A stretch of 64,000 nucleotides of DNA, from positions 1 through 64,000 of the forward strand of contig NZ_FNBC01000005.1 of NCBI RefSeq assembly GCF_900102145.1, in the 5' to 3' direction. Within the stretch, counting starts at the first letter, position 1; each line of letters begins with the position of its first letter. This stretch comes from Thermus arciformis (GTDB taxonomy: Bacteria; Deinococcota; Deinococci; Deinococcales; Thermaceae). The position numbers were made by a program, and so were the translations under genes. The notes beneath the pieces were generated by a model. It did no database searches and was not told where the DNA came from. It saw nothing but the letters and a program-made list of their open reading frames with translations. Below are positions 1 to 64,000 of the stretch, piece by piece.

Positions 1-322
1 GCCCCGTCCACAGGCCCCCGTCGGGTGGGGGGCCCTGGAGGGCCTCCAGGACCCTCCTCTGCTCCTCCGGGGTCAGCTTGGGCTTCTGGCCCGGGTTCTG
101 GTGCCGCTTGTCCTTCAAGCCCTCCGGCCCTTCCCGGTTGTAGCGCCGCACCGTCTCCTGGACCCAGCGGGTGGAGCTGAGGGTGATTTTGGCGATCTCC
201 TTGGCGGCGAGTCCCCGCTTGGCGTGGTAGACGGCCAGGAAGCGATGCTTCTCTATCGGGTCCTTGGCCTTCTTGACCCTCCGCCACAGCTCGTTCAGGG
301 TCAGGTGGTCGGCCACGGTCAT
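1..322 (-). mobile_element. IS630-like transposase, 5' part (runs off window)
   Basis: The first 107 codons of a transposase lie on the minus strand, starting MTVADHLTLNELWRRVKKAK and continuing through a helix-turn-helix region (LAAKEIAKITLSSTRWVQETVRRYN) and a basic linker GLKDKRHQNPGQKPKLTPEE. This order matches the DNA-binding N-terminus of IS630/Tc1-mariner transposases; the DDE catalytic domain would lie beyond base 1. The reading frame is open with no frameshift. A -10-like hexamer TATTCT (329-334 on the minus strand) ends 6 nt before the ATG, so the gene looks leaderless. I could not identify the terminal inverted repeat in 323-426 because the other end is outside the window. Family by recognition; exact element unknown. 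Confidence 0.75.
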
Positions 323-426
323 GGACGAAGAATACAACAAGAAAGGGTATGAATCCGCCTCCAATCCGGTTCCGAGGGACCTAGACCAGTTTAGGCGGGA
401 GGCGACGTTACAGAAGCGTTACCCCG

Positions 427-2310
427 TTACGGGCCGAGGAGCCACTCTACGAAGGCGTTTACCACGTCGTTTTCCGCGAGGAGTTCGGGGTTTTCCAGAA
501 CGGCCTGGTAAAAGGCCCGCACGAGCTCCGGGGTGGGGTTTTGGAGAAGCTCCTGGACGCTTCGCCCCTTGTAGGGCCCCTGGTCCAGGGGGGTGGTGAA
601 CCGGGGGGCGGTGGCCAAGGGGGCAGCCTCCTTAAGGGCCTTGAGGGTCCTCTCCAGGAGGAGCGTTTCCCCTTCCGGCCCCAGGGCCTCCTTGGGGGTG
701 AGGAGGGCCTGGCCCGAGAGGTCCCGGGCCTCGAGGCCCAGGGCGTAGAGCCTGCGGGCGAGGCTTTCCGGCCCCACCTCCAGGGGCAGGAGGACCTGGG
801 CCTCCCCGTAGCGGACCTCGAGGGTGTACCTTCCCTCCTCCGGCAGGGTGACCGCGGGGGCCGTCTCCTCCAGGGCGGCGGTGAGGGGAGGGAAGCCCAA
901 GGGCTTGGCCTCCTGGGCCAGGACCTTCCCCTCCTGCCAGAGGAGGGTTTCCAGGGCCCCCCTCCCCAGGTAGGGGAGGCCTTCCAGGCGCACCATGGGG
1001 AAGACCGCCTCTCCCTTGCGGAAGGGCCTCGCCTCCAGGTCGCCGGGGATGAGGGTGAACCTGAGGACCTGAAGGCGCACCTGGGAGGTCTTCAGGCGCT
1101 TTAGGGCCCGGCTGGCGGCGAAGGCCGCGGGGTGCTTGGGGTGGGCCTCGAGGAAGGCCTCGTAGAGGGGCTTGGCCTCGAGGCCCGCCCGCTCGGCGAG
1201 GTAAGCCCGGAAGAAGAGGGCGAGGGGCTCTTCCCGTTCCTCCAGGTCCTTCAGGGCCTCGGGGTAGTCCTCCCCCTCGTCCAGCCTCAGGGCCCGGTCG
1301 TAGGCGGCCTTGGCCCCGAGGAAGTCCCCGTAGATGGCCCTAAAGAGGCCCAGGTTGTAGTAGGCGGTGGCGTTCGGCTGAAGCCGCACCGCCCTCTCCG
1401 AGGCCAGGAGGGCCCGGGGGAGGTCCCCGGTGAGGTAGTAGGCCCAGCCCAGGTTGGTCCAGTAGAGCCAGGAGTCCGGGCGGAGGGCGAGGGCCTTGAG
1501 GAGGGCCTCCTTGGCCTCCTTTCCCTGGCCTTCCTGGAAGGCGGCAAAGCTCACCTCCTCCCAGGCCAGGGGAAGCTCAGGAAAGGCCTCCGCCAGCCTC
1601 CTCGCCGAGGCCTTCCAGCGCTCGTCCTCCAGGGCCCGGAGGAGGAGGTGGGCCGCCGTCCTTTCCAGCACGTCCCCCTCCCCCATGGCCGCCGCCAGGG
1701 CCAAGGCCTCCTCCCGCTTCCCCTCGGCGAGGAGCCGGAAGGCCTCGTAGGCTCGGGGAAGCCTCCCCTGCCAGAGGAGGAGGAGCCTTTGGGGAAGAAG
1801 CCCCTCAAGAAGCCCGCTTCCCCGGCCCTCCTTCAGGTCCAGGGCCGATTGGTGGAGGGGGTCGGGGTCCTCCCCCTGGGCCAGGGCACGAAGCCTCTCC
1901 TCCGGGAGGCCGGGGGCGGGGAGGGGGGAGCGCCTTGGGGCGAGGCCCTGGCCCTGGAGCCAAAGCCAGGCGAGCTCTGGGGTGGGGAAGAGGGCTTCCT
2001 TGGCCCCCTGGGCGTCCGCCAGGAAGAGCCTGAGGCCCCCTTCCTCCTCCCGCCCGAGGAGCACCCAGTCCGCCCCCGTAACCGCCCGGGCGAGCCGGGC
2101 CCCCGCCTTGGTGTAAAGCCCCCCGGCGAGCTCGTAGCTTCCCCGCCAAGGGAGGTCGGGGAGGAGGAGGGCGAGGAGGGTGGGGGGTGGGGCCTTCAGC
2201 CCCTGGGCGAAGGCCTGGGCGAGGCCGTACCCCTTGGGGCCCTCAAAGGGCAGGACGAGGCCTTGGGCGAGGGCGAGGCCCAGGAAGAGGAGGCCGGAAA
2301 TCCAGCGCAT
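427..2310 (-). CDS. Secreted TPR-repeat protein of unknown function
   Basis: A 627-residue protein with an N-terminal signal peptide (MRWISGLLFLGLALAQG, cleavage likely near residue 16). Tetratricopeptide repeats are clear around residues 235-345, for example LALRPDSWLYWTNLGWAYYLTGDLPRALLASERAVRLQPNATAYYNLGLFRAIYGDFLGAKAAYDRAL. The C-terminal third (about 400-627) is a beta-rich region without a motif I recognise. It is probably periplasmic or cell-envelope associated and acts as a protein-binding scaffold. The start is supported by a -10 hexamer TAAAAT at 2317-2322 ending exactly 6 nt before the ATG (leaderless). It lies just downstream of the WecG-like gene on the same strand but has its own promoter. 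No enzymatic function is evident. Confidence 0.8.
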   Translation of the reverse strand: MRWISGLLFLGLALAQGLVLPFEGPKGYGLAQAFAQGLKAPPPTLLALLLPDLPWRGSYELAGGLYTKAGARLARAVTGADWVLLGREEEGGLRLFLADAQGAKEALFPTPELAWLWLQGQGLAPRRSPLPAPGLPEERLRALAQGEDPDPLHQSALDLKEGRGSGLLEGLLPQRLLLLWQGRLPRAYEAFRLLAEGKREEALALAAAMGEGDVLERTAAHLLLRALEDERWKASARRLAEAFPELPLAWEEVSFAAFQEGQGKEAKEALLKALALRPDSWLYWTNLGWAYYLTGDLPRALLASERAVRLQPNATAYYNLGLFRAIYGDFLGAKAAYDRALRLDEGEDYPEALKDLEEREEPLALFFRAYLAERAGLEAKPLYEAFLEAHPKHPAAFAASRALKRLKTSQVRLQVLRFTLIPGDLEARPFRKGEAVFPMVRLEGLPYLGRGALETLLWQEGKVLAQEAKPLGFPPLTAALEETAPAVTLPEEGRYTLEVRYGEAQVLLPLEVGPESLARRLYALGLEARDLSGQALLTPKEALGPEGETLLLERTLKALKEAAPLATAPRFTTPLDQGPYKGRSVQELLQNPTPELVRAFYQAVLENPELLAENDVVNAFVEWLLGP

Positions 2311-2319
2311 GGGCCCATT

Positions 2320-3024
2320 TTAGCGCCCTTCCCTAAGCACCATGTAAGCGAAGCGGAAAAGCCTGGGGGCCCTCCGCCAGCGCTTCGGGTCCAGGCCCAC
2401 CCGCAAAAGCCACTCCAGGCCGAGCCTCTGGGCCCAGAGGGGGGGGCGCCTCGCCTCCCCCGCCAGGACGTCCAGGGTGCCCCCTACCCCCATGGCCACC
2501 CGGGCCTCGAGGTGGGGCTTGTGGCGGTGGATGAAGGCTTCCTGACGCTCCCCCATGCCCACCAGGAGGAGGTCGGGGGCGGCCTTCCGGATGGCCTCCA
2601 CCACCGGGGCCTCCTCCTGGAAGTAGCCGTGGTGGTGCCCCACCACCACGCCCCCCAGGCGCTCCACCTCCCGGGCGGCCCTTTCGGCCACCCCGGGCTT
2701 CCCCCCGAGGAGGTAGACCCGGACCCCGGGGAAGCGGCGGAGGAGGGCGAGGGTGAGGTCAATCCCCGTGACCCGTTCCTTGAGGGAAAGGCTGTGGAGG
2801 CGCCGCACCGCCCAGAGGATCCCCACCCCGTCCGGGGTGACGAGCTCGGCCTCGAGGACGGCCCGCCTCAGGGCCTCGTCCTCCTGGGCCCTCACGGCGA
2901 TCTCGGGGTTCAGGGTCACCACCTGGTGGGTCCTTTCCTCCCGGAGGAAGCCCCCGAGGCGCTTTAGGGCCTCCTCCATGTCCACGGGGTCTAGGGGCAG
3001 GCCGAGGAGGGTCAGCCGTTCCAT
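2320..3024 (-). CDS. WecG/TagA/CpsF family glycosyltransferase
   Basis: A 234-residue protein matching the WecG/TagA/CpsF family throughout: the N-terminal THQVVTLNPEIAVRAQED block, the TPDGVGILWAVR motif carrying the conserved aspartate, RVTGIDLTLALL, the YLLGGKPGVAERAA nucleotide-binding region, HGYF, and LLLVGMGERQEAFIH followed by MGVGGTLDVLAGEARRPPLWAQRLGLEWLLRV. Family members transfer N-acetylmannosamine-type sugars to lipid-linked acceptors in envelope polysaccharide or teichoic acid synthesis; the substrate here is unknown. The start overlaps the end of the ComB-like gene by 13 bp, so the two are co-transcribed. Length is typical for the family. Confidence 0.88.
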   Translation of the reverse strand: MERLTLLGLPLDPVDMEEALKRLGGFLREERTHQVVTLNPEIAVRAQEDEALRRAVLEAELVTPDGVGILWAVRRLHSLSLKERVTGIDLTLALLRRFPGVRVYLLGGKPGVAERAAREVERLGGVVVGHHHGYFQEEAPVVEAIRKAAPDLLLVGMGERQEAFIHRHKPHLEARVAMGVGGTLDVLAGEARRPPLWAQRLGLEWLLRVGLDPKRWRRAPRLFRFAYMVLREGR

Positions 3025-3728
3025 GGGACGAACCTCTGGGCGTGGCGGTCTTGGCTAAGCCCGTAGGCCTCCTTGGGGAAGCGGCGGACCTCGGCGAGCC
3101 TGGGCACCACGGGGTCCACCCCGATGAGGCTCGCCCAGGCCAGCTCCTCGGCGCGGCCCTGGCGGTGGAGGGCCTGGCCCTCGGGGCTTTGGAAAAGGGC
3201 CTCCTGGGGGTCGGGGAAGGCCTTGAGGAGGGCGGTGGCGAGGGAGGGCGGGGCCTCGGGGGAAAGCTTGCGCTTGAGGAAGCCCGCGGCCACCAGGGCG
3301 GAAAGGAGGGGCTCGGGGGCCCCGGCCGGGCGGAGGGTGAGGTGGGGGAGGCTTTGGGCCAAGGCCAAGGCCGCCTTGGCGTTGCGGAGGTTGGCCACGT
3401 AGACCTCCTCTTCCTCGGGGAGGAGGCTTGCGCTAAGGGAAGGGGCCACCAGGACCGCCCGCTTGCCCCGGACCTCGGCCTCCTCCAGGTCCAGGAGGGA
3501 AAGCCTCCCGTGGAAGCCTTCCGGGGGAAACCCCTCCACCTCGCCCAGGAGGAGGACGTCCTTCCCCAGGGCCTCCGCAAGGAGCCTCGCCACCTTGGGC
3601 CCCGGGGCCACCCAGACCTCCTGGGCCCCCAGGGCGAGGAGGCGGGTGAGGACGCTCCCCGCGGGCAGGACCTCCACCAGGAACAGGGGGCCTTGGGCCG
3701 GCCTCAGGCACAGGTCAACCCGGCACAC
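3012..3728 (-). CDS. ComB-like 2-phosphosulfolactate phosphatase family protein
   Basis: A 238-residue protein with the overall layout of the ComB family: an early hydrophobic strand (LFLVEVLPAGSVLTRLLALGAQEVWVA), LLLGEVEGFPPEGFHGRLSLLDLEEAEVRGKRAVLVAPSLSASLL, YVANLRNAKAALALAQ and a C-terminal EELAWASLIGVDPVVPRL block. ComB hydrolyses 2-phosphosulfolactate in coenzyme M synthesis, but family members occur widely in bacteria lacking that cofactor, so the substrate here is unknown. The start is GTG at 3726-3728; a minus-strand -10 hexamer TATCAT (3735-3740) ends 6 nt before it. It is transcribed divergently from thiL and overlaps the downstream glycosyltransferase by 13 bp. Confidence 0.7.
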   Translation of the reverse strand: MCRVDLCLRPAQGPLFLVEVLPAGSVLTRLLALGAQEVWVAPGPKVARLLAEALGKDVLLLGEVEGFPPEGFHGRLSLLDLEEAEVRGKRAVLVAPSLSASLLPEEEEVYVANLRNAKAALALAQSLPHLTLRPAGAPEPLLSALVAAGFLKRKLSPEAPPSLATALLKAFPDPQEALFQSPEGQALHRQGRAEELAWASLIGVDPVVPRLAEVRRFPKEAYGLSQDRHAQRFVPWNG

Positions 3729-3734
3729 CCGGCC

Positions 3735-3749
3735 ATGATACCCTAGCCT
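3735..3749. promoter_or_regulatory. Divergent leaderless promoters, comB-like (-) and thiL (+)
   Basis: Minus-strand TATCAT occupies 3735-3740, 6 nt before the GTG of the ComB-like gene. Plus-strand TAGCCT occupies 3744-3749, 6 nt before the ATG of thiL at 3756. The two -10 candidates are only 3 bp apart. No convincing -35 elements were seen. Confidence 0.5.
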
Positions 3750-3755
3750 GGGCGT

Positions 3756-4691
3756 ATGCGGCTTAAGGACCTGGGCGAGCGGGCCCTCCTCGCGAGGCTC
3801 GCCCCCCTGGGCTACCCCCCGGAGGCCCCCCTGCCCCCGGGGGACGACGCCGGGGGGGTTTGGGTGGAGGGAAGGGCCTGGCTCCTCAAGACGGACGGCT
3901 TCCTCTACCGGGAGGTGGCCCTAAGGGGCATGGGGCCCTTTGAGGTGGGGTTTCGGGGGGTGGCGGCCACGGCCTCGGACCTCCTCGCCAAGATGGGGCG
4001 GCCCTTGGGCTTCACCTTGGGCCTCTTTCTGCCCGAGGACCTGGAGGAGAGTTTCGTCCTGGAGCTCGTGCGCGGGGCGGCGGAGGCGGCCAAGCGGCTT
4101 GGGGCCTTCCTCCTCGGGGGGGACACGAACCGGGGGGTGGAGGTGGCCCTCACCGTCTCCGGCTTCGCCCAGACGGAGGCCCCCTTGCCCCGGAGGGCCC
4201 TCCCCGGGGACCTCCTCTACCTCGCGGGCGACCGGTGGGGGAGGACGGGGGCGGCCATCCGGGCCCACTACGAGGGGCGCTCCTTGGAGGGGTTTCCCGA
4301 GATCCGGGAGGCCGCCTTCTACCCCCTGCCCCGCCTGGGGCTCCTCGCCCTCTCCGGCTTCCTCCGGGGAAGCCTGGACTCCTCCGACGGCCTCGCCGAG
4401 ACCCTTTGGCAGCTTGCCGAGCTCGGGGTGGGGGTGGAGGTGGAGGCCCTGCCCCTCTACCCCGACGTCCTGGCCTTCGCGGGGAGCGAGGAGGCGGCCT
4501 TGGAGCTCGTCCTCTACGGGGGCGAGGAGTTTGAGGCGGTCCTGGTGGTGCCCCAGGAAGGGGCGGCCGCGGTGGAGGCGAGGGCCAAGGCCAGGGGGCT
4601 CCCCCTCTTCCGGGCAGGGAGGGTAGTGGCGGGGGGAGGGGTTTACCTCCGGGGGGCGCTCCTTCCCCGGAAGGGGTATACCCACTTCTAG
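3756..4691 (+). CDS. thiL: Thiamine-monophosphate kinase
   Basis: A 311-residue ThiL: phosphorylates thiamine monophosphate to the active cofactor thiamine diphosphate using ATP. The family landmarks are in order: LKDLGERALLARLAP at the N-terminus, PPGDDAGGV (Mg/ATP aspartates), LLKTDGFLYREV, GFRGVAATASDLLAKMGRPLGF, FLLGGDTNRG, SLDSSDGLAETL, and YGGEEFEAVLVV near the C-terminus. Length is normal for the PurM-like kinase fold. It stands alone between the ComB-like gene (divergent) and the SDR gene; no TPP riboswitch was seen in the short upstream region, where a possible -10 (TAGCCT) sits 6 nt before the ATG. Confidence 0.93.
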   Translation: MRLKDLGERALLARLAPLGYPPEAPLPPGDDAGGVWVEGRAWLLKTDGFLYREVALRGMGPFEVGFRGVAATASDLLAKMGRPLGFTLGLFLPEDLEESFVLELVRGAAEAAKRLGAFLLGGDTNRGVEVALTVSGFAQTEAPLPRRALPGDLLYLAGDRWGRTGAAIRAHYEGRSLEGFPEIREAAFYPLPRLGLLALSGFLRGSLDSSDGLAETLWQLAELGVGVEVEALPLYPDVLAFAGSEEAALELVLYGGEEFEAVLVVPQEGAAAVEARAKARGLPLFRAGRVVAGGGVYLRGALLPRKGYTHF

Positions 4692-4805
4692 GTACCCTGT
4701 TCTGGACTTCGCTAGAGCAGGGGCCCCAGAAGAGCTTTCCTACAGCCCTAGTTCCGGCATCCCCTGTTGCGAAGCCAACGTGTGGGCACTTAGGAGGTGG
4801 TGAAG

Positions 4806-5603
4806 GTGGCTTCTTTGGACGAGCTGGTTCGTTTACAAGGGCGGGTGGCCTTGGTTACGGGGGCGGCCAAGGGCATCGGTAGGGCCACGGCCGTGCGCCT
4901 GGCGGAGGCGGGGGCGGGGCTCATCCTCGTGGATCGGGACGAAGACCTTCTCAAGGACGTGGCCCAGGTGGTCCGGGAGGTCCACGGGGTAAGGGTGGAG
5001 GTTTGCGCCTTAGACCTGGCCTCCCGGGAGGCCGTTCAGGACCTCTGGCGTCGTCTCGAGGGCCGCGGGCCTCTTCCCGAGATTCTGGTCAACAACGCAG
5101 GTGTCTACCCTTTTTGCCCCTTTGAAGAGGTGGACGAGCTCCTCTGGCGCCGGACCCTCGCCGTAAACCTGGAAGCGGTGTTTTGGATGTGCCAGGGGTT
5201 TGTGCGGGCCTACAAGGGGCGTAGGGGGGCTATCGTTAATGTGAGTTCTATTGAGGCCTTCCTTCCCGTCGTCCGGGGGGTGGCGCACTACGATGCTGCT
5301 AAGGCGGGGGTGGTGGCTTTGACTCGGGCTTTGGCCCGGGAATACGGGAAGCGGATTCGGGCCAACGTGGTGGTTCCCGGGGGGATCCGCACCGAAGGGG
5401 TAAGGGAGGCCGTGCGCCGCACCCTTCTTAAGGTGGACTGGGACAAGATGGCCACCGGCTTCTTCTTCCAGGCCCGGCTCCCCATGGGCCGCTTTGGGGA
5501 CCCGGACGAGGTGGCTCGGGTGATTCTTTTCCTGGTCAGCGACTTAGCAAGTTACGTGAACGGGGCGGTGGTGCCGGTGGACGGCGGGTTCCTCTCCGCT
5601 TGA
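4806..5603 (+). CDS. Short-chain dehydrogenase/reductase (SDR), NAD(H)-type
   Basis: A classical SDR oxidoreductase of about 265 residues. It has the cofactor loop TGAAKGIGRA, an aspartate at the end of beta-2 (LILVDRDED) favouring NAD over NADP, NNAG, NVSSIEAF with the catalytic serine and the YDAAK catalytic Tyr/Lys pair. The C-terminus SDLASYVNGAVVPVDGGF is typical. The open frame reaches back to GTG 4797, but the Shine-Dalgarno AGGAGG occupies 4792-4797, so GTG 4806 (8 nt spacing) is the better start. Codon use includes more T-ending codons (GCT, TCT, GTT, TTT) than neighbours, suggesting recent acquisition. Substrate unknown. Confidence 0.85.
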   Translation: MASLDELVRLQGRVALVTGAAKGIGRATAVRLAEAGAGLILVDRDEDLLKDVAQVVREVHGVRVEVCALDLASREAVQDLWRRLEGRGPLPEILVNNAGVYPFCPFEEVDELLWRRTLAVNLEAVFWMCQGFVRAYKGRRGAIVNVSSIEAFLPVVRGVAHYDAAKAGVVALTRALAREYGKRIRANVVVPGGIRTEGVREAVRRTLLKVDWDKMATGFFFQARLPMGRFGDPDEVARVILFLVSDLASYVNGAVVPVDGGFLSA

Positions 5604-5614
5604 AAGCGCTTTGG
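5601..5614. promoter_or_regulatory. LacI-type operator-like palindrome
   Basis: TGAAAGCGCTTTGG contains the perfect 10-bp palindrome AAAGCGCTTT, close to the consensus of LacI/CcpA-family operators. It begins at the stop codon of the SDR gene and lies about 43 bp before the nitroreductase start. It resembles GAAGCGCTTC beside the LacI-family regulator gene at 63.0 kb. Role inferred only. Confidence 0.35.
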
Positions 5615-5656
5615 TTCACAAAAAGGGTCCGTCCCCCAGGTTAGCCTTCCCCAGGT

Positions 5657-6274
5657 ATGGAGGCGACCCTTCCCGTTTTGGACGCGAAGACGGCGGCCCT
5701 CAAGAGGCGCTCCATCCGGCGTTACCGGAAGGACCCCGTGCCCGAGGGGCTTCTTAGGGAGGTCCTCGAGGCCGCCCTTAGGGCGCCCTCGGCCTGGAAC
5801 CTCCAGCCCTGGCGGATCGTGGTGGTGCGAGACCCCGCCACCAAGCGGGCCCTGAGGGAGGCGGCCTTCGGCCAGGCCCACGTGGAGGAGGCCCCCGTGG
5901 TCCTGGTCCTCTACGCCGACCTCGAGGACGCCCTCGCCCACCTGGACGAGGTCATCCACCCCGGGGTCCAGGGGGAAAGGCGTGAGGCGCAGAAGCAGGC
6001 CATCCAACGGGCCTTCGCCGCCATGGGGCAAGAGGCGCGAAAGGCCTGGGCCTCCGGGCAGAGCTACATCCTCTTGGGCTACCTCCTTCTCCTCCTGGAG
6101 GCTTATGGTCTCGGAAGCGTCCCCATGCTGGGGTTTGACCCCGAGAGGGTGAAGGCCATCCTGGGGCTTCCTTCCCACGCCGCCGTCCCCGCCCTGGTGG
6201 CCTTGGGCTACCCGGCGGAGGAGGGCTACCCCTCCCACCGCCTGCCCCTGGAGCGGGTGGTCCTCTGGCGCTAG
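5657..6274 (+). CDS. Nitroreductase family protein
   Basis: A 205-residue flavin-dependent nitroreductase-fold protein. The N-terminal FMN-binding signature RRSIRRYRKDPVPEGLLREVLEAALRAPSAWNLQPWRIVVVRDP is diagnostic, and the C-terminal glycine-rich part (GLGSVPMLGFDPERVKAILGLP ... VALGYPAEE) provides the remaining FMN contacts. Family enzymes use NAD(P)H to reduce nitro compounds, quinones or flavins; the physiological substrate cannot be read from sequence. The gene ends tail to tail with the MNT gene, the two stop codons overlapping. Upstream lies a LacI-like operator that could control it. Confidence 0.88.
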   Translation: MEATLPVLDAKTAALKRRSIRRYRKDPVPEGLLREVLEAALRAPSAWNLQPWRIVVVRDPATKRALREAAFGQAHVEEAPVVLVLYADLEDALAHLDEVIHPGVQGERREAQKQAIQRAFAAMGQEARKAWASGQSYILLGYLLLLLEAYGLGSVPMLGFDPERVKAILGLPSHAAVPALVALGYPAEEGYPSHRLPLERVVLWR

Positions 6275-6615
6275 GGAGGGAGGAGGAGCCAGCGGGTTTC
6301 CTCCCAGAGGACCCGGGCCAGGCGGGGGCTCCTTTGGGGCAGGCCTTTCCACTCCTCCAGGGTGTAGACCAAGGCCTCCGCGGGCACGGGAAGCTCCAGG
6401 GGGCGCTTCCAGGGAGGGAGGGGAGAGTGGGCCACCAGGAGGAGGAGGTCTAGGTCGCTTCCCACCCCCGCCTCCCCCCGGGCGTAGGAGCCGAAGTAGC
6501 CTGCGGCCACAAGCCCAGGGATAGGGTGGCGGACGAGCCAGTCCTTCAGGGCCTCCTCCACCTTTTCCCGGCTAGGCCACCTGAGCACGGACGAACCCAA
6601 GGACCTCACGGGCAT
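6271..6615 (-). CDS. mntA: MNT-type minimal nucleotidyltransferase
   Basis: A 114-residue minimal nucleotidyltransferase of the MNT/HEPN toxin-antitoxin class. The GSYARGEAGVGSDLDLLLLV segment carries the GS...DxD active-site signature (both aspartates present), so it may be catalytically competent. In intact systems MntA AMPylates its HEPN partner (HepT RNase) and so neutralises it. Here the upstream HEPN gene is reduced to 20 codons whose stop overlaps the mntA start, so the enzyme appears to lack its cognate partner in this locus. It probably relies on the promoter left by the remnant. Length is normal for the family. Confidence 0.85.
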   Translation of the reverse strand: MPVRSLGSSVLRWPSREKVEEALKDWLVRHPIPGLVAAGYFGSYARGEAGVGSDLDLLLLVAHSPLPPWKRPLELPVPAEALVYTLEEWKGLPQRSPRLARVLWEETRWLLLPP

Positions 6616-6668
6616 AGCTCACCGCCACCCTTCTCCGCCCGGAGGAGCCAGTCCCGGCCCCGGTTCAT
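6606..6668 (-). pseudogene. HEPN (hepT-like) gene remnant, 20 codons
   Basis: Immediately upstream of the MNT gene is a short frame encoding MNRGRDWLLRAEKGGGELCP and a TGA. Its first 13 residues match the typical opening of HEPN-domain proteins paired with MNT enzymes (MNRxxDWLxxAE). The rest of the domain, including the RX4-6H RNase motif, is absent. The frame overlaps the mntA start. The ancestral promoter seems preserved: minus-strand TAAACT at 6675-6680 ends 6 nt before the ATG. I infer an internal deletion that removed nearly all of hepT while keeping promoter, start and possibly the last codons. Confidence 0.65.
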
Positions 6669-6684
6669 GCCCTGAGTTTACCGC

Positions 6685-6690
6685 TATACT
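6685..6690 (+). promoter_or_regulatory. -10 element of hisC (leaderless)
   Basis: TATACT ends 6 nt before the hisC ATG at 6697. It stands next to the divergent TAAACT (6675-6680, minus strand) serving the HEPN remnant/mntA. No clear -35. Confidence 0.55.
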
Positions 6691-6696
6691 CGGGTC

Positions 6697-7740
6697 ATGC
6701 GGGCCTTCAAGGCGCATCTCCGGGGCCTTAGCCCTTACCCCTACAAGAAGGAAGAGGCCCCGGTGAAGCTGGACCAGAACGAAAGCCCCTTTGACCTCCC
6801 CAGGGCGCTCAAGGAGGAGGCCTTGGGACGCCTCAGGGGCCTTCCCTGGAACCGCTACCCGGAGATCCACGCGGAAAGCCTCAGGAAGAGGCTTTCCGCC
6901 CTTCTGGACTGGCCCGAGGAGGGGATCGTCCTTTCTCCCGGCTCCAACCTCCTGATCCTCGCCCTGAGCCTGGCGGCGGAGGAGGTCCTGGACCTTAGCC
7001 CCTCCTTCCCCCACTACGCCCACGCCGCCAAGGTGGCGGGGACGCCCTACCGGGCGGTGCCCCTCGGGGAAGGGTTTTCCCTGGACCTTGACGCCCTCCT
7101 CGCCGCCTTCAGGGGCGGGGTCCTCTTCCTCCCCAACCCCCACGCCCCCACGGGGGTCCTCTTCCCAGAGGAGGCCCTTTGGGCCCTGGCGGAACGGGCC
7201 AGGGAGGTGGGGGGGCTTTTGGTGGTGGACGAGGCCTACCAGGAGTTCGCCGGGACGGACTTCCGCTCCCTCGCCCGGGAAAACCCCCACGTGGCCCTGC
7301 TTCGCACCTTCTCCAAGGCCTTCTCCCTGGGGGGGGTCCGCGCCGGGTACCTCCTAGGAAGCCCGGAGGTGGCGGGGGTGGTGCGGGAGGTGCTTCCCCC
7401 CTTCGTCCTTCCCGCCCACACCGGGGCCATCCTGGAAGTGGTCTTGGAAAACCCGGGCTACGTGGAGAAGGTGGTGGAGGAGGTGGTGGCCCAAAGGGAG
7501 CGGGTCTACCGGGAGCTCCTCGCCCACCCCACCTGGCGCCCCTACCCGAGCCGCACCAACTTCCTCCTGGTGCGAACCCCCGATGCCGAAGAGGCCTTCC
7601 GCCACCTCCTCGCCCGGGGCGTCCTGGTGCGTCGGCAGGACCGCTACCCAGGGCTTGCGGGGTGCCTCCGGGTCACCATCGGCCGGAAGGAGGAGATGGA
7701 CGCCTTCCTGAGGGCGGCCTTCGGGGTGGCCTATGCGTGA
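6697..7740 (+). CDS. hisC: Histidinol-phosphate aminotransferase
   Basis: A 347-residue class I/II PLP-dependent aminotransferase that converts imidazole-acetol phosphate to histidinol phosphate. It shows the HisC opening KLDQNESPFDLP, the cofactor loop PGSNLLILAL, FLPNPHAPTG, VVDEAYQEFAG, the PLP-lysine motif TFSKAFSLGGVRAGYLLG (Lys207) and the C-terminal RTNFLLVRT. It is the first gene of a his cluster, overlapping hisB by 8 bp, and has a -10 hexamer 6 nt upstream of its ATG. The hisB and hisH neighbours make HisC more likely than another branch-chain or aromatic aminotransferase. Confidence 0.93.
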   Translation: MRAFKAHLRGLSPYPYKKEEAPVKLDQNESPFDLPRALKEEALGRLRGLPWNRYPEIHAESLRKRLSALLDWPEEGIVLSPGSNLLILALSLAAEEVLDLSPSFPHYAHAAKVAGTPYRAVPLGEGFSLDLDALLAAFRGGVLFLPNPHAPTGVLFPEEALWALAERAREVGGLLVVDEAYQEFAGTDFRSLARENPHVALLRTFSKAFSLGGVRAGYLLGSPEVAGVVREVLPPFVLPAHTGAILEVVLENPGYVEKVVEEVVAQRERVYRELLAHPTWRPYPSRTNFLLVRTPDAEEAFRHLLARGVLVRRQDRYPGLAGCLRVTIGRKEEMDAFLRAAFGVAYA

Positions 7741-8317
7741 GGCCACGGTGGAACGGGCCACGGCGGAGACCTGGGTGCGGCTCCGCCTCGGCCTGGACGG
7801 GCCCACCGGGGGGAAGGTGGCCACGGGCCTCCCCTTCCTGGACCACATGCTCCTCCAGCTCCAGCGCCACGGCCGCTTCCTCCTGGAGGTGGAGGCCAGG
7901 GGGGACCTCGAGGTGGACGTGCACCACCTGGTGGAGGACGTGGGCATCGCCTTGGGGATGGCCCTGAAGGAGGCCTTGGGGGACGGGGTGGGGCTGGAGC
8001 GCTACGCCGAGGCCTTCGCCCCCATGGACGAGACCCTGGTGCTCTGCGTCTTGGACCTCTCGGGAAGGCCCCACCTGGAGTACCGCCCCGAGGCCTGGCC
8101 CGTGGTGGGGGAGGCAGGCGGGGTGAACCACTACCACCTGCGGGAGTTCCTGCGGGGCCTGGTGAACCACGGGCGGCTCACCCTCCACCTGAGGCTCCTT
8201 TCCGGGAGGGAGGCGCACCACGTGGTGGAGGCGAGCTTTAAAGCTTTGGCCCGGGCCCTCCACCGGGCCACCCGGATTACCGGGGAAGGGCTTCCCAGCA
8301 CAAAAGGGGTTCTGTAG
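7733..8317 (+). CDS. hisB: Imidazoleglycerol-phosphate dehydratase
   Basis: A 194-residue HisB, catalysing dehydration of imidazoleglycerol phosphate in histidine synthesis. The duplicated metal-binding motifs are complete: FLDHMLLQLQRHGRF and DVHHLVEDVGIALG in the first half, and NHYHLREFLRGL with EAHHVVEASFKALARAL in the second. It is monofunctional, without the phosphatase domain found in enterobacteria. The start overlaps hisC by 8 bp and the stop abuts the GTG of hisH, so the three genes form one transcript. Confidence 0.96.
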   Translation: MREATVERATAETWVRLRLGLDGPTGGKVATGLPFLDHMLLQLQRHGRFLLEVEARGDLEVDVHHLVEDVGIALGMALKEALGDGVGLERYAEAFAPMDETLVLCVLDLSGRPHLEYRPEAWPVVGEAGGVNHYHLREFLRGLVNHGRLTLHLRLLSGREAHHVVEASFKALARALHRATRITGEGLPSTKGVL

Positions 8318-8914
8318 GTGAAGACCCTCCTCATTGACTACGGCTCAGGCAACCTGAGGAGCGCCGCCAAGGCCCTCGAGGCCGCGGGGTTTGACGTGGC
8401 GGTGGCCCAGGACCCCAAGGCCCGCGAGGACGCGGACCTCCTCGTCCTCCCCGGCCAGGGGCACTTCGGCCAGGTGATGCGGGCCTTCCGGGAAAGCGGC
8501 TTCGTGGAGCGGGTCCTCCGCCACCTGGAAAGGGGGCTGCCTTTCCTCGGGATCTGCGTGGGGATGCAGGTGCTCTACGAGGGGAGCGAGGAGGCCCCCG
8601 GGGTGGAGGGCCTCGGCCTCGTCCCGGGGGTGGTGCGCCGCTTCCCCCGGGGCCGGGTGCCCCAGATGGGCTGGAACGCCCTGGAGTTCGGCGGGGCCTT
8701 CGCCTCCCTCACGGGGCGCCACTTTTACTTCGCCAACTCCTACTACGGCCCCCTCACCCCCTACTCCCTGGGGAAGGGGGAGTACGAGGGCACCCCCTTC
8801 ACCGCCCTCCTCGCCAAGGAAAACCTCCTCGCCCCCCAGTTCCACCCCGAGAAGAGCGGGAAGGCGGGGCTGGCCTTCCTCGCCCTAGCCCGCCGCCACT
8901 TCCAGGTCCTCTAG
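8318..8914 (+). CDS. hisH: Imidazole glycerol phosphate synthase, glutamine amidotransferase subunit
   Basis: A 198-residue class I glutamine amidotransferase that feeds ammonia to HisF. The N-terminus LLIDYGSGNLRSAAKALE is typical of HisH, the nucleophile lies in FLGICVGMQVLYEGSEE (Cys80), PQMGWN is present, and the His-Glu of the triad are in FHPEKSG. The GTG start directly follows the hisB stop. The partner hisF is not in this window. The last 30 bp overlap the convergent sugar kinase gene. Confidence 0.95.
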   Translation: MKTLLIDYGSGNLRSAAKALEAAGFDVAVAQDPKAREDADLLVLPGQGHFGQVMRAFRESGFVERVLRHLERGLPFLGICVGMQVLYEGSEEAPGVEGLGLVPGVVRRFPRGRVPQMGWNALEFGGAFASLTGRHFYFANSYYGPLTPYSLGKGEYEGTPFTALLAKENLLAPQFHPEKSGKAGLAFLALARRHFQVL

Positions 8915-9805
8915 GCGCACGAGCCGCCCCTGGGCCCCGATGGCGGTGGCGGCCAAGGCCCCCGCCAGGTTGGCCAGGCGGGCCGCCTCCTGGGGCTTCT
9001 TCCCCTGCAGGATGGCGTGGGCGAAGGCCGCGGTGTAGGCGTCCCCGGCCCCGGTGGAGTCCACGATGTCCTCCACGGGGAAGGGCTCAATGAGCTCCTC
9101 CCCTTCCGGGGTGACCACGATGGACCCCATGGCCCCCACCTTGATGACCAGGTGGGAAAAGCCCTCCTGGCGCAGCCGCTCCACCCCCTCGGAGAGGGAG
9201 GAAGCCCCCGTGAGGGCCAGAAGTTCGGTCTGGTTCATGAGGAGCCAGCGGACGCCCCTCAGGTACTTCAAAAGCTCCTGCCCCGCGGCCCGCACCGCCC
9301 CCGTGCCCAGGTCGGCGAAGATGGGCATCTCCCGCTTCCGGGCGGACTCCAGGACCTCCACGGCGTAGCTTCGGGAAGGCCCCCCCACCAGGGCGTAGGC
9401 GGAGAGGACCACGGCGTCCGCCTGGTCCAGGAAGCGGGGCTTGAAGAGGGCGGGGTCCAGGTGGCGGCTCGCCCCTTCCGCGCTCACCATGGCCCGCTCC
9501 CCTCCCGGCACCACCAGGATGAGGACGGAGCTCGTGGTGTGCTCCGGGTCCTCCTGGAGGTGGCGGAGGTCCACCCCCACCTCCCGCACCCGGCTTAGGG
9601 CGAGCTCGGCGAAGGGGTCCTGGCCCACCCGGCCCGCCAGGAAGACCCGGTGGCCTAGGCTCGCGAGCTGGGCGGCTAAGGTCCCCCCGGCCCCCCCGGG
9701 CTTCATGAGGGCCCTTCGGGCGGGGAGCTCCTCCCCGGGCTCGGGAATGCGCTCCAAGAAGAAAAGCAGGTCCACGGAAACGTCTCCCACCACGAAAAAC
9801 CGCAT
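8885..9805 (-). CDS. PfkB-family carbohydrate kinase
   Basis: About 306 residues with the ribokinase/PfkB fold: N-terminal MRFFVVGDVSVDLLFFLERIPEPGEE, the substrate glycine pair KPGGAGGTLAAQLASLG, and the C-terminal catalytic signature DSTGAGDAYTAAFAHAIL with the base Asp and anion hole. It phosphorylates a sugar or nucleoside that cannot be named from sequence. The open frame starts at 9826, but the ATG at 9805 follows a GGGGGAAGG Shine-Dalgarno and matches the family N-terminus. A minus-strand -10 TATAGT lies at 9841-9846, giving a short conventional leader. The 3' end overlaps hisH by 30 bp. Confidence 0.85.
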   Translation of the reverse strand: MRFFVVGDVSVDLLFFLERIPEPGEELPARRALMKPGGAGGTLAAQLASLGHRVFLAGRVGQDPFAELALSRVREVGVDLRHLQEDPEHTTSSVLILVVPGGERAMVSAEGASRHLDPALFKPRFLDQADAVVLSAYALVGGPSRSYAVEVLESARKREMPIFADLGTGAVRAAGQELLKYLRGVRWLLMNQTELLALTGASSLSEGVERLRQEGFSHLVIKVGAMGSIVVTPEGEELIEPFPVEDIVDSTGAGDAYTAAFAHAILQGKKPQEAARLANLAGALAATAIGAQGRLVRLEDLEVAAG

Positions 9806-9964
9806 CCTTCCCCCTTTCTCAGGCAAAGGCTTTTGCCCTCACTATACCGCAAGGGCCCCGTGGCTTCGCCAAGAAGCCTACCGCCCCATCATGAGAAAGA
9901 GATAACAAGCAAGAGCGCCCCCGACCCAAAGGCGGGGGACACCCTGGCCGAGGCGGTGGGGTAC

Positions 9965-11101
9965 TTAAAACCTCCGGTCCACCACCAGGCCCCCCTCGAG
10001 GACCTCCACCAGCTCGGCCTCGTCCACCTTAAGCCCCGTGGCCTTCTGGATGGCCTCAAAGAGCCCGGGGGGAACCCGATCCGCCTTCAGGCGCAGCACC
10101 AGCTTGTCCGTGCCCTCCAGCTTCCTTTCCACCACCACCTGGAAGCCCTTGGGGTCCAGGCCGAAGCCCGCCAGGATGGGGGCGAGCTCCGTGGGGTAGA
10201 GCTTCACCCCCTTCACCTTCACCATCTGGTCCGTGCGGCCGAAGACCCCGCGGGGGAGGACGGTGAGCCCTTCCCGCCTCTCGGCGATGGCCAGGTCCCC
10301 GGTGCGGAAGCGCACCATGGGCATGAGGGTGCGGCTTAGGGCGGTGACCACGAGCTCCCCCTTCTCCCCGTCCGCCACGGGCCTTAAGGTCTCGGGGTCC
10401 AGGACCTCGAGGACGGCCATCTCGGGGATTTCCCAAAGCCCGTCCTTTTCGGGCCGCTCCCCGGCCACGATGCCGAGCTCGCTCGTCCCGTAGGCGTCCA
10501 GGGCCACGCCCCCCAGGGCCTCCTCCACCCGTTCCCTGAAGCCCGGCACCGAGGTGAAAGGCTCCCCCCCGGCGAGGAGGAGGGGGAAGCGCCCCCCGGC
10601 CTGGCCCACCTTGAGGGCGAAGGAGGGGTTGGTGACGAGGACGTCAAAGCCGTAGCGCCCCCCGATCTCGGCGATGCGGGCGGCCTCGCCGGGCCCGTGG
10701 GGGAAGACCAGGTTCCCCGCCCGCCAAAGGGCCTGGTGGAAGAGCCACCCCCCGGCGAAGACGTGGTAGCTGAAGGCCACCAGGACCCTTTTCCCCACCA
10801 GCCCCATCCGGCGGTAGTGCGCGGCCAGGGCCTCCGCCTGGTAGCGGAGGTCCTCCTGGGAGAGGTACTCGGGCATCCAGCCCAGGGCGGGGCTTGGGGT
10901 GAGGTGCATGAGGCTCGCCCCTTCCGGGGGCCTGGGGTTTTCCCCGAGGTAGGCCACCCACTCCTCCCGGGTGGTGAGGGGGAGGGAGGGGAGGTCCTCC
11001 AGGGTGAGCTTCTCCGGGTCTAGGCCCTTGAGCTTGCCCTCGTAGACGGGGTGGGCCTGCGCCGCGCCCAGGACTTCCCTAAGCCTTGCCAAGCGGTCCA
11101 T
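9965..11101 (-). CDS. PaaK-like AMP-dependent acyl-CoA ligase
   Basis: A 378-residue adenylate-forming enzyme related to phenylacetate-CoA ligase. Recognisable blocks are LPLTTREEWVAY near the N-terminus, the LLAGGEPFT segment, the AYGTSELGIVAGE adenylation motif, GELVVTALSRTLMPMVRFRTGDLA, and the C-terminal hinge with GRTDQMVKVKGVKLYPTELAPIL. It is somewhat shorter than classical PaaK (about 430 residues). Substrate is probably an aromatic or other carboxylic acid, but unproven. The stop codon is embedded in the 15-bp sequence GCGGTGGGGTACTTA (plus-strand reading) that recurs at two other sites in this window. Confidence 0.78.
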   Translation of the reverse strand: MDRLARLREVLGAAQAHPVYEGKLKGLDPEKLTLEDLPSLPLTTREEWVAYLGENPRPPEGASLMHLTPSPALGWMPEYLSQEDLRYQAEALAAHYRRMGLVGKRVLVAFSYHVFAGGWLFHQALWRAGNLVFPHGPGEAARIAEIGGRYGFDVLVTNPSFALKVGQAGGRFPLLLAGGEPFTSVPGFRERVEEALGGVALDAYGTSELGIVAGERPEKDGLWEIPEMAVLEVLDPETLRPVADGEKGELVVTALSRTLMPMVRFRTGDLAIAERREGLTVLPRGVFGRTDQMVKVKGVKLYPTELAPILAGFGLDPKGFQVVVERKLEGTDKLVLRLKADRVPPGLFEAIQKATGLKVDEAELVEVLEGGLVVDRRF

Positions 11102-11119
11102 GGTGCCTCCTTGGGGGGA

Positions 11120-12214
11120 TTATACCGAAAGGGCCAGGGCGGCAAGGAGCCTTTGCAAAGCTTCCTGGAGTTCCCCTTGGCTATCCCGCCTCAGGGTGAT
11201 GTGCCCCACCTTGCGCCCGGGGCGCACCGCCTTGCCGTACCAGTGGAGGTGGGCCCCTTCCACCTTTAGGGCCTCGGCGAAGTCGGGCCTAAAGCCGATG
11301 AGGTTCACCATGGCGCTGTGGCCCCTTGGCGCGGTGCTCCCCAGGGGAAGGCCCAGGACGGCCCGGAGGTGGTTTTGGAACTGGCTCGTTTCCGCCCCTT
11401 CTATCGTCCAGTGGCCGGAGTTGTGCACCCGGGGGGCCATCTCGTTGAAGAGGAGTTCCTCCCCCACCTGGAAGAACTCCAGGGCGAGGACGCCCACGTA
11501 GTCCAGGGCCTGCATGGCCCTTAGGGCGTAGGCCTCCGCCTTCTTCTGCAGGGGCTCCCTGGCCCCGGGGGCCGGGGCCAGGGAGAGGCGGAGGATCCCC
11601 TCCCGGTGGCGGTTTTCCACCAGGGGGTAGAAGGCCACTTCTCCTGTCCGGCCCCGCACGGCGAGCAGGGAAACTTCCCGGTGGAAGGGGACGAAGCCCT
11701 CCAGAAGAAGCCCCTTGCCCCCCAGGGCCTTTAGGGCCTCTAGGGCCTCTTCCTTCTTGCGCACCAGGGCCTGCCCCTTGCCGTCGTAGCCGCCCCGCCT
11801 CGTCTTGAGGAGGGCGGGAAGGCCCACCCGCTTTAGGCCCTCCTCCAGGTCCTCGAGGCCGTCCACGGGGTGGAAGGGGGGGGTGGGCACCCCGAGGCCC
11901 CGGAAGAAGGCCTTTTCCCGGAGGCGGTCCTGGGCCACCTCCAGGGCCTGGGGCGAAGGGTACACGGGAAGCCTCGCCGCCAGGCGCCTCGCCGCCTCCA
12001 CGGGAACGTTCTCAAACTCGTAGGTGACGAGGAATAGCCCCTCGGCGAAGCGCAAAAGGGCCCCTTCGTCCAGGAAGTCCCCCACCACCACGGGCCCCAC
12101 CTGCCCGGCGCAGGCCTCGGGGGAGGGGTCCAGGAAGCGGAAGGAAAGCCCCAAGGGGTAGCCGGCAAGGGCCAGCATCCGCCCGAGCTGCCCCCCGCCC
12201 AGGATCCCGATCAC
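11120..12214 (-). CDS. purK: N5-carboxyaminoimidazole ribonucleotide synthase
   Basis: A 364-residue ATP-grasp enzyme that carboxylates AIR with ATP and bicarbonate in purine synthesis. Family marks: [21 protein letters not shown] at the N-terminus, [49 protein letters not shown], and the metal/ATP motif [39 protein letters not shown]. The start is GTG at 12214, overlapping the purE stop as GTGA, so the pair is translationally coupled. A much longer open frame reading upstream through purE and sbtA is an antisense shadow. Confidence 0.95.
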
Positions 12215-12705
12215 GCCTCCTCCCTGGGGTCGGGGTGGGCGAGGACGGCCTCCGTCTGGGCCTTGCGGTAGGCCTTGAGGCGCTCTTGGATCTCGGGGTG
12301 CTTGAGGCCCAGGATGCTTGCGGCAAGCAGAGCGGCGTTCACCGCCCCCGCCCGCCCGATGGCCAGGGTGCCCACGGGGACGCCCGCGGGCATCTGGACG
12401 ATGGAAAGGAGGGAGTCTAGGCCCCTTAGGGCCTGGCTTTCCACCGGCACCCCGAGGACGGGCAGGGCGGTGTGGGCCGCGGTCATGCCGGGGAGGTGGG
12501 CCGCCCCCCCGGCCCCGGCGATGATCACCTGGATCCCCCGTTCCTCGGCGGTCTTGGCGTACTCCGCCATGAGGTCGGGGGTGCGGTGGGCGGAGACCAC
12601 GCGCACCTCGTAGGGGATCCCCAGGGCCTCGAGGGTCTCCGCCGCGTGGCGCAGGGTCTCCCAGTCGGAACGGGAACCCATGATGAGGCCTACCAACGGC
12701 GCCAT
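12211..12705 (-). CDS. purE: N5-carboxyaminoimidazole ribonucleotide mutase
   Basis: A 164-residue class I PurE that moves the carboxyl group of N5-CAIR to C4. The signatures [47 protein letters not shown] and [28 protein letters not shown] are unmistakable. The frame is open to 12795, but the ATG at 12705 matches the family start and has a minus-strand -10 (TACAAT, 12714-12719) 8 nt upstream. It is divergent from the bicarbonate transporter sbtA, which is notable because PurK consumes bicarbonate. Confidence 0.95.
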
Positions 12706-12751
12706 CGTACCGGATTGTAAAAGCCCTTCCTCCTTTGGTAAAGCCAGGGGT

Positions 12752-13708
12752 ATGGACGCCCTGGAGCTTTTGCGCCTCAACCTCCTCTCCCCCATGGTCC
12801 TCGCCTACTTCCTGGGGGTCGCGGCCAGGCTTTTGAAGAGCGACCTCGCCTTCCCCGAGGCCCTCTACACCGCTCTTTCCATCTACCTCCTCTTCGCCAT
12901 CGGCTTCAAGGGCGGGGTGGAGCTTTCCCACACGCCCTTGGCCGTGGTGCTCCTTCCCGCCCTCTTCACCCTGGCCCTGGGGCTTTTCCGCCCCTTCCCC
13001 GCCTACCTCCTCGCCCGGCGGTTCCTCCGGGTGGGGCGGGAGGACGCCGCCGCCCTCGCGGCCCACTACGGCTCCGTCTCCGCCGTCACTTTCCTCGCCG
13101 CCCTCACCTTCGTCCAGGCCGTGGGGGACGCCCTTCCCGGGTTCATGCCCACCCTGGTGGCGCTTCTGGAGGTCCCGGGGATCGTGGTGGCCCTCCTCCT
13201 TGCCAAGCGGAAGGGGGGGCGCATGGGGGAGGCCTTGCACGAGGTCCTCACCGGCAAAAGCGTGGTCCTCCTCCTCGGGGGGCTTCTCGTGGGGCTCCTT
13301 TCCGGCGAGGAGGGGATGAAGAAGGTGGAGGCCTTCTTCGTGGAGCCCTTCCAGGGCGCCCTCACCCTCTTCCTCCTGGACCTCGGGATGGTGGCGGCCT
13401 CGAGGCTTTCCGCCCTGCGCCAGGTGGGCTTCAGGCTCGTCCTCTTCGGCGTGGGCCTCGCCCTCTTCCACGGGGCCTTGGGGGTGTACCTGGGCCTCCT
13501 CGCAGGCCTTGGGGTAGGGGGGGCGGCGGTGCTTGGGGCTATGGCGGCGAGCGCCTCCTACATCGCCGCCCCCGCCGCGGTGAGGATCGCCCTTCCCGAG
13601 GCGAACCCCAGTTTGTACCTCACGGCGAGCCTCGCGGTCACCTTTCCCTTTAACCTGATCCTGGGGATTCCCCTTTACCACACCCTGGCGGTCCTTTGGG
13701 GAGGTTAG
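12752..13708 (+). CDS. sbtA: SbtA-type sodium-dependent bicarbonate transporter
   Basis: A 318-residue integral membrane protein with about ten hydrophobic segments in two repeated halves, matching the SbtA (DUF897) family. Diagnostic stretches are [67 protein letters not shown] and [48 protein letters not shown]. SbtA imports HCO3- with Na+ in cyanobacteria and is also found in other bacteria. The frame is open upstream, but ATG 12752 fits the family start. It is followed by sbtB after 3 bp, reproducing the sbtA-sbtB arrangement, and is divergent from purE-purK. Confidence 0.88.
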
Positions 13709-13711
13709 GCC

Positions 13712-14014
13712 ATGGACCTGGTGCCCTTGAAGCTCGTGACCATCGTGGCGGAAAGCCTTCTGGAAAAGCGGCTCGTGGAGGAGGTCAAGCGCCTGGGGGC
13801 CAAGGGCTACACCATCACCCCCGCCCGGGGCGAGGGCTCCCGGGGGCTTAGGAGCGTGGACTGGGAGGGGCAGAACATCCGCCTGGAGACCATCGTGAGC
13901 GAGGAGGTGGCCCTGAGGATTTTGCAAAGGCTTCAGGAGGAGTACTTTCCCCACTACGCCGTCATCGCCTACGTGGAAAACGTCTGGGTGGTGCGGGGGG
14001 AGAAGTACGTGTGA
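13712..14014 (+). CDS. sbtB: SbtB-like PII signalling protein
   Basis: A 100-residue PII-superfamily protein: LKLVTIVAESLLEKRLVEEVKRLGAKGYTITPARGEGSRGLR, then IRLETIVSEEVALRILQRLQEEYFPHYAVIAYVENVWVVRGEKYV. These match SbtB, which binds adenyl nucleotides (cAMP, AMP, ADP, ATP) and gates the SbtA trimer. It lacks the conserved T-loop tyrosine of GlnB and has no C-terminal CGPxGC redox loop seen in some cyanobacterial SbtB proteins. It begins 3 bp after sbtA, so the two are co-translated. Confidence 0.87.
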   Translation: MDLVPLKLVTIVAESLLEKRLVEEVKRLGAKGYTITPARGEGSRGLRSVDWEGQNIRLETIVSEEVALRILQRLQEEYFPHYAVIAYVENVWVVRGEKYV

Positions 14015-14034
14015 GGCCACCCCAGGCCGGCGCC

Positions 14035-14571
14035 CTACCCGGTGCGGGAGGGGCGCCGGGAGAGGAGAAGCCCAAGCCCCCCGAGGAGGAGAAGCCCCAA
14101 GAGGATGGCCCAAAGGGGGAGGCGCTGCCCCAGCAGGTAGCCCAAGAGGAAAAGCCCCTGGGTCCAGAGGAGGCTTCCCAGGGCCACCAGGGGGAGGTAG
14201 CGGGCGAAGGGGAAGCCCCAGGCCCCGAAAAGGAAGGGCGTGAGGGTACGCACCCCCCCGATGAAGGGGGCGAGGAGGAGGACCAGGGGGCCAAAGCGGA
14301 GGGCGAGGCGCTCCCCCTTTCGCCATAGGTCCTCGGGGAAACGCCGCCTCAGGGTTTTCCCCCCGTAGCGCCCCAGGGCGTAGCCCAGGAGGTGGCCGAG
14401 GAGGCTTCCCAGGAAGAGGAGGGGGAGGAGGGGAAAGGCCTCAAGGCCGCCCTCGGCGGCCAGGGCGCCCAGGGCGAGGAGGAGGGTGTCCCCCCCGGGC
14501 ACGAAGAGGCCGATGGGAAGGCCCGTCTCCAGGAAGAGGGAGAGGGGGGCGAGGAGGAGGAGGGCGTTCAT
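14035..14571 (-). CDS. DedA family membrane protein
   Basis: A 178-residue polytopic protein with the DedA/VTT layout: LETGLPIGLFVPGGDTLLLALGALAAEG at the N-terminus, a re-entrant region with GSLLGHLLGYALGRYGGK, and RFGPLVLLLAPFIGGVRTLTPFLFGAWGFPFARYLPLVALGSLLWTQGLFLLGYLLG. DedA proteins are thought to be phospholipid (for example undecaprenyl phosphate or phosphatidylethanolamine) transporters. The ATG overlaps the last bases of terC (14568-14571), so it is probably co-transcribed with terC under the same riboswitch. Confidence 0.85.
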   Translation of the reverse strand: MNALLLLAPLSLFLETGLPIGLFVPGGDTLLLALGALAAEGGLEAFPLLPLLFLGSLLGHLLGYALGRYGGKTLRRRFPEDLWRKGERLALRFGPLVLLLAPFIGGVRTLTPFLFGAWGFPFARYLPLVALGSLLWTQGLFLLGYLLGQRLPLWAILLGLLLLGGLGLLLSRRPSRTG

Positions 14572-15260
14572 GCGGGGGCGGGCTTGCGGGTGGCCCAGAG
14601 GCTTCCCAGGAGGAGGACGCCGAGGATGAAGAGGCTGAAGGCCTCCTTATCCAGCCCCAGGGCGAGCTCGGGCCGGTGGAGGACCTCCTTGGCCAGCTTG
14701 TCCCACCCGCCCACGGCGAGCTTCACCCCGGCGAGGCCCACCACCAGGTAGGCCAGGTGCTTGAACCGGGGGTAGCGGTCCAGGAGGGAGACCACGAGGC
14801 TCGCCAGCGCCCTGAGGGCGAGGATCCCCAGGAAGACCCCGGTGTAGATGACCCAGAGCTTGTCGGAGACGGCCACGGCCACCAGAACGGAGTCCACGGC
14901 GAAGGCCAGGTCCATGAGCTCCACCTGGGCCACCACCTTCCAGAACTGGGCCGCGCTCACCTCCAAGGGCGGGGGGGCGTGGGCCTCCTCGGGCTTGAGG
15001 AAGTGCTTCAGGGCGATGTAGAGGAGGTAGGCCGCCCCCAGGGCCTGGGCCCACCAGAGCTGGATGACGAGGCTCGCGAAGAGGAGGGCGAGGCCCCTTA
15101 GGATGTAGGCCCCCAGGATGCCGTAGAAGAGGGCCTTCCGTCTAAGGTGCCCGGGGAGCTTCTGCACCATGACCCCCAGGATGAGGGCGTTGTCCGCCGA
15201 GAGGATGACCTCCAGGGCGACAAGGGTCAGGATGGCCGAAAGGGCGCCCGTGAGTTCCAC
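14568..15260 (-). CDS. TerC family membrane protein (likely Mn2+ exporter)
   Basis: A 230-residue TerC/YjbE-type protein with about seven hydrophobic segments and the two acidic membrane motifs EVILSADNALILGVMV and ELMDLAFAVDSVLVAVAVS that bind metal. The open frame extends to 15314, but those codons lie inside the riboswitch terminator; the GTG at 15260 has a GGGAGG Shine-Dalgarno 7 nt upstream and is chosen. Bacterial TerC homologues export Mn2+ and help metallate secreted enzymes. The upstream yybP-ykoY-type leader supports a manganese role. DedA follows with a 4-bp overlap. Confidence 0.88.
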   Translation of the reverse strand: MELTGALSAILTLVALEVILSADNALILGVMVQKLPGHLRRKALFYGILGAYILRGLALLFASLVIQLWWAQALGAAYLLYIALKHFLKPEEAHAPPPLEVSAAQFWKVVAQVELMDLAFAVDSVLVAVAVSDKLWVIYTGVFLGILALRALASLVVSLLDRYPRFKHLAYLVVGLAGVKLAVGGWDKLAKEVLHRPELALGLDKEAFSLFILGVLLLGSLWATRKPAPA

Positions 15261-15273
15261 GTTCTCACCTCCC

Positions 15274-15306
15274 AAAAAGAAAGGACCACCGCTAGGCACG
15301 GTGGTC
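15274..15306 (-). terminator. Riboswitch expression-platform terminator
   Basis: On the minus strand an 8-bp stem GACCACCG / CGGTGGTC (15284-15306, 7-nt loop) is followed by CTTTCTTTTT (15274-15283). It sits between the aptamer and the terC ribosome binding site and shares its 5' arm with the aptamer. Confidence 0.75.
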
Positions 15307-15395
15307 TTGCCCAAGGGCTTCCGCCCTCCCGGCCCCCGGGGCCTTTGGGCCCGTCCTGACGGGGACCGGACTTGGGGCTACTCCCCAACCGGGCC
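15300..15395 (-). promoter_or_regulatory. yybP-ykoY (manganese) riboswitch upstream of terC
   Basis: Reading the minus strand, the leader has both conserved cores of this class: GGGGAGTAGC (15377-15386) near the 5' end and GGGCAAGACC (15303-15312) at the 3' end, separated by GC-rich stems. A -10 hexamer TATACT at 15397-15402 places the transcript start right at the aptamer. The 3' aptamer strand GACCACCG is also the 5' arm of an intrinsic terminator, as expected for a ligand-ON transcriptional switch. Family known to sense Mn2+; called by eye. Confidence 0.8.
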
Positions 15396-15445
15396 CAGTA
15401 TATAAAGGTGAGGCCAGGAAGGGAAAGGGGGGTGGGGTTTGGGGC

Positions 15446-15451
15446 TATACT
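15446..15451 (+). promoter_or_regulatory. -10 element of sufT-like gene (leaderless)
   Basis: TATACT ends 7 nt before the ATG at 15459. It lies about 45 bp from the divergent terC promoter (15397-15402). Confidence 0.5.
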
Positions 15452-15458
15452 CAAGGCC

Positions 15459-15794
15459 ATGGACGAGGCGCGGCAGGAGCTTCCCACCAAGGAGCAGGTC
15501 CTCGAGGCCCTGAAGGTGGTCTACGACCCCGAGATCCCGGTGAACATCGTGGACCTGGGCCTGGTCTACGACGTGGAGGTCCACGAGAACGGGGTGGTGG
15601 ACATCACCATGACCCTCACCGCCATCGGCTGCCCCGCCCAGGACGTGGTGAAGGCGGACGCGGAGATGGCCGTCATGCGCCTGCCCGGGGTGCAGGGGGT
15701 GAACGTGGAGTTCGTCTGGACCCCGCCCTGGACCCCCGCCAAGATGACCGAGGAGGGCAAGCGCATGATGCGCATGTTCGGCTTCAACGTTTAG
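15459..15794 (+). CDS. SufT/MIP18-type Fe-S assembly factor (DUF59)
   Basis: A 111-residue protein of the DUF59 family. It has the N-terminal [30 protein letters not shown], the cysteine motif [17 protein letters not shown], and [34 protein letters not shown] at the end. Homologues (SufT, PaaD, MIP18) help insert Fe-S clusters into target proteins. The frame is open upstream, but ATG 15459 matches the family and has a -10 hexamer 7 nt before it. It is transcribed alone, divergent from terC, before the malic enzyme gene, which has its own -10. Confidence 0.85.
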
Positions 15795-15852
15795 ATGCCT
15801 TAGGGACGTCTATCCCCTGGCCCCGGGTGAGGGGGAGTGGGAGAATGGGGCC

Positions 15853-17580
15853 ATGCCGGTTAGCCGCTACTACGACGTCAAGCGGGACGAGAAAGGCGAG
15901 CGTTACCTGGAGCCCTACGTCACGGGGTTTTTGCTCCTCAGGCTTCCCCTCCTCAACAAGGGCACGGCCTTCACCGAGGAGGAGCGCCGCGCCTTGGGTC
16001 TGGAGGGGCTTCTCCCTCCCCACGTGAACACCCTGGAGGAGCAGAAGGAGAGGGTCTACCGCCGCTACCGCCTGCAGACCTCCCCTCTGGAGAAGCACAT
16101 CTACCTGCGCAACCTCCAGGACCGGAACGAGGTTCTCTTCTACGCCCTCGTGGTGGACCACCTGGAGGAGATGCTCCCCATCCTCTACACCCCCACGGTG
16201 GGGGAGGCGGTGCGGGAGTTCTCCCACATCTACCGCTACCCCCGGGGCTTCACCGCGAGCACCAAAAACATTGACCACCTGGAGGAGGCCCTCCAGAACG
16301 TCCCCTTGGAGGAGGTGCGCCTCATCGTGGCCACGGACTCCTCGGCCATTTTGGGCATCGGGGACCAGGGCTACGGGGGGATGGCCATCAGCATCGGCAA
16401 GCTTACCCTCTACACCGCCGCGGGCGGGGTGGGCCCCGACAAGACCCTTCCCGTGGAGCTGGACGTGGGCACGGACCGGGAGGACCTCCTCAAGGACCCC
16501 CTCTACCTCGGGGTGCGGCACCGGCGCCTAAGGGGGGAGGAGTACTTCCGCTTCCTGGACCGCTTCGTGGAGGCGGTGAGGCGGCGCTACCCCAAGGCCC
16601 TCATCCAGTGGGAGGACTTCGCCAAGGAGACGGCCTTCCAGGTGCTGGAGCGCTACCGCAAGGTGGTCCCCTCCTTCAACGACGACATCCAGGGCACGGG
16701 GGCCGTGGCCCTGGCCGGGGTCCTCTCCGCCTGCCGCTTAAAGGGGGAGAGGCTTTCGGAGCAGGTGGTGGTGGTCTATGGGGCGGGGGCCGGGGGGATC
16801 GGGGTGGCCTGGGCCCTGCTGGAGGGGATGAAGCGGGAGGGCCTCTCCGAGGAGGAGGCCAAGGCCCGGGTCCTGGTTCTGGACTCCAAGGGCCTCCTCG
16901 TGGAGGGGCGGGCCATGGAGGACTACAAGAGGCCCTACGCCCAAAGGCCCGAGCGCCTTCAGGGCTGGCGCTTCGCCGGGGCGTACCCCAACCTCCTGGA
17001 GACCATCCAAAACGCCCGGGCCACGGTCCTCCTCGGCCTCTCCGGCCAGGCGGGAAGCTTCACCGAGCCTGTGGCGCGGGCCATGCTGGAGAACACGCCC
17101 TCCCCGGTGATCTTCCCCCTCTCCAACCCCACCTCGGCCACGGAGGCCCTTCCCGACGACCTCATCTACTGGACGGACGGCAGGGCCCTGGTGGCCGCGG
17201 GAAGCCCCTTTCCCCCGGTGGGCTTCAAGGGACGGGTCATCCCCGTGGGCCAGGGGAACAACGCCTTCATCTTCCCCGGGCTTGGCCTGGGGGCGGTGCT
17301 CTCCCGGGCCCGGGAGGTGACGGACGGGATGGTCCTCGAGGCCGCCTACGCCCTTTACGACTACACCCGGGAGCACTTCCCCCACCTCCTCTACCCCCCC
17401 GTGGCCCGGCTGCGGGAGGTCTCCCCCTACGTGGCCGCCCGGGTGATGCAAAGGGCCCTGGAGGAGGGGGTGGCGGAAGGGGAGGTCCAGGGGCTTTCCC
17501 TGGAAGGCCTCCTGGAGTTCGTGAAAAGCCGTTTCTGGGAGCCCCGCTACCTCCCCTACCGCCCGGCCCCGGTAATCTAG
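15853..17580 (+). CDS. NAD-dependent malic enzyme
   Basis: A 575-residue malic enzyme of the long (eukaryote/SfcA-like) class, converting malate to pyruvate with CO2 release and NAD(P)H formation. Diagnostic blocks are [64 protein letters not shown], the metal-binding IQWEDF and [18 protein letters not shown], the cofactor loop [17 protein letters not shown] and the C-terminal [11 protein letters not shown] and [18 protein letters not shown]. The -10-like GAGAAT (15841-15846) ends 6 nt before the ATG, so it appears leaderless. Confidence 0.95.
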
Positions 17581-17584
17581 GGGC

Positions 17585-18466
17585 ATGGCCTGGCGCCTTT
17601 TGCGCCTCGAGCCCGCCTCGCTCCAGGAGGAGCTCCCCTCCTCCCCGGAACCCGAGGGCTTCCACCCCCTGGAGGCGCCCTGGGAGGCCAAGCGGGGAGG
17701 CGGGGCCTCCTGGCCCGAGCCCCTCTACTTCGTGGACGGGAGGGAGCGGGCCGAGGCCCTGGTGGCCCAGGGGCCCCGCCTGGCCCTCCTGGGGTGCGTG
17801 GCCGCGGGGGCGGTGGTCCTTAAGGGGGGAAGGACGGGGTTCCTGGACCTTCGGGTCCGGCGGGTGGGGGTGGGGCTGGAGGGGGCCCTTTGGGCGGGGG
17901 AGCTCGTCTATGAGCCCGTCCCCTCCCTGGGCGAGGGGCTTGAGGGGCTATGGGCGGGGCTTCGCGCCGCCCGGGAGGCCCTGGAGAAGGAGGTGGCGGA
18001 AGGGCTTGAGGGAGGGCTTCTCGTGGTGGACGGCCCGGTGCGCCTCCTCCGGGAAGGCCCCCTCCTCGGCTACATCAAGACCCACTGGGCCCACTACCTG
18101 CCCAAGGAGCAGGAGGCCCTCCTCGAGGCCCTGGCCCCGGGGGAGCGCACCCCCGCCTTCCGCGTGCGCCGGAAGGGGCTGGAGCTTGCGAGCTGGTACC
18201 TGCGCCTGCCCCTTCCCCCCGAGGGGGTGCGCCCGCCCTTGGCGGGGCTTTTGCGGGTGGAGACGCCCCTACATGGGCCCTTCCTGGAGCTCGCCGACCT
18301 CTCCTTAGGGCTTTTCCCCGCCCTGGCCTCCCACCCGGTGAAGGACCCCCGGGCCCCGCAGAACCTCCTGCCCGTGGGGGGGCTAGAGCGGGAGCTTGGC
18401 CGCAGGATGGGGAGGCTCGAGGTGGTGGGCCGCATGCTGGCGAGGCACTTGGGAGGTGGGCGTTGA
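17585..18466 (+). CDS. nurA: NurA-domain nuclease
   Basis: A 293-residue protein of the NurA family, a 5'-3' nuclease that works with the HerA ATPase in DNA end processing. Supporting features are YFVDGRERAEAL (the metal-binding aspartate region), GLLVVDGPVRLLREGPLLGYIKTHWAHYLPKEQEALLEAL, RVRRKGLELASWYLRLP and SHPVKDPRAPQNLLPVGGLERELGRRMG near the C-terminus. The stop overlaps the TTG start of herA (TTGA), a typical coupled nurA-herA pair. It follows malic enzyme by 4 bp. Assignment rests on weakly conserved motifs plus the herA neighbour. Confidence 0.83.
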   Translation: MAWRLLRLEPASLQEELPSSPEPEGFHPLEAPWEAKRGGGASWPEPLYFVDGRERAEALVAQGPRLALLGCVAAGAVVLKGGRTGFLDLRVRRVGVGLEGALWAGELVYEPVPSLGEGLEGLWAGLRAAREALEKEVAEGLEGGLLVVDGPVRLLREGPLLGYIKTHWAHYLPKEQEALLEALAPGERTPAFRVRRKGLELASWYLRLPLPPEGVRPPLAGLLRVETPLHGPFLELADLSLGLFPALASHPVKDPRAPQNLLPVGGLERELGRRMGRLEVVGRMLARHLGGGR

Positions 18467-20190
18467 AGCGTGTGGGTTTGGTCTTAGGAAGCCGCGAGGC
18501 CACCCCCCTGGAGTTCTGGGTGGGGGTGGAGGGGGACGGGCTTTTGCGCCTGGACGACCTGGTGGTGGTGGAGGGCTTCCACCCCCAGGTGGGCCGGGTG
18601 CGCTTCTTCGGCATGGTGGACCACGTGGCCAAGGTCCACGAGGGGGAGGGCTTTGACACCGACACCTTCTTGGCGGTGGAGGGGAAGATCCCCGTGAGCC
18701 TGGCCTACGTGGCCCACGTGAGCGTGACCCGCATCCTCCCCGAGGAGTTCTTCCCCCCAGACCCGGGCTCCCCGGCCTACCTGGCCCAGGGGGAGGATCT
18801 GGAGCTCGCCCTCTACTACGAGGCCATGAAAAACCAACGGGGAAGCACCAAGCTCCCCGCCGGGCTCCTCAAGAACGGGGAGGTGGCCTACCTCAACCTG
18901 GAGTTCCTCAACGGCGTCAAGGGCGGGCACGTGAACATCTCCGGCATCAGCGGGGTGGCGGCCAAGACGAGCTACGCCACCTTCCTCCTCAAGAGCCTTC
19001 TGGAAAGCGGGGTCCTGGAGGACGCCCACCAGGCCAAGGTCCTCCTCTTCAACGTCAAGGGGGAGGACCTCTTCTTCCTGGACAAGCCCAACGCCCGCCT
19101 CACGGAGGAGGCGCGGAAGGCCTACGCGCGGCTTGGCCTCCCCGCGACCCCCTTCGGGAGCGTGGCCTTCCTCGCCCCGCCCAAGAAGGAGGGCTACCTC
19201 CCGGACGTGGACACCCGGCTGGAGGGGGTCAAGGCCTACCACTGGGACCTGGTCCAGTTCTGCCAAAGGGGCCTCCTTCCCTTCCTCTTCGCCGACCGGG
19301 GGCTTATGACCAACCTGGGCTTCCTGGTGGCCCACGTGACGGAGAAGCTCAGGCGCCTCGCCGAGGGGCAGAAGGGCCCCCACCTCCTGGTGGAGGACTG
19401 GCCCGGGGGGGAGGCTTCCGAGGGGATGAGCTTTGAACAGCTGGGAAAGGCGCGCCTCAAGAGCTTCTCCGACCTCGTGCGCTACCTGGAGTTCAAACTC
19501 CTAGGCCCAGAAAGCGGGGAGGGGGAAGGGGACCGGGGCTGGACCGCAAGGCAGGCCAAGGGGACCCTCGAGGCCTTCGTCCGGCGCCTAAGGGCGAGCG
19601 TGGAGAACCTGGGCCACCTCCTGCGGGGGGACCGGCCCGGAAACCCCCCCGACCCTTTGAAGGGGGAGCAGGTGCACGTGGTGGACCTGGCGAAGCTTTC
19701 CCCCCAGGCCCAGATGTTCGTGGTGGGAAGCCTCCTCAAGGACCTCTTTGAGCGCAAGGAGCGGGGGCAGTACCGGGGGAGGGTCTTCATCGTCTTGGAC
19801 GAGCTCAACAAGTACGCCCCCCGGGACGAGGAAAGCCCCATCAAGGACGTCCTCTTGGACATCGCGGAGAGGGGCCGCTCCCTGGGGGTGATCCTCATCG
19901 GGGCCCAGCAGACGGCGAGCGAGGTGGAAAGGCGGGTGGTGGGGAACGCGGCCATAAGGGTGGTGGGCCGGCTGGACGCCGCCGAGGCCGAGCGCCCCGA
20001 GTACCGCTACCTCCCCGCCTCCTTCCGCCAGCGGGCCCTCATCCTCCCCCAGGGGGCGGTGATCCTCCACCAGCCCGAGATCCCCGTGCCCCTTTTGGTC
20101 CACTTCCCCTTTCCCGCCTGGGCCACCAAGAGGGAGGAGGTTCTGGAGGACAACTCCGCCGAGGCCCTCCGCCGCGAGTTTCTGGGGTAG
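18463..20190 (+). CDS. herA: HerA-like hexameric DNA translocase ATPase
   Basis: A 575-residue FtsK/HerA-type ATPase (DUF87). The N-terminal HAS-barrel region (about 1-140) is followed by the modified Walker A GHVNISGISGVAAKTSYATFLL, Walker B RVFIVLDELNKYAP, a sensor region LLDIAERGRSLGVILIGAQQTASEVERRVVGNAAIRVVGRLDAAEAERPEY and a C-terminal brace PVPLLVHFPFPAWA. HerA pumps DNA into NurA. The start is TTG at 18463, overlapping the nurA stop, with GGGAGG upstream. The Walker A variant without GxGKS is, as I recall, usual in bacterial HerA relatives. The glycine cleavage genes begin 12 bp downstream. Confidence 0.87.
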   Translation: MKRVGLVLGSREATPLEFWVGVEGDGLLRLDDLVVVEGFHPQVGRVRFFGMVDHVAKVHEGEGFDTDTFLAVEGKIPVSLAYVAHVSVTRILPEEFFPPDPGSPAYLAQGEDLELALYYEAMKNQRGSTKLPAGLLKNGEVAYLNLEFLNGVKGGHVNISGISGVAAKTSYATFLLKSLLESGVLEDAHQAKVLLFNVKGEDLFFLDKPNARLTEEARKAYARLGLPATPFGSVAFLAPPKKEGYLPDVDTRLEGVKAYHWDLVQFCQRGLLPFLFADRGLMTNLGFLVAHVTEKLRRLAEGQKGPHLLVEDWPGGEASEGMSFEQLGKARLKSFSDLVRYLEFKLLGPESGEGEGDRGWTARQAKGTLEAFVRRLRASVENLGHLLRGDRPGNPPDPLKGEQVHVVDLAKLSPQAQMFVVGSLLKDLFERKERGQYRGRVFIVLDELNKYAPRDEESPIKDVLLDIAERGRSLGVILIGAQQTASEVERRVVGNAAIRVVGRLDAAEAERPEYRYLPASFRQRALILPQGAVILHQPEIPVPLLVHFPFPAWATKREEVLEDNSAEALRREFLG

Positions 20191-20202
20191 GATGGCCTGG
20201 CC

Positions 20203-21252
20203 ATGAGGAAGACCCCGCTTTACGAGGCCCACCTGCGCCACGGGGGGCGCTTGGTGGAGTTCGCCGGCTACGCCCTTCCCCTCCAGTACACCTCCATCCT
20301 TGAGGAGCACCTGGCGGTGCGCCGGGAAGCCGGGCTCTTTGACGTGAGCCACATGGGGGAGTTCTGGGTCCGGGGGAAGGAGGCTTTGGCCTTCCTCCAG
20401 TGGGCCACGGCGAACGACGCAGGCAAGCTCAAGGTGGGAAGGGCCCAGTACTCCATGCTCCCCAACGAGCGGGGCGGGGTGGTGGACGACATCTACCTCT
20501 ACCGCTTGGGGGAGGAGGAGTACCTCATGGTGGTGAACGCCGCCAACATCGCCAAGGACCTCGCCCACCTCCAGGCCTTGGCCAAAGGGTTTAGGGTGGA
20601 GCTCGAGGACGCCTCCGAAAGGACCGCCCTCCTCGCCCTCCAAGGCCCCAAGGCGGCCTCCCTCCTCCAGGGGCTTACCGACCAGGACCTCTCCCAGAAG
20701 CGCAAAAACGACGTCTTCCGGGCCCGGGTGGCCGGAAGGCCCGCCCTCCTCGCCCGCACGGGGTACACGGGGGAGGACGGGTTTGAGCTCTTCCTCGCCC
20801 CGGAGGACGCCGAGCCCGTCTTTCTGGCCCTGGTGGAGGCCGGGGCCAGGCCCGCGGGCCTCGGCGCCCGGGACTCCTTGAGGCTCGAGGCGGGCTTTCC
20901 CCTCTACGGCCACGAGCTCACGGAGGAGACCAACCCCCTCTGCACCCCCTGGGCCTGGGTGGTGAAGCTGGACAAGGACTTTTTGGGCAAGGAGGCCATG
21001 CGGGCCCGGGCCTGCCGGGAGAGGCTCGTCGGGCTGATCCTGGAGGCGGGCATCCCCCGGGAGGGCTACCGGGTCCTCTCCGGGGGCCGCCCCGTGGGCC
21101 GGGTGACGAGCGGGGGGTACTCGCCCCTCCTGGAAAAGGGCATCGCCCTGGCCTACGTGGAGGAGGGGGCGGAAGGGCCTTTTGCGGTGGAGGTCCGGGG
21201 CCGGGCCGTCCCCGCCGCCCTTAGCCCCCTCCCCTTTGTGCCGCTAAAATAG
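20203..21252 (+). CDS. gcvT: Glycine cleavage system T protein (aminomethyltransferase)
   Basis: A 349-residue tetrahydrofolate-dependent aminomethyltransferase. Family marks run in order: KTPLYEAHLRHGGRLVEFAGYALPLQY, REAGLFDVSHMGEFWVRG, NDAGKLKVGRAQYSMLPNERGGVVDDIYLYRL, VNAANIAKDLAHL, ARTGYTGEDGFELF, LGARDSLRLEAGFPLYGHEL and GRVTSGGYSPLLEKGIALAYV. It removes the methylene carbon from the lipoyl arm of GcvH, releasing ammonia and giving 5,10-methylene-THF. It is first in the gcvT-H-PA-PB cluster. No glycine riboswitch fits in the 12 bp after herA. Confidence 0.96.
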   Translation: MRKTPLYEAHLRHGGRLVEFAGYALPLQYTSILEEHLAVRREAGLFDVSHMGEFWVRGKEALAFLQWATANDAGKLKVGRAQYSMLPNERGGVVDDIYLYRLGEEEYLMVVNAANIAKDLAHLQALAKGFRVELEDASERTALLALQGPKAASLLQGLTDQDLSQKRKNDVFRARVAGRPALLARTGYTGEDGFELFLAPEDAEPVFLALVEAGARPAGLGARDSLRLEAGFPLYGHELTEETNPLCTPWAWVVKLDKDFLGKEAMRARACRERLVGLILEAGIPREGYRVLSGGRPVGRVTSGGYSPLLEKGIALAYVEEGAEGPFAVEVRGRAVPAALSPLPFVPLK

Positions 21253-21270
21253 CGGGGGTTGGGAGGCGCT

Positions 21271-21657
21271 ATGGACATACCCAAGGACCGCTTTTACACC
21301 AAGACCCACGAGTGGGCCCTGCCCGAAGGGGACACGGTGCTCGTCGGCATCACCGACTACGCCCAAGACGCCCTCGGGGACGTGGTCTACGTGGAGCTTC
21401 CCGAGGTGGGGCGCAGGGTGGAGAAGGGCGAGGCGGTGGCGGTGGTGGAAAGCGTCAAGACCGCCTCCGACATCTACGCCCCCGTGGCCGGGGAGATCGT
21501 GGAGGTGAACCTCGCCCTGGAGAAGACCCCCGAGCTCATCAACCAGGACCCTTACGGGGAGGGCTGGATCTTCCGCCTGAAGCCCCAGGACATGGCCGAC
21601 CTGGACGCCCTTCTGGACGCCGGGGGCTACCAGGCGGTCTTGGAGAGCGAGGCCTAG
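21271..21657 (+). CDS. gcvH: Glycine cleavage system H protein
   Basis: A 128-residue lipoyl carrier that shuttles the aminomethyl intermediate between GcvP, GcvT and the L protein. The family segments [41 protein letters not shown] and [23 protein letters not shown] are complete, with Lys63 as the lipoylation site. The ATG at 21271 follows a GGGAGG Shine-Dalgarno and is preferred over the upstream in-frame start at 21259. Confidence 0.97.
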
Positions 21658-21665
21658 GAGGCGGC

Positions 21666-21713
21666 ATGGCCCAAAGCCCCTTTCCCACCTTGGGGCGGAG
21701 GGGGCTTCTGTAG
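21666..21713 (+). CDS. Possible 15-codon small ORF between gcvH and gcvPA
   Basis: A short frame MAQSPFPTLGRRGLL follows a strong Shine-Dalgarno (AGGAGG, 21656-21661) 4 nt before its ATG. The stop codon lies in the loop/3' arm region of a hairpin GGGGCT / AGCCCC (21701-21717). It could be a leader peptide affecting gcvPA expression or simply a chance frame in a 99-bp spacer. No homologue is known to me. Confidence 0.3.
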   Translation: MAQSPFPTLGRRGLL

Positions 21714-21756
21714 CCCCGGGGCAAATGGCCCTGGGGTTTTGCTTGAGGATGGAAGC

Positions 21757-23073
21757 ATGGACTACACGCCCCACACGGAGGAAGAGATCCGGGAGATGCT
21801 CAGGCGGGTGGGGGCGGAATCCCTGGAGGACCTCTTCGCCCACCTGCCCAAGGAGGTCCTGAACCCCCCCATAGACCTTCCCGAGCCCCTGCCGGAGTGG
21901 AAGGTCCTGGAGGAGCTAAGGCGCCTCGCCGCCCAGAACCTCCCCGCCCACAAGGCCTTTCTGGGGGGCGGGGTGAGGAGCCACCACGTGCCCCCCGTGG
22001 TCCAGGCCCTGGCCGCGCGGGGGGAGTTCCTCACCGCCTACACCCCCTACCAGCCCGAGGTGAGCCAGGGGGTTCTGCAGGCCACCTTTGAGTACCAGAC
22101 CATGATCGCCGAGCTCACGGGGCTGGAGGTGGCCAACGCCTCCATGTACGACGGGGCCACCGCCCTGGCCGAGGGGGTCCTCCTCGCCCTCAGGGAGACG
22201 GGGCGGATGGGGGTTTTGGTCTCCCAGGGGGTCCACCCCGAGTACCGCGCGGTGCTCCGGGCCTACCTCGAGGCCGTGGGGGCCAAGCTTTTGACCCTCC
22301 CCCTGGAGGGGGGAAGGACCCCCGTGCCCGAGGTGGGGGAGGAGGTGGGGGCGGTGGTGGTCCAGAACCCCAACTTCCTGGGCGCCCTGGAGGACCTTGG
22401 GCCCTTCGCCGAGGCGGCCCATGGCGCAGGGGCGCTCCTCGTGGCCGTGGCCGATCCCCTCTCCTTGGGCGTGCTCAGGCCCCCGGGGGCCTATGGGGCG
22501 GACATCGCCGTGGGGGATGGGCAGAGCCTCGGCCTCCCCATGGGCTTCGGCGGCCCCCACTTCGGCTTTCTCGCCACCAAAAAGGCCTTCGTGCGCCAGC
22601 TTCCGGGGAGGCTCGTCTCCGAGACCGTGGACGTGGAGGGAAGGCGGGGCTTCCTCCTCACCCTCCAGGCCCGGGAGCAGTACATAAGGCGGGCCAAGGC
22701 CAAGAGCAACATCACCACCAACGCCCAGCTCACCGCCCTCATGGGGGCCATGTACCTCGCGGCCTTGGGGCCCGAGGGGCTTAGGGAGGTGGCCCTGAAG
22801 GGCGTGGAGATGGCCCATAAGCTTCACGCCCTCCTCCTGGAGGTCCCGGGGGTCAGGCCCTTCACCCCCAGGCCCTTCTTCAACGAGTTCGCCCTGGCCC
22901 TCCCCAAGGACCCCGAGGCGGTGCGGGAGGCCTTGGCGGAGCGGGGCTTCCACGGGGCCACCCCGGTGCCCCGGGAGTACGGGGAGGGGCTTGCCCTCTT
23001 CGCCGCCACCGAGCTTCACGAGGAGGAGGACCTCCTGGCCTTCCGGGAGGCCCTTAGGGAGGTTTTGGCATGA
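21757..23073 (+). CDS. gcvPA: Glycine dehydrogenase (decarboxylating) subunit 1
   Basis: A 438-residue N-terminal half of the split P protein, together with GcvPB decarboxylating glycine and passing the aminomethyl group to GcvH. Typical stretches are YTPHTEEEIREMLRRVG, FLGGGVRSHHVPPVV, EFLTAYTPYQPEVSQGVLQATFEYQTMIAELTGLEVANASMYDGATALAEG, LGLPMGFGGPHFGFLA and AKSNITTNAQLTALMGAMYLA. The ATG at 21757 is chosen over 21739 because it matches the family N-terminus. The 3' end overlaps gcvPB by 4 bp. Confidence 0.96.
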   Translation: MDYTPHTEEEIREMLRRVGAESLEDLFAHLPKEVLNPPIDLPEPLPEWKVLEELRRLAAQNLPAHKAFLGGGVRSHHVPPVVQALAARGEFLTAYTPYQPEVSQGVLQATFEYQTMIAELTGLEVANASMYDGATALAEGVLLALRETGRMGVLVSQGVHPEYRAVLRAYLEAVGAKLLTLPLEGGRTPVPEVGEEVGAVVVQNPNFLGALEDLGPFAEAAHGAGALLVAVADPLSLGVLRPPGAYGADIAVGDGQSLGLPMGFGGPHFGFLATKKAFVRQLPGRLVSETVDVEGRRGFLLTLQAREQYIRRAKAKSNITTNAQLTALMGAMYLAALGPEGLREVALKGVEMAHKLHALLLEVPGVRPFTPRPFFNEFALALPKDPEAVREALAERGFHGATPVPREYGEGLALFAATELHEEEDLLAFREALREVLA

Positions 23074-24494
23074 GCTTTCCCCTGATCTTTGAACGGAGCC
23101 GCAAGGGAAGGCGCGGCCTCAAGCTGGTGAAGGCGGTGCCCAAGGCGGAGGACCTGATCCCCAAGGAACACCTGCGGGAGGTCCCGCCCCGCCTCCCCGA
23201 GGTGGACGAGCTCACCCTGGTGCGCCACTACACCGGGCTTTCTCGCCGCCAGGTGGGGGTGGACACCACCTTCTACCCCTTGGGGTCTTGCACCATGAAG
23301 TACAACCCCAAGCTCCACGAGGAGACGGCGCGGCTTTTTGCCGACCTCCACCCCTACCAGGACCCGGGGACGGCCCAGGGGGCCTTAAGGCTCATGTGGG
23401 AGCTCGGGGAGTACCTCAAGGCCCTCACGGGCATGGACGCCATCACCCTGGAGCCCGCCGCCGGGGCCCACGGGGAGCTCACGGGGATTCTGATCATCCG
23501 CGCCTACCACGAGGACCGGGGGGAGGGGAGGACGCGGCGGGTGGTCCTGGTGCCGGACTCCGCCCACGGCTCCAACCCCGCCACCGCCAGCATGGCGGGC
23601 TACCAGGTGCGGGAGGTGCCCTCGGGGCCCGATGGGGAGGTGGACCTCGAGGCCCTGAAGCGGGAACTCGGCCCCCACGTGGCCGCCATCATGCTCACCA
23701 ACCCCAACACCCTGGGCCTCTTTGAGAGGCGCATCCTGGAGATCTCCCGCCTGGCCAAGGAGGCCGGGGTCCAGCTCTACTACGACGGGGCCAACCTGAA
23801 CGCCGTCATGGGCTGGGCGAGGCCCGGGGACATGGGCTTTGACGTGGTCCACCTGAACCTCCACAAGACCTTCACCGTGCCCCACGGCGGGGGCGGCCCC
23901 GGCTCGGGCCCCGTGGGGGTGAAGGCCCACCTCGCCCCCTACCTCCCCGTGCCCCTGGTGGCCAGGGGGGAGGGGGGCTTCTACCTGGACTTCGGGCGGC
24001 CCAAGAGCATCGGCCGGGTGCGGAGCTTCCACGGGAACTTCCTGGCCCTGGTGCGGGCCTGGGCCTACATCCGCACCCTGGGGCTTCCGGGGCTTAAGAA
24101 GGCCGCGGCCCTCGCCGTGCTCAACGCCCGCTACCTGAAGGAGCTCCTCAAGGAGAAGGGCTACCGGGTGCCCTACGACGGGCCCACCATGCACGAGTTC
24201 GTGGCCCAGCCCCCCCAGGGCTTCCGCGCTTTGGACCTCGCCAAGGGGCTTTTGGAGCTCGGCTTCCACCCCCCCACGGTCTACTTCCCCCTGATCGTCA
24301 AGGAGGCCCTCATGGTGGAGCCCACGGAGACCGAGGCCAAGGAGACCCTCGAGGCCTTCGCCGAGGCCATGGGGGAGCTTTTGCAAAGGCCCAAGGAGTG
24401 GCTGGAAAACGCCCCCTACTCCACCCCGGTCCGCCGCCTGGACGAGCTTCGGGCCAACAAGCACCCCAAGCTCACCTACTTTGACGAGGGCTAA
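23070..24494 (+). CDS. gcvPB: Glycine dehydrogenase (decarboxylating) subunit 2
   Basis: A 474-residue PLP-binding half of the split P protein. It contains VRHYTGLSRRQVGVDTTFYPLGSCTMKYNPK, ITLEPAAGAHGELTGILIIRAYH, DSAHGSNPATASMAGY, the PLP lysine motif VVHLNLHKTFTVPHGGGGPGSGPVGVK and LMVEPTETEAKETLEAFAEAM. It overlaps gcvPA by 4 bp and ends the cluster; two strong hairpins follow. Confidence 0.97.
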   Translation: MSFPLIFERSRKGRRGLKLVKAVPKAEDLIPKEHLREVPPRLPEVDELTLVRHYTGLSRRQVGVDTTFYPLGSCTMKYNPKLHEETARLFADLHPYQDPGTAQGALRLMWELGEYLKALTGMDAITLEPAAGAHGELTGILIIRAYHEDRGEGRTRRVVLVPDSAHGSNPATASMAGYQVREVPSGPDGEVDLEALKRELGPHVAAIMLTNPNTLGLFERRILEISRLAKEAGVQLYYDGANLNAVMGWARPGDMGFDVVHLNLHKTFTVPHGGGGPGSGPVGVKAHLAPYLPVPLVARGEGGFYLDFGRPKSIGRVRSFHGNFLALVRAWAYIRTLGLPGLKKAAALAVLNARYLKELLKEKGYRVPYDGPTMHEFVAQPPQGFRALDLAKGLLELGFHPPTVYFPLIVKEALMVEPTETEAKETLEAFAEAMGELLQRPKEWLENAPYSTPVRRLDELRANKHPKLTYFDEG

Positions 24495-24528
24495 GGTCAA
24501 AAGAGCTTTGGGGAAGCCCTCCTGGGGC

Positions 24529-24587
24529 CCCCACCGCGGCAAAAGCCGCGGTGGGGTACTTAAGGGGCGGGCCTCACGGCCCGCCCC
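24529..24587. terminator. Tandem hairpins between convergent gcvPB and rhodanese genes
   Basis: The first hairpin has perfect 12-bp arms (24529-24540 and 24545-24556) with an AAAA loop; the second has 10-bp arms (24564-24573 and 24578-24587) with a TCAC loop. Neither has a long T-tract, as is usual in this GC-rich genome. The first hairpin's right arm is part of the recurring 15-mer GCGGTGGGGTACTTA (24548-24562). Confidence 0.7.
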
Positions 24588-24601
24588 GTCCGCTTGGGGC
24601 C

Positions 24602-25042
24602 CTACTTCTCCACGGGGAGGTTAGCCCCGGTCCAGGCCTTGTAGCCTCCTAGGATGCTCTTCACGTTGTAGCCCTGGCCCCGGAGGAAGACCAGGCCCAT
24701 GGCCCCCCGGTGCCCGATGCCGCAGTAGATGATGATGGGCTTGCCCTTGGGGATTTCCCCGATCCGCTTGGGGAGCTCGCGGATGGGGATGTTCACCGCG
24801 CCCGGGATGCGCCCGTCCTTGAACTCCGCGGGCTCCCGCACGTCCAGGACGAAGACGTCCAGGGTGTCCATCATCTGCTTGGCGGCGGCGGGCTGGATGC
24901 CGTAGAAGTCCGCGGGCAGGGTGGCGAGGAAGTTCCCCACCTCCCTTACCGTCAGGGCGGAGAAGGTGGTGGTGGTCGCCTGCGCCAGAACCGGGATGAC
25001 CAGAAGAAGCCCAAACCAAGCCAGTTTCCTCATGCCTTTCAT
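24602..25042 (-). CDS. Secreted rhodanese-domain protein
   Basis: A 146-residue single-domain rhodanese with a signal peptide (MKGMRKLAWFGLLLVIPVLAQA) for export. The fold landmarks DVFVLDVREPAEFKDGRIPGAVNIPIREL and the active-site loop IIIYCGIGHRGAMG (Cys107) are present, so it can carry persulfide sulfur. It ends the psr operon; a periplasmic sulfur carrier would logically deliver polysulfide to PsrA, as the unrelated-context Sud protein does in Wolinella. Its ribosome-binding leader is identical over 15 bp to that of psrC. Confidence 0.88.
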   Translation of the reverse strand: MKGMRKLAWFGLLLVIPVLAQATTTTFSALTVREVGNFLATLPADFYGIQPAAAKQMMDTLDVFVLDVREPAEFKDGRIPGAVNIPIRELPKRIGEIPKGKPIIIYCGIGHRGAMGLVFLRGQGYNVKSILGGYKAWTGANLPVEK

Positions 25043-25074
25043 CGCGCACCTCCTTCTCTAGGGGATTTCCTCCC

Positions 25075-25836
25075 CTAAAGGCCAAGCCCTTGCCACTGGC
25101 CCACGGCCACCAGAAGGGCCCTGAGCCCGGCGGCTGCCAGAAGAGCGGCCCACGGGGCCAGGCCTTCTTTCCAGAAGGCCCCAAGCCCCAAGGCCAGGAA
25201 AAGGCCGTAGAGAACCCCGCTTTCCTCCCACAGGTGCCCCCGGGCCTCGAGGGGGAGGGTGAGGGGGTAGAGGAAGGCCAAGAGGAGGGAAGCCCCCAGG
25301 AGGACCCGCAAGGGGTATAAGGCCCAGGGGCTTTTAAGCAGGGCGGCCACCCCCAGCCCCAAGACCAAGGCGGTGAGGGGGAATAGGCCGGCCATCAAGG
25401 CGTTCCAAAGCGGCCGGTTCAGGTTCACCGCCAAGGCCATGCCGGGGTACGCCAGGGCCACCAGGCTAAAGGCCAGCAAGGCCAAGGCCAAGGGCCTTCC
25501 TGGCCCTTTCCCCAGGTAGAGGAGCCCGGCGGACACGAAGGAGAGGGCCAGGCCCCAGGACCCCCACCAGATGGGGCTTGCGGGGTGGAAGGTGAGGAAA
25601 AGCCACACGTGGGTGAAGCGGAAGCGGGCGGGGGATTCGGCCCAGAGCACGAAGAGGTCCAAGGCGATGAGAACCAGGGTCCAAAGGGTGTAGCGGCGGG
25701 CTTCCCTGTGGCCCTTAAGGTGGAGAAGGCCCGTCAGCAAGGCCATGCCCCCTGCCAGCCCCACCAGGATGAAGTGAAGAAGGTTGGTCCAGTGCCAGAA
25801 CTCGCCGGCGTTGGGAAGGCCGTAGAACTCAGTCAT
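25075..25836 (-). CDS. psrC: Polysulfide reductase membrane anchor subunit (NrfD-like)
   Basis: A 253-residue NrfD/PsrC-type protein with about eight transmembrane helices, beginning MTEFYGLPNAGEFWHWTNLLHFILVGLAGGMALLTGL. It anchors the PsrAB dimer, oxidises menaquinol and hands electrons to PsrB; the Thermus thermophilus PsrABC complex is structurally characterised and this protein has the same length. The ATG overlaps the psrB stop by 8 bp and has an AAGGAGG Shine-Dalgarno. Confidence 0.92.
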   Translation of the reverse strand: MTEFYGLPNAGEFWHWTNLLHFILVGLAGGMALLTGLLHLKGHREARRYTLWTLVLIALDLFVLWAESPARFRFTHVWLFLTFHPASPIWWGSWGLALSFVSAGLLYLGKGPGRPLALALLAFSLVALAYPGMALAVNLNRPLWNALMAGLFPLTALVLGLGVAALLKSPWALYPLRVLLGASLLLAFLYPLTLPLEARGHLWEESGVLYGLFLALGLGAFWKEGLAPWAALLAAAGLRALLVAVGQWQGLGL

Positions 25837-26416
25837 GGCGCACCTCCTTCTCCCGGGTGAGCCCCTTCTTGGAGGGGGCGTTCAGATAAAAGAGCTTGGG
25901 CCTGGTGCCGAGCTCGGGCCTCAGCACATCCATCCTCCCTGCCTCCTTTAGGGCTTTGGATACCGGGCTTTCCGGGTCGTCCAGGTCCCCAAAGGTGCGG
26001 CAAAGGGTGGGGCAGGTTTCCACGCAGGCGGGAAGCCGGCCCTGCGCTATCCGGTGGGCGCAGAAGGTGCACTTGCTCACGTGGCCAGCCGGGTGCAGGT
26101 AGCGGGCATCGTAAGGGCAGGCGGCTATGCAGGCCCCGCAGGCGATGCACTTCCTTGGGTCCACCAGGACCAGGCCCTCCTCCGTCTGGTAGCTTGCCCC
26201 CGTGGGGCAGACGGGCACGCAAGGGGGGTTTTCGCAGTGCAGGCACTGTTCGGGGCGGAACTCCACCCAAAGGTCCGGGTAGGTGCCCACTTCCCGCTCC
26301 CGGATCCAGAGGTTATAGACCCCGGGTGGGACCTCGTTTTCCATCTTGCAGGCCACGGCGCAGGCGGCGCAGCCCACGCAGAGGCTAAGGTCAATGGCCA
26401 TGGCGTAGCGGGGCAT
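25829..26416 (-). CDS. psrB: Polysulfide reductase iron-sulfur subunit
   Basis: A 195-residue ferredoxin-type subunit binding four [4Fe-4S] clusters. Sixteen cluster cysteines are visible in CVGCAACAVACKMEN, CLHCENPPCVPVCPTGA, CIACGACIAACPYDA and CTFCAHRIAQGRLPACVETCPTLC. It wires electrons from PsrC to the PsrA molybdenum site. The ATG at 26416 (AGGAGG 5 nt upstream) is preferred to the GTG at 26419. The start overlaps the psrA stop as TGATG. Confidence 0.94.
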   Translation of the reverse strand: MPRYAMAIDLSLCVGCAACAVACKMENEVPPGVYNLWIREREVGTYPDLWVEFRPEQCLHCENPPCVPVCPTGASYQTEEGLVLVDPRKCIACGACIAACPYDARYLHPAGHVSKCTFCAHRIAQGRLPACVETCPTLCRTFGDLDDPESPVSKALKEAGRMDVLRPELGTRPKLFYLNAPSKKGLTREKEVRHD

Positions 26417-28713
26417 CACATCCTCCTTTCGTCCAAGGGCCTGCGGGCCAGGGAGGTGAGGGGGGGAAGCCTGGGCCTTTCCGCCTTCTCCAGCCGGACG
26501 AAGTTGACCCTAAGGCCCGCCCCCCCGGAGATGGGGTCCAGCTTGTACCGGGTCTGGAGGTAGGTATCCGAGGCCCCCCGGCCGTGGGCCACCCTCATGA
26601 GGGGGGCCTTGTGGCCGAAGCCGTGGACCAGGTAGACGCAGTCTTTCCGGATCCTCTCCGTGGCCTTGACCCGCACCGGGCCCTCGCGGGCACCATCTTG
26701 GTTTTCCAGGACCACGTAGTCCCCATCCTTCAAGCCGAGCCTTCGGGCCTCCTCCCGGTGAATCCAGACTTCGTTTTCCGGGTCCATCTCCATGAGCACC
26801 CAGTTGTTCTGGGTGCGGGCGAAGGTGTGGACCGGGCTTCGGCCATAGAGGAGGCGGTAGAAACCGGGGGGAGGTTCCTCGGGCGGGGTGAAGACGGGGA
26901 GGGGCTGGTGCCCCGCTTCCTTGAAGGCTTGGCAGTAGAGCTCAATCTTCCCCGAGGGGGTGCCGAAGGGAAGCCGGCCTTCCTTCTCCCAGTCCTCCAG
27001 CCAAGGCTTGCCCTTCTGCACCAGGGTGCCCATCCCCTTCATCGTCTCCAGGTCAAAGCCGATGCTCTGAAGGCGGGTGTCCAGGTACTCCTCAATGGTC
27101 TTCCAGGGGAAGTAAGCCTCCAGGCCGAGCCGTACCCCGAGCTCCCGGGCGATCCACCAGCCCGGCTTGGTGTCAAAGAGGGGCTCGTGGGCGGGGACCC
27201 GGAGCTCTAGGAAGGGCGTCTTGTGGGCCACGGCCACCAGGTCGTCGTAGCGCTCCAGGTAGGTGGCCTCGGGGAGGATCACGTCGGCCCACATCACGTG
27301 CTCCTGGGGAAGGACGTCTATGGCCACGTAGAGGTCCAGCTTTTTCAGGGCCTCCTTGGTGCGGGGCACGTTGGGGATGGAGTGGAAGAGGTTGATGCCG
27401 TAGGCGATGAGGCCCTTGATGGGGTAGGGCTCCCCGGTGATCATGGGCTCAATGAGCTCCTGGATGGCGGTGGAGCGGGCGAAGAACTTGCCCTTGTCCG
27501 CCCGGGGGCGGAAGCCTTCCGGCTCGTGGTCGCCCCCCGAGGGCCCGGAGCAGCCCCCAGCGGCGGGCTCGAGGGGAAGGGGAGGGGTGGGGTACTTTTC
27601 CAGGTAGGGGCTTTGGGCGATGTAGAACCCGCCCTTGCGGCCGTAGTTTCCCAGGAGGACGTTCACGTAGTAGAGGGCCATCATCCGGTAGGTGTCGTCC
27701 CCGTACCAGACGGTGTGCCGGGTGGGGGGGAGGACCGCCTGGGGCTTGTGGGCGGCCATCTCCCGGGCCACCTGGCGGATGGTTTCGGCGGGGATCTCCG
27801 TGTGCTTCTCCGCCCACTCGGGGGTGAGGTCCTTGACGTGGGCCTTCAGCTCGGCGAAGCCCGTGGTGTACTTTTCCACGTATTCCCTGTCGTAAAGGCC
27901 CTCGTAGATGAGGACGTGGATCCAGGCCAAAAGCAAGGCGGTGTCGGTGCCCGGCTTGATGGGAAGCCACAGGTGGGCCTTGGCGGCGGCGGTGGAGAAG
28001 CGGGGGTCCACCACCACCACCTTGGCCCCCCGCTTGAGGGCCAGGGCGAAGTCCTGGAGCTGGGTGTTGTGGGTGTCCTCCCCGATGTGGTGGCCGATGA
28101 GCACGATGTAGCGGGTGTTTTCCCAGTCCACGGGCTCGTGGCCGCCGATGGGCCGGCCGAAGACCCACTGGGAGGCCACCTCCCGGGGGGCGGTGCAGAT
28201 GGCCACGGAGGGCTTGGCGGCGTTGGGGCTACCCCAGGCGGCGGGGAGGAAGTCCACGAACCAGGAATCCCCGGTGCCGTGGCCGAAGAAGGCGATGGCC
28301 TCGGGGCCGTACTCCTCCTTGATCTTCAGCATCCGTTCGGCCACGTAGTCCAGGGCCTCCTCCCAGGTGGCCACCCGGTACTTGCCCTCCCCCCGCTGGC
28401 TCCCCTCCACGCGGATGAGGGGCCGCTTCAGCCGATCGGGGTCGTAGGTGGTCTGGGGCATGCCCTGGCCTCGAGGGCAGAGCCGGCCCCGGCTTTTGGG
28501 GTTGGCCTCATACCCCTCCACCTTGTAGACCCGGTTTCCCACCGCGTGGGCCACGATGCCGCAGCGCCAGAAACAGCCCTCGCAGATCTGGTAGACGCTC
28601 CGCACCTCCTTGGCGTACCAGGGCACCGGGCTGGCCTTGGCCGGGGAGCTGCCCCTTAAGGCCAGGGCCCCGGCACCTAGGGCGCTAAGCTTCAGAAACT
28701 CCCGTCTTTGCAT
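26416..28713 (-). CDS. psrA: Polysulfide reductase molybdopterin subunit
   Basis: A 765-residue bis-MGD oxidoreductase of the DMSO reductase family. A twin-arginine signal (MQRREFLKLSALGAGALALRGSSPAKA) directs folded export. An N-terminal [4Fe-4S] site has Cys44, Cys47, Cys51 and Cys79 (CEGCFWRC ... GRLCPRGQG), and Cys173 in SVAICTAPREVAS is the expected Mo ligand. It reduces polysulfide outside the membrane. It is translated in one operon: chaperone-psrA-psrB-psrC-rhodanese. A closely related activity (thiosulfate or other sulfur compound) cannot be excluded from sequence alone. Confidence 0.93.
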   Translation of the reverse strand: MQRREFLKLSALGAGALALRGSSPAKASPVPWYAKEVRSVYQICEGCFWRCGIVAHAVGNRVYKVEGYEANPKSRGRLCPRGQGMPQTTYDPDRLKRPLIRVEGSQRGEGKYRVATWEEALDYVAERMLKIKEEYGPEAIAFFGHGTGDSWFVDFLPAAWGSPNAAKPSVAICTAPREVASQWVFGRPIGGHEPVDWENTRYIVLIGHHIGEDTHNTQLQDFALALKRGAKVVVVDPRFSTAAAKAHLWLPIKPGTDTALLLAWIHVLIYEGLYDREYVEKYTTGFAELKAHVKDLTPEWAEKHTEIPAETIRQVAREMAAHKPQAVLPPTRHTVWYGDDTYRMMALYYVNVLLGNYGRKGGFYIAQSPYLEKYPTPPLPLEPAAGGCSGPSGGDHEPEGFRPRADKGKFFARSTAIQELIEPMITGEPYPIKGLIAYGINLFHSIPNVPRTKEALKKLDLYVAIDVLPQEHVMWADVILPEATYLERYDDLVAVAHKTPFLELRVPAHEPLFDTKPGWWIARELGVRLGLEAYFPWKTIEEYLDTRLQSIGFDLETMKGMGTLVQKGKPWLEDWEKEGRLPFGTPSGKIELYCQAFKEAGHQPLPVFTPPEEPPPGFYRLLYGRSPVHTFARTQNNWVLMEMDPENEVWIHREEARRLGLKDGDYVVLENQDGAREGPVRVKATERIRKDCVYLVHGFGHKAPLMRVAHGRGASDTYLQTRYKLDPISGGAGLRVNFVRLEKAERPRLPPLTSLARRPLDERRM

Positions 28714-29212
28714 GGACGGCCTCCTCTAAGAGGTCTACAAGAGCGGCGTAGAAGCCGGTGGGGTCGTGGGCTTTCACCGCCTCGCCGAAGCGCTTTAGCC
28801 AAGGGGCGAGGAACTCCCGGGCGAGCCTTTGCGCCAGGTCGGGGCGCTTGGGGGCCAGGAGGGCCATGGCCTCCCCCAGGGCGGAGAGGTGGTCGGGGAG
28901 GTCCCGCCAGGTTTCCTGGACCTCGAGGCCCCCCTCCTGGTAGAGGGCCAGGAGGCGGTGGAAAGAGGGTCCCAGAAGCTCCCCGTCCCGGGCGTAGCCC
29001 GCGTAGGGCGGGGCGGGCACCCCTTGGGGGTTGGCCACGAAGAGGGCGGTGTAGGCCGCCTGGAGCTCGGCCAAGGGGGGGTGGGGGAGGGCCACCGGGC
29101 CTCCCCTCAGCTCGGCCAGGGCTTCCTCCAGGGTTCCCTCCTGGAGTCCTCTCCAAAGGGCTTCCCCGGGGGGAGCGAAGAGGTTCGCGGTGACCCAGCC
29201 CAGGAGTTCCAT
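28685..29212 (-). CDS. TorD/DmsD-type molybdoenzyme chaperone
   Basis: A 175-residue all-helical protein of the TorD family, first gene of the psr operon. The segment AAYTALFVANPQGVPAPPYAGYARDGELLGPSFHRLLALYQEGGLEV and DHLSALGEAMALLA correspond to the conserved E/DY..LF...G..P.P.E.S and D.L..ELEFM regions. It should bind the PsrA twin-arginine signal and assist cofactor loading. The 3' end overlaps psrA by 29 bp, and the ATG follows an AGGAGG Shine-Dalgarno. Confidence 0.85.
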   Translation of the reverse strand: MELLGWVTANLFAPPGEALWRGLQEGTLEEALAELRGGPVALPHPPLAELQAAYTALFVANPQGVPAPPYAGYARDGELLGPSFHRLLALYQEGGLEVQETWRDLPDHLSALGEAMALLAPKRPDLAQRLAREFLAPWLKRFGEAVKAHDPTGFYAALVDLLEEAVHAKTGVSEA

Positions 29213-29250
29213 GCCTCACCTCCTGGGCTCAGGGTAGAGGGCAGGCTTCT

Positions 29251-29328
29251 TGTCCCAAGACGGAGGGCTTTACCCGTGCCTGTCGGAAGGTTTCCTAAGG
29301 CAAATGTCCTTGGGAAGAATGTCCCAAG
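29251..29328 (-). promoter_or_regulatory. Candidate regulator sites upstream of psr operon
   Basis: On the minus strand CTTGGGACA occurs twice, covering plus positions 29251-29259 and 29320-29328, 69 bp apart. The upstream copy is part of a perfect inverted repeat CTTGGGA-N6-TCCCAAG (29309-29328); the downstream one forms TCTTG-N3-CAAGA (29249-29261). They lie in the only promoter region of the operon, right beside the NarL-type regulator gene, and are the best candidates for its binding sites. Confidence 0.45.
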
Positions 29329-29438
29329 CTGGGTTAGCGGCTCCTCGGCGCCCCCGCCGGGGGGATGCCTAAGTGGTTGCACGTTGATTTCGCAACACGG
29401 GTTGCCCCAAATAAGGCTCGGGGAGGTTCTTTTGGGGC

Positions 29439-29466
29439 CCCCACCGCGGCGAAAGCCGCGGTGGGG
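29439..29466 (-). terminator. Hairpin terminator after the response regulator gene
   Basis: Perfect 12-bp arms (29439-29450 and 29455-29466) with a GAAA loop begin 3 bp after the regulator's stop codon. The arms are identical to those of the first hairpin at 24529-24556; on the minus strand GGCCCCAAAAG follows. Confidence 0.7.
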
Positions 29467-29469
29467 TAC

Positions 29470-30066
29470 TTAGACCAGGCCCTGTTCCCGGGCCCAGCGC
29501 ACCAGGTCGGGGGTTTCCATGAGGCCCAGCTTGTTCAGGGCCCGCCCTTTGTAGGTGGAGGCGGTTTTTACGGAAATCCCCAGGCGCTCCGCCACCTGGG
29601 AGAGGGTGTACCCCTGGGCCAACAGGACCACCACCGCCCGCTCCCTTTCGGAGAGGACCTCGGGTCCTGGCTCCCCTTGCCCCTCCAAAAGGGCCTCGGT
29701 CAGGCTGGGGTGGAGGTAGCGGAGGCCCCGCCCCAGACGCTCCAAGGCCTCCAGAAGGTCCTGGTCCAAGGCGTGCTTGGGCAGGTACCCCTTGGCTCCC
29801 AAGGCGAAGGCCCGGGCCACGTAGGCGGGCTCGTCGTGCATGGAGACCACCAGCACCTTGGCCCTCTTCGCCAACTGGGGCAGGGCCTCGAGGCCCCCCA
29901 TGCCCGGAAGGTTCAGGTCCAGGAGGACCAGGTCGGCTTCCCAAGGGGCCTTTAGGGCTTCCTCCGCCCGGGCGAACTCGGCCACCACCTGGTGTCCGCC
30001 TTCTTCCAGTAGGAGCCTGAGGCCCTTGCGCACCAGATGGTGGTCCTCTACCAGCACCACCCTCAT
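29470..30066 (-). CDS. NarL/LuxR-family response regulator
   Basis: A 198-residue two-domain regulator. The receiver domain (MRVVLVEDHHLVRKGLRLLLEEGG, phosphoacceptor Asp50 in DLVLLDLNLPGMGG, VVSMHDEPAYVARAFALGAKGYLPK) is followed by a LuxR-type helix-turn-helix (LSERERAVVVLLAQGYTLSQVAERLGISVKTASTYKGRALNKLGL). It overlaps the histidine kinase gene by 4 bp and adjoins the psr operon on the same strand, so it probably controls polysulfide respiration. The terminator right after its stop separates the two transcripts. Confidence 0.92.
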   Translation of the reverse strand: MRVVLVEDHHLVRKGLRLLLEEGGHQVVAEFARAEEALKAPWEADLVLLDLNLPGMGGLEALPQLAKRAKVLVVSMHDEPAYVARAFALGAKGYLPKHALDQDLLEALERLGRGLRYLHPSLTEALLEGQGEPGPEVLSERERAVVVLLAQGYTLSQVAERLGISVKTASTYKGRALNKLGLMETPDLVRWAREQGLV

Positions 30067-31031
30067 AAAGGCACCCCGAACTCCACCCGGGTGCCTTCCC
30101 CGGGGGCCGAGCGCAGGTGGAGGCTTCCGCCCAGGCCCTCTATGCGTTCCTGCATGCCCAGGAGGCCCACGGAAACCGGGGTCCTTTCCAGGTCAAAGCC
30201 TACCCCGTCGTCCTCCACCGCCCCGAAGAGGCGGTCCTCCTCCACCCAGAGGGCTACCCGGACCCGCCGGGCCTTGGCGTGGCGGAGGACGTTGGTGAGG
30301 GCCTCCTGCAGCACGCGGAAGAGGGCCACCTCCTTTTCCTTGGGAAGGGGAGGCACTTGGAGGTCCGCCTCCACTCGCAGGCCACTTTTTTGGTACTCTT
30401 CCAGATAGCGCCTGAGGGCGGCCTCGAGGCCTAGGTCGTCCAGAAGGGGAAGGCGCAGCTCCCGGGAGAGGCGGCGCACCTCCTCCAAGGCCTCGGCCAC
30501 CTGGTTCCGGGCCTCGGGGAGCTTTTCCGGGTGTTTCTCCGCCACCTTGAGGGTGAGGAGGGCGGCGGTGAGGAGGCTTCCCACCCCGTCATGAAGCTCC
30601 CGGCCCACCCGGCGGCGTTCCTCTTCTTGGGCGCGGAGGAGCCGGGCCGCCTGGCCCAGGCCTGCCCGCTTCAGGGCGAGGAGCAAGAGGGGGGCCAGGG
30701 CCTCGGGGGGCGTGGCCCCCTCCTCGAGGCTCAGGACCAGGACGGCCAGGGGCCTCCTCCCTGGCTCGCCCACGGGGAGGGCCAAGAAGGTGTCCGCCCG
30801 CACCGGGCTTCCTTGAGCCACAGCCTCCTCGGCCAGCCGCCGCGAGCGGCCCACCAGGCTACAGGTGGTGCGGCAGGCCTGCATCTGGAAGAGGCGGAGC
30901 CCCTCCCCCACCCAGTAGGCCTCCCCGCAGCGGATGGAGCCCGCTTCCTCCAGGAGGCGGAGGGCCTTGCGCATCACCTCCTCCCGGGTCTTGGCTTCCG
31001 CCAGGGCCAAGGCCAGACGGGTGCAGTCCAT
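30063..31031 (-). CDS. Soluble HisKA_3 sensor histidine kinase with cysteine-bearing sensor domain
   Basis: A 322-residue NarX/NreB-class kinase lacking transmembrane segments. The N-terminal half (about 1-130) looks GAF-like and carries Cys3, Cys35, Cys53 and Cys57 (GSIRCGEAYW, QACRTTCSLV). The catalytic part has EEERRRVGRELHDGVGSLLTAALL with His147, LFRVLQEALTNVLRHAKARRVRV (N box) and VEDDGVGFD / GLLGMQERIEGLGGSL (G boxes). It is coupled to the response regulator by a 4-bp overlap. The cysteines suggest redox, Fe-S or sulfur sensing in the cytoplasm; this is inference. Confidence 0.9.
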   Translation of the reverse strand: MDCTRLALALAEAKTREEVMRKALRLLEEAGSIRCGEAYWVGEGLRLFQMQACRTTCSLVGRSRRLAEEAVAQGSPVRADTFLALPVGEPGRRPLAVLVLSLEEGATPPEALAPLLLLALKRAGLGQAARLLRAQEEERRRVGRELHDGVGSLLTAALLTLKVAEKHPEKLPEARNQVAEALEEVRRLSRELRLPLLDDLGLEAALRRYLEEYQKSGLRVEADLQVPPLPKEKEVALFRVLQEALTNVLRHAKARRVRVALWVEEDRLFGAVEDDGVGFDLERTPVSVGLLGMQERIEGLGGSLHLRSAPGEGTRVEFGVPL

Positions 31032-31071
31032 CCCTTCCCAGGTTAGCCCCCGGGGGGAGGGAAGGGTGTCC

Positions 31072-31956
31072 CTAGAGGCCGAAGTAGGCCCGGGCCGCCG
31101 CCACGTCCTCTGCGATCTGGGCCCTTAGGGCCTCGAGGGAGGGAAAGCGCCTCTCCTCCCGGAGGCGCTTGAGGAAGCGCACCCGCACCTCCTCCCCGTA
31201 AAGCTCCCCAGCGAAGCCCAGAAGGTGCACCTCCAAGCGCCTTTCCTCCCCCCCCAGGGTGGGCCGCGTCCCCACGTTGGCCACCCCCTTGTAGCGGCCA
31301 AAGGCTCCTTCCGCCTCCACGGCGTAGACCCCGGGGGGAAGGACCTTCAAGGGATGAACGGCCAGGTTGGCGGTGGGAAAGCCAAGACGCCTTCCCATCC
31401 GGTCCCCCTCCACCACCACCCCGTAGGCCCCGTAGGGCCGGCCCAGGAGGTGGCGGGCCTCCTCCACCTTCCCCTCCTTGAGGAGGTCACGGATGCGGCT
31501 ACTCTTCACCGCCTCTCCCCCGAGGCTCAGGAGGGAGACGACCCGGGTGGGGGCCACCTTTTCCAGGGCCTCCGGGCCCCCCGCCCGGCCCCGGCCGAAG
31601 CGGAAGTCCTCCCCCACGTAGATGCGGCTTGCCTGAAGGGCCCTTAGGTCCTCCAGGAAGGCCTCGGGGGGTCTTCTGGCGAACTCCTCGTTGAAGGGCA
31701 CCGCCAGGATCAGCTCCACCCCAAGGGCCCTTAGGGCCTCCACCTTTTCCGTGAGGTCCATAAGGAAGCCCTCCCCCCGGGTGAAGACCTTGGTGGGGGG
31801 GTCAAAGGTGTAGACGAGGAGGGGCTGGTGGAGGCGCTTGGCCTCGGCCAGGGCCTGGTGGAGGAGGTGCTGATGGCCAAGGTGGACCCCGTCAAAGGAG
31901 CCCACGGCCACCACCTTGGGGCCCTTGGGGACGTCAGCGACCTCGGAGAAAAGCAT
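31072..31956 (-). CDS. ribF: Bifunctional riboflavin kinase/FAD synthetase
   Basis: A 294-residue RibF making FMN and FAD. The N-terminal adenylyltransferase half has VVAVGSFDGVHLGHQHLLHQAL, LLVYTFDPPTKVF, YVGEDFRFGRGRAG and VKSSRIRDLLKEGKVEEA; the C-terminal kinase half has GDRMGRRLGFPTANLAV, PPGVYAV, GVANVGTRPT and LEVHLLGFAGELYGEEVRVRFLKRLREERRFPSLEALRAQIAED. The start overlaps the Nudix gene end by 23 bp, so the pair is co-transcribed. Confidence 0.96.
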   Translation of the reverse strand: MLFSEVADVPKGPKVVAVGSFDGVHLGHQHLLHQALAEAKRLHQPLLVYTFDPPTKVFTRGEGFLMDLTEKVEALRALGVELILAVPFNEEFARRPPEAFLEDLRALQASRIYVGEDFRFGRGRAGGPEALEKVAPTRVVSLLSLGGEAVKSSRIRDLLKEGKVEEARHLLGRPYGAYGVVVEGDRMGRRLGFPTANLAVHPLKVLPPGVYAVEAEGAFGRYKGVANVGTRPTLGGEERRLEVHLLGFAGELYGEEVRVRFLKRLREERRFPSLEALRAQIAEDVAAARAYFGL

Positions 31957-32422
31957 GGTGGTAAAGGACCCCCACGATTCCGGTGGCGGAAAACTCCACC
32001 TCGCCCCTCTGGTGCATGGCCAGGGCCCTTTCCGGCTCCAGCCAGACCACCTCTATGGCCTCGTCCTCGTCGGGGGTGGCCTCCACCTCCTTGAGGTTCT
32101 CCGCCAAAAAGACGTGGGTCTTCTCGTCGGTGAAGCCGGGGGAGACGTAGTAGCTGAAGAGGTAGGTGAGGTCTCCCGCAAGGCCAGTCTCCTCCGCGAG
32201 CTCCCGCCTCGCTGCCTCCAAGGGGTCCTCCCCGGGCTCTATGAGCCCCGCGGGGATCTCCAAGGGGGCGAGGCCCACGGCGGGGCGCATCTGGCGCACG
32301 AAGAGCATCTTCCCTTCCCTCAGGGCGATCACCGCCACCGCGGGCTTGTGCTCCACGATCTCGTAACGGCCTTCCAGGGCCAGGTTCAGGATGCGGCCCC
32401 GGTAGAGGTAGGTGCGCTCCAC
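31934..32422 (-). CDS. Nudix hydrolase, ADP-ribose pyrophosphatase type
   Basis: A 162-residue Nudix protein with an intact box GLIEPGEDPLEAARRELAEETGL. The surrounding sequence (YRGRILNLALEGRYEIVEHKPAVAVIAL, RQMRPAVGLAPLEIPAGLIEPGE, SPGFTDEKTHVFLAENL) matches bacterial ADP-ribose pyrophosphatases, including the characterised Thermus enzyme as I recall it. It would cleave ADP-ribose to AMP and ribose 5-phosphate. The GTG start at 32422 is preceded by TAACAT ending 6 nt upstream, consistent with a leaderless transcript that also carries ribF. Confidence 0.9.
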   Translation of the reverse strand: MERTYLYRGRILNLALEGRYEIVEHKPAVAVIALREGKMLFVRQMRPAVGLAPLEIPAGLIEPGEDPLEAARRELAEETGLAGDLTYLFSYYVSPGFTDEKTHVFLAENLKEVEATPDEDEAIEVVWLEPERALAMHQRGEVEFSATGIVGVLYHHAFLRGR

Positions 32423-32436
32423 CCCCTTATGTTAAG

Positions 32437-32463
32437 GCCCCGGGGGCACCCTGCCCCCGGGGC
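32437..32463 (-). terminator. Hairpin after the pentaheme cytochrome gene
   Basis: Perfect 12-bp GC arms (32437-32448 and 32452-32463) with a CCC loop lie 11 bp after the cytochrome stop codon. The Nudix promoter follows at once. Confidence 0.65.
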
Positions 32464-32474
32464 GTTCGCGCCTT

Positions 32475-33590
32475 TTACTGGAGAGCGTTCAGGGTGGCCA
32501 GGAGGACCTGGCGGGTGTAGGTGGGGTTGTGGACCCCCTTGGAGCCGTCGTTTTGGATGAGGAGGTAGTTCCAGCTGGCCCGCACGATGGGGTCCTTGGT
32601 GGGGAAGACGGGCTGGCCCTTCTCGTCCTTGATGTCCCCGAGCTGGCTGTAGAGGACGGTGCCGTCCGTGAGGGTCATCTTGAAGGCGATCTGCCCGGCG
32701 ATGGAGAGGATGTCCACCCGGTAGACCGGGGCCTTGACCGGGGTGTTGGGGGTGAACTGGCCGTTTTCCGGGTTGTAAGCCCGCACCGTCTTGATCCGGT
32801 CCCGCACCGCCAGCACCCGGGCGTTCACCTTGGTCCGCACCAGGGCGAGGAGGTGTTCGGTGTTCTCCTGGACCATCTCCTGGGTGTACTTGGCCCCGTG
32901 GCAGGAGGCGCAGAGGTTTTCTGGAGCCTTAAAGGTGTGGCTGCTGTACTCGCCGGTCCCCGCCAGGCTCATGTGGCAGGTGGAGCAGGCGTTTCCGGTG
33001 AAGAAGGCGTGGGGGTTGGGCCATTCCTTGGTGTCGTCCACGAAGAAGGCGTTCTTGCCCAGGATCACGTCCCCCTGGCTCGAGGCGTGGGGGTAGGTGT
33101 AGCGCCCGGGGTCCTCGGCGTTCCAAGTGATGCGGCCGTTGCGGGAGTTGTGGCAGGCGATGCACAAGGCGGCGTTGCCCACGGCGGTGGCCTTGAAGCC
33201 GGAGGGGAGCATGGGGGTGTCTTGGGACAGGCGCAGGTCGCCGTCCTCGTCGTGGCAGGTGTTGCAGGTGATGGGCTTCACCTGGGCTTGGGTGAGGCCG
33301 AGGCCCTTCAGGTAGTCCACCGTGGCCGGCTTGCCATCGGGCCCCACGAGGTTCCCCGGGTTCCCCTTCTTAAGCTGCTCCAGCCAGGCCAAAAAGCCCT
33401 GCTCGCTGTGGCAGCGGGCGCAGTGGGCGGCGGCCTCGCCCCTGGCCTCCACCGTGGCCACAGCAAGGGTCTTCTCCCCCATGACCCCGTTGTTGTGGGC
33501 GCTTCCCTCCCACTCCTTCTGGATGGCCTCCTTGTTGGAGAAGGCCACCACGAGGCCCAGGGCCAGGAGGGCGAGTAGAGCTTTCTTCAT
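32475..33590 (-). CDS. Exported pentaheme c-type cytochrome
   Basis: A 371-residue protein with a signal peptide (MKKALLALLALGLVVAFS) and five CxxCH haem-binding motifs: CARCH, CNTCH, CIACH, CSTCH and CASCH. The C-terminal third (about 235-371) is haem-free. It must be a periplasmic or membrane-attached electron carrier or reductase; I do not recognise the family as NrfA or a named reductase. The start ATG 33590 has a GTAAGGAGG Shine-Dalgarno and is preferred to the open frame at 33620. An FNR-like palindrome lies about 41 bp upstream, suggesting anaerobic control. It is monocistronic. Confidence 0.88.
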   Translation of the reverse strand: MKKALLALLALGLVVAFSNKEAIQKEWEGSAHNNGVMGEKTLAVATVEARGEAAAHCARCHSEQGFLAWLEQLKKGNPGNLVGPDGKPATVDYLKGLGLTQAQVKPITCNTCHDEDGDLRLSQDTPMLPSGFKATAVGNAALCIACHNSRNGRITWNAEDPGRYTYPHASSQGDVILGKNAFFVDDTKEWPNPHAFFTGNACSTCHMSLAGTGEYSSHTFKAPENLCASCHGAKYTQEMVQENTEHLLALVRTKVNARVLAVRDRIKTVRAYNPENGQFTPNTPVKAPVYRVDILSIAGQIAFKMTLTDGTVLYSQLGDIKDEKGQPVFPTKDPIVRASWNYLLIQNDGSKGVHNPTYTRQVLLATLNALQ

Positions 33591-33630
33591 AAGCGCCACC
33601 TCCTTACAGGGATAGTCCACACCCCTGCTA

Positions 33631-33642
33631 TGACTTAAGTCA
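33631..33642. promoter_or_regulatory. FNR/CRP-like palindrome upstream of cytochrome gene
   Basis: TGACTTAAGTCA is a perfect 12-bp palindrome; with the flanking T on the minus strand it reads TTGAC-N4-GTCA, one base from the TTGAC-N4-GTCAA boxes of FNR/Dnr-type regulators. It is 41 bp from the cytochrome ATG. Confidence 0.5.
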
Positions 33643-33712
33643 AGGGTAATTTGTCCCTCGGGGGTAGCCCCGCCTCCAAGAAGGTTGGAGCCGTTTTCGC
33701 CAGGCCTTTCGG

Positions 33713-33718
33713 TATACT
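33713..33718 (+). promoter_or_regulatory. -10 element of 2H phosphoesterase gene (leaderless)
   Basis: TATACT ends exactly 6 nt before the GTG at 33725. No -35 was evident. Confidence 0.5.
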
Positions 33719-33724
33719 GGCGGC

Positions 33725-34231
33725 GTGTACGGGGTGCTGGTGTGGCCGCCCGAGGACCTGAGGCGGTTCATGGAAGATCTCCAGGCCCGTCACGGGGTCA
33801 AGGGGTTCGGCCCGCCCCACCTGAACCTCCGCCAGCCCTTTGACTGGCCCTACGAGGAGGAGGCCTTGAAGATCGCCCTGGAAGGCATCCTGCGGGGCCA
33901 TCCTCCCTTTCGCCTTCGCCTGGGGGGCTGGGGCTTCTTTCCCCAGGGGGTGGTCTACCTCCGGGCCTCCGGGGGCGGGGCCTTCCGGAGCCTCCACCAC
34001 GCCCTGGAGCCCTTGGCCCCGCCCCTCAAGGAGATTGAGGGGCCAAGCTACATCCCCCACCTGACCCTGGCCCTGGGCCTCTCCCCGGAGGAGGCGAAGG
34101 CCCTGGCGGAACGCCTCCCGCCCCCGCCCCGCCGCTCCTTCCTGGTGAAGGAGGCGGCCTTGGTGCGGAGCGAAGGGGAGGGGCTCGCGGAGGTGGCCCG
34201 CTTTCCGCTAGGCCCTAGCCCAAAGCGATGA
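33725..34231 (+). CDS. 2'-5' RNA ligase/2H phosphoesterase family protein
   Basis: A 168-residue LigT-like protein. The second catalytic motif is clear (SYIPHLTLALGLS, HxTx); the first appears as GPPHLNLRQPF, with Asn where Thr is usual. Family members act on 2',3'-cyclic phosphates or join RNA ends via 2'-5' bonds; the physiological role is uncertain. The GTG start is supported by a -10 hexamer 6 nt upstream. The 3' end overlaps the convergent EamA gene by 17 bp. Confidence 0.75.
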   Translation: MYGVLVWPPEDLRRFMEDLQARHGVKGFGPPHLNLRQPFDWPYEEEALKIALEGILRGHPPFRLRLGGWGFFPQGVVYLRASGGGAFRSLHHALEPLAPPLKEIEGPSYIPHLTLALGLSPEEAKALAERLPPPPRRSFLVKEAALVRSEGEGLAEVARFPLGPSPKR

Positions 34232-35042
34232 GGGCCATGGCCAGGAGGCTCAAGCCCACCCCCGTAAGCCTTCCCCAGGAGAGCCTTTCCTTCAGGACGA
34301 GCCAGGCCAGAAGGACCGTGAAGACCGGGTAGAAGGAGGAGAGGACCGCCGCCACGTCCAGCCGCCCGGCTTGGGCCGCGAGGAGGAAGAAGAGGTTTCC
34401 CCCGGCGTCCCCGAGGCCAGCGAGGAGAACCCATGGGGCCTCGCGTCCTCCAGGCCAGGGCTTGGCCCTGAGGGCGGCGGGGAGGACCAGGAGGAAGGCG
34501 GTGAGCTTGGCCCAGGCGGCGGGATAGAAGAGCCCCTCCACCCGGTCCATGAAGGCGTAGAACCCGCCGAAGCCGAGGCCGGCGAGGAGGGCGAGGCCCA
34601 GGTTCCCCGGGCGCGCCCGGCCTTCGGGCCGGGAGACGAGCCAGACCGCGAGGAGGCCCAGCCCCATGCCTAGGGCGGGGAAAAGGCCCGGCCACCCCTC
34701 GAGGAGGGCCCCCAGGGCCACGGGGAGCGCCGCCCCCACCACCCCGGCCACCGGGGCGGCGAGGCCCATCTCCCCGTGGGCCAGGGCCCGGTAAAAGGCG
34801 AGGAGGCCGAGGGCCCCGGAGGCCCCGCCCAAAAGGGCATAGGAAAGGTCCCGCCCTCGGGGCGCCTCCCCGAAGACCTGGGCCAGGAGGAGGAAGAGGA
34901 GGAGGCCGATGCCGGAGACCCAGAGGACCACGGCCTGGGCGTGGGCTCGGCGGGAGGCCATCCCGCCGCCGAAGTCCCCGGCCCCCCAGGTGAGGGCGGA
35001 GAAGAGGCCGAAGCCTAGAGGGAGGAGGAGGCTGGCGTCCAT
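34215..35042 (-). CDS. EamA/DMT-family transporter
   Basis: A 275-residue inner-membrane protein with ten predicted hydrophobic helices arranged as two EamA repeats, beginning LLLPLGFGLFSALTWGAGDFGGGMASRRAHAQAVVLWVSGIGLLLFLLLAQVFG. The second repeat ends DVAAVLSSFYPVFTVLLAWLVLKERLSWGRLTGVGLSLLAMALIALG, a typical DMT closing helix pair. It likely exports a small metabolite; substrate unknown. It lies between the 2H phosphoesterase (convergent) and rpoD (same strand, 38 bp upstream). Confidence 0.87.
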   Translation of the reverse strand: MDASLLLPLGFGLFSALTWGAGDFGGGMASRRAHAQAVVLWVSGIGLLLFLLLAQVFGEAPRGRDLSYALLGGASGALGLLAFYRALAHGEMGLAAPVAGVVGAALPVALGALLEGWPGLFPALGMGLGLLAVWLVSRPEGRARPGNLGLALLAGLGFGGFYAFMDRVEGLFYPAAWAKLTAFLLVLPAALRAKPWPGGREAPWVLLAGLGDAGGNLFFLLAAQAGRLDVAAVLSSFYPVFTVLLAWLVLKERLSWGRLTGVGLSLLAMALIALG

Positions 35043-35080
35043 GGGAGGCGTCTTTAGGGCCCCTCTCTGGCGAAAGCGAC

Positions 35081-36409
<1,329 letters not shown>

Positions 36410-36431
36410 CGCCAACCTCCCTTGCGCTGGC

Positions 36432-37565
36432 TCAGCCTTGCCCTTCCGCGAAGAGCACCTTGTACTCCTTCACCAAAAGGGTCCGGAAAGCGCCGAAGCG
36501 CTCCGCCAAGAGGGGCTCGTACTTGAGAAAGGGATTGGCCACCAGGAAAAACCCACCGCCCGGCCTCAGCCGGGCCGCCGCCGCCTCCACAAAAGCCTGG
36601 GCCACGTCCAGGATGACCGCGCCCCCCACGTGGAAGGGGGGGTTCGTCACTATGATGTCAAACCGCGCCTCTTCCGTCAAGGCCTCGTCCACGTCCGAGT
36701 GGAGGGCCAGGGCTTTAAGCCCGTTCGCCCGAAGGCTTTCCTCCAGGGAAAGCACCGAGGCCCAGTCGTCCTCCACCGCCGTAACCTCCCCACCCAGGCG
36801 GGCCAGGGGCAGGGTGAGGGCCCCGTAGCCCGCTCCCAGGTCCAGCACGGCCTTGCCCCGTACCCCCTCCCGCCCCACCTCTCCCAGGAGGGCCTCGAGG
36901 AGAAGCAGGGAGGCCGGGTCCACCTTGCCCGCGGAGAAGACCCCGGGGAGGTGGCGGAAGGTGTACGCCTCCCCCAGGAGGTGGGCCTGGAAGGCGTGCC
37001 AGAGGGGGGGGAGGGGCGGGGCCTCCTTCTCCTTCTCCAGGAGGGCCACCCGGTGGGGGCCCTCCCGCCGCACCACCTTCCCGTACCCGAGGAGCTCCTG
37101 GGCCTCCTTGAAGTAGCGCTCAAACCCCCTGTTCTTGTCCCCCGCCAGGTAGACCCGTCCCCCCATCCGGAGGGCCCGGGCCGCGGCCACCAGGCTCGCC
37201 CGCACGTAGGCCGTCCCCCTTCCCGCGGGAAGGGCCAGGACCACCAGGTCGTAGGCCCCCTCCTCCGCCTCCCAGGGGAGGGCCCGGCGGGCCCTCAGGC
37301 CGCTCGCCTCGAGGCAGCGGAGGGCCGCCCGGGAGGTCTCCAGGCGCTCCACCTCCATGGCCCCCTCCAGGGGGAGGCTCCCCCAGCCCACCCCGGGGTT
37401 GAGGTCCAGGGCTCGCTTCCCGAAGGGGGCCACGCTCCTTTGCAGGAGCTCGTACACCGGGTCGCGGAAGCCTCGAGCCCCCGGCTTCACGTAAAGCGCC
37501 CCTCCGGGCCGGGGCAGGGGGGTGAGGCGGTGGTACTCGGCCAGGGTCAGGCCCACGTCTTCCAA
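36432..37565 (-). CDS. RsmC-like class I methyltransferase
   Basis: A 377-residue tandem-domain methyltransferase. The N-terminal half is a degenerate Rossmann domain ([17 protein letters not shown]); the C-terminal half is active, with the SAM loop [27 protein letters not shown] and the catalytic NPPF motif in [14 protein letters not shown]. This duplicated layout and the NPPF motif match RsmC, which makes m2G1207 in 16S rRNA. The start could be TTG 37565 or GTG 37556, because a -10-like TATGCT (37565-37570, minus) ends 8 nt before the GTG and overlaps the TTG. It is divergent from aspartokinase. Confidence 0.85.
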
Positions 37566-37576
37566 GCATACGGGGC

Positions 37577-37605
37577 TTGGGGGAGAAGGGCAAATGTGCT
37601 AATAT
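37577..37605 (+). promoter_or_regulatory. Promoter of aspartokinase operon
   Basis: TTGGGG (37577-37582), a 17-bp spacer and TAATAT (37600-37605) give a sigma-A type promoter. The transcript would have a roughly 33-nt leader with a GC-rich hairpin (CCGCCCCCGGGCGG) before the AAGGAGG Shine-Dalgarno. Confidence 0.6.
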
Positions 37606-37644
37606 TCCCTTTCAAACCGCCCCCGGGCGGGGAAGGAGGAAGAC

Positions 37645-38862
37645 GTGGCCCTGGTGGTTCAGAAGTACGGCGGCACCTCCGTGGGGGATCTGGAGAGGAT
37701 CCACAAGGTGGCCCAGCGCATCGCCCACTACCGGGAGAAGGGGCACAGGCTCGCGGTGGTGGTCTCGGCCATGGGGCACACCACGGACGAGCTCATCGCC
37801 CTGGCCAAGCGGGTGAACCCGAGACCGCCCTTTCGGGAGCTGGACCTCCTCACCACCACCGGGGAGCAGGTCTCCGTGGCCCTCCTCTCCATGCAGCTAT
37901 GGGCCATGGGGATCCCCGCCAAGGGCTTCGTCCAGCACCAGATCGGCATCACCACGGACGGGCGCTACGGGGACGCCCGGATCCTCGAGGTGAACCCGGC
38001 CCGCATCCAAGAGGCCCTGGACCAGGGCTTTGTGGCGGTGGTGGCGGGCTTCATGGGCACCACGCCGGAAGGGGAGATCACCACCTTGGGCCGGGGGGGC
38101 TCGGACACCACCGCCGTGGCCATCGCCGCCGCCCTTGGGGCCAAGGAGTGCGAGATCTACACGGACACGGAGGGGGTCTACACCACCGACCCCCACCTCA
38201 TCCCCGAGGCGAGGAAGCTTTCCGTCATCGGCTACGACCAGATGCTGGAGATGGCCGCCTTGGGGGCCAGGGTCCTCCACCCCCGGGCGGTCTACTACGC
38301 CAAGCGCTACGGGGTGGTCCTCCACGTGCGCTCTAGCTTCTCCTACAACCCCGGTACCCTGGTGAAGGAGGTGGCTATGGAAATGGGCAAATCGGTGACG
38401 GGGGCGGCCTTGGACCTGGACCACGCCCAGATCGGGCTCATCGGCATCCCGGACCAGCCGGGCATCGCCGCCAAGGTCTTCCAGGCCCTGGCCGAGCGGG
38501 GCATCGCCGTGGACATGATCATCCAGGGGGTGCCCGGCCACGACCCCTCGAGGCAGCAGATGGCCTTCACGGTGAAGAAGGACTTCGCCCAGGAGGCCCT
38601 GGAGGCTTTGGAACCCGTCCTCGCCGAGATCGGGGGCGAGGCCATCCTGAGGCCCGACATCGCCAAGGTCTCCATCGTGGGCGTGGGCCTCGCCTCCGCC
38701 CCAGAGATCCCCGCCAAGATGTTCCAGGCGGTGGCCTCCACCGGGGCCAACATTGAGATGATCGCCACCAGCGAGGTGCGCATCTCCGTGATCATCCCCG
38801 CCGAGTACGCCGAGGCGGCGCTTAGGGCCGTCCACCAGGCCTTTGAGCTGGACAAGGCCTGA
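37645..38862 (+). CDS. askA: Aspartate kinase, alpha subunit (full length)
   Basis: A 405-residue aspartokinase making aspartyl phosphate for lysine/threonine/methionine-family synthesis. The catalytic part has VVQKYGGTSVGDLERI, VVSAMGHTTDELIALA, TTTGEQVSVALLSMQL and LGRGGSDTTAVAIAAAL followed by YTDTEGVYTTDPHLIPEARKL; two ACT domains follow from about residue 265 (LIGIPDQPGIAAKVFQALAERGIAVDMI and VGLASAPEIPAKMFQAVASTGANIEMIATSEVRISVII). The GTG start follows an AAGGAGGAAGAC leader. The stop overlaps the next gene (TGATG). Confidence 0.96.
   Translation: MALVVQKYGGTSVGDLERIHKVAQRIAHYREKGHRLAVVVSAMGHTTDELIALAKRVNPRPPFRELDLLTTTGEQVSVALLSMQLWAMGIPAKGFVQHQIGITTDGRYGDARILEVNPARIQEALDQGFVAVVAGFMGTTPEGEITTLGRGGSDTTAVAIAAALGAKECEIYTDTEGVYTTDPHLIPEARKLSVIGYDQMLEMAALGARVLHPRAVYYAKRYGVVLHVRSSFSYNPGTLVKEVAMEMGKSVTGAALDLDHAQIGLIGIPDQPGIAAKVFQALAERGIAVDMIIQGVPGHDPSRQQMAFTVKKDFAQEALEALEPVLAEIGGEAILRPDIAKVSIVGVGLASAPEIPAKMFQAVASTGANIEMIATSEVRISVIIPAEYAEAALRAVHQAFELDKA
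38377..38862 (+). CDS. askB: Aspartate kinase, beta subunit (in-frame internal start)
   Basis: An internal ATG (residue 245 of the alpha subunit) is preceded by the excellent Shine-Dalgarno AAGGAGGTGGCT, giving a 161-residue product MEMGKSVTGAALDLDHAQIGL... that contains only the regulatory ACT domains. Overlapping alpha/beta aspartokinase genes of this kind, with an alpha2beta2 enzyme, are known from Thermus and Bacillus. The shared reading frame means one sequence encodes both subunits. Confidence 0.85.
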   Translation: MEMGKSVTGAALDLDHAQIGLIGIPDQPGIAAKVFQALAERGIAVDMIIQGVPGHDPSRQQMAFTVKKDFAQEALEALEPVLAEIGGEAILRPDIAKVSIVGVGLASAPEIPAKMFQAVASTGANIEMIATSEVRISVIIPAEYAEAALRAVHQAFELDKA

Positions 38863-39326
38863 TGGAGCGCCTCCACCTCTCCTGGGAGGACCTCCTTAAG
38901 CTGGTCCGCCGCCTGGCGGAGGCCCTTTCCGCGGAGCCTTTTGACCTCGTCCTGGGGGTGGCGCGGGGAGGCCTCATCCCCACCGCCCTCCTGGCCCAGG
39001 CCCTCGGCGCGCGGAACATCCTCACCGCCGCCGTCATGTTCTACGAGGGGGAGGAGGCCTTGCCCGAGCCGGTATTCCTGCAGTTTCCCCCTGACCCCCT
39101 GCTTTTCGGCAAGCGGGTCCTGGTGGTGGACGACGTCTGGGACTCGGGGCGCACGGCCTTCGCCGTGAAGGACCGGGTGCGCCGGGCGGGCGGGGTGCCG
39201 GTGGTGGCCACCCTCCACTTCAAGCCGGGGCGGAACCGGGTGCCGGACCGCCCCGACTTCTACGCCGAAAAGACCGAGGCCTGGGTGGTCTACCCTTGGG
39301 CCCTCGAGGCCTGGCCCGAAGGTTAA
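38862..39326 (+). CDS. Phosphoribosyltransferase family protein
   Basis: A 154-residue type I PRTase-fold protein. It has FDLVLGVARGGLIPTALLAQALGARN near the N-terminus and the PRPP-binding loop KRVLVVDDVWDSGRTAFAVKD. The overall shape resembles purine (xanthine/guanine/hypoxanthine) phosphoribosyltransferases, but specificity is not readable. The ATG overlaps the aspartokinase stop as TGATG, so it belongs to that operon, and a hairpin terminator follows its stop codon by 3 bp. Confidence 0.85.
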   Translation: MERLHLSWEDLLKLVRRLAEALSAEPFDLVLGVARGGLIPTALLAQALGARNILTAAVMFYEGEEALPEPVFLQFPPDPLLFGKRVLVVDDVWDSGRTAFAVKDRVRRAGGVPVVATLHFKPGRNRVPDRPDFYAEKTEAWVVYPWALEAWPEG

Positions 39327-39329
39327 AGC

Positions 39330-39352
39330 CCCCACCGCGCCCTGCGGTGGGG
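39330..39352 (+). terminator. Terminator hairpin after phosphoribosyltransferase gene
   Basis: Arms CCCCACCGC (39330-39338) and GCGGTGGGG (39344-39352) with a 5-nt loop, followed by ATTCTT. It begins 4 bases after the stop codon and is closely related to the hairpins at 24529 and 29439. Confidence 0.75.
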
Positions 39353-39369
39353 ATTCTTGGGCAGGCCTC

Positions 39370-40353
<984 letters not shown>

Positions 40354-40396
40354 CCTCGTACCTCCTTCGGGCCTACGCCCACCGGGGATTTTACCC

Positions 40397-42124
40397 CTAG
40401 AGGCCCCGGTAGATGCGCCTTTCCGCCTCTATGGCCTGGTCCAGCTCCTGGATCTCCCGCAGAAGCTCAAGGCTTGGGCTTTGCTGCAGAAGCTCTTTCA
40501 GCTTGGACCTCCTTTCCAGGTAGTAGGCCTCCCGCAGGCGGGCCAGGGCCTTTTCCACCACCTCGGGGAGGCGGGCCTCCTCCACCTCCGGGGCCAGCAT
40601 GAGCCGCTCAAAGAGGATTCCTCCGGCCTCCTTGCGGCTCAGAACCTGGCGCAGGTAGTCCTTGCGGGGCTCCTTCTGGGCGAGCTCCAGAAACTCGGCC
40701 AGGAGGGAGCCTTCCGGGGGCCAGACGTGGTCCGCCACATAACGGACCCATTCCAGAAGGCGTTCCTGGGGGAGGGAGAGGAGGAGGGCGATGACGTCCA
40801 GCTCCAGGAGGAGGGCCCGGTTTCTGGGCTCGGCCTTGGGGGGCGGGGGCGGGGGGGGCTTGCCCCGGCGGCGGCTTTGCAGGTACTCGTTGAGCTCCCT
40901 CGGGGAAAGGCCCAAACGCTCCACCACCAAAGCCTTGAGCCTTTCGGCCACGGGGTCAAAGGGCTCGGGGGAGAGCATCCTGGGGGTGAGGGCCTCGAGG
41001 ACCTTCCGCTTGTGCTCGGGCCGGGAGAGGGCCAGGCCCTTGGCCGCCTCCTGGAAGCGGAAGTCCACCTCGGGGAGGGCTTCCTCCAGGGCCCTTTGGA
41101 AGAGGGCGGGGCCCTCGGGGTGGAGGAGGAGCTCCCCGGGGTCTTTGGCGGGGAGGCGCACCGCGTAGAAGAGGAACTGCCGGGCCATCTCCAGGTCCAG
41201 GCTCTGCAGGGTGGCCTTCTGCCCGGCCTCGTCCGCGTCAAAGGCCAGGTAGACCTCCCGCACCTCCTGGGCCTTGAGGAGGCGGGCCTGCGCCTCGGAA
41301 AGCCCCGAGCCCAAGACGGCCACGGTCTCGGGGAAGCCCATCTGGTGCAGGGCGATGGCGTCAAAAAGGCCCTCCACCACGATGGCCCGCCCTTCCCGGA
41401 GCTTGGCCTTGGACTCGGGGTAGGCGAAGAGCACCTCCCGTTTGCGGAAAAGGGGGGTCTCCGGGGAGTTCAGGTACTTGGGGTTTTCGTCCCCCAGGGC
41501 CCTCCCCGTGAAGGCCACGATGCGCCCTAGGTGGTCCTTGATGGGGAAGGTGACGCGTCCTCGGAAGTAGTCGTAGTACCGGCCGCCCTTCTCCCCCAGC
41601 ACCCCCGCCTTCAGGCCCTCCTCGGGGCTCACCCCGTGGCGGGCGAGGTGGGTGAGGAGGCCATCCCCCTTAGGGGGGGCGTAGCCGAGGCCGAAGCGGG
41701 CCAGGCTTTCCGGGGTGAGGCCCCGCCCCTCCAGGTAGGCCCGGGCCTCCGGGTGGGCGGCGAGCCCCTCCTGGAAGTAGGCCTGGGCCAGCTTCAAGAC
41801 CTCGTAGAGCTCCTTGCGGTTCGGGACACCCCCCCGCTTGGGAAGCTCCACCCCCGCTTCCTCCGCCAGGCGTTCCAGGGCCGCCTGGAAGTCCAGGCCT
41901 TCTATCTTCTCCACGAAGGCGATGAGGTCGCCCCCCGCCTTGCAGCCGAAGCAGTGGAAGAGGCCCTTCTCCTCGTCCACGTAGAAGGAGGGGGTCTTCT
42001 CCTGGTGGAAGGGGCAAAGGCCTTTCCACCGCCCGCGGCCCGCGGGCTTCAGGGCCACGTAGCGGGAAACCACCTCCTTCAGGGAGAGGCGGCGCTTGAT
42101 GGCCTCTATGGCCTCCCCGTCCAT
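40397..42124 (-). CDS. dnaG: DNA primase
   Basis: A 575-residue DnaG. The N-terminal CHC2 zinc domain ([29 protein letters not shown]), the catalytic core ([22 protein letters not shown]), and the Toprim motifs ([17 protein letters not shown] with the catalytic Glu, and [17 protein letters not shown]) are intact. The C-terminal helicase-binding domain after about residue 420 is less conserved. The start overlaps the end of the cyclase-like gene by 19 bp, so it is co-transcribed with it. Confidence 0.97.
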
Positions 42125-44688
42125 GCTCCCCTCCGCCTACGCCAAAGCTGGCGGACCCACCTTCCCAGCATACCGTACCCCCGGAGGTCCCAGGGCCCCT
42201 CCCCGGCCAGGGCCGCCTTCCAGGCGGCGGTGAGGGACACCGAGGGGGTGAAGCCCAGGAGGTGGTCCACCCTTTCCCCTTCCTCCAGGAGGAGCTGGGC
42301 CCGGAGGAGCCGGGCCAGCTCCAGGTGGACGGAAAAGCCCGTGCGGTGGGTCTGGTAGAGGAGGTGCTGGGAGAGGACCCGGGCCTTTTGCGGGCTTCGG
42401 GGCCAGTGGTAGAGGGCCAAGGAGGTGAGGGCCAGGTGGTGGACGTAGGGGTTGGAGAGCCTTCTCGCCTCCCGGAGGGCTTCCTTGAGGAAGGGCTTGG
42501 GGTTTTCCCCCCGGAGCCAGCGGTGGTGGGCCAGGGCCAAGAGGGCGAGCCCCCGGCCGTCGGGGTGGGCCTTCGCCGCCTCTAAGAGGTCCTCCCGGAA
42601 CCTCCCCTTGAGGGTCCAGGCGGTGAGGAGGGCGGCGGCGAGCCAGGGGTGGGGGACATTCCGGTAGGCGGCCTCCCCCTCCTCCAGGGCCGCCTCCAGG
42701 CGGCCCGTCTCCAGGAGGAGGCGGAGGCGGGTGGCGTGGAAGCGGACCTGGGCCTCGAGGTCCCCTTCCCCGGGCTTCAGGAGGGCCTCGGCCTCGGGGT
42801 AGCGGCCGAGGTCCATCAGGAGGCCCGCCTGGAGGCTTTTCCCGTGGAGGCGGAGGGAGGGGGGGGCCCCTTCGGGGAAGCCCTTGAGGACCTCCAGGGC
42901 CTGCCGGGGCTTGAAGGCCCGCCAGAAGGCCCCCGCCAGGGCCAGGCGGGCCTGGGCCTCCTCCAGGGGGTAGGGCTTGAGCCCGGGAAGGAGGGGCAGG
43001 AGCGCCCAGGGGCTTTGGGCCTCCTTGAAGGCCGCAAGCACGGGGTCCTGGGAGCGGGGGCCCCCTTCGGCCTCCTCCGCGAGGCCCAAGGAGGCCAGGG
43101 CGTCCTGGCGCTCCCTTTCCAGGAAGGCCCTTAGGGAGGGGTCGGCCTCCAGGGCCTTTTGGTAGAGGGGCAGGGCCCTTTCCGGGTGGCCCTCCCGCCA
43201 GGCCCTCTGGGCCAGGAGGCGGTAGGCCTGGGCCGCCTGGCGGGCCTCCCCCGCCTCCTTCAGGTGGCGGGCCGCCCTCAGGAGGTCGCCCCTTTGCCGG
43301 AGGTGGTCTGCCGCCGCCAGGTGCCAGGCCTTGGCCCTTTCCTCGGGCACCAGGAGACGGGCGGCCTGGGCCACCTCGGGGAGGGGCTTACCCCCTTCCA
43401 GCAGGCCCTCCCGTTCCAGCCTCTCCCGGGAGAAGCGCCCCGCAAGGGCCTCCAGGACCTCCTCCGGGACCTCGCCCAGCACCCCCCAGGCCAGGAGGGC
43501 CTGGCGCTCCCGGGTGGGCAGGGCGTCCAGGGCGGGCTGAAGGGCGAGGAGGAGGGGCTTTTGGGGGCCGGGGAGGGCCAGGGTGGGGGCGAAGAGGGGC
43601 TTGCGGCTTTCCGCCACCAGGAGGAGGCGGGGGAAGGGGTGGCGGAGGAGGCGGGCCAGGGTGGGGTCGGGGAGGTGGAGGTCTTTGAGCACCAGGAGCA
43701 TGGGCCCGGGCAGACGCCAAAGCACCCGCCGCCAGGCCTCGAGGATGGCCTCCTCCAGCTCCTCCCGGCCCCAGGAGGGCCTTTGGGCCAGGCCCAGGCT
43801 GTAGCGCCAGGCCAGGGCCAGGCCCTCCGGAAGCCCCGCCCGGTCCAGGAGGGCCTCCGGGGTTCCGAAGGCCCGCTCCACCGCCTCCCGGAGGCTCGCC
43901 CGCAGGGGGGTCTCCGGGCCCATGCGCTCCAGGACCACCACCGGAAAGGGGAAGGGCTCCTCCAGAAGCCTTTCCAGGAGGAAGCTTTTGCCGCTTCCCG
44001 GCGGGCCCACCAGGTTGAGGCGGCCCGGGGGCCTGGCCAGGGCCTGGCGGACCTGGGCCAGAAGGGCCCTGCCCCCAGGGCCCGGCTCAGGGCGCACCCC
44101 GTGGACCCGGGCCGCCTCCACCCTTCCCAGGCCCTTGACCTCCAGGGGGCTTAAGGGCTCGGCCTCCGCCCCCGGGGCCAGGGCCAGGGTGGCGGCGTCG
44201 GCCAGGACCTCCCCGGGGGCGGCCAGCTTGCTCAGCCTTTCCGCCAGGACCACAGGGGGCCCCACGGCCGTGGGCTCCCCCGCCTGGCCGCTTCCCAGGG
44301 GGGCCCAGAGGGCGAGGCCGCTCGCCACCCCCGCCCGGCCGGGGAGGGGGGAGGCGGCCACCATCTCCAAAGCCGCCTCCAGGGCCCGCCAGGGTTCCCG
44401 TCCCCGGGCCCGGGGGGCCCCGAAGAGGACCAGGATCCCGTCCCCCAGGAAGCGGTGGACGAACCCCCCCTTGGCCCGGGCCACCCGGGCGGCTTCCTCC
44501 AGGGCCTCCCTCAGGCCCTGGTAGGCGGGGCCAAGCCCTTCCCGGAAGCGCTCGCTGGAGGCCACCAGGTCAAAGAAGACCACGCTCACGTGGCGCCTCT
44601 CCTCGGGCAGGGGCGCCTCCAGGGCCTGGCCGCAAGCCATGCAGAACCGGGCTTCCGGGGGGTTTTTCTGCCCGCAGGCGCAGCGCAT
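42106..44688 (-). CDS. Zn-ribbon / class III cyclase-like / AAA ATPase / TPR protein
   Basis: An 860-residue multidomain protein. A zinc ribbon (CACGQ ... FCMACG, Cys3, 5, 16, 19) is followed by a class III nucleotide cyclase homology domain (about 33-200) with metal Asp40 and Asp83. The lysine, aspartate and asparagine positions expected for ATP recognition and catalysis appear as Arg79, Pro144 and Val147, so activity is doubtful. A P-loop GPPGSGKS (228-235) opens an AAA/STAND-like ATPase, and the C-terminal half is a helical TPR solenoid. The layout resembles cyclase-ATPase signalling proteins. It is between a 135-residue gene and dnaG in one operon. Confidence 0.85.
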   Translation of the reverse strand: MRCACGQKNPPEARFCMACGQALEAPLPEERRHVSVVFFDLVASSERFREGLGPAYQGLREALEEAARVARAKGGFVHRFLGDGILVLFGAPRARGREPWRALEAALEMVAASPLPGRAGVASGLALWAPLGSGQAGEPTAVGPPVVLAERLSKLAAPGEVLADAATLALAPGAEAEPLSPLEVKGLGRVEAARVHGVRPEPGPGGRALLAQVRQALARPPGRLNLVGPPGSGKSFLLERLLEEPFPFPVVVLERMGPETPLRASLREAVERAFGTPEALLDRAGLPEGLALAWRYSLGLAQRPSWGREELEEAILEAWRRVLWRLPGPMLLVLKDLHLPDPTLARLLRHPFPRLLLVAESRKPLFAPTLALPGPQKPLLLALQPALDALPTRERQALLAWGVLGEVPEEVLEALAGRFSRERLEREGLLEGGKPLPEVAQAARLLVPEERAKAWHLAAADHLRQRGDLLRAARHLKEAGEARQAAQAYRLLAQRAWREGHPERALPLYQKALEADPSLRAFLERERQDALASLGLAEEAEGGPRSQDPVLAAFKEAQSPWALLPLLPGLKPYPLEEAQARLALAGAFWRAFKPRQALEVLKGFPEGAPPSLRLHGKSLQAGLLMDLGRYPEAEALLKPGEGDLEAQVRFHATRLRLLLETGRLEAALEEGEAAYRNVPHPWLAAALLTAWTLKGRFREDLLEAAKAHPDGRGLALLALAHHRWLRGENPKPFLKEALREARRLSNPYVHHLALTSLALYHWPRSPQKARVLSQHLLYQTHRTGFSVHLELARLLRAQLLLEEGERVDHLLGFTPSVSLTAAWKAALAGEGPWDLRGYGMLGRWVRQLWRRRRGAWTGRP

Positions 44689-44689
44689 C

Positions 44690-45097
44690 TCACTCCCTAA
44701 AGAGCATCAGGGGGGGCCACAAGAGGACCTCGGCCGCTTCGGGCAGGGGCGTCTCCCCGTAGACCAGCACGGGCACGGGGGCTTCCAGGAGGTAAAACCC
44801 CTCCCCCAGGGCCCTCGCCCTTCCTCCCAGGCGGTACCTCGGGCCTTCCCGGCGCAAGAAAGCCTCCCCCTCCAGGGGCTTGGCCTCCGCCACCACCCCG
44901 TGGAGGAGGGCCCGCACCCGCCCCGCGGGGGCCGGGGGGGCGCCCCGGTCAAAGGCGTAGACTACCCCCTCCCCGTGGAGGACCTCCACCAGGGGGCTTC
45001 CCCAGGGCTCGGGGGAGAGCCAGACCTCGAGGGCGTACTCCCGAAAACGGCCCCAGAAGGCCTCGGGGCTTTCCTCTAGGGCCTCTTTGGGGCTCAT
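44690..45097 (-). CDS. Conserved-looking hypothetical protein (135 aa)
   Basis: A soluble 135-residue protein, beginning MSPKEALEESPEAFWGRFREYALEVWLSPEPWGSPLVEVLHGEGVVYAFDRG, with no motif I recognise and no signal or membrane segment. It looks beta-rich. Its stop codon is part of the GGGAGTGAG leader of the cyclase-like gene, whose ATG follows 1 bp later, so translation is coupled. A minus-strand -10 TAAACT (45105-45110) ends 7 nt before its ATG, making this the first gene of the 135 aa - cyclase-like - dnaG transcript. Confidence 0.7.
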   Translation of the reverse strand: MSPKEALEESPEAFWGRFREYALEVWLSPEPWGSPLVEVLHGEGVVYAFDRGAPPAPAGRVRALLHGVVAEAKPLEGEAFLRREGPRYRLGGRARALGEGFYLLEAPVPVLVYGETPLPEAAEVLLWPPLMLFRE

Positions 45098-45193
45098 GGG
45101 GAAGAGTTTACGCGCGGAGGACCGGGCCTGGCAACCGGTGGGGTGTTTAAGCTACCTCCGGCGTCCCATGGGGCGAAATCAAGGTGCGGGCAC

Positions 45194-47395
45194 TTAGTGC
45201 ACCACCCGGGCCGGGAGGGAGAGGACCAGGTGGGCCGCCAGGTGAAGGGCCGCCTCCTTGTCCAGGTACTGGTTGCCGTTGCCGCACTTGGGGGAGAGGA
45301 CGCACCGGGGGCACCCCTCCTCGCAGGGGCAGGCCTTGAGGAGCTCCAAGGCGGCCCGGAGCCACTCGGGGAAGCGTCGGGCGGCGGCCCGGGCGTAGCC
45401 CACGCCCCCCGGGTAGCCGTCGTAGATGAAGACGGTGGGCCCCTCTCCCGAGGGCAGGGGCCTGGGGTAGAAGGGGTAGGAGAGCCCCCCAATGTCCTGC
45501 CGCTCCGCCAGGACGAAGAGGGGAAGGAGGCCGATCATGGCGTGCTCCAGGGCGTGGATCCCCCCGGGGATCCGGTGGGGGGGGACCGCCTCCTTGGGGT
45601 GGAACCAGAGGGCCTCCGTGGGGAAGGCGATCTCGGGGAGGTCCAGGGGCACTTCCTCCAGGACGCTCCCCGTGAAGAAGCGCTTCTTCACGTAGCCCAC
45701 CACCCGCTCCCTCAGGACCACCCGGCCCACCCAGACCCCGTGGCCCACGGGTTCTCCCTCCAGGACCTCCAGGTGGGTCTCCGCCCGGGGCTCGGTGTAG
45801 TAGTCCTCCAGGGCGGGGAGAAGCCAGATCTCCCGCCTCTCGGGGTCGTGGTTGCGCACCAGGTAGCTTTCCCCCCCGTGCAGGTAGACCGCCCCGGGGT
45901 GGGCCTCCCAGTAGGCCTGGCGCTCGTCCAGGTGGCCCAGAACCTCCCCCTCGGGGCCCCTTAAGGTGAAGGTCGCCCCCAGGCCCCGGAGGCTGATCTC
46001 CCGGTGGGGGTGCCTCCTTGGGGTGTAGTAGCGGCCCTCCTTTTCCCGAAGCTCCCCTAGGGCCTGGGGGCAGAGGACCTCCTCCCGGGCGAGGGGCCAC
46101 TCCCAGGCGGCGGCGTGGAGGTGCAGGGGGCAGAGCACCGGGTTCTTGGGGTCGGCCACCGCCTCCTCCGGGGGGCTTCTTAGGAGGAGCTCCGGGCGGT
46201 GGAGGAAGTACTCGTCCAGGGGGTCTTCCCGGGGGATGTAGACCACCAGGGCCCGCCTCTCCCCCCGCCCGGCCCTTCCCGCCCGCTGCCAGAAGGCGGC
46301 CACCGAACCCGGGTAGCCCACCAGGACCACCGCGTCCAGCTCCCCGATGTCCACCCCGAGCTCCAGGGCGCTGGTGGAGACCAGGACCCGCACCTCCCCC
46401 CGCTTCAGGGCCTCCTCGAGCCGCCTCCGGTCCTTGGCGGTGTACCCCGCCCGGTAGGGGCGCACCAGGGGGTGGGCCGCGTAGCGGGCGATGAGCTCGG
46501 CGCTCTTGCGGGCGTTGGCGAAGACCAGGGCCTTAAGGCCCCTCTCCGCCAGGGCCCGGGCCAGGTGGGCGGCCTCGAGGAGGGGGCTTCTCCGCCTTTC
46601 CCCCTTGCGGTCTAGGGGCTTGGGCAGGAGGACCAGAAGCTCCTTCTCCGAGCGGGCCACCTCCTCCCGGAGCTCCACGAAGGGGAGGCCGGTGAGGGTT
46701 TCCGCGTGGGCCTTGGGGTTTTGGATGGTGGCGCTGGCGGCGATCACCTGGGGGTTGGCCCCGTAGCGGCGGGCCAGGCGGAGGAGGCGGAAGAGGACCA
46801 GGGCCACGTGGGTGCCGAAGACCCCCCGGTAGGCGTGGAGCTCGTCCAGGACCAGGTAGCGCAGGCGGGAGAGGAAGGAGGCCCACTCCCCGTGCCGGGG
46901 CAGGAGGCCGTGGTGGAGCATGTCCGGGTTGGAGAGGAGGACAAGCCCTCCCTCCCGGGCCGCCCGGCGGGTGGGGCCCGGGGTGTCCCCGTCGTAGGGG
47001 AAGACCCCCTCGAGGCCCAGGGTTTGGGCCATGGCCTTAAGGCGCTTCAGCTGGTCGTGGGCCAGGGCCTTGGTGGGGAAGAGGAGGAGGCTCGTCCCCC
47101 CTTCCAGGGCCGCCTTGAGCACCGGGACCTGGAAGACCAGGCTCTTCCCCGCGGCGGTGGAGTAGGCCATGACCACGTTCTTCCCGGCCTCCACCTTCTT
47201 CAGGGCGGCCACCTGGTGGGCGAAGGGGGAGAGGCCCAAGGCGGCCAGCACCCCGGCGAAGGCCCCCTGGTAGGGGGCGGCCCTTGGGGGCCTTCGCGGG
47301 AGGAGGCGGGCGAAGACGACGCGTCCCCGGAACTCCTCTTCGCTTTCCAGCCACTCCCGGTAGCTGGAAAAGCCCCGAAGCGCCTCGGGCAGCAC
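45194..47395 (-). CDS. MrfA-like DEAD/DEAH helicase with DUF1998 Cys4 domain
   Basis: A 733-residue superfamily 2 helicase. Motifs: Q-like FAHQVAAL, motif [19 protein letters not shown], Ia [87 protein letters not shown]. The C-terminal DUF1998 region ends with a four-cysteine motif ([17 protein letters not shown]) next to a conserved [11 protein letters not shown]. This is the layout of MrfA/Hrq1-type helicases, which repair crosslink-like DNA damage in Bacillus and yeast. Monocistronic, stop codon within TAAGTGCCCGCACC. Confidence 0.88.
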
Positions 47396-47400
47396 CCCCT

Positions 47401-47406
47401 TATTAT
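47401..47406 (+). promoter_or_regulatory. -10 element of YbjQ-like gene (leaderless)
   Basis: TATTAT ends 6 nt before the ATG at 47413, only a few bases from the divergent helicase start (47395). Confidence 0.5.
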
Positions 47407-47412
47407 GGGGGC

Positions 47413-47736
47413 ATGATCCTCACCACCACTCCCCAGGTGGAAGGGCGCCGCATACAGGCGTATCTCGGCATCGTTTTCGGAGAGGCCATCGTGGGGGCCA
47501 ACCTCCTCCGGGACCTCTTCGCCCAGGTGCGGGACATCGTGGGGGGGCGGAGCGGGGCTTACGAGGCGGAGCTGAGGCGGGCCCGGGAGATGGCCCTAGA
47601 GGAGCTCGCCGAGGAGGCCAGGAGGCTTGGGGCGGACGCCGTGGTAGGCGTGGACCTGGACTACGAGGTCTTGGGCCAGGCGAACTCCATGCTCATGGTC
47701 ACGGCCAGCGGCACCGCGGTGAAGCTTGCTCCCTAA
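47413..47736 (+). CDS. YbjQ/UPF0145 family protein
   Basis: A 107-residue protein of the UPF0145 (heavy-metal-binding-like) family: [74 protein letters not shown] and [13 protein letters not shown]. Members form pentameric barrels; their biochemical role is unclear. The open frame begins earlier, but ATG 47413 matches the family start and has a -10 hexamer 6 nt upstream. It overlaps the convergent acetyltransferase by 4 bp. Confidence 0.88.
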
Positions 47737-48356
47737 AGCTCCCTCACCCACACCTCGTGGATCAGGGGATGGCCCAGGTAGGGGGCCCAGAAGGGGCTCG
47801 CCCGCTTGGCGTAGACCCGGAAGCCCAGGCTCCGGTAAAGCCTCCGGGCGGCCTCGTTGGCCCGGGTGGTGGAAAGCTGCACCCCTTTAACCCCTCTTTT
47901 CTTTAAGCAGTCCAGAAAAGCCGCGAGGAGGGCCCGGCCCAGGCCGCGGCCCTGGGCCTTGGGGTCCACGGCGATGTGCAGGTGGGCGGGGTAGGCCTTC
48001 CGGGGGGCCTTGGGCCCGGGGAAGAGGAGGAGGCGGAGGAGGTAGCGGAGGTGGGGAAGCCTGGGGCCGTAGCCTCCCAGGAGAAAGCCCAAGAGCACCC
48101 TCGGCAAGCGTAAGGAGAGGGCCAAAGCCAGGGGAAAGTAGGCGCAGGCCCCCAGGATGTAGCCCACCACCCGGCCTTCCTCCTCGGCCACCAAGGCGCA
48201 ACACCCCCCCTTTAGGTAGGGGGCCACGAAGAGCTCTCCCCACAGGGCCTCGCTGGGGAAGACCCCGGGGCCTTCCCGGCCCAGGAGGAGGGTCTGGTGG
48301 GAGAGGCGGGCGATGGCGGGGAGGTCTTCCGGGCGAGCGGGGCGCAGGTGGGCCAC
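47733..48356 (-). CDS. GNAT-family N-acetyltransferase
   Basis: A 207-residue GNAT protein: [21 protein letters not shown] at the N-terminus, [12 protein letters not shown], the acetyl-CoA loop [30 protein letters not shown], and [28 protein letters not shown] at the C-terminus. A hydrophobic insert ([10 protein letters not shown]) lies between the halves. Substrate unknown. The GTG start has a minus-strand -10 TAGACT (48363-48368) ending 6 nt upstream, overlapping the divergent promoter of the deacetylase gene. Confidence 0.88.
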
Positions 48357-48362
48357 GCCTCC

Positions 48363-48372
48363 AGTCTAGAAT
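48363..48372. promoter_or_regulatory. Overlapping divergent -10 elements
   Basis: Within AGTCTAGAAT, minus-strand TAGACT (48363-48368) serves the GNAT gene (GTG 6 nt away) and plus-strand TAGAAT (48367-48372) serves the PIG-L gene (GTG 48380, 7 nt away). They share the central TA, so polymerase cannot occupy both. Confidence 0.5.
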
Positions 48373-48379
48373 GGCCTCT

Positions 48380-49459
48380 GTGCGCCGCCTGGCCCCTTGG
48401 CAGTGGCTTCTCCTCTTGCTCCTCCTTTATCTGGGCGTAGGGGAGGTCTTAAGGCTTTGGCTTGGCCTTTTGTGGACGGAGCGCCTCCTTGTCCTCCTGG
48501 CGGCCTTAGGGGTCTGGGCCTTCGTCAACGGCCGCTTCGTCTTCGCCACCTACCACGCCCTCCTCGCGGGGGCCCGGGTGCGCCGCCTGCCCCTCTTTCC
48601 CGGGCCCGGTGGGGGGGAGCACCTCCTGGTCCTGGCCCCCCATCCCGACGACGAGGTGCTGGCGGCGGCAGGGCTCATGCGCCGCACCTGGGCCCGGGGG
48701 GGGCGGGTGAGCGTGGTCTACCTCACCTCGGGGGACGCCTTTGACCTCGCGGCGGGGAGCCCCCTGCCCTCCCGGGAGGCCCTGCGCCGCCTGGCCCTTA
48801 GGCGCATGGTGGAGGCCTGGCGGGGCCTCGAGGCCCTGGGCCTTCCCCGGGAGAGCGCCTATTTCCTGGGCTTTCCCGACCAGGGGCTTTTTCAGCTCTT
48901 CACCACCCACTACTACCTGGCCTACGAAAGCCCCTACACCGGCCTCAAGGCCGTGGCCTACCCGGGGTGCTACCGGGCGGGCCTCCCCTACACGGGAAAG
49001 GCCCTCGAGGCCACTTTGGTGGAGCTTCTGGAGCGGCTTAAGCCCACCCGGATCCTCCTTCCAAGCCCCTTAGACGCCCACCGGGACCACCAGGCCGCGG
49101 CCTACTTCGGGATGCGGGCGGCGGCGGCCTTGGGCCTGGAGGGGCGGCTGGAGTACTACGTGATCCACGGGGGGTACCAGTACCCCCTGCCCAAGGGGCT
49201 CCACCCCCGCCTGCCCCTCTACCCCCCTCCCCGGGGAAGGGGCCTTCCCTGGCGGCGCTTTCCCTTGGAGGAAGAGGAGGTGCGCCTCAAGGAGAAGGCC
49301 ATCCGGGCCCACCGGAGCCAGATGCGCCTCCTCGGGCGGTTTCTCCTCGCCTTCGTGCGGCAGAACGAGCTCTTTAGCCCCCTCCCCGTCCCTGCCCGGG
49401 AGGCCCTAGCCCCGGAGGAGGAGGGGTGGGCCGTCCTGGAGGGGAGGGAGGTCTTCTAG
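48380..49459 (+). CDS. Membrane-anchored PIG-L family deacetylase
   Basis: A 359-residue LmbE/PIG-L type zinc deacetylase. Two N-terminal hydrophobic helices (QWLLLLLLLYLGVGEVLRLWLGLLW, LLVLLAALGVWAFV) tether it to the membrane. The catalytic domain has the zinc motif VLAPHPDDEVLAAAGLM, YLTSGDAFD, FLGFPDQGL and PSPLDAHRDHQAAAYF. Substrates are N-acetyl sugars or related amides; the specific one is unknown. ATG 48371 lies inside the -10 hexamer, so GTG 48380 is the likelier start. The last 54 bp overlap scpB on the opposite strand. Confidence 0.85.
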   Translation: MRRLAPWQWLLLLLLLYLGVGEVLRLWLGLLWTERLLVLLAALGVWAFVNGRFVFATYHALLAGARVRRLPLFPGPGGGEHLLVLAPHPDDEVLAAAGLMRRTWARGGRVSVVYLTSGDAFDLAAGSPLPSREALRRLALRRMVEAWRGLEALGLPRESAYFLGFPDQGLFQLFTTHYYLAYESPYTGLKAVAYPGCYRAGLPYTGKALEATLVELLERLKPTRILLPSPLDAHRDHQAAAYFGMRAAAALGLEGRLEYYVIHGGYQYPLPKGLHPRLPLYPPPRGRGLPWRRFPLEEEEVRLKEKAIRAHRSQMRLLGRFLLAFVRQNELFSPLPVPAREALAPEEEGWAVLEGREVF

Positions 49460-49933
49460 GCTCTCCAGGCCAAAGACCTCCAGGAAGCGCTCCGTGGTGC
49501 CGTAGAGCTTGGGGCGGCCCGGGGCCTCCTTCTCCCCCACCACCCGGATGAGCCCCCGCTCCAGGAGGCTTTCCAGGAGGCCTTCCACGCTTTTCCCCCG
49601 CATGGCCTCGAGCTCCGCCCGGGTGATGGGCTGGTGGTAGGCGATGAGGGCCAAGACCTCGAGGGCCGCCTTGGAGAGGCGGGGCGGGGTGGGCTTGAGG
49701 ACCCTTTCCACCGCGGGGAGGGACCTTTCGTGCACCACGAGCCGCCACCCCCCCGCCACCCGCTCCAGGGCCACGCCGAGCCCGCCTTCCTGGAGGTCGG
49801 CCTCGAGGGCCTTGAGCGCCCGGAGAAGGGCCTCCTCGGGGTGGCCCAGGGCCTTGAGCTCCTTCAGGGAAACAGGCCTGCCCGCGGCGAAGAGAACCGC
49901 CAGGATTTCCGCCTTGAGCCCGGGGCCTTCCAT
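49406..49933 (-). CDS. scpB: Segregation and condensation protein B
   Basis: A 175-residue ScpB, the winged-helix partner of ScpA and SMC in chromosome condensation. Typical parts are LKAEILAVLFAAGRPVSLKELKAL, GGWRLVVHERSLPAVERVL, LSKAALEVLALIAYHQPITRAELEAMRGKSVEGLLESLLERGLIRVVGEKEAPGRPKLYGTTERFLEVFGL. It follows tsaC by 3 bp on the same strand and converges with the PIG-L gene, overlapping by 54 bp. scpA is not in this window. Confidence 0.95.
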   Translation of the reverse strand: MEGPGLKAEILAVLFAAGRPVSLKELKALGHPEEALLRALKALEADLQEGGLGVALERVAGGWRLVVHERSLPAVERVLKPTPPRLSKAALEVLALIAYHQPITRAELEAMRGKSVEGLLESLLERGLIRVVGEKEAPGRPKLYGTTERFLEVFGLESLEDLPPLQDGPPLLLRG

Positions 49934-49936
49934 GGC

Positions 49937-50524
49937 CTAGGTGAGGTAGGGGAGGAGGGCCGCTTTGGGAATGGCCCCCTCCCGAAGCACCTGGCCTGTG
50001 CGCAGGTCCACCACGCTGGAGGCGAGCCCCCCGGCCTCCCCCGGAAAGACGAAGTCCACGGGGAAGGCCCGGGCCTCGGCCTCGGTGCGCACGGGGGGTT
50101 CGCCGCTTCGGTTCAGGCTCGTGGCGGCGGCATGGCCCCCCACCCGGCGGAGGAGCTCCCGCAAAAGGGCGTGGTCCGGCATCCTGAGGCCCACGGAGCC
50201 GTCCTTGCTGATCCAGGGGGGGATGGCCTTCCCAGGGACCACCACGGTGAGCCCCCCGGGCCAGAAGGCCTCCGCCAGGCGCAAAAACTTCCCTTCCAGG
50301 GGGCCGAGGTCGGCAAGCCTCAGGGCGCTTTCCAGGTCCGCCACTAGCACCTGGAGGGGCTTGTCCTCGAGCCTCCCCTTGACCTCGTAGATCCTTAGGC
50401 AAGCGGCCTCGTCCTCCATGCGGGCCAGCACTCCCCAGACCGTGTCCGTGGGGAAGGCCACCAAACCCCCTCCCTTGAGGATCTCCGCCGCTTTGGCCAG
50501 GGCCTCCTGGTATACTGCTTCCAT
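49937..50524 (-). CDS. tsaC: Threonylcarbamoyl-AMP synthase
   Basis: A 195-residue YrdC/Sua5-domain protein that makes threonylcarbamoyl-AMP for the t6A37 modification of ANN-decoding tRNAs. Characteristic segments are GGGLVAFPTDTVWGVLARMEDEAACLRIYEVKGRLEDKPLQVLV, FWPGGLTVVV, DGSVGLRMPDHALLRELL, AAATSLNRSGEPPV and SSVVDLRTGQVLREGAI. It lacks the Sua5 C-terminal domain. Its ATG shares the palindrome CATG with the divergent pilC start. It uses bicarbonate as a substrate, like PurK. Confidence 0.93.
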   Translation of the reverse strand: MEAVYQEALAKAAEILKGGGLVAFPTDTVWGVLARMEDEAACLRIYEVKGRLEDKPLQVLVADLESALRLADLGPLEGKFLRLAEAFWPGGLTVVVPGKAIPPWISKDGSVGLRMPDHALLRELLRRVGGHAAATSLNRSGEPPVRTEAEARAFPVDFVFPGEAGGLASSVVDLRTGQVLREGAIPKAALLPYLT

Positions 50525-50541
50525 GCCGATCTACCAGTATA
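50511..50541. promoter_or_regulatory. Interlocked divergent promoters of pilC and tsaC
   Basis: Plus-strand TATACT (50511-50516) ends 6 nt before the pilC ATG (50523). Minus-strand TATACT (50536-50541), inside pilC codons 5-7, ends 11 nt before the tsaC ATG (50524-50522). The two ATGs overlap in one CATG, so each -10 lies within the other gene. Confidence 0.55.
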
Positions 50542-51743
50542 AGGCCCGGGACCGCCAGGGCCGTCTGGTGGAGGCCACCATTGAGGCCGAGGACCTCCGC
50601 ACCGCCGCGAGGCTCCTCCGCGACCGGGGCCTCTTCGTGGCCGAGATCAAGGAGCCGGGGAAGGGCCTCCAGGCCGAGGTGCGCCTTCCCGCCTTGGAGA
50701 GGGGCCCCGGCCTCAAGGACCTCGCCATCTTCTCCCGGCAGCTCGCCACCATGCTGGGGGCGGGCCTCACCCTTCTTCAGTCCCTGGCCATCCTGGAGCG
50801 CCAGACGGAGAACAAGAAGTTCCGGGAGATCCTCAAGCAGGTGCGCGCGGACATAGAGGGCGGCATGGCCTTCTCCGAGGCCCTCTCCAAGCACAAGCTC
50901 TTCTCCCGCCTCTACGTGAACCTGGTGCGGGCCGGGGAGACCTCGGGCGGCCTGGACGTCATCCTGGACCGCCTGGCAAGCTTCCTGGAGAAGGAGCTGG
51001 AGCTAAGGGGCAAGATCCGCAGCGCCATGACCTACCCGGTCATCGTCTTCGTCTTCGCCGTGGGCGTGGCCTACTTCCTCCTCACGGGCATCGTGCCCCA
51101 GTTCGCCCAGATCCTCACCGACTTAGGCTCCGAGCTCCCCCTCCTCACCCGCTTCCTCATCGCCCTTTCCGACTTCCTCCGGGCGGCCACCTTGCCCCTC
51201 CTCCTCCTCGCCGTGGTCCTCTTCTTCGCCTACCGCTGGTACTACGGCACTCCCCAGGGGCGTAGGGTCATTGACCGCATCAAGCTCAGGGTGCCGGTTT
51301 TCGGCAACCTCAACCGCAAGACCGCCGTGGCCCGCTTCTCCCGCACCCTGGCCCTTCTCCTCTCCAGCGGGGTGAACATCGTGGAGGCCCTGGACATCAC
51401 CAAGGGGACCGCGGGCAACAGCGTGGTGGAGGAGATCGTGGAGGCCGCCAAGCTGAAGATCCAGCAGGGCGACCCCTTGAACCTCACCCTGGCCCAGCAC
51501 CCCTTCGTCTTCCCGCCCATGGTGAGCTCCATGGTGGCCATCGGCGAGGAGACGGGGGCCTTGGACACCCTGCTCTCCAAGATCGCCGACTTCTACGAGC
51601 GGGAGGTGGACGAGGCGGTGGCGAGCCTCACCGCGGCCATTGAGCCCCTCATGATCATCTTCCTGGGCGTCATCGTGGGCATGATCGTGGCCGGGATGTT
51701 CCTGCCCCTCTTCAAGATCATCGGGACCCTCTCCGTGCAATAA
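50523..51743 (+). CDS. pilC: Type IV pilus assembly inner-membrane protein
   Basis: A 406-residue PilC/GspF platform protein of the type IV pilus, which in Thermus also serves DNA uptake and twitching. It starts with the family motif MPIYQYKARDRQGRLVEATIEAED and has two T2SF domains: FSRQLATMLGAGLTLLQSLAIL ... LFSRLYVNLVRAGETSGGLDVILDRLASFLEKE and RFSRTLALLLSSGVNIVEALDIT ... FPPMVSSMVAIGEETGALDTLLSKIADFYEREVDEAV. Three transmembrane helices are visible, the last at the extreme C-terminus. ATG 50523 is chosen over the longer upstream frame. Confidence 0.95.
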   Translation: MPIYQYKARDRQGRLVEATIEAEDLRTAARLLRDRGLFVAEIKEPGKGLQAEVRLPALERGPGLKDLAIFSRQLATMLGAGLTLLQSLAILERQTENKKFREILKQVRADIEGGMAFSEALSKHKLFSRLYVNLVRAGETSGGLDVILDRLASFLEKELELRGKIRSAMTYPVIVFVFAVGVAYFLLTGIVPQFAQILTDLGSELPLLTRFLIALSDFLRAATLPLLLLAVVLFFAYRWYYGTPQGRRVIDRIKLRVPVFGNLNRKTAVARFSRTLALLLSSGVNIVEALDITKGTAGNSVVEEIVEAAKLKIQQGDPLNLTLAQHPFVFPPMVSSMVAIGEETGALDTLLSKIADFYEREVDEAVASLTAAIEPLMIIFLGVIVGMIVAGMFLPLFKIIGTLSVQ

Positions 51744-52170
51744 GCTTCTCCGCCACCTCCGGGGGAACCGGCATCACGGAAAGCCGGTTCCCCCTTCGCA
51801 CCAGGGGGTGGTCCGGGGGGAAGAGGGCCTTGAGCTCGGCGAGGGGGAGGAGGGGCCACTTCTCCACGAAGGCCACCTCCACCGTGTACCAGCGGGGCTT
51901 CTCCGGGGTGGCCTTGGGGTCGTGGTAGGGGCTTTCCGGGTCAAACTGGGTGGGGTCAGGGAGGAGGGTGCGCACCACCCGGCAAAGCCCGGCGATCCCC
52001 GGGGGGGTGGTGCCCGAGTGGTAGAAGAAGCAGAGGTCGCCCTCTTTCATCCGCATCAGGTAGTTCCGGGCTTGGTAGTTCCGCACCCCGTCCCAGACGG
52101 CCCGGCCTTCCCGCTCCAGGTCCTCAATGCTGTAGACCTCGGGTTCGGACTTCAAGAGCCAGTAGGCCAT
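51718..52170 (-). CDS. EVE-domain protein
   Basis: A 150-residue EVE/PUA-like protein (MAYWLLKSEPEVYSIEDLEREGRAVWDGVRNYQARNYLMRMKEGDLCFFYHSGTTPPGIAGLCRVVR, then DPKATPEKPRWYTVEVAFVEKWPLLPLAEL). EVE proteins bind modified nucleotides such as 5-methylcytosine derivatives in DNA or tRNA. A minus-strand -10 TAGACT (52177-52182) ends 6 nt before the ATG, so it is leaderless. The 3' end overlaps pilC by 26 bp. Confidence 0.92.
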   Translation of the reverse strand: MAYWLLKSEPEVYSIEDLEREGRAVWDGVRNYQARNYLMRMKEGDLCFFYHSGTTPPGIAGLCRVVRTLLPDPTQFDPESPYHDPKATPEKPRWYTVEVAFVEKWPLLPLAELKALFPPDHPLVRRGNRLSVMPVPPEVAEKLIARRGSR

Positions 52171-52181
52171 GGGGGAAGTCT

Positions 52182-52240
52182 AAAGCCCCCTTTAGCCCCA
52201 GCAAAGCCCCCTTTAGGGGGGAGGAGCTACGTTTAGGGGG
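52182..52240. repeat. Direct repeat AAAGCCCCCTTTAG, 21-bp period
   Basis: Two exact copies of AAAGCCCCCTTTAG (52182-52195 and 52203-52216) are spaced by 21 bp, and a third partial version (GTTTAGGGGG, 52231-52240) abuts the lipoprotein start. The second copy forms a small hairpin CCCCC/GGGGG. The first overlaps the EVE -10. Confidence 0.6.
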
Positions 52241-52722
52241 TGCGTGGTTTAGCCCTGCTCCTGCCTCTTCTCGCCGCCTGTTCCCTGACCCTCGAGGTGG
52301 TCTACCCGGGCCACCGGATCGCTCGCCTGGAGACCCAGCCCACCTACTGCGCCTACGGCAACACGCGGGTGGACTACCGCTTTTATCTGGAGGGAAGGGT
52401 GGACCGCTTAGAGTTCTACTGGGTCCCCGAGGGGAAAGCCCCTTGGGAGGCAGCGCCGCAGGAGCGTTCGGCCCTAGGGGGACCCATCTACGGGGGCCAT
52501 GTCCGGGGTTTCGTGGAGGTGACCCCGGATGGGAGCATCCAGGCGGTCTCCTTGGTTTCCCCCCAAGGCGCCTCCCTCCCCCAGGGCATCGGGGTGGAGC
52601 CCGCCCTGCCTGACCGCAGGCTCTGGCTTCGGGGGTTCACTGGGGGGGTCGCCGGGCCCTACGTGGCCGCAGCCAACCCCGTGCGCGGGGATGCCTCCTC
52701 TTTCTGCGACCCTTCCTGGTAG
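52240..52722 (+). CDS. Putative lipoprotein of unknown function
   Basis: A 160-residue protein with a lipoprotein signal peptide: MRGLALLLPLLAACSLTL, lipobox LAAC with Cys14 as the lipidated residue. The mature part is beta-rich (VYPGHRIARLETQPTYCAYGNTRVDYRFYLEGRVDRLEFYWVPEG) and has two further cysteines, one near the C-terminus (SSFCDPSW), which could form a disulfide. No family was recognised. The start is GTG; a GGAGG lies 14 nt upstream, further than ideal. The next gene follows after 9 bp. Confidence 0.65.
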   Translation: MRGLALLLPLLAACSLTLEVVYPGHRIARLETQPTYCAYGNTRVDYRFYLEGRVDRLEFYWVPEGKAPWEAAPQERSALGGPIYGGHVRGFVEVTPDGSIQAVSLVSPQGASLPQGIGVEPALPDRRLWLRGFTGGVAGPYVAAANPVRGDASSFCDPSW

Positions 52723-52731
52723 GCTGGGTCC

Positions 52732-54087
52732 ATGGCGCTTTCCCGGGCGCAAGGGGTTTTGGACGAGCTCAAGGCGCTTTTCGGCCCCCGGGCCCTCCTT
52801 TCCCGGGCGGCGAAGGAGGTCTACCGCTACGACGCCATCCTGGTGGGGCCTGAACCCTTGGCCGTGGTCCTGCCCGAAAGCCGGGAGGAGGTGGCCGCTT
52901 TGGTCCGCCTGGCCCGGCGGCACGGGGTGGCGCTGGTGCCCCGGGGGGCGGGAAGCGGCCTCTCCGGCGGGGCGGTCCCGGAGGAGGGGGCCATCGTGGT
53001 GGCCTTCACCCGGATGACCCGCCTCGAGGTGGACCCCCACACCCAGACCGCCTGGGCCGAGCCCGGGGTGACCACGGCCAGGATTTCCGAGGCGGCGAGG
53101 CCCTTCGGCCTCTTCTACCCCCCGGACCCCGCCTCCTACCGCACCAGCACCTTAGGGGGGAACCTGGCGGAAAACGCCGGGGGGCCCCTTTGCTTCAAGT
53201 ACGGGGTCACCGGGGACTACGTTTTGGAGCTGGAGTTCGTGGACGCCTGGGGCGAGGTCCACCGCCTGGGCCGCGGGGCCTACGACCTGCCCGGCCTTCT
53301 CATCGGTTCGGAGGGCACCTTGGGCCTCATCACCGGGGCCAGGGTGCGGCTTCTTCCCTTGCCCCGGCACCGGGCCGCCCTTCTGGCCCACTTCCCCGGG
53401 GTGGAGCCCCTGGCCGAGGCGGTTTCCGAGGCGGTGGCCTCGGGGGCCGTGCCCGCCCGCATGGAGTTCATGGACCCCGCCTGCGCGGGCGCCGTGGAGG
53501 ACTACCTGAGGATGGGCCTGCCTCGGGGCCGGGCCCTCCTCCTGGTGGAGACGGACGGGGAGGAGGTGGACCTCGTGGAGGAAGAGCTTTCCCTGGTGGA
53601 GGCGAGCGCCCGCCGTCATGGGGCCGAGGTGGTCCGCGCGGCGGGTGAGGCGGAGGCCGAGGCCCTCTGGCGGGCCCGGCGGGCGGTGAGCCCCGCCTTG
53701 GGCCGCATCCGCCCCAAGCGGGTGAACGAGGACATCGCCGTGCCCCGCTCGGCCCTGCCCCAGGTGGTGCGGGAGATTGAGGCCCTGGGAAGGGCCTTCG
53801 GCCTGGTGGTGGTGCAGTTCGGCCACATCGGGGACGGAAACCTTCACCCCAACATCCTCTTTGACCCGAGGAGGGAGAGCGAGGAAAGGGTCTGGGAGCT
53901 CGCCCACGAGATCGCCCGGGTGGCCTTGAGGCACGGGGGGGTGCTCTCCGGGGAGCACGGCATCGGCCTCATGAAGCGGGGCTTCATGCCGGAGGCGGTG
54001 GACCCCGAGACCCTGGGGGCGCTCCACCGGGTCAAGGAGGCCTTGGACCCCACGGGCCTCTTCAACCCCGGCAAGGTGCTTCCCTAG
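52732..54087 (+). CDS. FAD-linked oxidase, GlcD-like
   Basis: A 451-residue FAD-binding (PCMH) oxidoreductase of the glycolate oxidase GlcD/D-lactate dehydrogenase group. It has [40 protein letters not shown], the FAD-binding [39 protein letters not shown], and the C-terminal cap [14 protein letters not shown] with [18 protein letters not shown] and [14 protein letters not shown]. GlcE/GlcF partners are not adjacent, so it may act with distant subunits or alone as a D-2-hydroxyacid dehydrogenase. Confidence 0.88.
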
Positions 54088-54129
54088 GGGCGATGGGCTT
54101 TTTTCACGCGGTTTTTACAGGGGTCTAGG

Positions 54130-54135
54130 GAGAAT
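54130..54135 (+). promoter_or_regulatory. -10 element of GGDEF gene (leaderless)
   Basis: GAGAAT ends 6 nt before the ATG at 54142; the same hexamer and spacing occur before malic enzyme (15841-15846), and a close variant AAGAAT before plsY (63091-63096). Confidence 0.4.
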
Positions 54136-54141
54136 GGACCC

Positions 54142-55092
54142 ATGGAGGGTGCCTACCGCCTCCTCTACGCCCTGGCCTGGGTGGGTTTGCCCCTGGGCGT
54201 GGGGCTCCAGCTTTGGGCCAGGCCTCCAAAAGGCGGAGAGTGGGCCTTTTACCCCCTTTTCGCCTTCCTCTTCCTCCTCGCCCTCGGGCAGGGGCCCAGG
54301 CGGGCCCCCCGCTTCTTGGCCCACGCCCTGGGGGCTTACCTCCTCTTTGAGCTTTGGCGGGGAAGGGACTTCCCTTGGGCGGTGGGTTTCTGGTCTCCCT
54401 CCCTTTACCTCCTCCTGGCCTTCGCCTACCCCTTGCCCGTGGCCCTCGGCCTGGGCCTCCTTTGGGCGGGGCTTTTTTCCGCCTTCGCCCTCTGGGCCGT
54501 GGGAAAGCCCACCTGGCTCTGGGGGCACTTCGCTTTAAGCCAGCCCGTCCTCCTCGCCCTCGCCCTCCTCCTCGCCCGCTTCCGGGAGCTCTACGGCCAG
54601 GCCCGCTTCTGGAAGGAGCAGGCCCTCACCGACCCCCTCACGGGCCTCCCCAACCGCAGGGCCTTGGAGATGGCCTTGGAGCGGGAGGCGGCCCGGGTGG
54701 AGCGGGGCGGGCCCCCCTTCGCCCTGGTCCTTTTGGACCTGGACGGCTTCAAGCAGGTAAACGACGAGCGGGGCCACAAGGAGGGGGACCGGTACCTCAG
54801 GCGGGTGGCCCGGGTCCTGGTCTCGGGGGTGCGCCGGGGGGACCTCGTGGCCCGGTGGGGCGGGGACGAGTTCGCCGTCCTCCTCCCGGGGACGGGGGAA
54901 AAAGAGGCGGTGGAGGTGGCGGAGCGGCTTTGGCGCCGCCTCCAGGAGGAGGGGGTCTGGGCGAGCCTGGGGGTGGCCGTCTACGCGGGGGACCTCGAGG
55001 ACCTCTTCCTACGGGCCGACCAAGCCCTCTACCGGGCCAAGGCCCTGGGGAAGGGCCGGGTGGTCCTTGCCCCGCCTCAGGGCAAGCGGTAG
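54142..55092 (+). CDS. Membrane GGDEF diguanylate cyclase
   Basis: A 316-residue protein with about five N-terminal membrane helices (residues 5-155) and a C-terminal GGDEF domain starting DPLTGLPNRRALEMALE. The active site WGGDEFAVLLP is intact and an inhibitory RxxD site (RRGD) lies five residues before it, so it should make c-di-GMP with product inhibition. No extracellular ligand domain is present. It is single-gene, leaderless, and its 3' end overlaps tyrA by 16 bp. Confidence 0.92.
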   Translation: MEGAYRLLYALAWVGLPLGVGLQLWARPPKGGEWAFYPLFAFLFLLALGQGPRRAPRFLAHALGAYLLFELWRGRDFPWAVGFWSPSLYLLLAFAYPLPVALGLGLLWAGLFSAFALWAVGKPTWLWGHFALSQPVLLALALLLARFRELYGQARFWKEQALTDPLTGLPNRRALEMALEREAARVERGGPPFALVLLDLDGFKQVNDERGHKEGDRYLRRVARVLVSGVRRGDLVARWGGDEFAVLLPGTGEKEAVEVAERLWRRLQEEGVWASLGVAVYAGDLEDLFLRADQALYRAKALGKGRVVLAPPQGKR

Positions 55093-56156
55093 CCCGCCTC
55101 CTGGAGGACGCGCCGGGCCCTTTCCCGCTCCTCCCGGGTGGCGAAGGAGAGGCGGAGGGCCCCCGCCGCCTCCCGGATGGTGAGGACCTCTATGTCCTTG
55201 ATGTTTACCCCCGCCTCGCCCAAGGCGGTGGCGATCCTGGCGATCTCCCCGGGCCGGTCCGGGACCTGGACCACGAGGTCGTGCATCTCGGGGAGGAGGC
55301 TTCGGCGCACGATGGGGAGGCTGTCCCGGGTGCGCTTGGCCTCTTCCGCCGCCTTAAGAAGCCTTTCGGGCTCCTCCAGGAGGCCTTCCAGCTCCAGGAG
55401 GACCTCCCGGAGCTCCTCTATGGCCTCCTTCAGGGCCTCTTTGTTTTCCACCACCATGTCCCGGCTCATCCTGGGGGAGCCGGAGGCCACCCGGGTGAGG
55501 TCGCGGAAGCCCCCCGCCGCCAGGAAGATGAGGAGGTCCTTGTGGGGGCTTCGCGCCACCATGCGGTTCAAGGCCACGGCGAGGAGGTAGGGGAGGTGGG
55601 AGACCCGGGCCACGAGCTCGTCGTGAAGCCCGGGGGGCATCTCCAGGGGGTAGGCCCCCAGGGCTTCCACGAGCCCCCGCACGCCCTCCCGGGCCCTGGG
55701 GCTCGTCCGTTCCGTGGGGGTCAGGACCCAGACGGCGTTCTGCAAAAGCCCGGCGTGGGCGTTCTCCACCCCGGCCCGTTCGCTTCCCGCCATGGGGTGC
55801 CCCCCCAGGTAGTGGGGGAGGAGGCCTTCCAGGGCGGCCACCACCTTGGCCTTCACGCTTCCCACGTCGGTCCAGAGGCTCTCTGGGTGGGCCCAGGGGG
55901 CGAGGGCTTCCCCCAGCTCGGCCAGTGCCCCCACGGGGGCGGCGAGGACCCCGAGGTCAAGCTCCCCCACCCAGGGGCCCACCTCGGTGTGCACCCGGTC
56001 GGCCACGCCGAGAAAGAGGGCCTTCTCCAGGGCCAGAGGGTCTTGGTCGTAGGCGTGGACCTCCTCGGCGAGGAAGCGCTCCTTAATCCCCAGGGCCACG
56101 CTCCCGCCCAAAAGGCCCACGCCGAAGACCCCGACTTTGCCGAAGAGGGGCCTCAT
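55077..56156 (-). CDS. tyrA: Prephenate dehydrogenase with C-terminal ACT domain
   Basis: A 359-residue TyrA converting prephenate to 4-hydroxyphenylpyruvate. It starts with the NAD loop VGVFGVGLLGGSVALGI, has DVGSVKAKVVAALEGLLPHYLGGHPMAGSERAGVENAHAGLLQNAVWVLTPT, RVSHLPYLLAVAL, FLAAGGFRDLTRVASGSPRMSRDM, and ends in an ACT domain (HDLVVQVPDRPGEIARIATALGEAGVNIKDIEVL) likely for tyrosine feedback. The start overlaps the DAHP synthase stop by 4 bp, giving an aromatic operon. Confidence 0.95.
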   Translation of the reverse strand: MRPLFGKVGVFGVGLLGGSVALGIKERFLAEEVHAYDQDPLALEKALFLGVADRVHTEVGPWVGELDLGVLAAPVGALAELGEALAPWAHPESLWTDVGSVKAKVVAALEGLLPHYLGGHPMAGSERAGVENAHAGLLQNAVWVLTPTERTSPRAREGVRGLVEALGAYPLEMPPGLHDELVARVSHLPYLLAVALNRMVARSPHKDLLIFLAAGGFRDLTRVASGSPRMSRDMVVENKEALKEAIEELREVLLELEGLLEEPERLLKAAEEAKRTRDSLPIVRRSLLPEMHDLVVQVPDRPGEIARIATALGEAGVNIKDIEVLTIREAAGALRLSFATREERERARRVLQEAGYRLP

Positions 56157-57187
56157 CCCAGGACGGGGGTGGCGAGGGTCTTGTCCAGGGCGGCCACCAG
56201 GCGGCGCACCTTGTCCATGAGCTCGGCGAACTCGTGCTCGTGGAGCTGTTGCGCGGCGTCGGAAAGCGCCTTCTCCGGCTCGGGGTGGGTCTCCACGATG
56301 AGGCCGTCGGCCCCCGCCGCCAGGCCCGCCAGGGCCAAGGGGATGACCCAGTCCCTCTTGCCCGCCGGGTGGGAGGGGTCTATCCAGACGGGGAGGTGGG
56401 TCCAGCTCTTGAGGACGGGCACGGCGGAGACGTCCAGGGTGAAGCGGGTCGCCTTCTCAAAGGTGCGGATGCCCCGCTCCACCAGGATCACCCGCATGTT
56501 GCCCCGGGAGAGGATGTACTCCGCGCTCATGAGGAACTCTTCCAGGGTCATGCTCATCCCCCGCTTGAGGAGGACGGGCTTGCCCGCCTCCCCCACCGCC
56601 TGGAGGAGGGCGAAGTTCTGGGCGTTCCGCGCCCCGATCTGGAGGACGTCGGCGTACTCGGCCACGAGCTCCACCTGCTCCGGGGAGAGGACCTCGGTGA
56701 CGATGGGGAGCCCCGTCTCCCTCTTGGCCTCGGCGAGGATCTTCAGGCCCTCGAGGCCCAGGCCCTGGAAGGCGTAGGGGCTCGTGCGGGGTTTGAAAGC
56801 TCCCCCCCGGAGCATGTGGGCCCCGTGGGCCTTCACGTAGCGGGCGGCCTTTAGGGTCTGCTCCCGGGACTCCACCCCGCAAGGGCCTGCCGCCACCATC
56901 ACGTGGCCGCCCCCCGTCTTCCCCGTGGGGAACTCCAGGACCGTGGGGAAGGGCTGGACCTCGAGGCTCGCAAGCTTGTAGGGCTTGGAGATGGGGATGA
57001 CCTCGGCCACCCCCGGCAGGGCCCGGAAGTGCTCCATGAGCTCCGGGGTGGGCCCCCGGCCGATGGCCCCCACCAAGGTGGTCTCCACGCCCCGGGAGAC
57101 GTGGGGCCGGTAGCCCACCTTCTCAATCTCCCGCACCACTTCCTGAAGCTCCTCTTCTGTGTGCCCCCGCTTCATCACGATCAGCAT
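56153..57187 (-). CDS. aroF: 3-deoxy-7-phosphoheptulonate synthase (DAHP synthase)
   Basis: A 344-residue type I-beta DAHP synthase, the first shikimate pathway enzyme. An N-terminal ferredoxin-like regulatory domain (MLIVMKRGHTEEELQEVVREIEKVGYRPHVSRGVETTLVGAIG) precedes the barrel: VAAGPCGVESREQTLKAARYVKAHGAHMLRGGAFKPRTSPYAFQGLG, TEVLSPEQVELVAEYADVLQIGARNAQNF, LKRGMSMTLEEFL, ILVERGIRTF, WIDPSHPAGKRDWV. The Thermotoga-type domain order suggests tyrosine/phenylalanine feedback. It is coupled to tyrA by a 4-bp overlap. The gene symbol is by family convention. Confidence 0.94.
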   Translation of the reverse strand: MLIVMKRGHTEEELQEVVREIEKVGYRPHVSRGVETTLVGAIGRGPTPELMEHFRALPGVAEVIPISKPYKLASLEVQPFPTVLEFPTGKTGGGHVMVAAGPCGVESREQTLKAARYVKAHGAHMLRGGAFKPRTSPYAFQGLGLEGLKILAEAKRETGLPIVTEVLSPEQVELVAEYADVLQIGARNAQNFALLQAVGEAGKPVLLKRGMSMTLEEFLMSAEYILSRGNMRVILVERGIRTFEKATRFTLDVSAVPVLKSWTHLPVWIDPSHPAGKRDWVIPLALAGLAAGADGLIVETHPEPEKALSDAAQQLHEHEFAELMDKVRRLVAALDKTLATPVLG

Positions 57188-57208
57188 GGCTTCCCTCCCA
57201 AAAACCTT

Positions 57209-57232
57209 GGGCGCCCCCTTTAGGGGGCGCCC
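57209..57232 (-). terminator. Perfect 10-bp hairpin between VOC gene and DAHP synthase
   Basis: Arms 57209-57218 and 57223-57232 with a TTTA loop; on the minus strand AAGGTTTTT follows, resembling an intrinsic terminator for the upstream VOC gene. The TTTTTGGGAGGG also supplies the DAHP synthase Shine-Dalgarno, so attenuation is possible. Confidence 0.55.
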
Positions 57233-57327
57233 TTTTCGCGGTATGGCCTACGCGGACCGCAGGGCGCCCCCGGCGGGGTAATAAAAGCCGAAGTAGCGCC
57301 CTAGGGTCCACATAGTTGGTCTAGAGT

Positions 57328-58119
57328 CTAAGGGGAAGGCGGGGGCTCCGTCAAGACCCGGGCCAAGGCCCCGGTGGGGTCGGGGTGCTCCCCGGGGGGA
57401 ACGCCGGGAGGGGCGAGGAGGGTGTAGCCCAAAAGCCCCGTGGCCCCAGGGGGCGCCTTGCGCCTTGGCGCCCAGGTGTTCGCCCCCACGTGGTGGTGGT
57501 AGCCGTCCCAGGCGAAGAAGAGGGCCCCGGGGTAGGTGCGCAAGGTCACCTCCATGCCGAGCTTCCCGCTAAAGAAGGCCTCCGCCGCCGCCAGGTCCTC
57601 CACGTGGAGGTGGAGGTGCCCAAGAAGGGTTTCGGGGGGAAGGGGGGTGGGGTCCGGGTTTTCCGCGAGGAGCTTTTCCAGGTTCAGGGGCGCCGTGAAC
57701 ATGAGGGGGCCTTTGGGCCATGCCCCTTGGGGGCGGTCCCGGTAGAGCTCCAGGCCGTTCCCCTCGGGGTCGCGGAAGTAGAGGGCCTCCGAGACCCCGT
57801 GGTCCGCCGCCCCTTCAAAGTGGGCCCTAGCCTCCAGGAGCCTGCGGAAGACCCCGGCGAGGGCCTTGCGGTGGGGCAGGAGGAGGGCGAAGTGGTAGAG
57901 GCCTAAGGAGGGGTAGGGCCTTAAGGGGGCCTCGGGGTCGTGGAGAAGCTCCAGAACGAAGCCCTTCCCCTCGGGGAAAAGCCGGTAGCGGGGCGGGTCG
58001 GCCTCCGCCTTTAGGCCCAGAAGGCCTTGGTAGAAGCCCAGCTGGGCCTTCAGGTCCCGCACCCTGAGGGTGAGGCCGAGAAGCCGCCTCACGGGCGGAT
58101 TTCCCCTTCCATTCTCCAC
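57328..58119 (-). CDS. VOC-superfamily dioxygenase-like protein
   Basis: A 263-residue two-domain VOC protein similar to catechol 2,3-dioxygenase (CatE) types. Domain 1 begins LLGLTLRVRDLKAQLGFYQGLLGL and ends ALYFRDPEGNGLELYRDRP; domain 2 has LLGHLHLHVEDLAAAEAFFSGKLGMEVTLRTYPGALFFAWDGYHHHVGANTW. Histidines in HLHLHV and YHHHVG plus the glutamate in GLEL fit the metal site. Actual substrate unknown; glyoxalase-type function is an alternative. The start overlaps the small membrane gene by 31 bp. Confidence 0.82.
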   Translation of the reverse strand: MENGRGNPPVRRLLGLTLRVRDLKAQLGFYQGLLGLKAEADPPRYRLFPEGKGFVLELLHDPEAPLRPYPSLGLYHFALLLPHRKALAGVFRRLLEARAHFEGAADHGVSEALYFRDPEGNGLELYRDRPQGAWPKGPLMFTAPLNLEKLLAENPDPTPLPPETLLGHLHLHVEDLAAAEAFFSGKLGMEVTLRTYPGALFFAWDGYHHHVGANTWAPRRKAPPGATGLLGYTLLAPPGVPPGEHPDPTGALARVLTEPPPSP

Positions 58120-58283
58120 AGGCCCCAGAGGTAGGCCGCCACCGGGGGTACGTGCAGGAGGATCAGGACGGCCCGGGTGTCGGGGCGTGGGGTGGCGGCG
58201 AAGGGCGGGAAAAGGAAGAGGACGAAGACGAGGAGGGCCAGGCCCGTGGCCCGGAGGGCGTGCCGAAGCGAGGCGGGCACCAT
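58089..58283 (-). CDS. Small two-helix membrane protein
   Basis: A 64-residue protein with two hydrophobic helices (ATGLALLVFVLFLFPPFAA and AVLILLHVPPVAAYLWGLWRM) joined by a short polar loop. It lies in-line between yceI and the VOC gene, starting directly after the yceI stop (TAGATG) and overlapping the VOC start, so it is likely translated in the same operon. Family not recognised with confidence. Confidence 0.6.
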   Translation of the reverse strand: MVPASLRHALRATGLALLVFVLFLFPPFAATPRPDTRAVLILLHVPPVAAYLWGLWRMEGEIRP

Positions 58284-58820
58284 CTAGACGTTTACCTCTT
58301 CTTTCGCCTTCACCGCCTCGGTGTCCACGCTGAAGCGCACCTCCTCGCCCACGAGAAGCCCCCCGGCCTCCAGGGGCATGTTCCAGGTGAGGCCGAAGTC
58401 CTTGCGGTTCAGCTTCCCCTCAAAGTGGGCGGCGATGCGCTCGTTCCCCCAGGGGTCCTTCACGGGGCCGTGGGTTTCCACCTCAAAGGCCAGGGGCCGG
58501 GTCACCCCCCGGATGGTCACCTCTCCCTCCACCCGGTAGCGGCCCTCCCCCAGGGGGGTGATCCTCTCGCCCCGGAAGACGATCTCCGGGTGGTTGGCCA
58601 CGTCCAGGAAGTCCGGGGAGCGGAGGTGGTTGTCCCGGTCGGCCACGCCGGTGTGGATGCTCGCCGCGTCCAGGCGGGCCTCCACCCGGAGGGGCTTCCC
58701 GGTCTCGTCGGTTTCCACGTACCCCTCTTTGAGGTTGATTGTCCCCTTTACCGTGGCGATCATCATATGCCGCACGGCGAACTCCACGCTGGTGTGGGTC
58801 GGGTCAAGGTTCCAACGCAT
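58284..58820 (-). CDS. YceI-family lipid-binding protein
   Basis: A 178-residue lipocalin-like protein: MRWNLDPTHTSVEFAVRHMMIATVKGTINLKEGYVETDE, ARLDAASIHTGVADRDNHLRSPDFLDVANHPEIVFRGERI, and EVTIRGVTRPLAFEVETHGPVKDPWGNERIAAHFEGKLNRKDFGLTWN. YceI proteins bind polyisoprenoids; the Thermus thermophilus homologue is structurally known. No signal peptide is present, so it is cytoplasmic, unlike E. coli YceI. It has a canonical promoter (below) and leads a small operon. Confidence 0.93.
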   Translation of the reverse strand: MRWNLDPTHTSVEFAVRHMMIATVKGTINLKEGYVETDETGKPLRVEARLDAASIHTGVADRDNHLRSPDFLDVANHPEIVFRGERITPLGEGRYRVEGEVTIRGVTRPLAFEVETHGPVKDPWGNERIAAHFEGKLNRKDFGLTWNMPLEAGGLLVGEEVRFSVDTEAVKAKEEVNV

Positions 58821-58830
58821 CCTTACACCT

Positions 58831-58882
58831 CCTTGGGCCCAGGGCCCAAGGCTACGCTACTTCAACCGCTATGAAATGTCAA
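58831..58882 (-). promoter_or_regulatory. yceI promoter and SD-proximal hairpin
   Basis: Minus-strand TTGACA (58877-58882), 17-bp spacer, TAGCGT (58854-58859). The leader holds the palindrome CCTTGGGCCC-N-GGGCCCAAGG (58831-58851), whose 3' arm runs into the AAGGAGG Shine-Dalgarno, so folding could limit ribosome access. Confidence 0.6.
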
Positions 58883-58885
58883 GCG

Positions 58886-59701
58886 CTATTCGGGATAGTA
58901 AAGGGGCCGGAAGGGAAGCCCCAGGGCCTCGGCGAAGGCCTCGAGGCCCAGGCGGTCCGGCTCCTCCAGGTGGTAGCGGAAGTTCCAGAGGTAGTGCTCC
59001 ATGAGAGCGGGGTGGACGCCAAGCCTTTCCGCCTCCCCTCGCGCCACCTCGCCGAGCCTCGCCAGGCCTTCCCGCCGGGCCCGCCTCAGGGCCTGGACCA
59101 AGGGCTTGGGGGGCGGGTTTTCCCTCCGGTAGGCCCAGACGGCGAAGACGAAGGGGAGGCGGGTCCTCCGGAACCAGAGGACGGAGAGGTCGGCCACCTG
59201 GACCCCGCCCAGGCTTGTGGGGAGGGCGTGGGGGGTTTCGGGGATCTCGGGAAGGAGGGCGGCGTAGGCCCTTATGGCCCGGTCGCCGATAAGGAGAACG
59301 CCGTCGTGGGCGGAAAGGAGCTCCAGCTCCCCCTTCGTCTGCTCGTAGCGGGGCTCGGCCCCGGCCTCCTTCAGGAGGAGCTTTAGAAGGGCCACGCTGG
59401 TGGCGCTTTCCGTGGTGAGGGCCACCCGCTTGAGGTCGGCCAGGGGCACGCGGTGGAAGAGGTTCACGGAGTAGACCGGCCCGAGCACCGCCACGGAGAA
59501 GTCCGGCAATAGGCCCAGGGCCTCCTGGTGGCGGAGGTAGGCGTAGCTGGAGGCCAAGGACAGGTCCAGCTTCCCCTCCAGGAGCCAGGCGTTGAGGGTG
59601 GTGGGGGGCGCGTGGACCACGGAGAAGCCCTCCGGCCTGAGGAAGCGGACCAGGGGGGCCACGTTGGCGTAGGGGGGAAACCCCACCCGCAGGGGCCTCA
59701 T
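58886..59701 (-). CDS. mqnA: Chorismate dehydratase (menaquinone, futalosine pathway)
   Basis: A 271-residue MqnA of the periplasmic-binding-protein fold, dehydrating chorismate to 3-enolpyruvylbenzoate as the first futalosine-pathway step. Typical parts are RVGFPPYANVAPLVRFL, LNAWLLEGKLDLSLASSYAYL, TTESATSVALLKLLLKEA, GVLLIGDRAI and DLSVLWFRRTRLPFVFAVW. ATG 59701 is the family start; the frame further upstream is spurious. It follows mqnE by 40 bp on the same strand. Confidence 0.94.
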   Translation of the reverse strand: MRPLRVGFPPYANVAPLVRFLRPEGFSVVHAPPTTLNAWLLEGKLDLSLASSYAYLRHQEALGLLPDFSVAVLGPVYSVNLFHRVPLADLKRVALTTESATSVALLKLLLKEAGAEPRYEQTKGELELLSAHDGVLLIGDRAIRAYAALLPEIPETPHALPTSLGGVQVADLSVLWFRRTRLPFVFAVWAYRRENPPPKPLVQALRRARREGLARLGEVARGEAERLGVHPALMEHYLWNFRYHLEEPDRLGLEAFAEALGLPFRPLYYPE

Positions 59702-59741
59702 CCCTCCCTTCCCCTCCTTGGTCCGGGGAAGCCGGGTGGGC

Positions 59742-60860
59742 TCACGCCTCCACCCGGTCCCAGACCCGCACCTCCCGGTAGAGGGCGTCCCGCTCCACGG
59801 GGAGGCGGCCCGCCATAAGGATAATGCGGGCGAGCTCCCGCTTGGTGAGGCCCTGGGGCGTGGGGCTTCCCGCCATGTGGACGATCCTCTCCTCAATGAG
59901 GGTGCCGTCAATGTCCGTGACCCCCCAGTCCAGGGAGACCTGGGCGAGCTCGGGGGTTAAGGTGGCCCAGTACCCCTTGATGTGGGGGAAGTTGTCCAGG
60001 TAAAGCCGGGCCACGGCCAGGTTTTTAAGGTCGTCCAGCCCCGTGGTGAACTCCTTCTTGCCCAGCTCCCGGGCGAGCAGGTTCCCGTCCGGCTGGAAGG
60101 CCAGGGGGATGAAGCTCATGAAGCCCCCCGTCTCGTCCTGGAGGCGGCGGAGGCGGTCCATGTGGTCCAGGCGCTCCTCCAGGGTCTCTATGTGCCCGTA
60201 GAGCATGGTGGCGTTGGTGGGGATGCCGAGCTCGTGGGCGGTGCGGTGGACCGCAAGCCACCCTTCCGCCGAGACCTTGGCCCGGGCGATCCTCCTCCGC
60301 ACCCTCTCGGCGAAGATCTCCGCCCCACCCCCCGGCATGGCGTCCAGGCCCGCCTCCTTCAGGGCCTCTAGGACCTCCCGGTAGGGGAGGCGGGCGATCT
60401 TGGAGAAGTGGTGGATCTCCGCCGCGGTCCAGGCCTTCACCTGGACCCCGGGGAAGTTCTCCTTCAGGGCCCGCACCAGGTCCAGGTAGTAGGAGAAGGG
60501 CCTTTTGGGGTGGTGGCCCGCGGTCATGTGGATCTCGGTGAGGCCAGGCTGGTAGCGCTCCTTGACCCAGGCCACCACCTCGTCCACCTCAAAGTCCCAG
60601 GCCCCTTCCTCGCCGAAGCGCCTCTGGAAGGCGCAGAAGGTGCACCCCACGTAGCAGATGTTGGTCTGGGAGACGCGGATGGAGTGGACGAAGTAGGTCT
60701 TGTGCCCGTGCTTCCTTTCCCGCACCAGGTTGGCGAGGCGCATGAGGGTGGGGAGGTCCCGGGTCTCGTAGAGCACGAGGCCGTCCTCAAAGGAAAGCCT
60801 TTTCCCCTCCATCACCTTCTCGGCGATGGGGAGGAGGCGGGGGTCCCGGATGCCTCTCAC
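59742..60860 (-). CDS. mqnE: Aminofutalosine synthase (radical SAM)
   Basis: A 372-residue radical SAM enzyme joining 3-enolpyruvylbenzoate to S-adenosylmethionine-derived adenosyl to form aminofutalosine. The cluster motif CYVGCTFC (Cys69, Cys73, Cys76) is intact, with EIHMTAGHHPKRPFSYYLDLVRALKE, DAMPGGGAEIFAERVRRRIA and TNATMLYGHIETLEERLDHMDRLRRLQDETGGFMSFIPLAF. MqnE rather than MqnC is indicated by this sequence and by adjacency to mqnA. Thermus uses menaquinone, which also feeds PsrABC. Confidence 0.93.
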   Translation of the reverse strand: MRGIRDPRLLPIAEKVMEGKRLSFEDGLVLYETRDLPTLMRLANLVRERKHGHKTYFVHSIRVSQTNICYVGCTFCAFQRRFGEEGAWDFEVDEVVAWVKERYQPGLTEIHMTAGHHPKRPFSYYLDLVRALKENFPGVQVKAWTAAEIHHFSKIARLPYREVLEALKEAGLDAMPGGGAEIFAERVRRRIARAKVSAEGWLAVHRTAHELGIPTNATMLYGHIETLEERLDHMDRLRRLQDETGGFMSFIPLAFQPDGNLLARELGKKEFTTGLDDLKNLAVARLYLDNFPHIKGYWATLTPELAQVSLDWGVTDIDGTLIEERIVHMAGSPTPQGLTKRELARIILMAGRLPVERDALYREVRVWDRVEA

Positions 60861-60870
60861 GCCCCGGAGT

Positions 60871-61536
60871 CTACTCCTCTAAGAGGCGCCGGACCAGGGC
60901 CTCCACCTCTTTCCTCCGCCCCCCCACGCTCTTCTCGGGGAGGAGGTTTCGCAGGTAGCGGTCGGTGAGGAGGAGGTCCACGTAGGGGTAGACCGTGGCC
61001 GCCATCACCGCGTCCAGGAGGTCGGAGGGGCGGGGCCTGCGGTGGCTGTCGGAGGCCATCCGGGCGAGGAGGTGGGCGAGGAGCCTGACGAAGGGCACTT
61101 CCTCGAGGCCGGCGCGCGCCTTGACCTCCTTTAGGGCCAGGGCGTGGGCCTCCCCGTAGGGAAGCCCCCAAAGGGCCTCGGGAAGCCCCAGGAAGGGGGA
61201 GAGGTCCGCGGGGTGCTCCCAGCTGCCCTCCTCGGAGAGGAGGTCCTCCCGGTACACCCCCCGCTTTTGCCTTGCGGCCACCTCCTGCCAGGGCCGGACC
61301 CAGTAGCCCCCCGAGAGGGCGGCGAAGACCTCCTGGAGGGCGGGGAGGAGGTAGCCCGCCTTCTCCTCCGGGCCCCTTTGGGGAAAGAGGGTTTCCAGGA
61401 CGTGGAAGGGGCTTGGGGGGGCGAGGGCTTTCCCCTTGAGGGCCAGAAAGAGCTGGCCGAAGGCCTCGTGCCCCTTCTGGCCCAGGAGGTGCTTGGCCAT
61501 GCGGCTGGCGTGGTTTTGGTCCAGGTAGACCAGCAC
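60871..61536 (-). CDS. PIN-like domain protein (unknown)
   Basis: A 221-residue protein with features of a PIN-like nuclease fold: an N-terminal hydrophobic strand ending LVYLDQNHASRMAKH (Asp6), a helix with VLETLF (Glu48), and a C-terminal segment RPSDLLDAVMAATVYPYVDLLLTDRYLRNLL (Asp175, Asp192). These acidic positions match the PIN quartet. The middle part is long and I recognise no family. It lies 10 bp before mqnE on the same strand, its start overlapping nothing; no antitoxin gene is adjacent. Confidence 0.6.
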   Translation of the reverse strand: MLVYLDQNHASRMAKHLLGQKGHEAFGQLFLALKGKALAPPSPFHVLETLFPQRGPEEKAGYLLPALQEVFAALSGGYWVRPWQEVAARQKRGVYREDLLSEEGSWEHPADLSPFLGLPEALWGLPYGEAHALALKEVKARAGLEEVPFVRLLAHLLARMASDSHRRPRPSDLLDAVMAATVYPYVDLLLTDRYLRNLLPEKSVGGRRKEVEALVRRLLEE

Positions 61537-61983
61537 CTACTCCTTGGCCCGGGCCAGCCAGAGGGCGGCGCTCAGAAGGGCCACCCCCCCGGCGAAGAGG
61601 AGGAAGTCCAGGGCCGCCTGGGGTTTGAAGGCCAGGGCCTTCTCAAAGAACTTCACCACCAGGATCATGACGATCACCTGGCCCAGCTTGTTCTTGAGGT
61701 CGGCCAGGCTCTCCACGGCCAAGACGTTGTCCAGGGGCACCTCCAGCTTGCCGATGAAGAGCTCAAAAAGACCCGCGCCAAAGATGAGGAAGACGGCGGA
61801 GAGAAGGGCCAGGTCCACGGCGCCCACCAGGGCGGGGAGGGCGGCCTCGAGGCCCTGCCCCAGGGCGGAGGCCGCCTCCAACAGGGCGTGCCAGGCGAAG
61901 TAAAAGGCCCCGAGGAGGAGGCCTACCACGGGCAGGACCATGGTCCAGCGCGCCAGGTTGGCCAGGGTGTTCCAAAGGCCCAT
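61537..61983 (-). CDS. YqhA/UPF0114 family membrane protein
   Basis: A 148-residue protein with four hydrophobic segments, matching UPF0114: WTMVLPVVGLLLGAFYFAWHALLEA, ALVGAVDLALLSAVFLIFGAGLFELFIGKLEV and SLADLKNKLGQVIVMILVVKFFEKAL. Function unknown. A minus-strand -10 TAGAAT (61990-61995) ends 6 nt before the ATG and overlaps the stop codon of the LacI-family gene, so it has its own leaderless promoter. Confidence 0.87.
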   Translation of the reverse strand: MGLWNTLANLARWTMVLPVVGLLLGAFYFAWHALLEAASALGQGLEAALPALVGAVDLALLSAVFLIFGAGLFELFIGKLEVPLDNVLAVESLADLKNKLGQVIVMILVVKFFEKALAFKPQAALDFLLFAGGVALLSAALWLARAKE

Positions 61984-61992
61984 GGGACGATT

Positions 61993-63027
61993 CTAGGGCA
62001 CGTAGGGCGCGGGACCTGGGGTCAGGGTGGAGGTCCTCTCCACGAGGAGGGGCTCAAAGCGCACCTCCCGGGGCGGGCCCGCGTAGCCTTGCATCCTCTC
62101 CAGAAGGAGCTGGGCCGCCCGGGCCCCCATGGCCTCCACGGGCTGGGCGATGGTGGAAAGCCCCACCTCCTCGGCGAAGGGGTGGCCGTCAAAGCCGAGG
62201 ACCCGCACCTCCCGGCCCACAGCGAGGCCCAGGCGCTCCGCCTCCTCCAGGACCCCTAAGGCCACCTGGTCCGCCCCGGCGAAGACGTTGAGGGGCGGGG
62301 AGGCCTTTTCCAGGAAGTGGCGGAGGGCGAGGCGCCCCCCCTCCTGGGAGAGGCGGGTGACGTAGAGGTGGTCTTCCGGGAAGGGGCGGCCCGCCTCCTC
62401 CAAAGCCTCCCGGAAGCCCGCCAGGCGCTCGGAGAAGACGGTGTGGCGGAAGGCCTTGTCGGGCTCCTCCTCCACCTTGATGGCGAAGATGGCCCCGGGA
62501 AAGCGGGCCAGGTACTCCCCCGCAAGCCGCCCCCCCAGGCGGTTGTCCAGGTAGACGGAGTCGTACCGGGGGTTTTTGGCGTCCACCAGGACCACGGGGC
62601 GGTCGGTGGGGAGGCGGCCTTCCTCAAAGTGCTCCGTGAGGTCGTAGGAGGCCAGGATGAGGCCGTCGGTGAGGTAGGCCAGGGTGGAGCTTTCCAGGTA
62701 GCGCCTGAGCCGGGCCTGGGAGAGGATGGGGAAGAGGGCGAGGTCGTAGCGCTTTTCCAGGAGGACGCCCTCTATGCCTTCCAAAAGCCTGCGGTAGAAC
62801 TCCGTGGCCACGAAGGGGAGGAGGACGCTCACCGTGTAGCTCCGCCCCCCCGCGATCCTGCGGGCGTGGGGGTTTGGGGTGTAGCCCAGCTCCTCCATGG
62901 CCCTAAGCACCCGGGCCCGGGTCTCGGGGCGCACCGCCGGGTGGTTGTTGAGCACCCGGCTCACCGTGCCGAGCCCTACCCCTGCCCGGGCGGCCACCTC
63001 GTGGATGGTGGGTTGCTTTCTCCTCAT
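61993..63027 (-). CDS. LacI-family transcriptional regulator
   Basis: A 344-residue repressor. The DNA-binding part is PTIHEVAARAGVGLGTVSRVLNNHPAVRPETRARVLRAMEELGYTPNPHARRIAGGRSYTVSVLLPF; the periplasmic-binding-like sensor follows, with VLGFDGHPFAEEVGLSTIAQPVEAMGARAAQLLLERM. The effector (a sugar or nucleoside) is unknown and no sugar genes are adjacent in this window. ATG 63027 is chosen from the family start. Two palindromes immediately upstream suggest autoregulation. Confidence 0.93.
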   Translation of the reverse strand: MRRKQPTIHEVAARAGVGLGTVSRVLNNHPAVRPETRARVLRAMEELGYTPNPHARRIAGGRSYTVSVLLPFVATEFYRRLLEGIEGVLLEKRYDLALFPILSQARLRRYLESSTLAYLTDGLILASYDLTEHFEEGRLPTDRPVVLVDAKNPRYDSVYLDNRLGGRLAGEYLARFPGAIFAIKVEEEPDKAFRHTVFSERLAGFREALEEAGRPFPEDHLYVTRLSQEGGRLALRHFLEKASPPLNVFAGADQVALGVLEEAERLGLAVGREVRVLGFDGHPFAEEVGLSTIAQPVEAMGARAAQLLLERMQGYAGPPREVRFEPLLVERTSTLTPGPAPYVP

Positions 63028-63033
63028 GGCGTG

Positions 63034-63058
63034 TGGAAGCGCTTCATGGAAACTTCCA
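63034..63058. promoter_or_regulatory. Tandem LacI-type operators
   Basis: TGGAAGCGCTTCA (63034-63046; core GAAGCGCTTC is a perfect palindrome) is followed directly by TGGAAACTTCCA (63047-63058; TGGAA-N2-TTCCA). They lie 7-31 bp upstream of the LacI-family start and near the divergent plsY promoter. Confidence 0.55.
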
Positions 63059-63102
63059 CCCTGAGGATACCCCAGGGCCCGGGCCTTTGCAAGAATGGGG
63101 GC

Positions 63103-63636
63103 ATGGTCTACCTCCTCCTGGCCTACCTCCTGGGCTCCTTGGTGGGGGGGCTCCTCCTCTTCCCCGAGGTGCGGGGGAAGGACCTCCCCGGGGGCTCGGG
63201 GGTCTTCCGCCGGAAGGGCCCCTGGGCCGCCTTGCTGGTGGTCCTCTTTGACCTGGGGAAAGGGGTCTTGGCCGCCCTCCTCACCCCGCCCGCCCTCCGC
63301 CCCTGGGCGGGGGTGGCCCTGGTGGCGGGCCACAACTGGCCCCTCTTCTTCCGCTTCCGGGGAGGCGGGGGGATCGCCCCTTCCCTGGGCTTCTTCCTGG
63401 CCTGGTTCCCCCGGGAGACCCTTTGGGCCACGGCCCTGGGCCTTTTGGTGGCGGGGGTCTACCACCTCGCCTACTGGCGGAAGGGGCGGAAGGGGATTTA
63501 CCCCATCCCCTTTGGGGCCGCCTTCGGCTACCTGGCCCTTCTCCTCCTGGCTCCCCCCGAAGGCCGCTGGGGGGCCCTTGGGGTGGCGGGGGTGGTGGCC
63601 CTAAGGGGCCTGCAAATCCTTAAGGGAAGGTGGTAG
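63103..63636 (+). CDS. plsY: Glycerol-3-phosphate acyltransferase PlsY-like
   Basis: A 177-residue polytopic protein (about five helices) of the PlsY family, which acylates glycerol 3-phosphate with acyl phosphate in phospholipid synthesis. The motifs are recognisable but divergent: YLLGSLVGGLLLF, KDLPGGSGVFRRKGPWAALLVVLFDLGKG and GHNWPLFFRFRGGGGIAPSLG. The canonical GSGNxGATN is reduced to GGSGVFRR, so activity should be checked. ATG 63103 has AAGAAT 6 nt upstream; a much longer upstream frame is a shadow. Confidence 0.82.
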   Translation: MVYLLLAYLLGSLVGGLLLFPEVRGKDLPGGSGVFRRKGPWAALLVVLFDLGKGVLAALLTPPALRPWAGVALVAGHNWPLFFRFRGGGGIAPSLGFFLAWFPRETLWATALGLLVAGVYHLAYWRKGRKGIYPIPFGAAFGYLALLLLAPPEGRWGALGVAGVVALRGLQILKGRW

Positions 63637-63645
63637 CTTTAGGGC

Positions 63646-64000
63646 ATGAAGATCCTGCGCTTTAACGAGGGCCGCTGGGGCATTTTGGAAGGGGAGCTGG
63701 TCCTGGAGACGGACGCCCCGGGGGGCAACCCCACGGGCAGGCGGTACGACCTCGCCTCGGTGCGCCTCCTGGTGCCCGCCACCCCCAGCAAGATCGTCTG
63801 CGTGGGGCGGAACTACCGGGAGCACATCCGGGAGATGGGGCACGACTTCGGGGAGGACCTGCCCCAGGAGCCGGGCCTTTTCCTCAAGGCCCCCAACACC
63901 CTGGCCCACCCCGCCAACCCCCGCGACCCGGAGAACACCGGGGACAGGGTGCCCTACCCCTTCTTCACCCAGGAGCTTCACTACGAGGGGGAGCTTGCCG
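63646..64000 (+). CDS. Fumarylacetoacetate hydrolase family protein, 5' part
   Basis: The first 118 codons of an FAH-family protein cut by the window end: [27 protein letters not shown], then [27 protein letters not shown] and [24 protein letters not shown], ending in YEGELA. The [10 protein letters not shown] and FLKAP segments are diagnostic; ELHYEGELA contains the first metal-binding glutamates. Members hydrolyse or decarboxylate 2-oxo acids in aromatic catabolism or act as oxaloacetate decarboxylases; which is unknown. It begins 9 bp after plsY. Confidence 0.88.

Follow-up and report, generated by a model that had tools for sequence, protein, structure and literature searches.

The window, meaning the whole 64,000-nucleotide stretch that was analysed, carries on its minus strand a gene for a multihaem cytochrome c, present as a single copy in the genome from which the window was taken.

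32475..33590, minus strand: pentahaem cytochrome c gene, 371 residues, ATG at 33590 (open reading frame)
33408..33422, minus strand: haem motif 1, CARCH, residues 57-61
33252..33266, minus strand: haem motif 2, CNTCH, residues 109-113
33150..33164, minus strand: haem motif 3, CIACH, residues 143-147, with the invariant Arg150 at +3
32973..32987, minus strand: haem motif 4, CSTCH, residues 202-206
32898..32912, minus strand: haem motif 5, CASCH, residues 227-231
32478..32897, minus strand: C-terminal domain of helix, beta insert and helical hairpin, with the invariant His354 (GVHNP)

Two or more CxxCH motifs were observed in 0 of 20000 composition shuffles of this protein. A preliminary description of the locus had announced an exported protein of 371 residues with five CxxCH motifs and a haem-free C-terminal part of about 135 residues, and the reading frame bears this out: the motifs start at residues 57, 109, 143, 202 and 227, the last one ends at residue 231, and the 140 residues that follow are haem-free. 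Export agrees with the hydrophobic N-terminal stretch MKKALLALLALGLVVAFS, which by eye resembles a Sec signal or an anchor. That the protein belongs to no named family is supported as well, its role being presumably respiratory, and no description of it turned up in the open-licence papers searched. A GC-rich stem-loop without a T run is visible by eye at 32438-32462, between the cytochrome stop and the NUDIX start, and terminator and sigma-70 scans called none.

Neighbourhood and distribution of the cytochrome gene

The preliminary description saw no partner genes nearby. In fact, the same strand carries, 1.4-7.9 kb downstream, a two-component system and a torD-psrABC-rhodanese block, in a gene order that is the same in 13 genomes with an intact cytochrome, and a promoter element is common to all three units.

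31072..32422, minus strand: ribF and NUDIX hydrolase, backbone genes of the chromosome that separate the cytochrome from the psr block
30063..31031, minus strand: histidine kinase (HisKA_3/HATPase, family match)
29470..30066, minus strand: NarL/FixJ-type response regulator (family match)
28685..29212, minus strand: TorD-type chaperone (Nitrate_red_del, family match)
26416..28713, minus strand: PsrA, full-length match to PDB 2vpw chain A
25829..26419, minus strand: PsrB, 4Fe-4S dicluster subunit (family match)
25075..25836, minus strand: PsrC, full-length match to PDB 2vpw chain C
24602..25042, minus strand: exported rhodanese-like protein at the end of the psr block (named by eye)

Judged by these matches, the TorD-PsrABC-rhodanese locus is the solved Thermus polysulfide/thiosulfate reductase; the strain behind the PsrABC of 2vpw is T. 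thermophilus HB27 (PMC3764938). The histidine kinase shows by eye no evident membrane segment and has several cysteines in its N-terminal part (C3, C35, C53, C57), and it is possibly a redox sensor. Right after the stop of the response regulator, a GC-rich stem-loop noticed by eye at 29439-29466 likely separates the kinase-regulator transcript from that of torD-psrABC. A paralogous NarL-type two-component pair was seen in G033 (L129:5600-14001), beside another gene set for an Fe-S/molybdopterin oxidoreductase.

Searching 32 loci with 17 window proteins (tblastn) revealed a stable backbone order, rpoD - thpR - NUDIX - ribF - gcvPB, interrupted by two optional blocks. One is the cytochrome, which lies between thpR and NUDIX; the other, kinase - response regulator - TorD - PsrA - PsrB - PsrC - rhodanese, lies between ribF and gcvPB. 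Both blocks, with the cytochrome intact, are present in 13 genomes. In many genomes an amidohydrolase-like gene of about 457 residues (by eye) stands between thpR and the cytochrome or NUDIX, and in G033 (L042:5281-6195) CRISPR-like repeats replace the eamA gene between rpoD and thpR.

The cytochrome was matched in 22 of the 50 Thermaceae genomes searched. Among the 27 Thermus genomes, 15 have an intact full-length gene; further copies are frameshifted (G046), partial in a poor draft (G042) or an end piece at a contig edge (G032), G039 (L058:11364-11492) and G048 (L059:3363-3599) hold deletion remnants, and seven have no match. In the tree of backbone proteins, no genome is closer to that of the window than G048. 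The only carriers in the family outside Thermus are G049, from another genus (74% identity), and G020 (51%). The pentahaem cytochrome is a real gene, conserved yet dispensable.

Three of the 27 Thermus genomes have the cytochrome without psr (G024, G033 and the frameshifted G046), as has G049, and two have psr without the cytochrome (G023 and G043), so that the cytochrome, other than expected of a PsrABC subunit, does not always accompany psrABC. In G049 it lies beside NUDIX-ribF, psr being found neither at the locus nor elsewhere at high identity, which indicates that the cytochrome either took this place before the genus arose or came in together with its neighbours. Over 25 genomes, 13 have both, two psr only, three the cytochrome only and seven neither (Fisher p 0.009, phylogeny ignored). 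This count excludes G032, whose copy is at a contig end, and G042 (65% complete, many frameshifts), to which the tree test assigned both genes; G046 was scored as cytochrome-positive despite its frameshift. On a tree of four backbone proteins, however, with at least seven changes of the cytochrome and eight of psr, an independent-pairs test yielded six pairs, about 4 going the same way versus 1.5 the other (p 0.375-0.69). This is not significant, and the presence data alone therefore do not prove a link between cytochrome and psr. The cytochrome is an optional module that has been gained and lost separately from psr.

A promoter element before three transcription units

Upstream of the cytochrome a conserved element is directly followed by a -35-like TTGAC, and copies of the element precede the histidine kinase and torD-psrABC.

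33644..33657, minus strand: conserved element GGGACAAATTACCC, upstream of the cytochrome
33639..33643, minus strand: TTGAC, -35-like, directly after the element
33631..33642, no strand: palindrome TGACTTAAGTCA, about 40 bp before the ATG
31059..31072, minus strand: element copy GGGACACCCTTCCC, upstream of the histidine kinase
29312..29325, minus strand: element copy GGGACATTCTTCCC, upstream of torD-psrABC

The element (consensus GGGACAT(A/C)TTACCC) is conserved, together with the TTGAC, in 17 of 18 cytochrome upstream regions; G020 is the only region without it, and in G036 it has A in first place. In the upstream regions matched by script, 16 in number, it begins 59-67 bp ahead of the start codon. 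I scored the other promoters with a weight matrix trained on the cytochrome promoters of other genomes only (leave-one-out), taking all intervals of the same length from the same locus as the null. Within the 64-kb window only the cytochrome's own site outranks that of torD. With p-values that are inflated upward, as the null contains the cytochrome's own site in overlapping intervals, and that come from related genomes and hence are not independent, the kinase upstream region reaches p < 0.05 in 15 of 16 psr-positive genomes (exception G023, 0.098) and the torD upstream region in 12 of 16 (exceptions G025, 0.154; G037, 0.096; G023, 0.40; G043, 0.089). G023 and G043 are also the two psr-positive genomes that lack the cytochrome.

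The exact pattern GGGACANNNTNCCC occurs 11 times in the 2.44-Mb genome of the window (G000), three of these matches being in the three promoters within 4.3 kb. Compared with a reversed control the excess is clear in G000 (11 versus 2), slight in G028 (12 versus 8) and G029 (17 versus 12), and missing in G041 (8 versus 8) and G025 (6 versus 12). The share of matches located at the psr/cytochrome locus is 3/17 in G029, 3/8 in G041, 1/12 in G028 and 1/6 in G025. Five of the other eight matches in G000 are within coding frames and one (L087) is in a short gap between two genes that both lie on the other strand; the remaining two are 29 bp before a CBS-domain gene and 19 bp before a cytochrome c gene on the sox side. 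This last, GGGACA-type element (L130, near 4021-4034, minus strand, corresponding to G000:C50:109021-109034) is identical in G028 and G041, and the monohaem cytochrome c gene behind it diverges by eye from sox-like genes. I did not count it, as it sits between a TTGAC and its putative -10.

The shared element suggests that the cytochrome is probably co-regulated with the PsrABC sulfur-respiration locus, and the adjacent NarL-type regulator is a natural candidate for binding the element. All four cytochrome-positive genomes that lack the kinase-regulator pair (G024, G033, G046 and G049) keep the element at the cytochrome, and the pair can thus not be the sole regulator; either another regulator can use the element or it is a relic there.

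The preliminary description had pointed instead to the palindrome TGACTTAAGTCA as FNR-like. The palindrome is indeed present at about 40 bp before the ATG, but it is perfect in one of the 18 upstream regions, that of the window's own genome, and the FNR-like reading does not hold. Its left half is the conserved -35-like TTGAC, and only 3 of the 17 regions with this TTGAC preserve the right half, GTCA. In the window 37 perfect 12-bp palindromes were counted, and 20 mononucleotide shuffles gave 37.75 on average, so that a palindrome as such is not above chance; TGACN4GTCA occurs once in the window against a mean of 0.6 in shuffles. The FNR consensus is TTGATN4ATCAA, which is absent from the 64-kb window. 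With the dyad not conserved and the consensus missing, I reject an FNR-regulated promoter and regard the palindrome as probably a chance match. PMC6282519 reports an FNR-like sensor to be absent from T. thermophilus, and states the same of NarX/NarL.

Relation to the NrfA superfamily

Pfam gave generic multihaem models and a partial match to Cytochrom_C552 (NrfA) over residues 198-367, which is marginal, with 25.0 bits where the cut-off is 24.1. Taken with its neighbours in frame, the cytochrome scores 26.5 bits to the NrfA model, against 466-479 bits for true Thermus NrfA, and NCBIfam had no match near a cut-off. When the PDB was searched with the single protein, only designed SAKe proteins reached a significant E, a false match to the stretch AYNPENGQF, and no chain of the solved PsrABC entries appeared at E<=10; with a profile SAKe came first again, with NrfA at E 0.03-0.3 only. 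The NapC/NrfH family (PF03264) was not found in G000 or in 23 of the 27 Thermus genomes, and the four positive genomes are the four with NrfA at E<1e-139. True NrfHA operons were seen in these 4 of 27 (L089-L092, in G037, G034, G039 and G047), where the NrfA has its haem 1 written CLNCH in place of CxxCK. NrfA itself was rejected as the identity of the cytochrome, given the partial PF02335 match, Arg150 at the site of the catalytic Tyr, and the lack of NrfH.

The order of conserved residues is nonetheless that of NrfA. Ten histidines are invariant in the alignment of 17 orthologues, five in the CxxCH motifs and five outside them (H32, H168, H194, H218 and H354). They follow the sequence one His, haems 1-3, two His, haem 4, one His, haem 5 and one His in a G-x-H-(S/N)-P hairpin, as in NrfA. 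In NrfA, four of these five histidines ligate haems and the remaining one is part of the active site. H32, H168, H218 and R150 are invariant in the wider family alignment of 30 rows (R150 in 30/30) and H354 in a diverse alignment of ten, and the counterpart of H194, read from the alignment, is one residue nearer to haem 4 in distant rows. When four Thermus NrfA are aligned along, the columns of the five haem motifs, of H218 and of H354 are invariant, whereas H32, H168 and H194 correspond to NrfA histidines by order only. MAFFT aligns H168 beside H262 and not with the His of QHPEYE, and NrfA has several histidines between haems 3 and 4, which leaves the equivalence of H168 one of order. R150, at +3 from the haem-3 His, stands in the place of a Tyr in NrfA (CAQCHVEYYF). 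An hhalign comparison between A1 and Thermus NrfA (probability 89.8) matched haem 1 to NrfA haem 2 and passed over haem 3, and this register was therefore not used. With five CxxC[HK] motifs in register with the NrfA core and the same His order, the protein fits the NrfA/HAO/OcwA superfamily.

The helical bundle that follows the last haem in this superfamily is also predicted, with helices at 233-261, 334-346 and 356-370. Outside the C-terminal domain the two AlphaFold models are of low quality (mean pLDDT 54.2 and 57.0), and they are confident only for roughly residues 240-340. For residues 229-371 of the first model the top match is the octahaem sulfite reductase MccA (4rkm; Z 10.1, rmsd 4.0, 80 aligned), followed by OcwA (6i5b; Z 7.5, rmsd 2.4, 74 aligned), the nonahaem cell-surface reductase of Thermincola potens, and octahaem nitrite reductase (3f29; Z 6.4, rmsd 3.4, 88 aligned), the next, unrelated match having Z 4.4. 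The second model matches OcwA best (Z 7.1, rmsd 7.9, 169 aligned over residues 55-371, 23% identity), then NrfA (6v0a; Z 5.5, rmsd 9.9, 223 aligned) and NrfHA (2vr0; Z 5.4, rmsd 5.3, 127 aligned), with rows below starting at Z 3.5; this comparison of the haem core (Z 5.4-7.1) uses a low-confidence model, and Z <8 can mean a common arrangement. Plain Foldseek returned nothing at E<=0.001.

The best full-length structural match, OcwA, covers the haem region and the C-terminal helices and likewise has a canonical motif at its counterpart of NrfA haem 1. It differs in having nine haems, against the five CxxCH of the cytochrome, and a c554-like front half that the cytochrome lacks; in turn the cytochrome has a predicted beta insert inside its C-terminal domain. 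MccA, alike in the C-terminal domain, has eight haems and a Cu site (PMC6703420) where the cytochrome has five haems. NrfA shares five haems in register and the columns of H218 and H354, but the cytochrome has a partial 25-bit Pfam match only, Arg for Tyr, and no NrfH in its genome. Overall the cytochrome looks like an unnamed subfamily of the NrfA superfamily, a distant cousin of nitrite and sulfite reductases.

Relatives extend beyond the Thermaceae. In the wider phylum 31 of 111 genomes match the cytochrome, the nine additional ones being order-level relatives (E 1e-6 to 1e-3). In seven of the eight order-level loci read (L031, L032, L034-L038) the match is a ten-haem protein in which the five-haem unit is duplicated, unlike the single unit in Thermus, with the conserved His and Arg and 22-26% identity; the eighth, L033, was dropped, having no multihaem frame. 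By eye, no common partner is evident in the neighbourhoods of the ten-haem relatives L124 and L125. The sole match among 72,556 plasmid records is a Nitratireductor 'cytochrome C' (WP_224873602.1; 21.8% identity over 87% of the query), a single unit with the same His and Arg. Unlike the Thermus gene it adjoins nqrA-F; in L123:2307-8957 it diverges from a complete nqrA-F set accompanied by FAD:protein FMN transferases.

Possible roles in sulfur-linked respiration

The explanation that best accommodates the haem motifs, the conserved histidines, the synteny and the shared element, all read from the sequence, is that of a periplasmic cytochrome of the NrfA/OcwA/MccA superfamily belonging, with the kinase-regulator pair and psrABC, to an optional regulon for sulfur-linked anaerobic respiration; I hold this to be reasonably probable, with export, haem ligation, co-regulation, donor and acceptor as inferences. 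The cytochrome would be made from its own promoter under an operator-like GGGACAT-N3-TnCCC abutting the -35, and the same operator-like element, preceding the two-component system and the torD-psrABC operon, would join the three into one regulon. The protein would carry five haems in NrfA order and then a short C-terminal helical hairpin supplying a conserved His (GVHNP). Electrons may come from the menaquinol pool through a dehydrogenase other than NapC/NrfH, and the cytochrome would either hand them on or use haem 1 to reduce a small acceptor. Most likely it is a periplasmic electron carrier or a terminal reductase in sulfur-linked anaerobic respiration, other roles taking a smaller share of the probability.

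Between these two roles, that of a purely electron-transferring, all-bis-His pentahaem shuttle, serving several chains in the periplasm and having no substrate of its own, stands at close to an even chance. It would account for exactly five extra conserved histidines for five haems, for the absence of a CxxCK haem and of the NrfA Tyr, and for a gene so dispensable that G039 and G048 keep only remnants; however, catalytic NrfA has the same 4+1 count of histidines, and the invariance of R150 is left unexplained. PMC8840924 and PMC12285233 describe NrfA as having four bis-His haems and one open haem with Arg, Tyr and His in its second sphere. That the cytochrome is itself a terminal reductase, with a five-coordinate haem 1 (CARCH) as in NrfA and OcwA, H168 and R150 in the second sphere, and a sulfur or nitrogen oxyanion or an extracellular acceptor as substrate, I can propose tentatively. 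The five non-motif histidines in NrfA order, of which NrfA uses four as ligands, and an Arg at the NrfA Tyr position invariant in all 30 rows argue for it, as does OcwA, whose fifth haem, bound by a motif other than CxxCK, is an open active site (PMC6703420). The match of H168 by order only, with MAFFT placing it next to H262, argues against it, and H168 may simply ligate haem 1. According to PMC8840924, Tyr218Phe in W. succinogenes NrfA loses nitrite reduction and keeps sulfite reduction, and hence a site without Tyr would not exclude sulfur chemistry.

Adjacency and the shared element might also suggest a subunit or dedicated partner of the PsrABC complex, which is quite improbable, as cytochrome and psr are lost and gained independently, no solved PsrABC chain came up at E<=10, and the cytochrome of G049 is linked to NUDIX-ribF with psr found neither there nor elsewhere at high identity. 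Alternatively, the cytochrome may be a chance neighbour at an insertion-prone site, functionally unconnected to psr, and the element a feature of promoters in general. An amidohydrolase-like gene is inserted there as well, CRISPR-like repeats lie nearby in G033, the housekeeping genes ribF and NUDIX lie in between, and the co-occurrence statistics are weak. I nevertheless consider this unlikely, as three of only 11 exact matches in 2.44 Mb fall in three promoters within 4.3 kb and the matrix test holds for the kinase in 15 of 16 genomes and for torD in 12 of 16.

The reading as a member of a sulfur-linked regulon can be sharpened to a bolder proposal, which I regard as doubtful: a branch of the NrfA superfamily, found in Thermaceae, ten-haem Deinococcota and at least one Alphaproteobacterium, in which haem 1 is CxxCH and the catalytic Tyr has become an invariant Arg, acting in Thermus as a terminal reductase of a sulfur oxyanion or an extracellular acceptor and induced together with PsrABC through the GGGACAT-N3-TnCCC operator. 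T. scotoductus SA-01 reduces metals, yet its genome paper found no Shewanella- or Geobacter-like cytochromes (PMC3235269). The cytochrome would enlarge a superfamily for the reduction of nitrogen and sulfur oxyanions and for extracellular electron transfer by an uncharacterised pentahaem subfamily whose active-site signature is altered. For the PsrABC of Thermus, whose structure is known, the locus offers a candidate regulator, an operator that can be tested and a cytochrome that is probably co-regulated.
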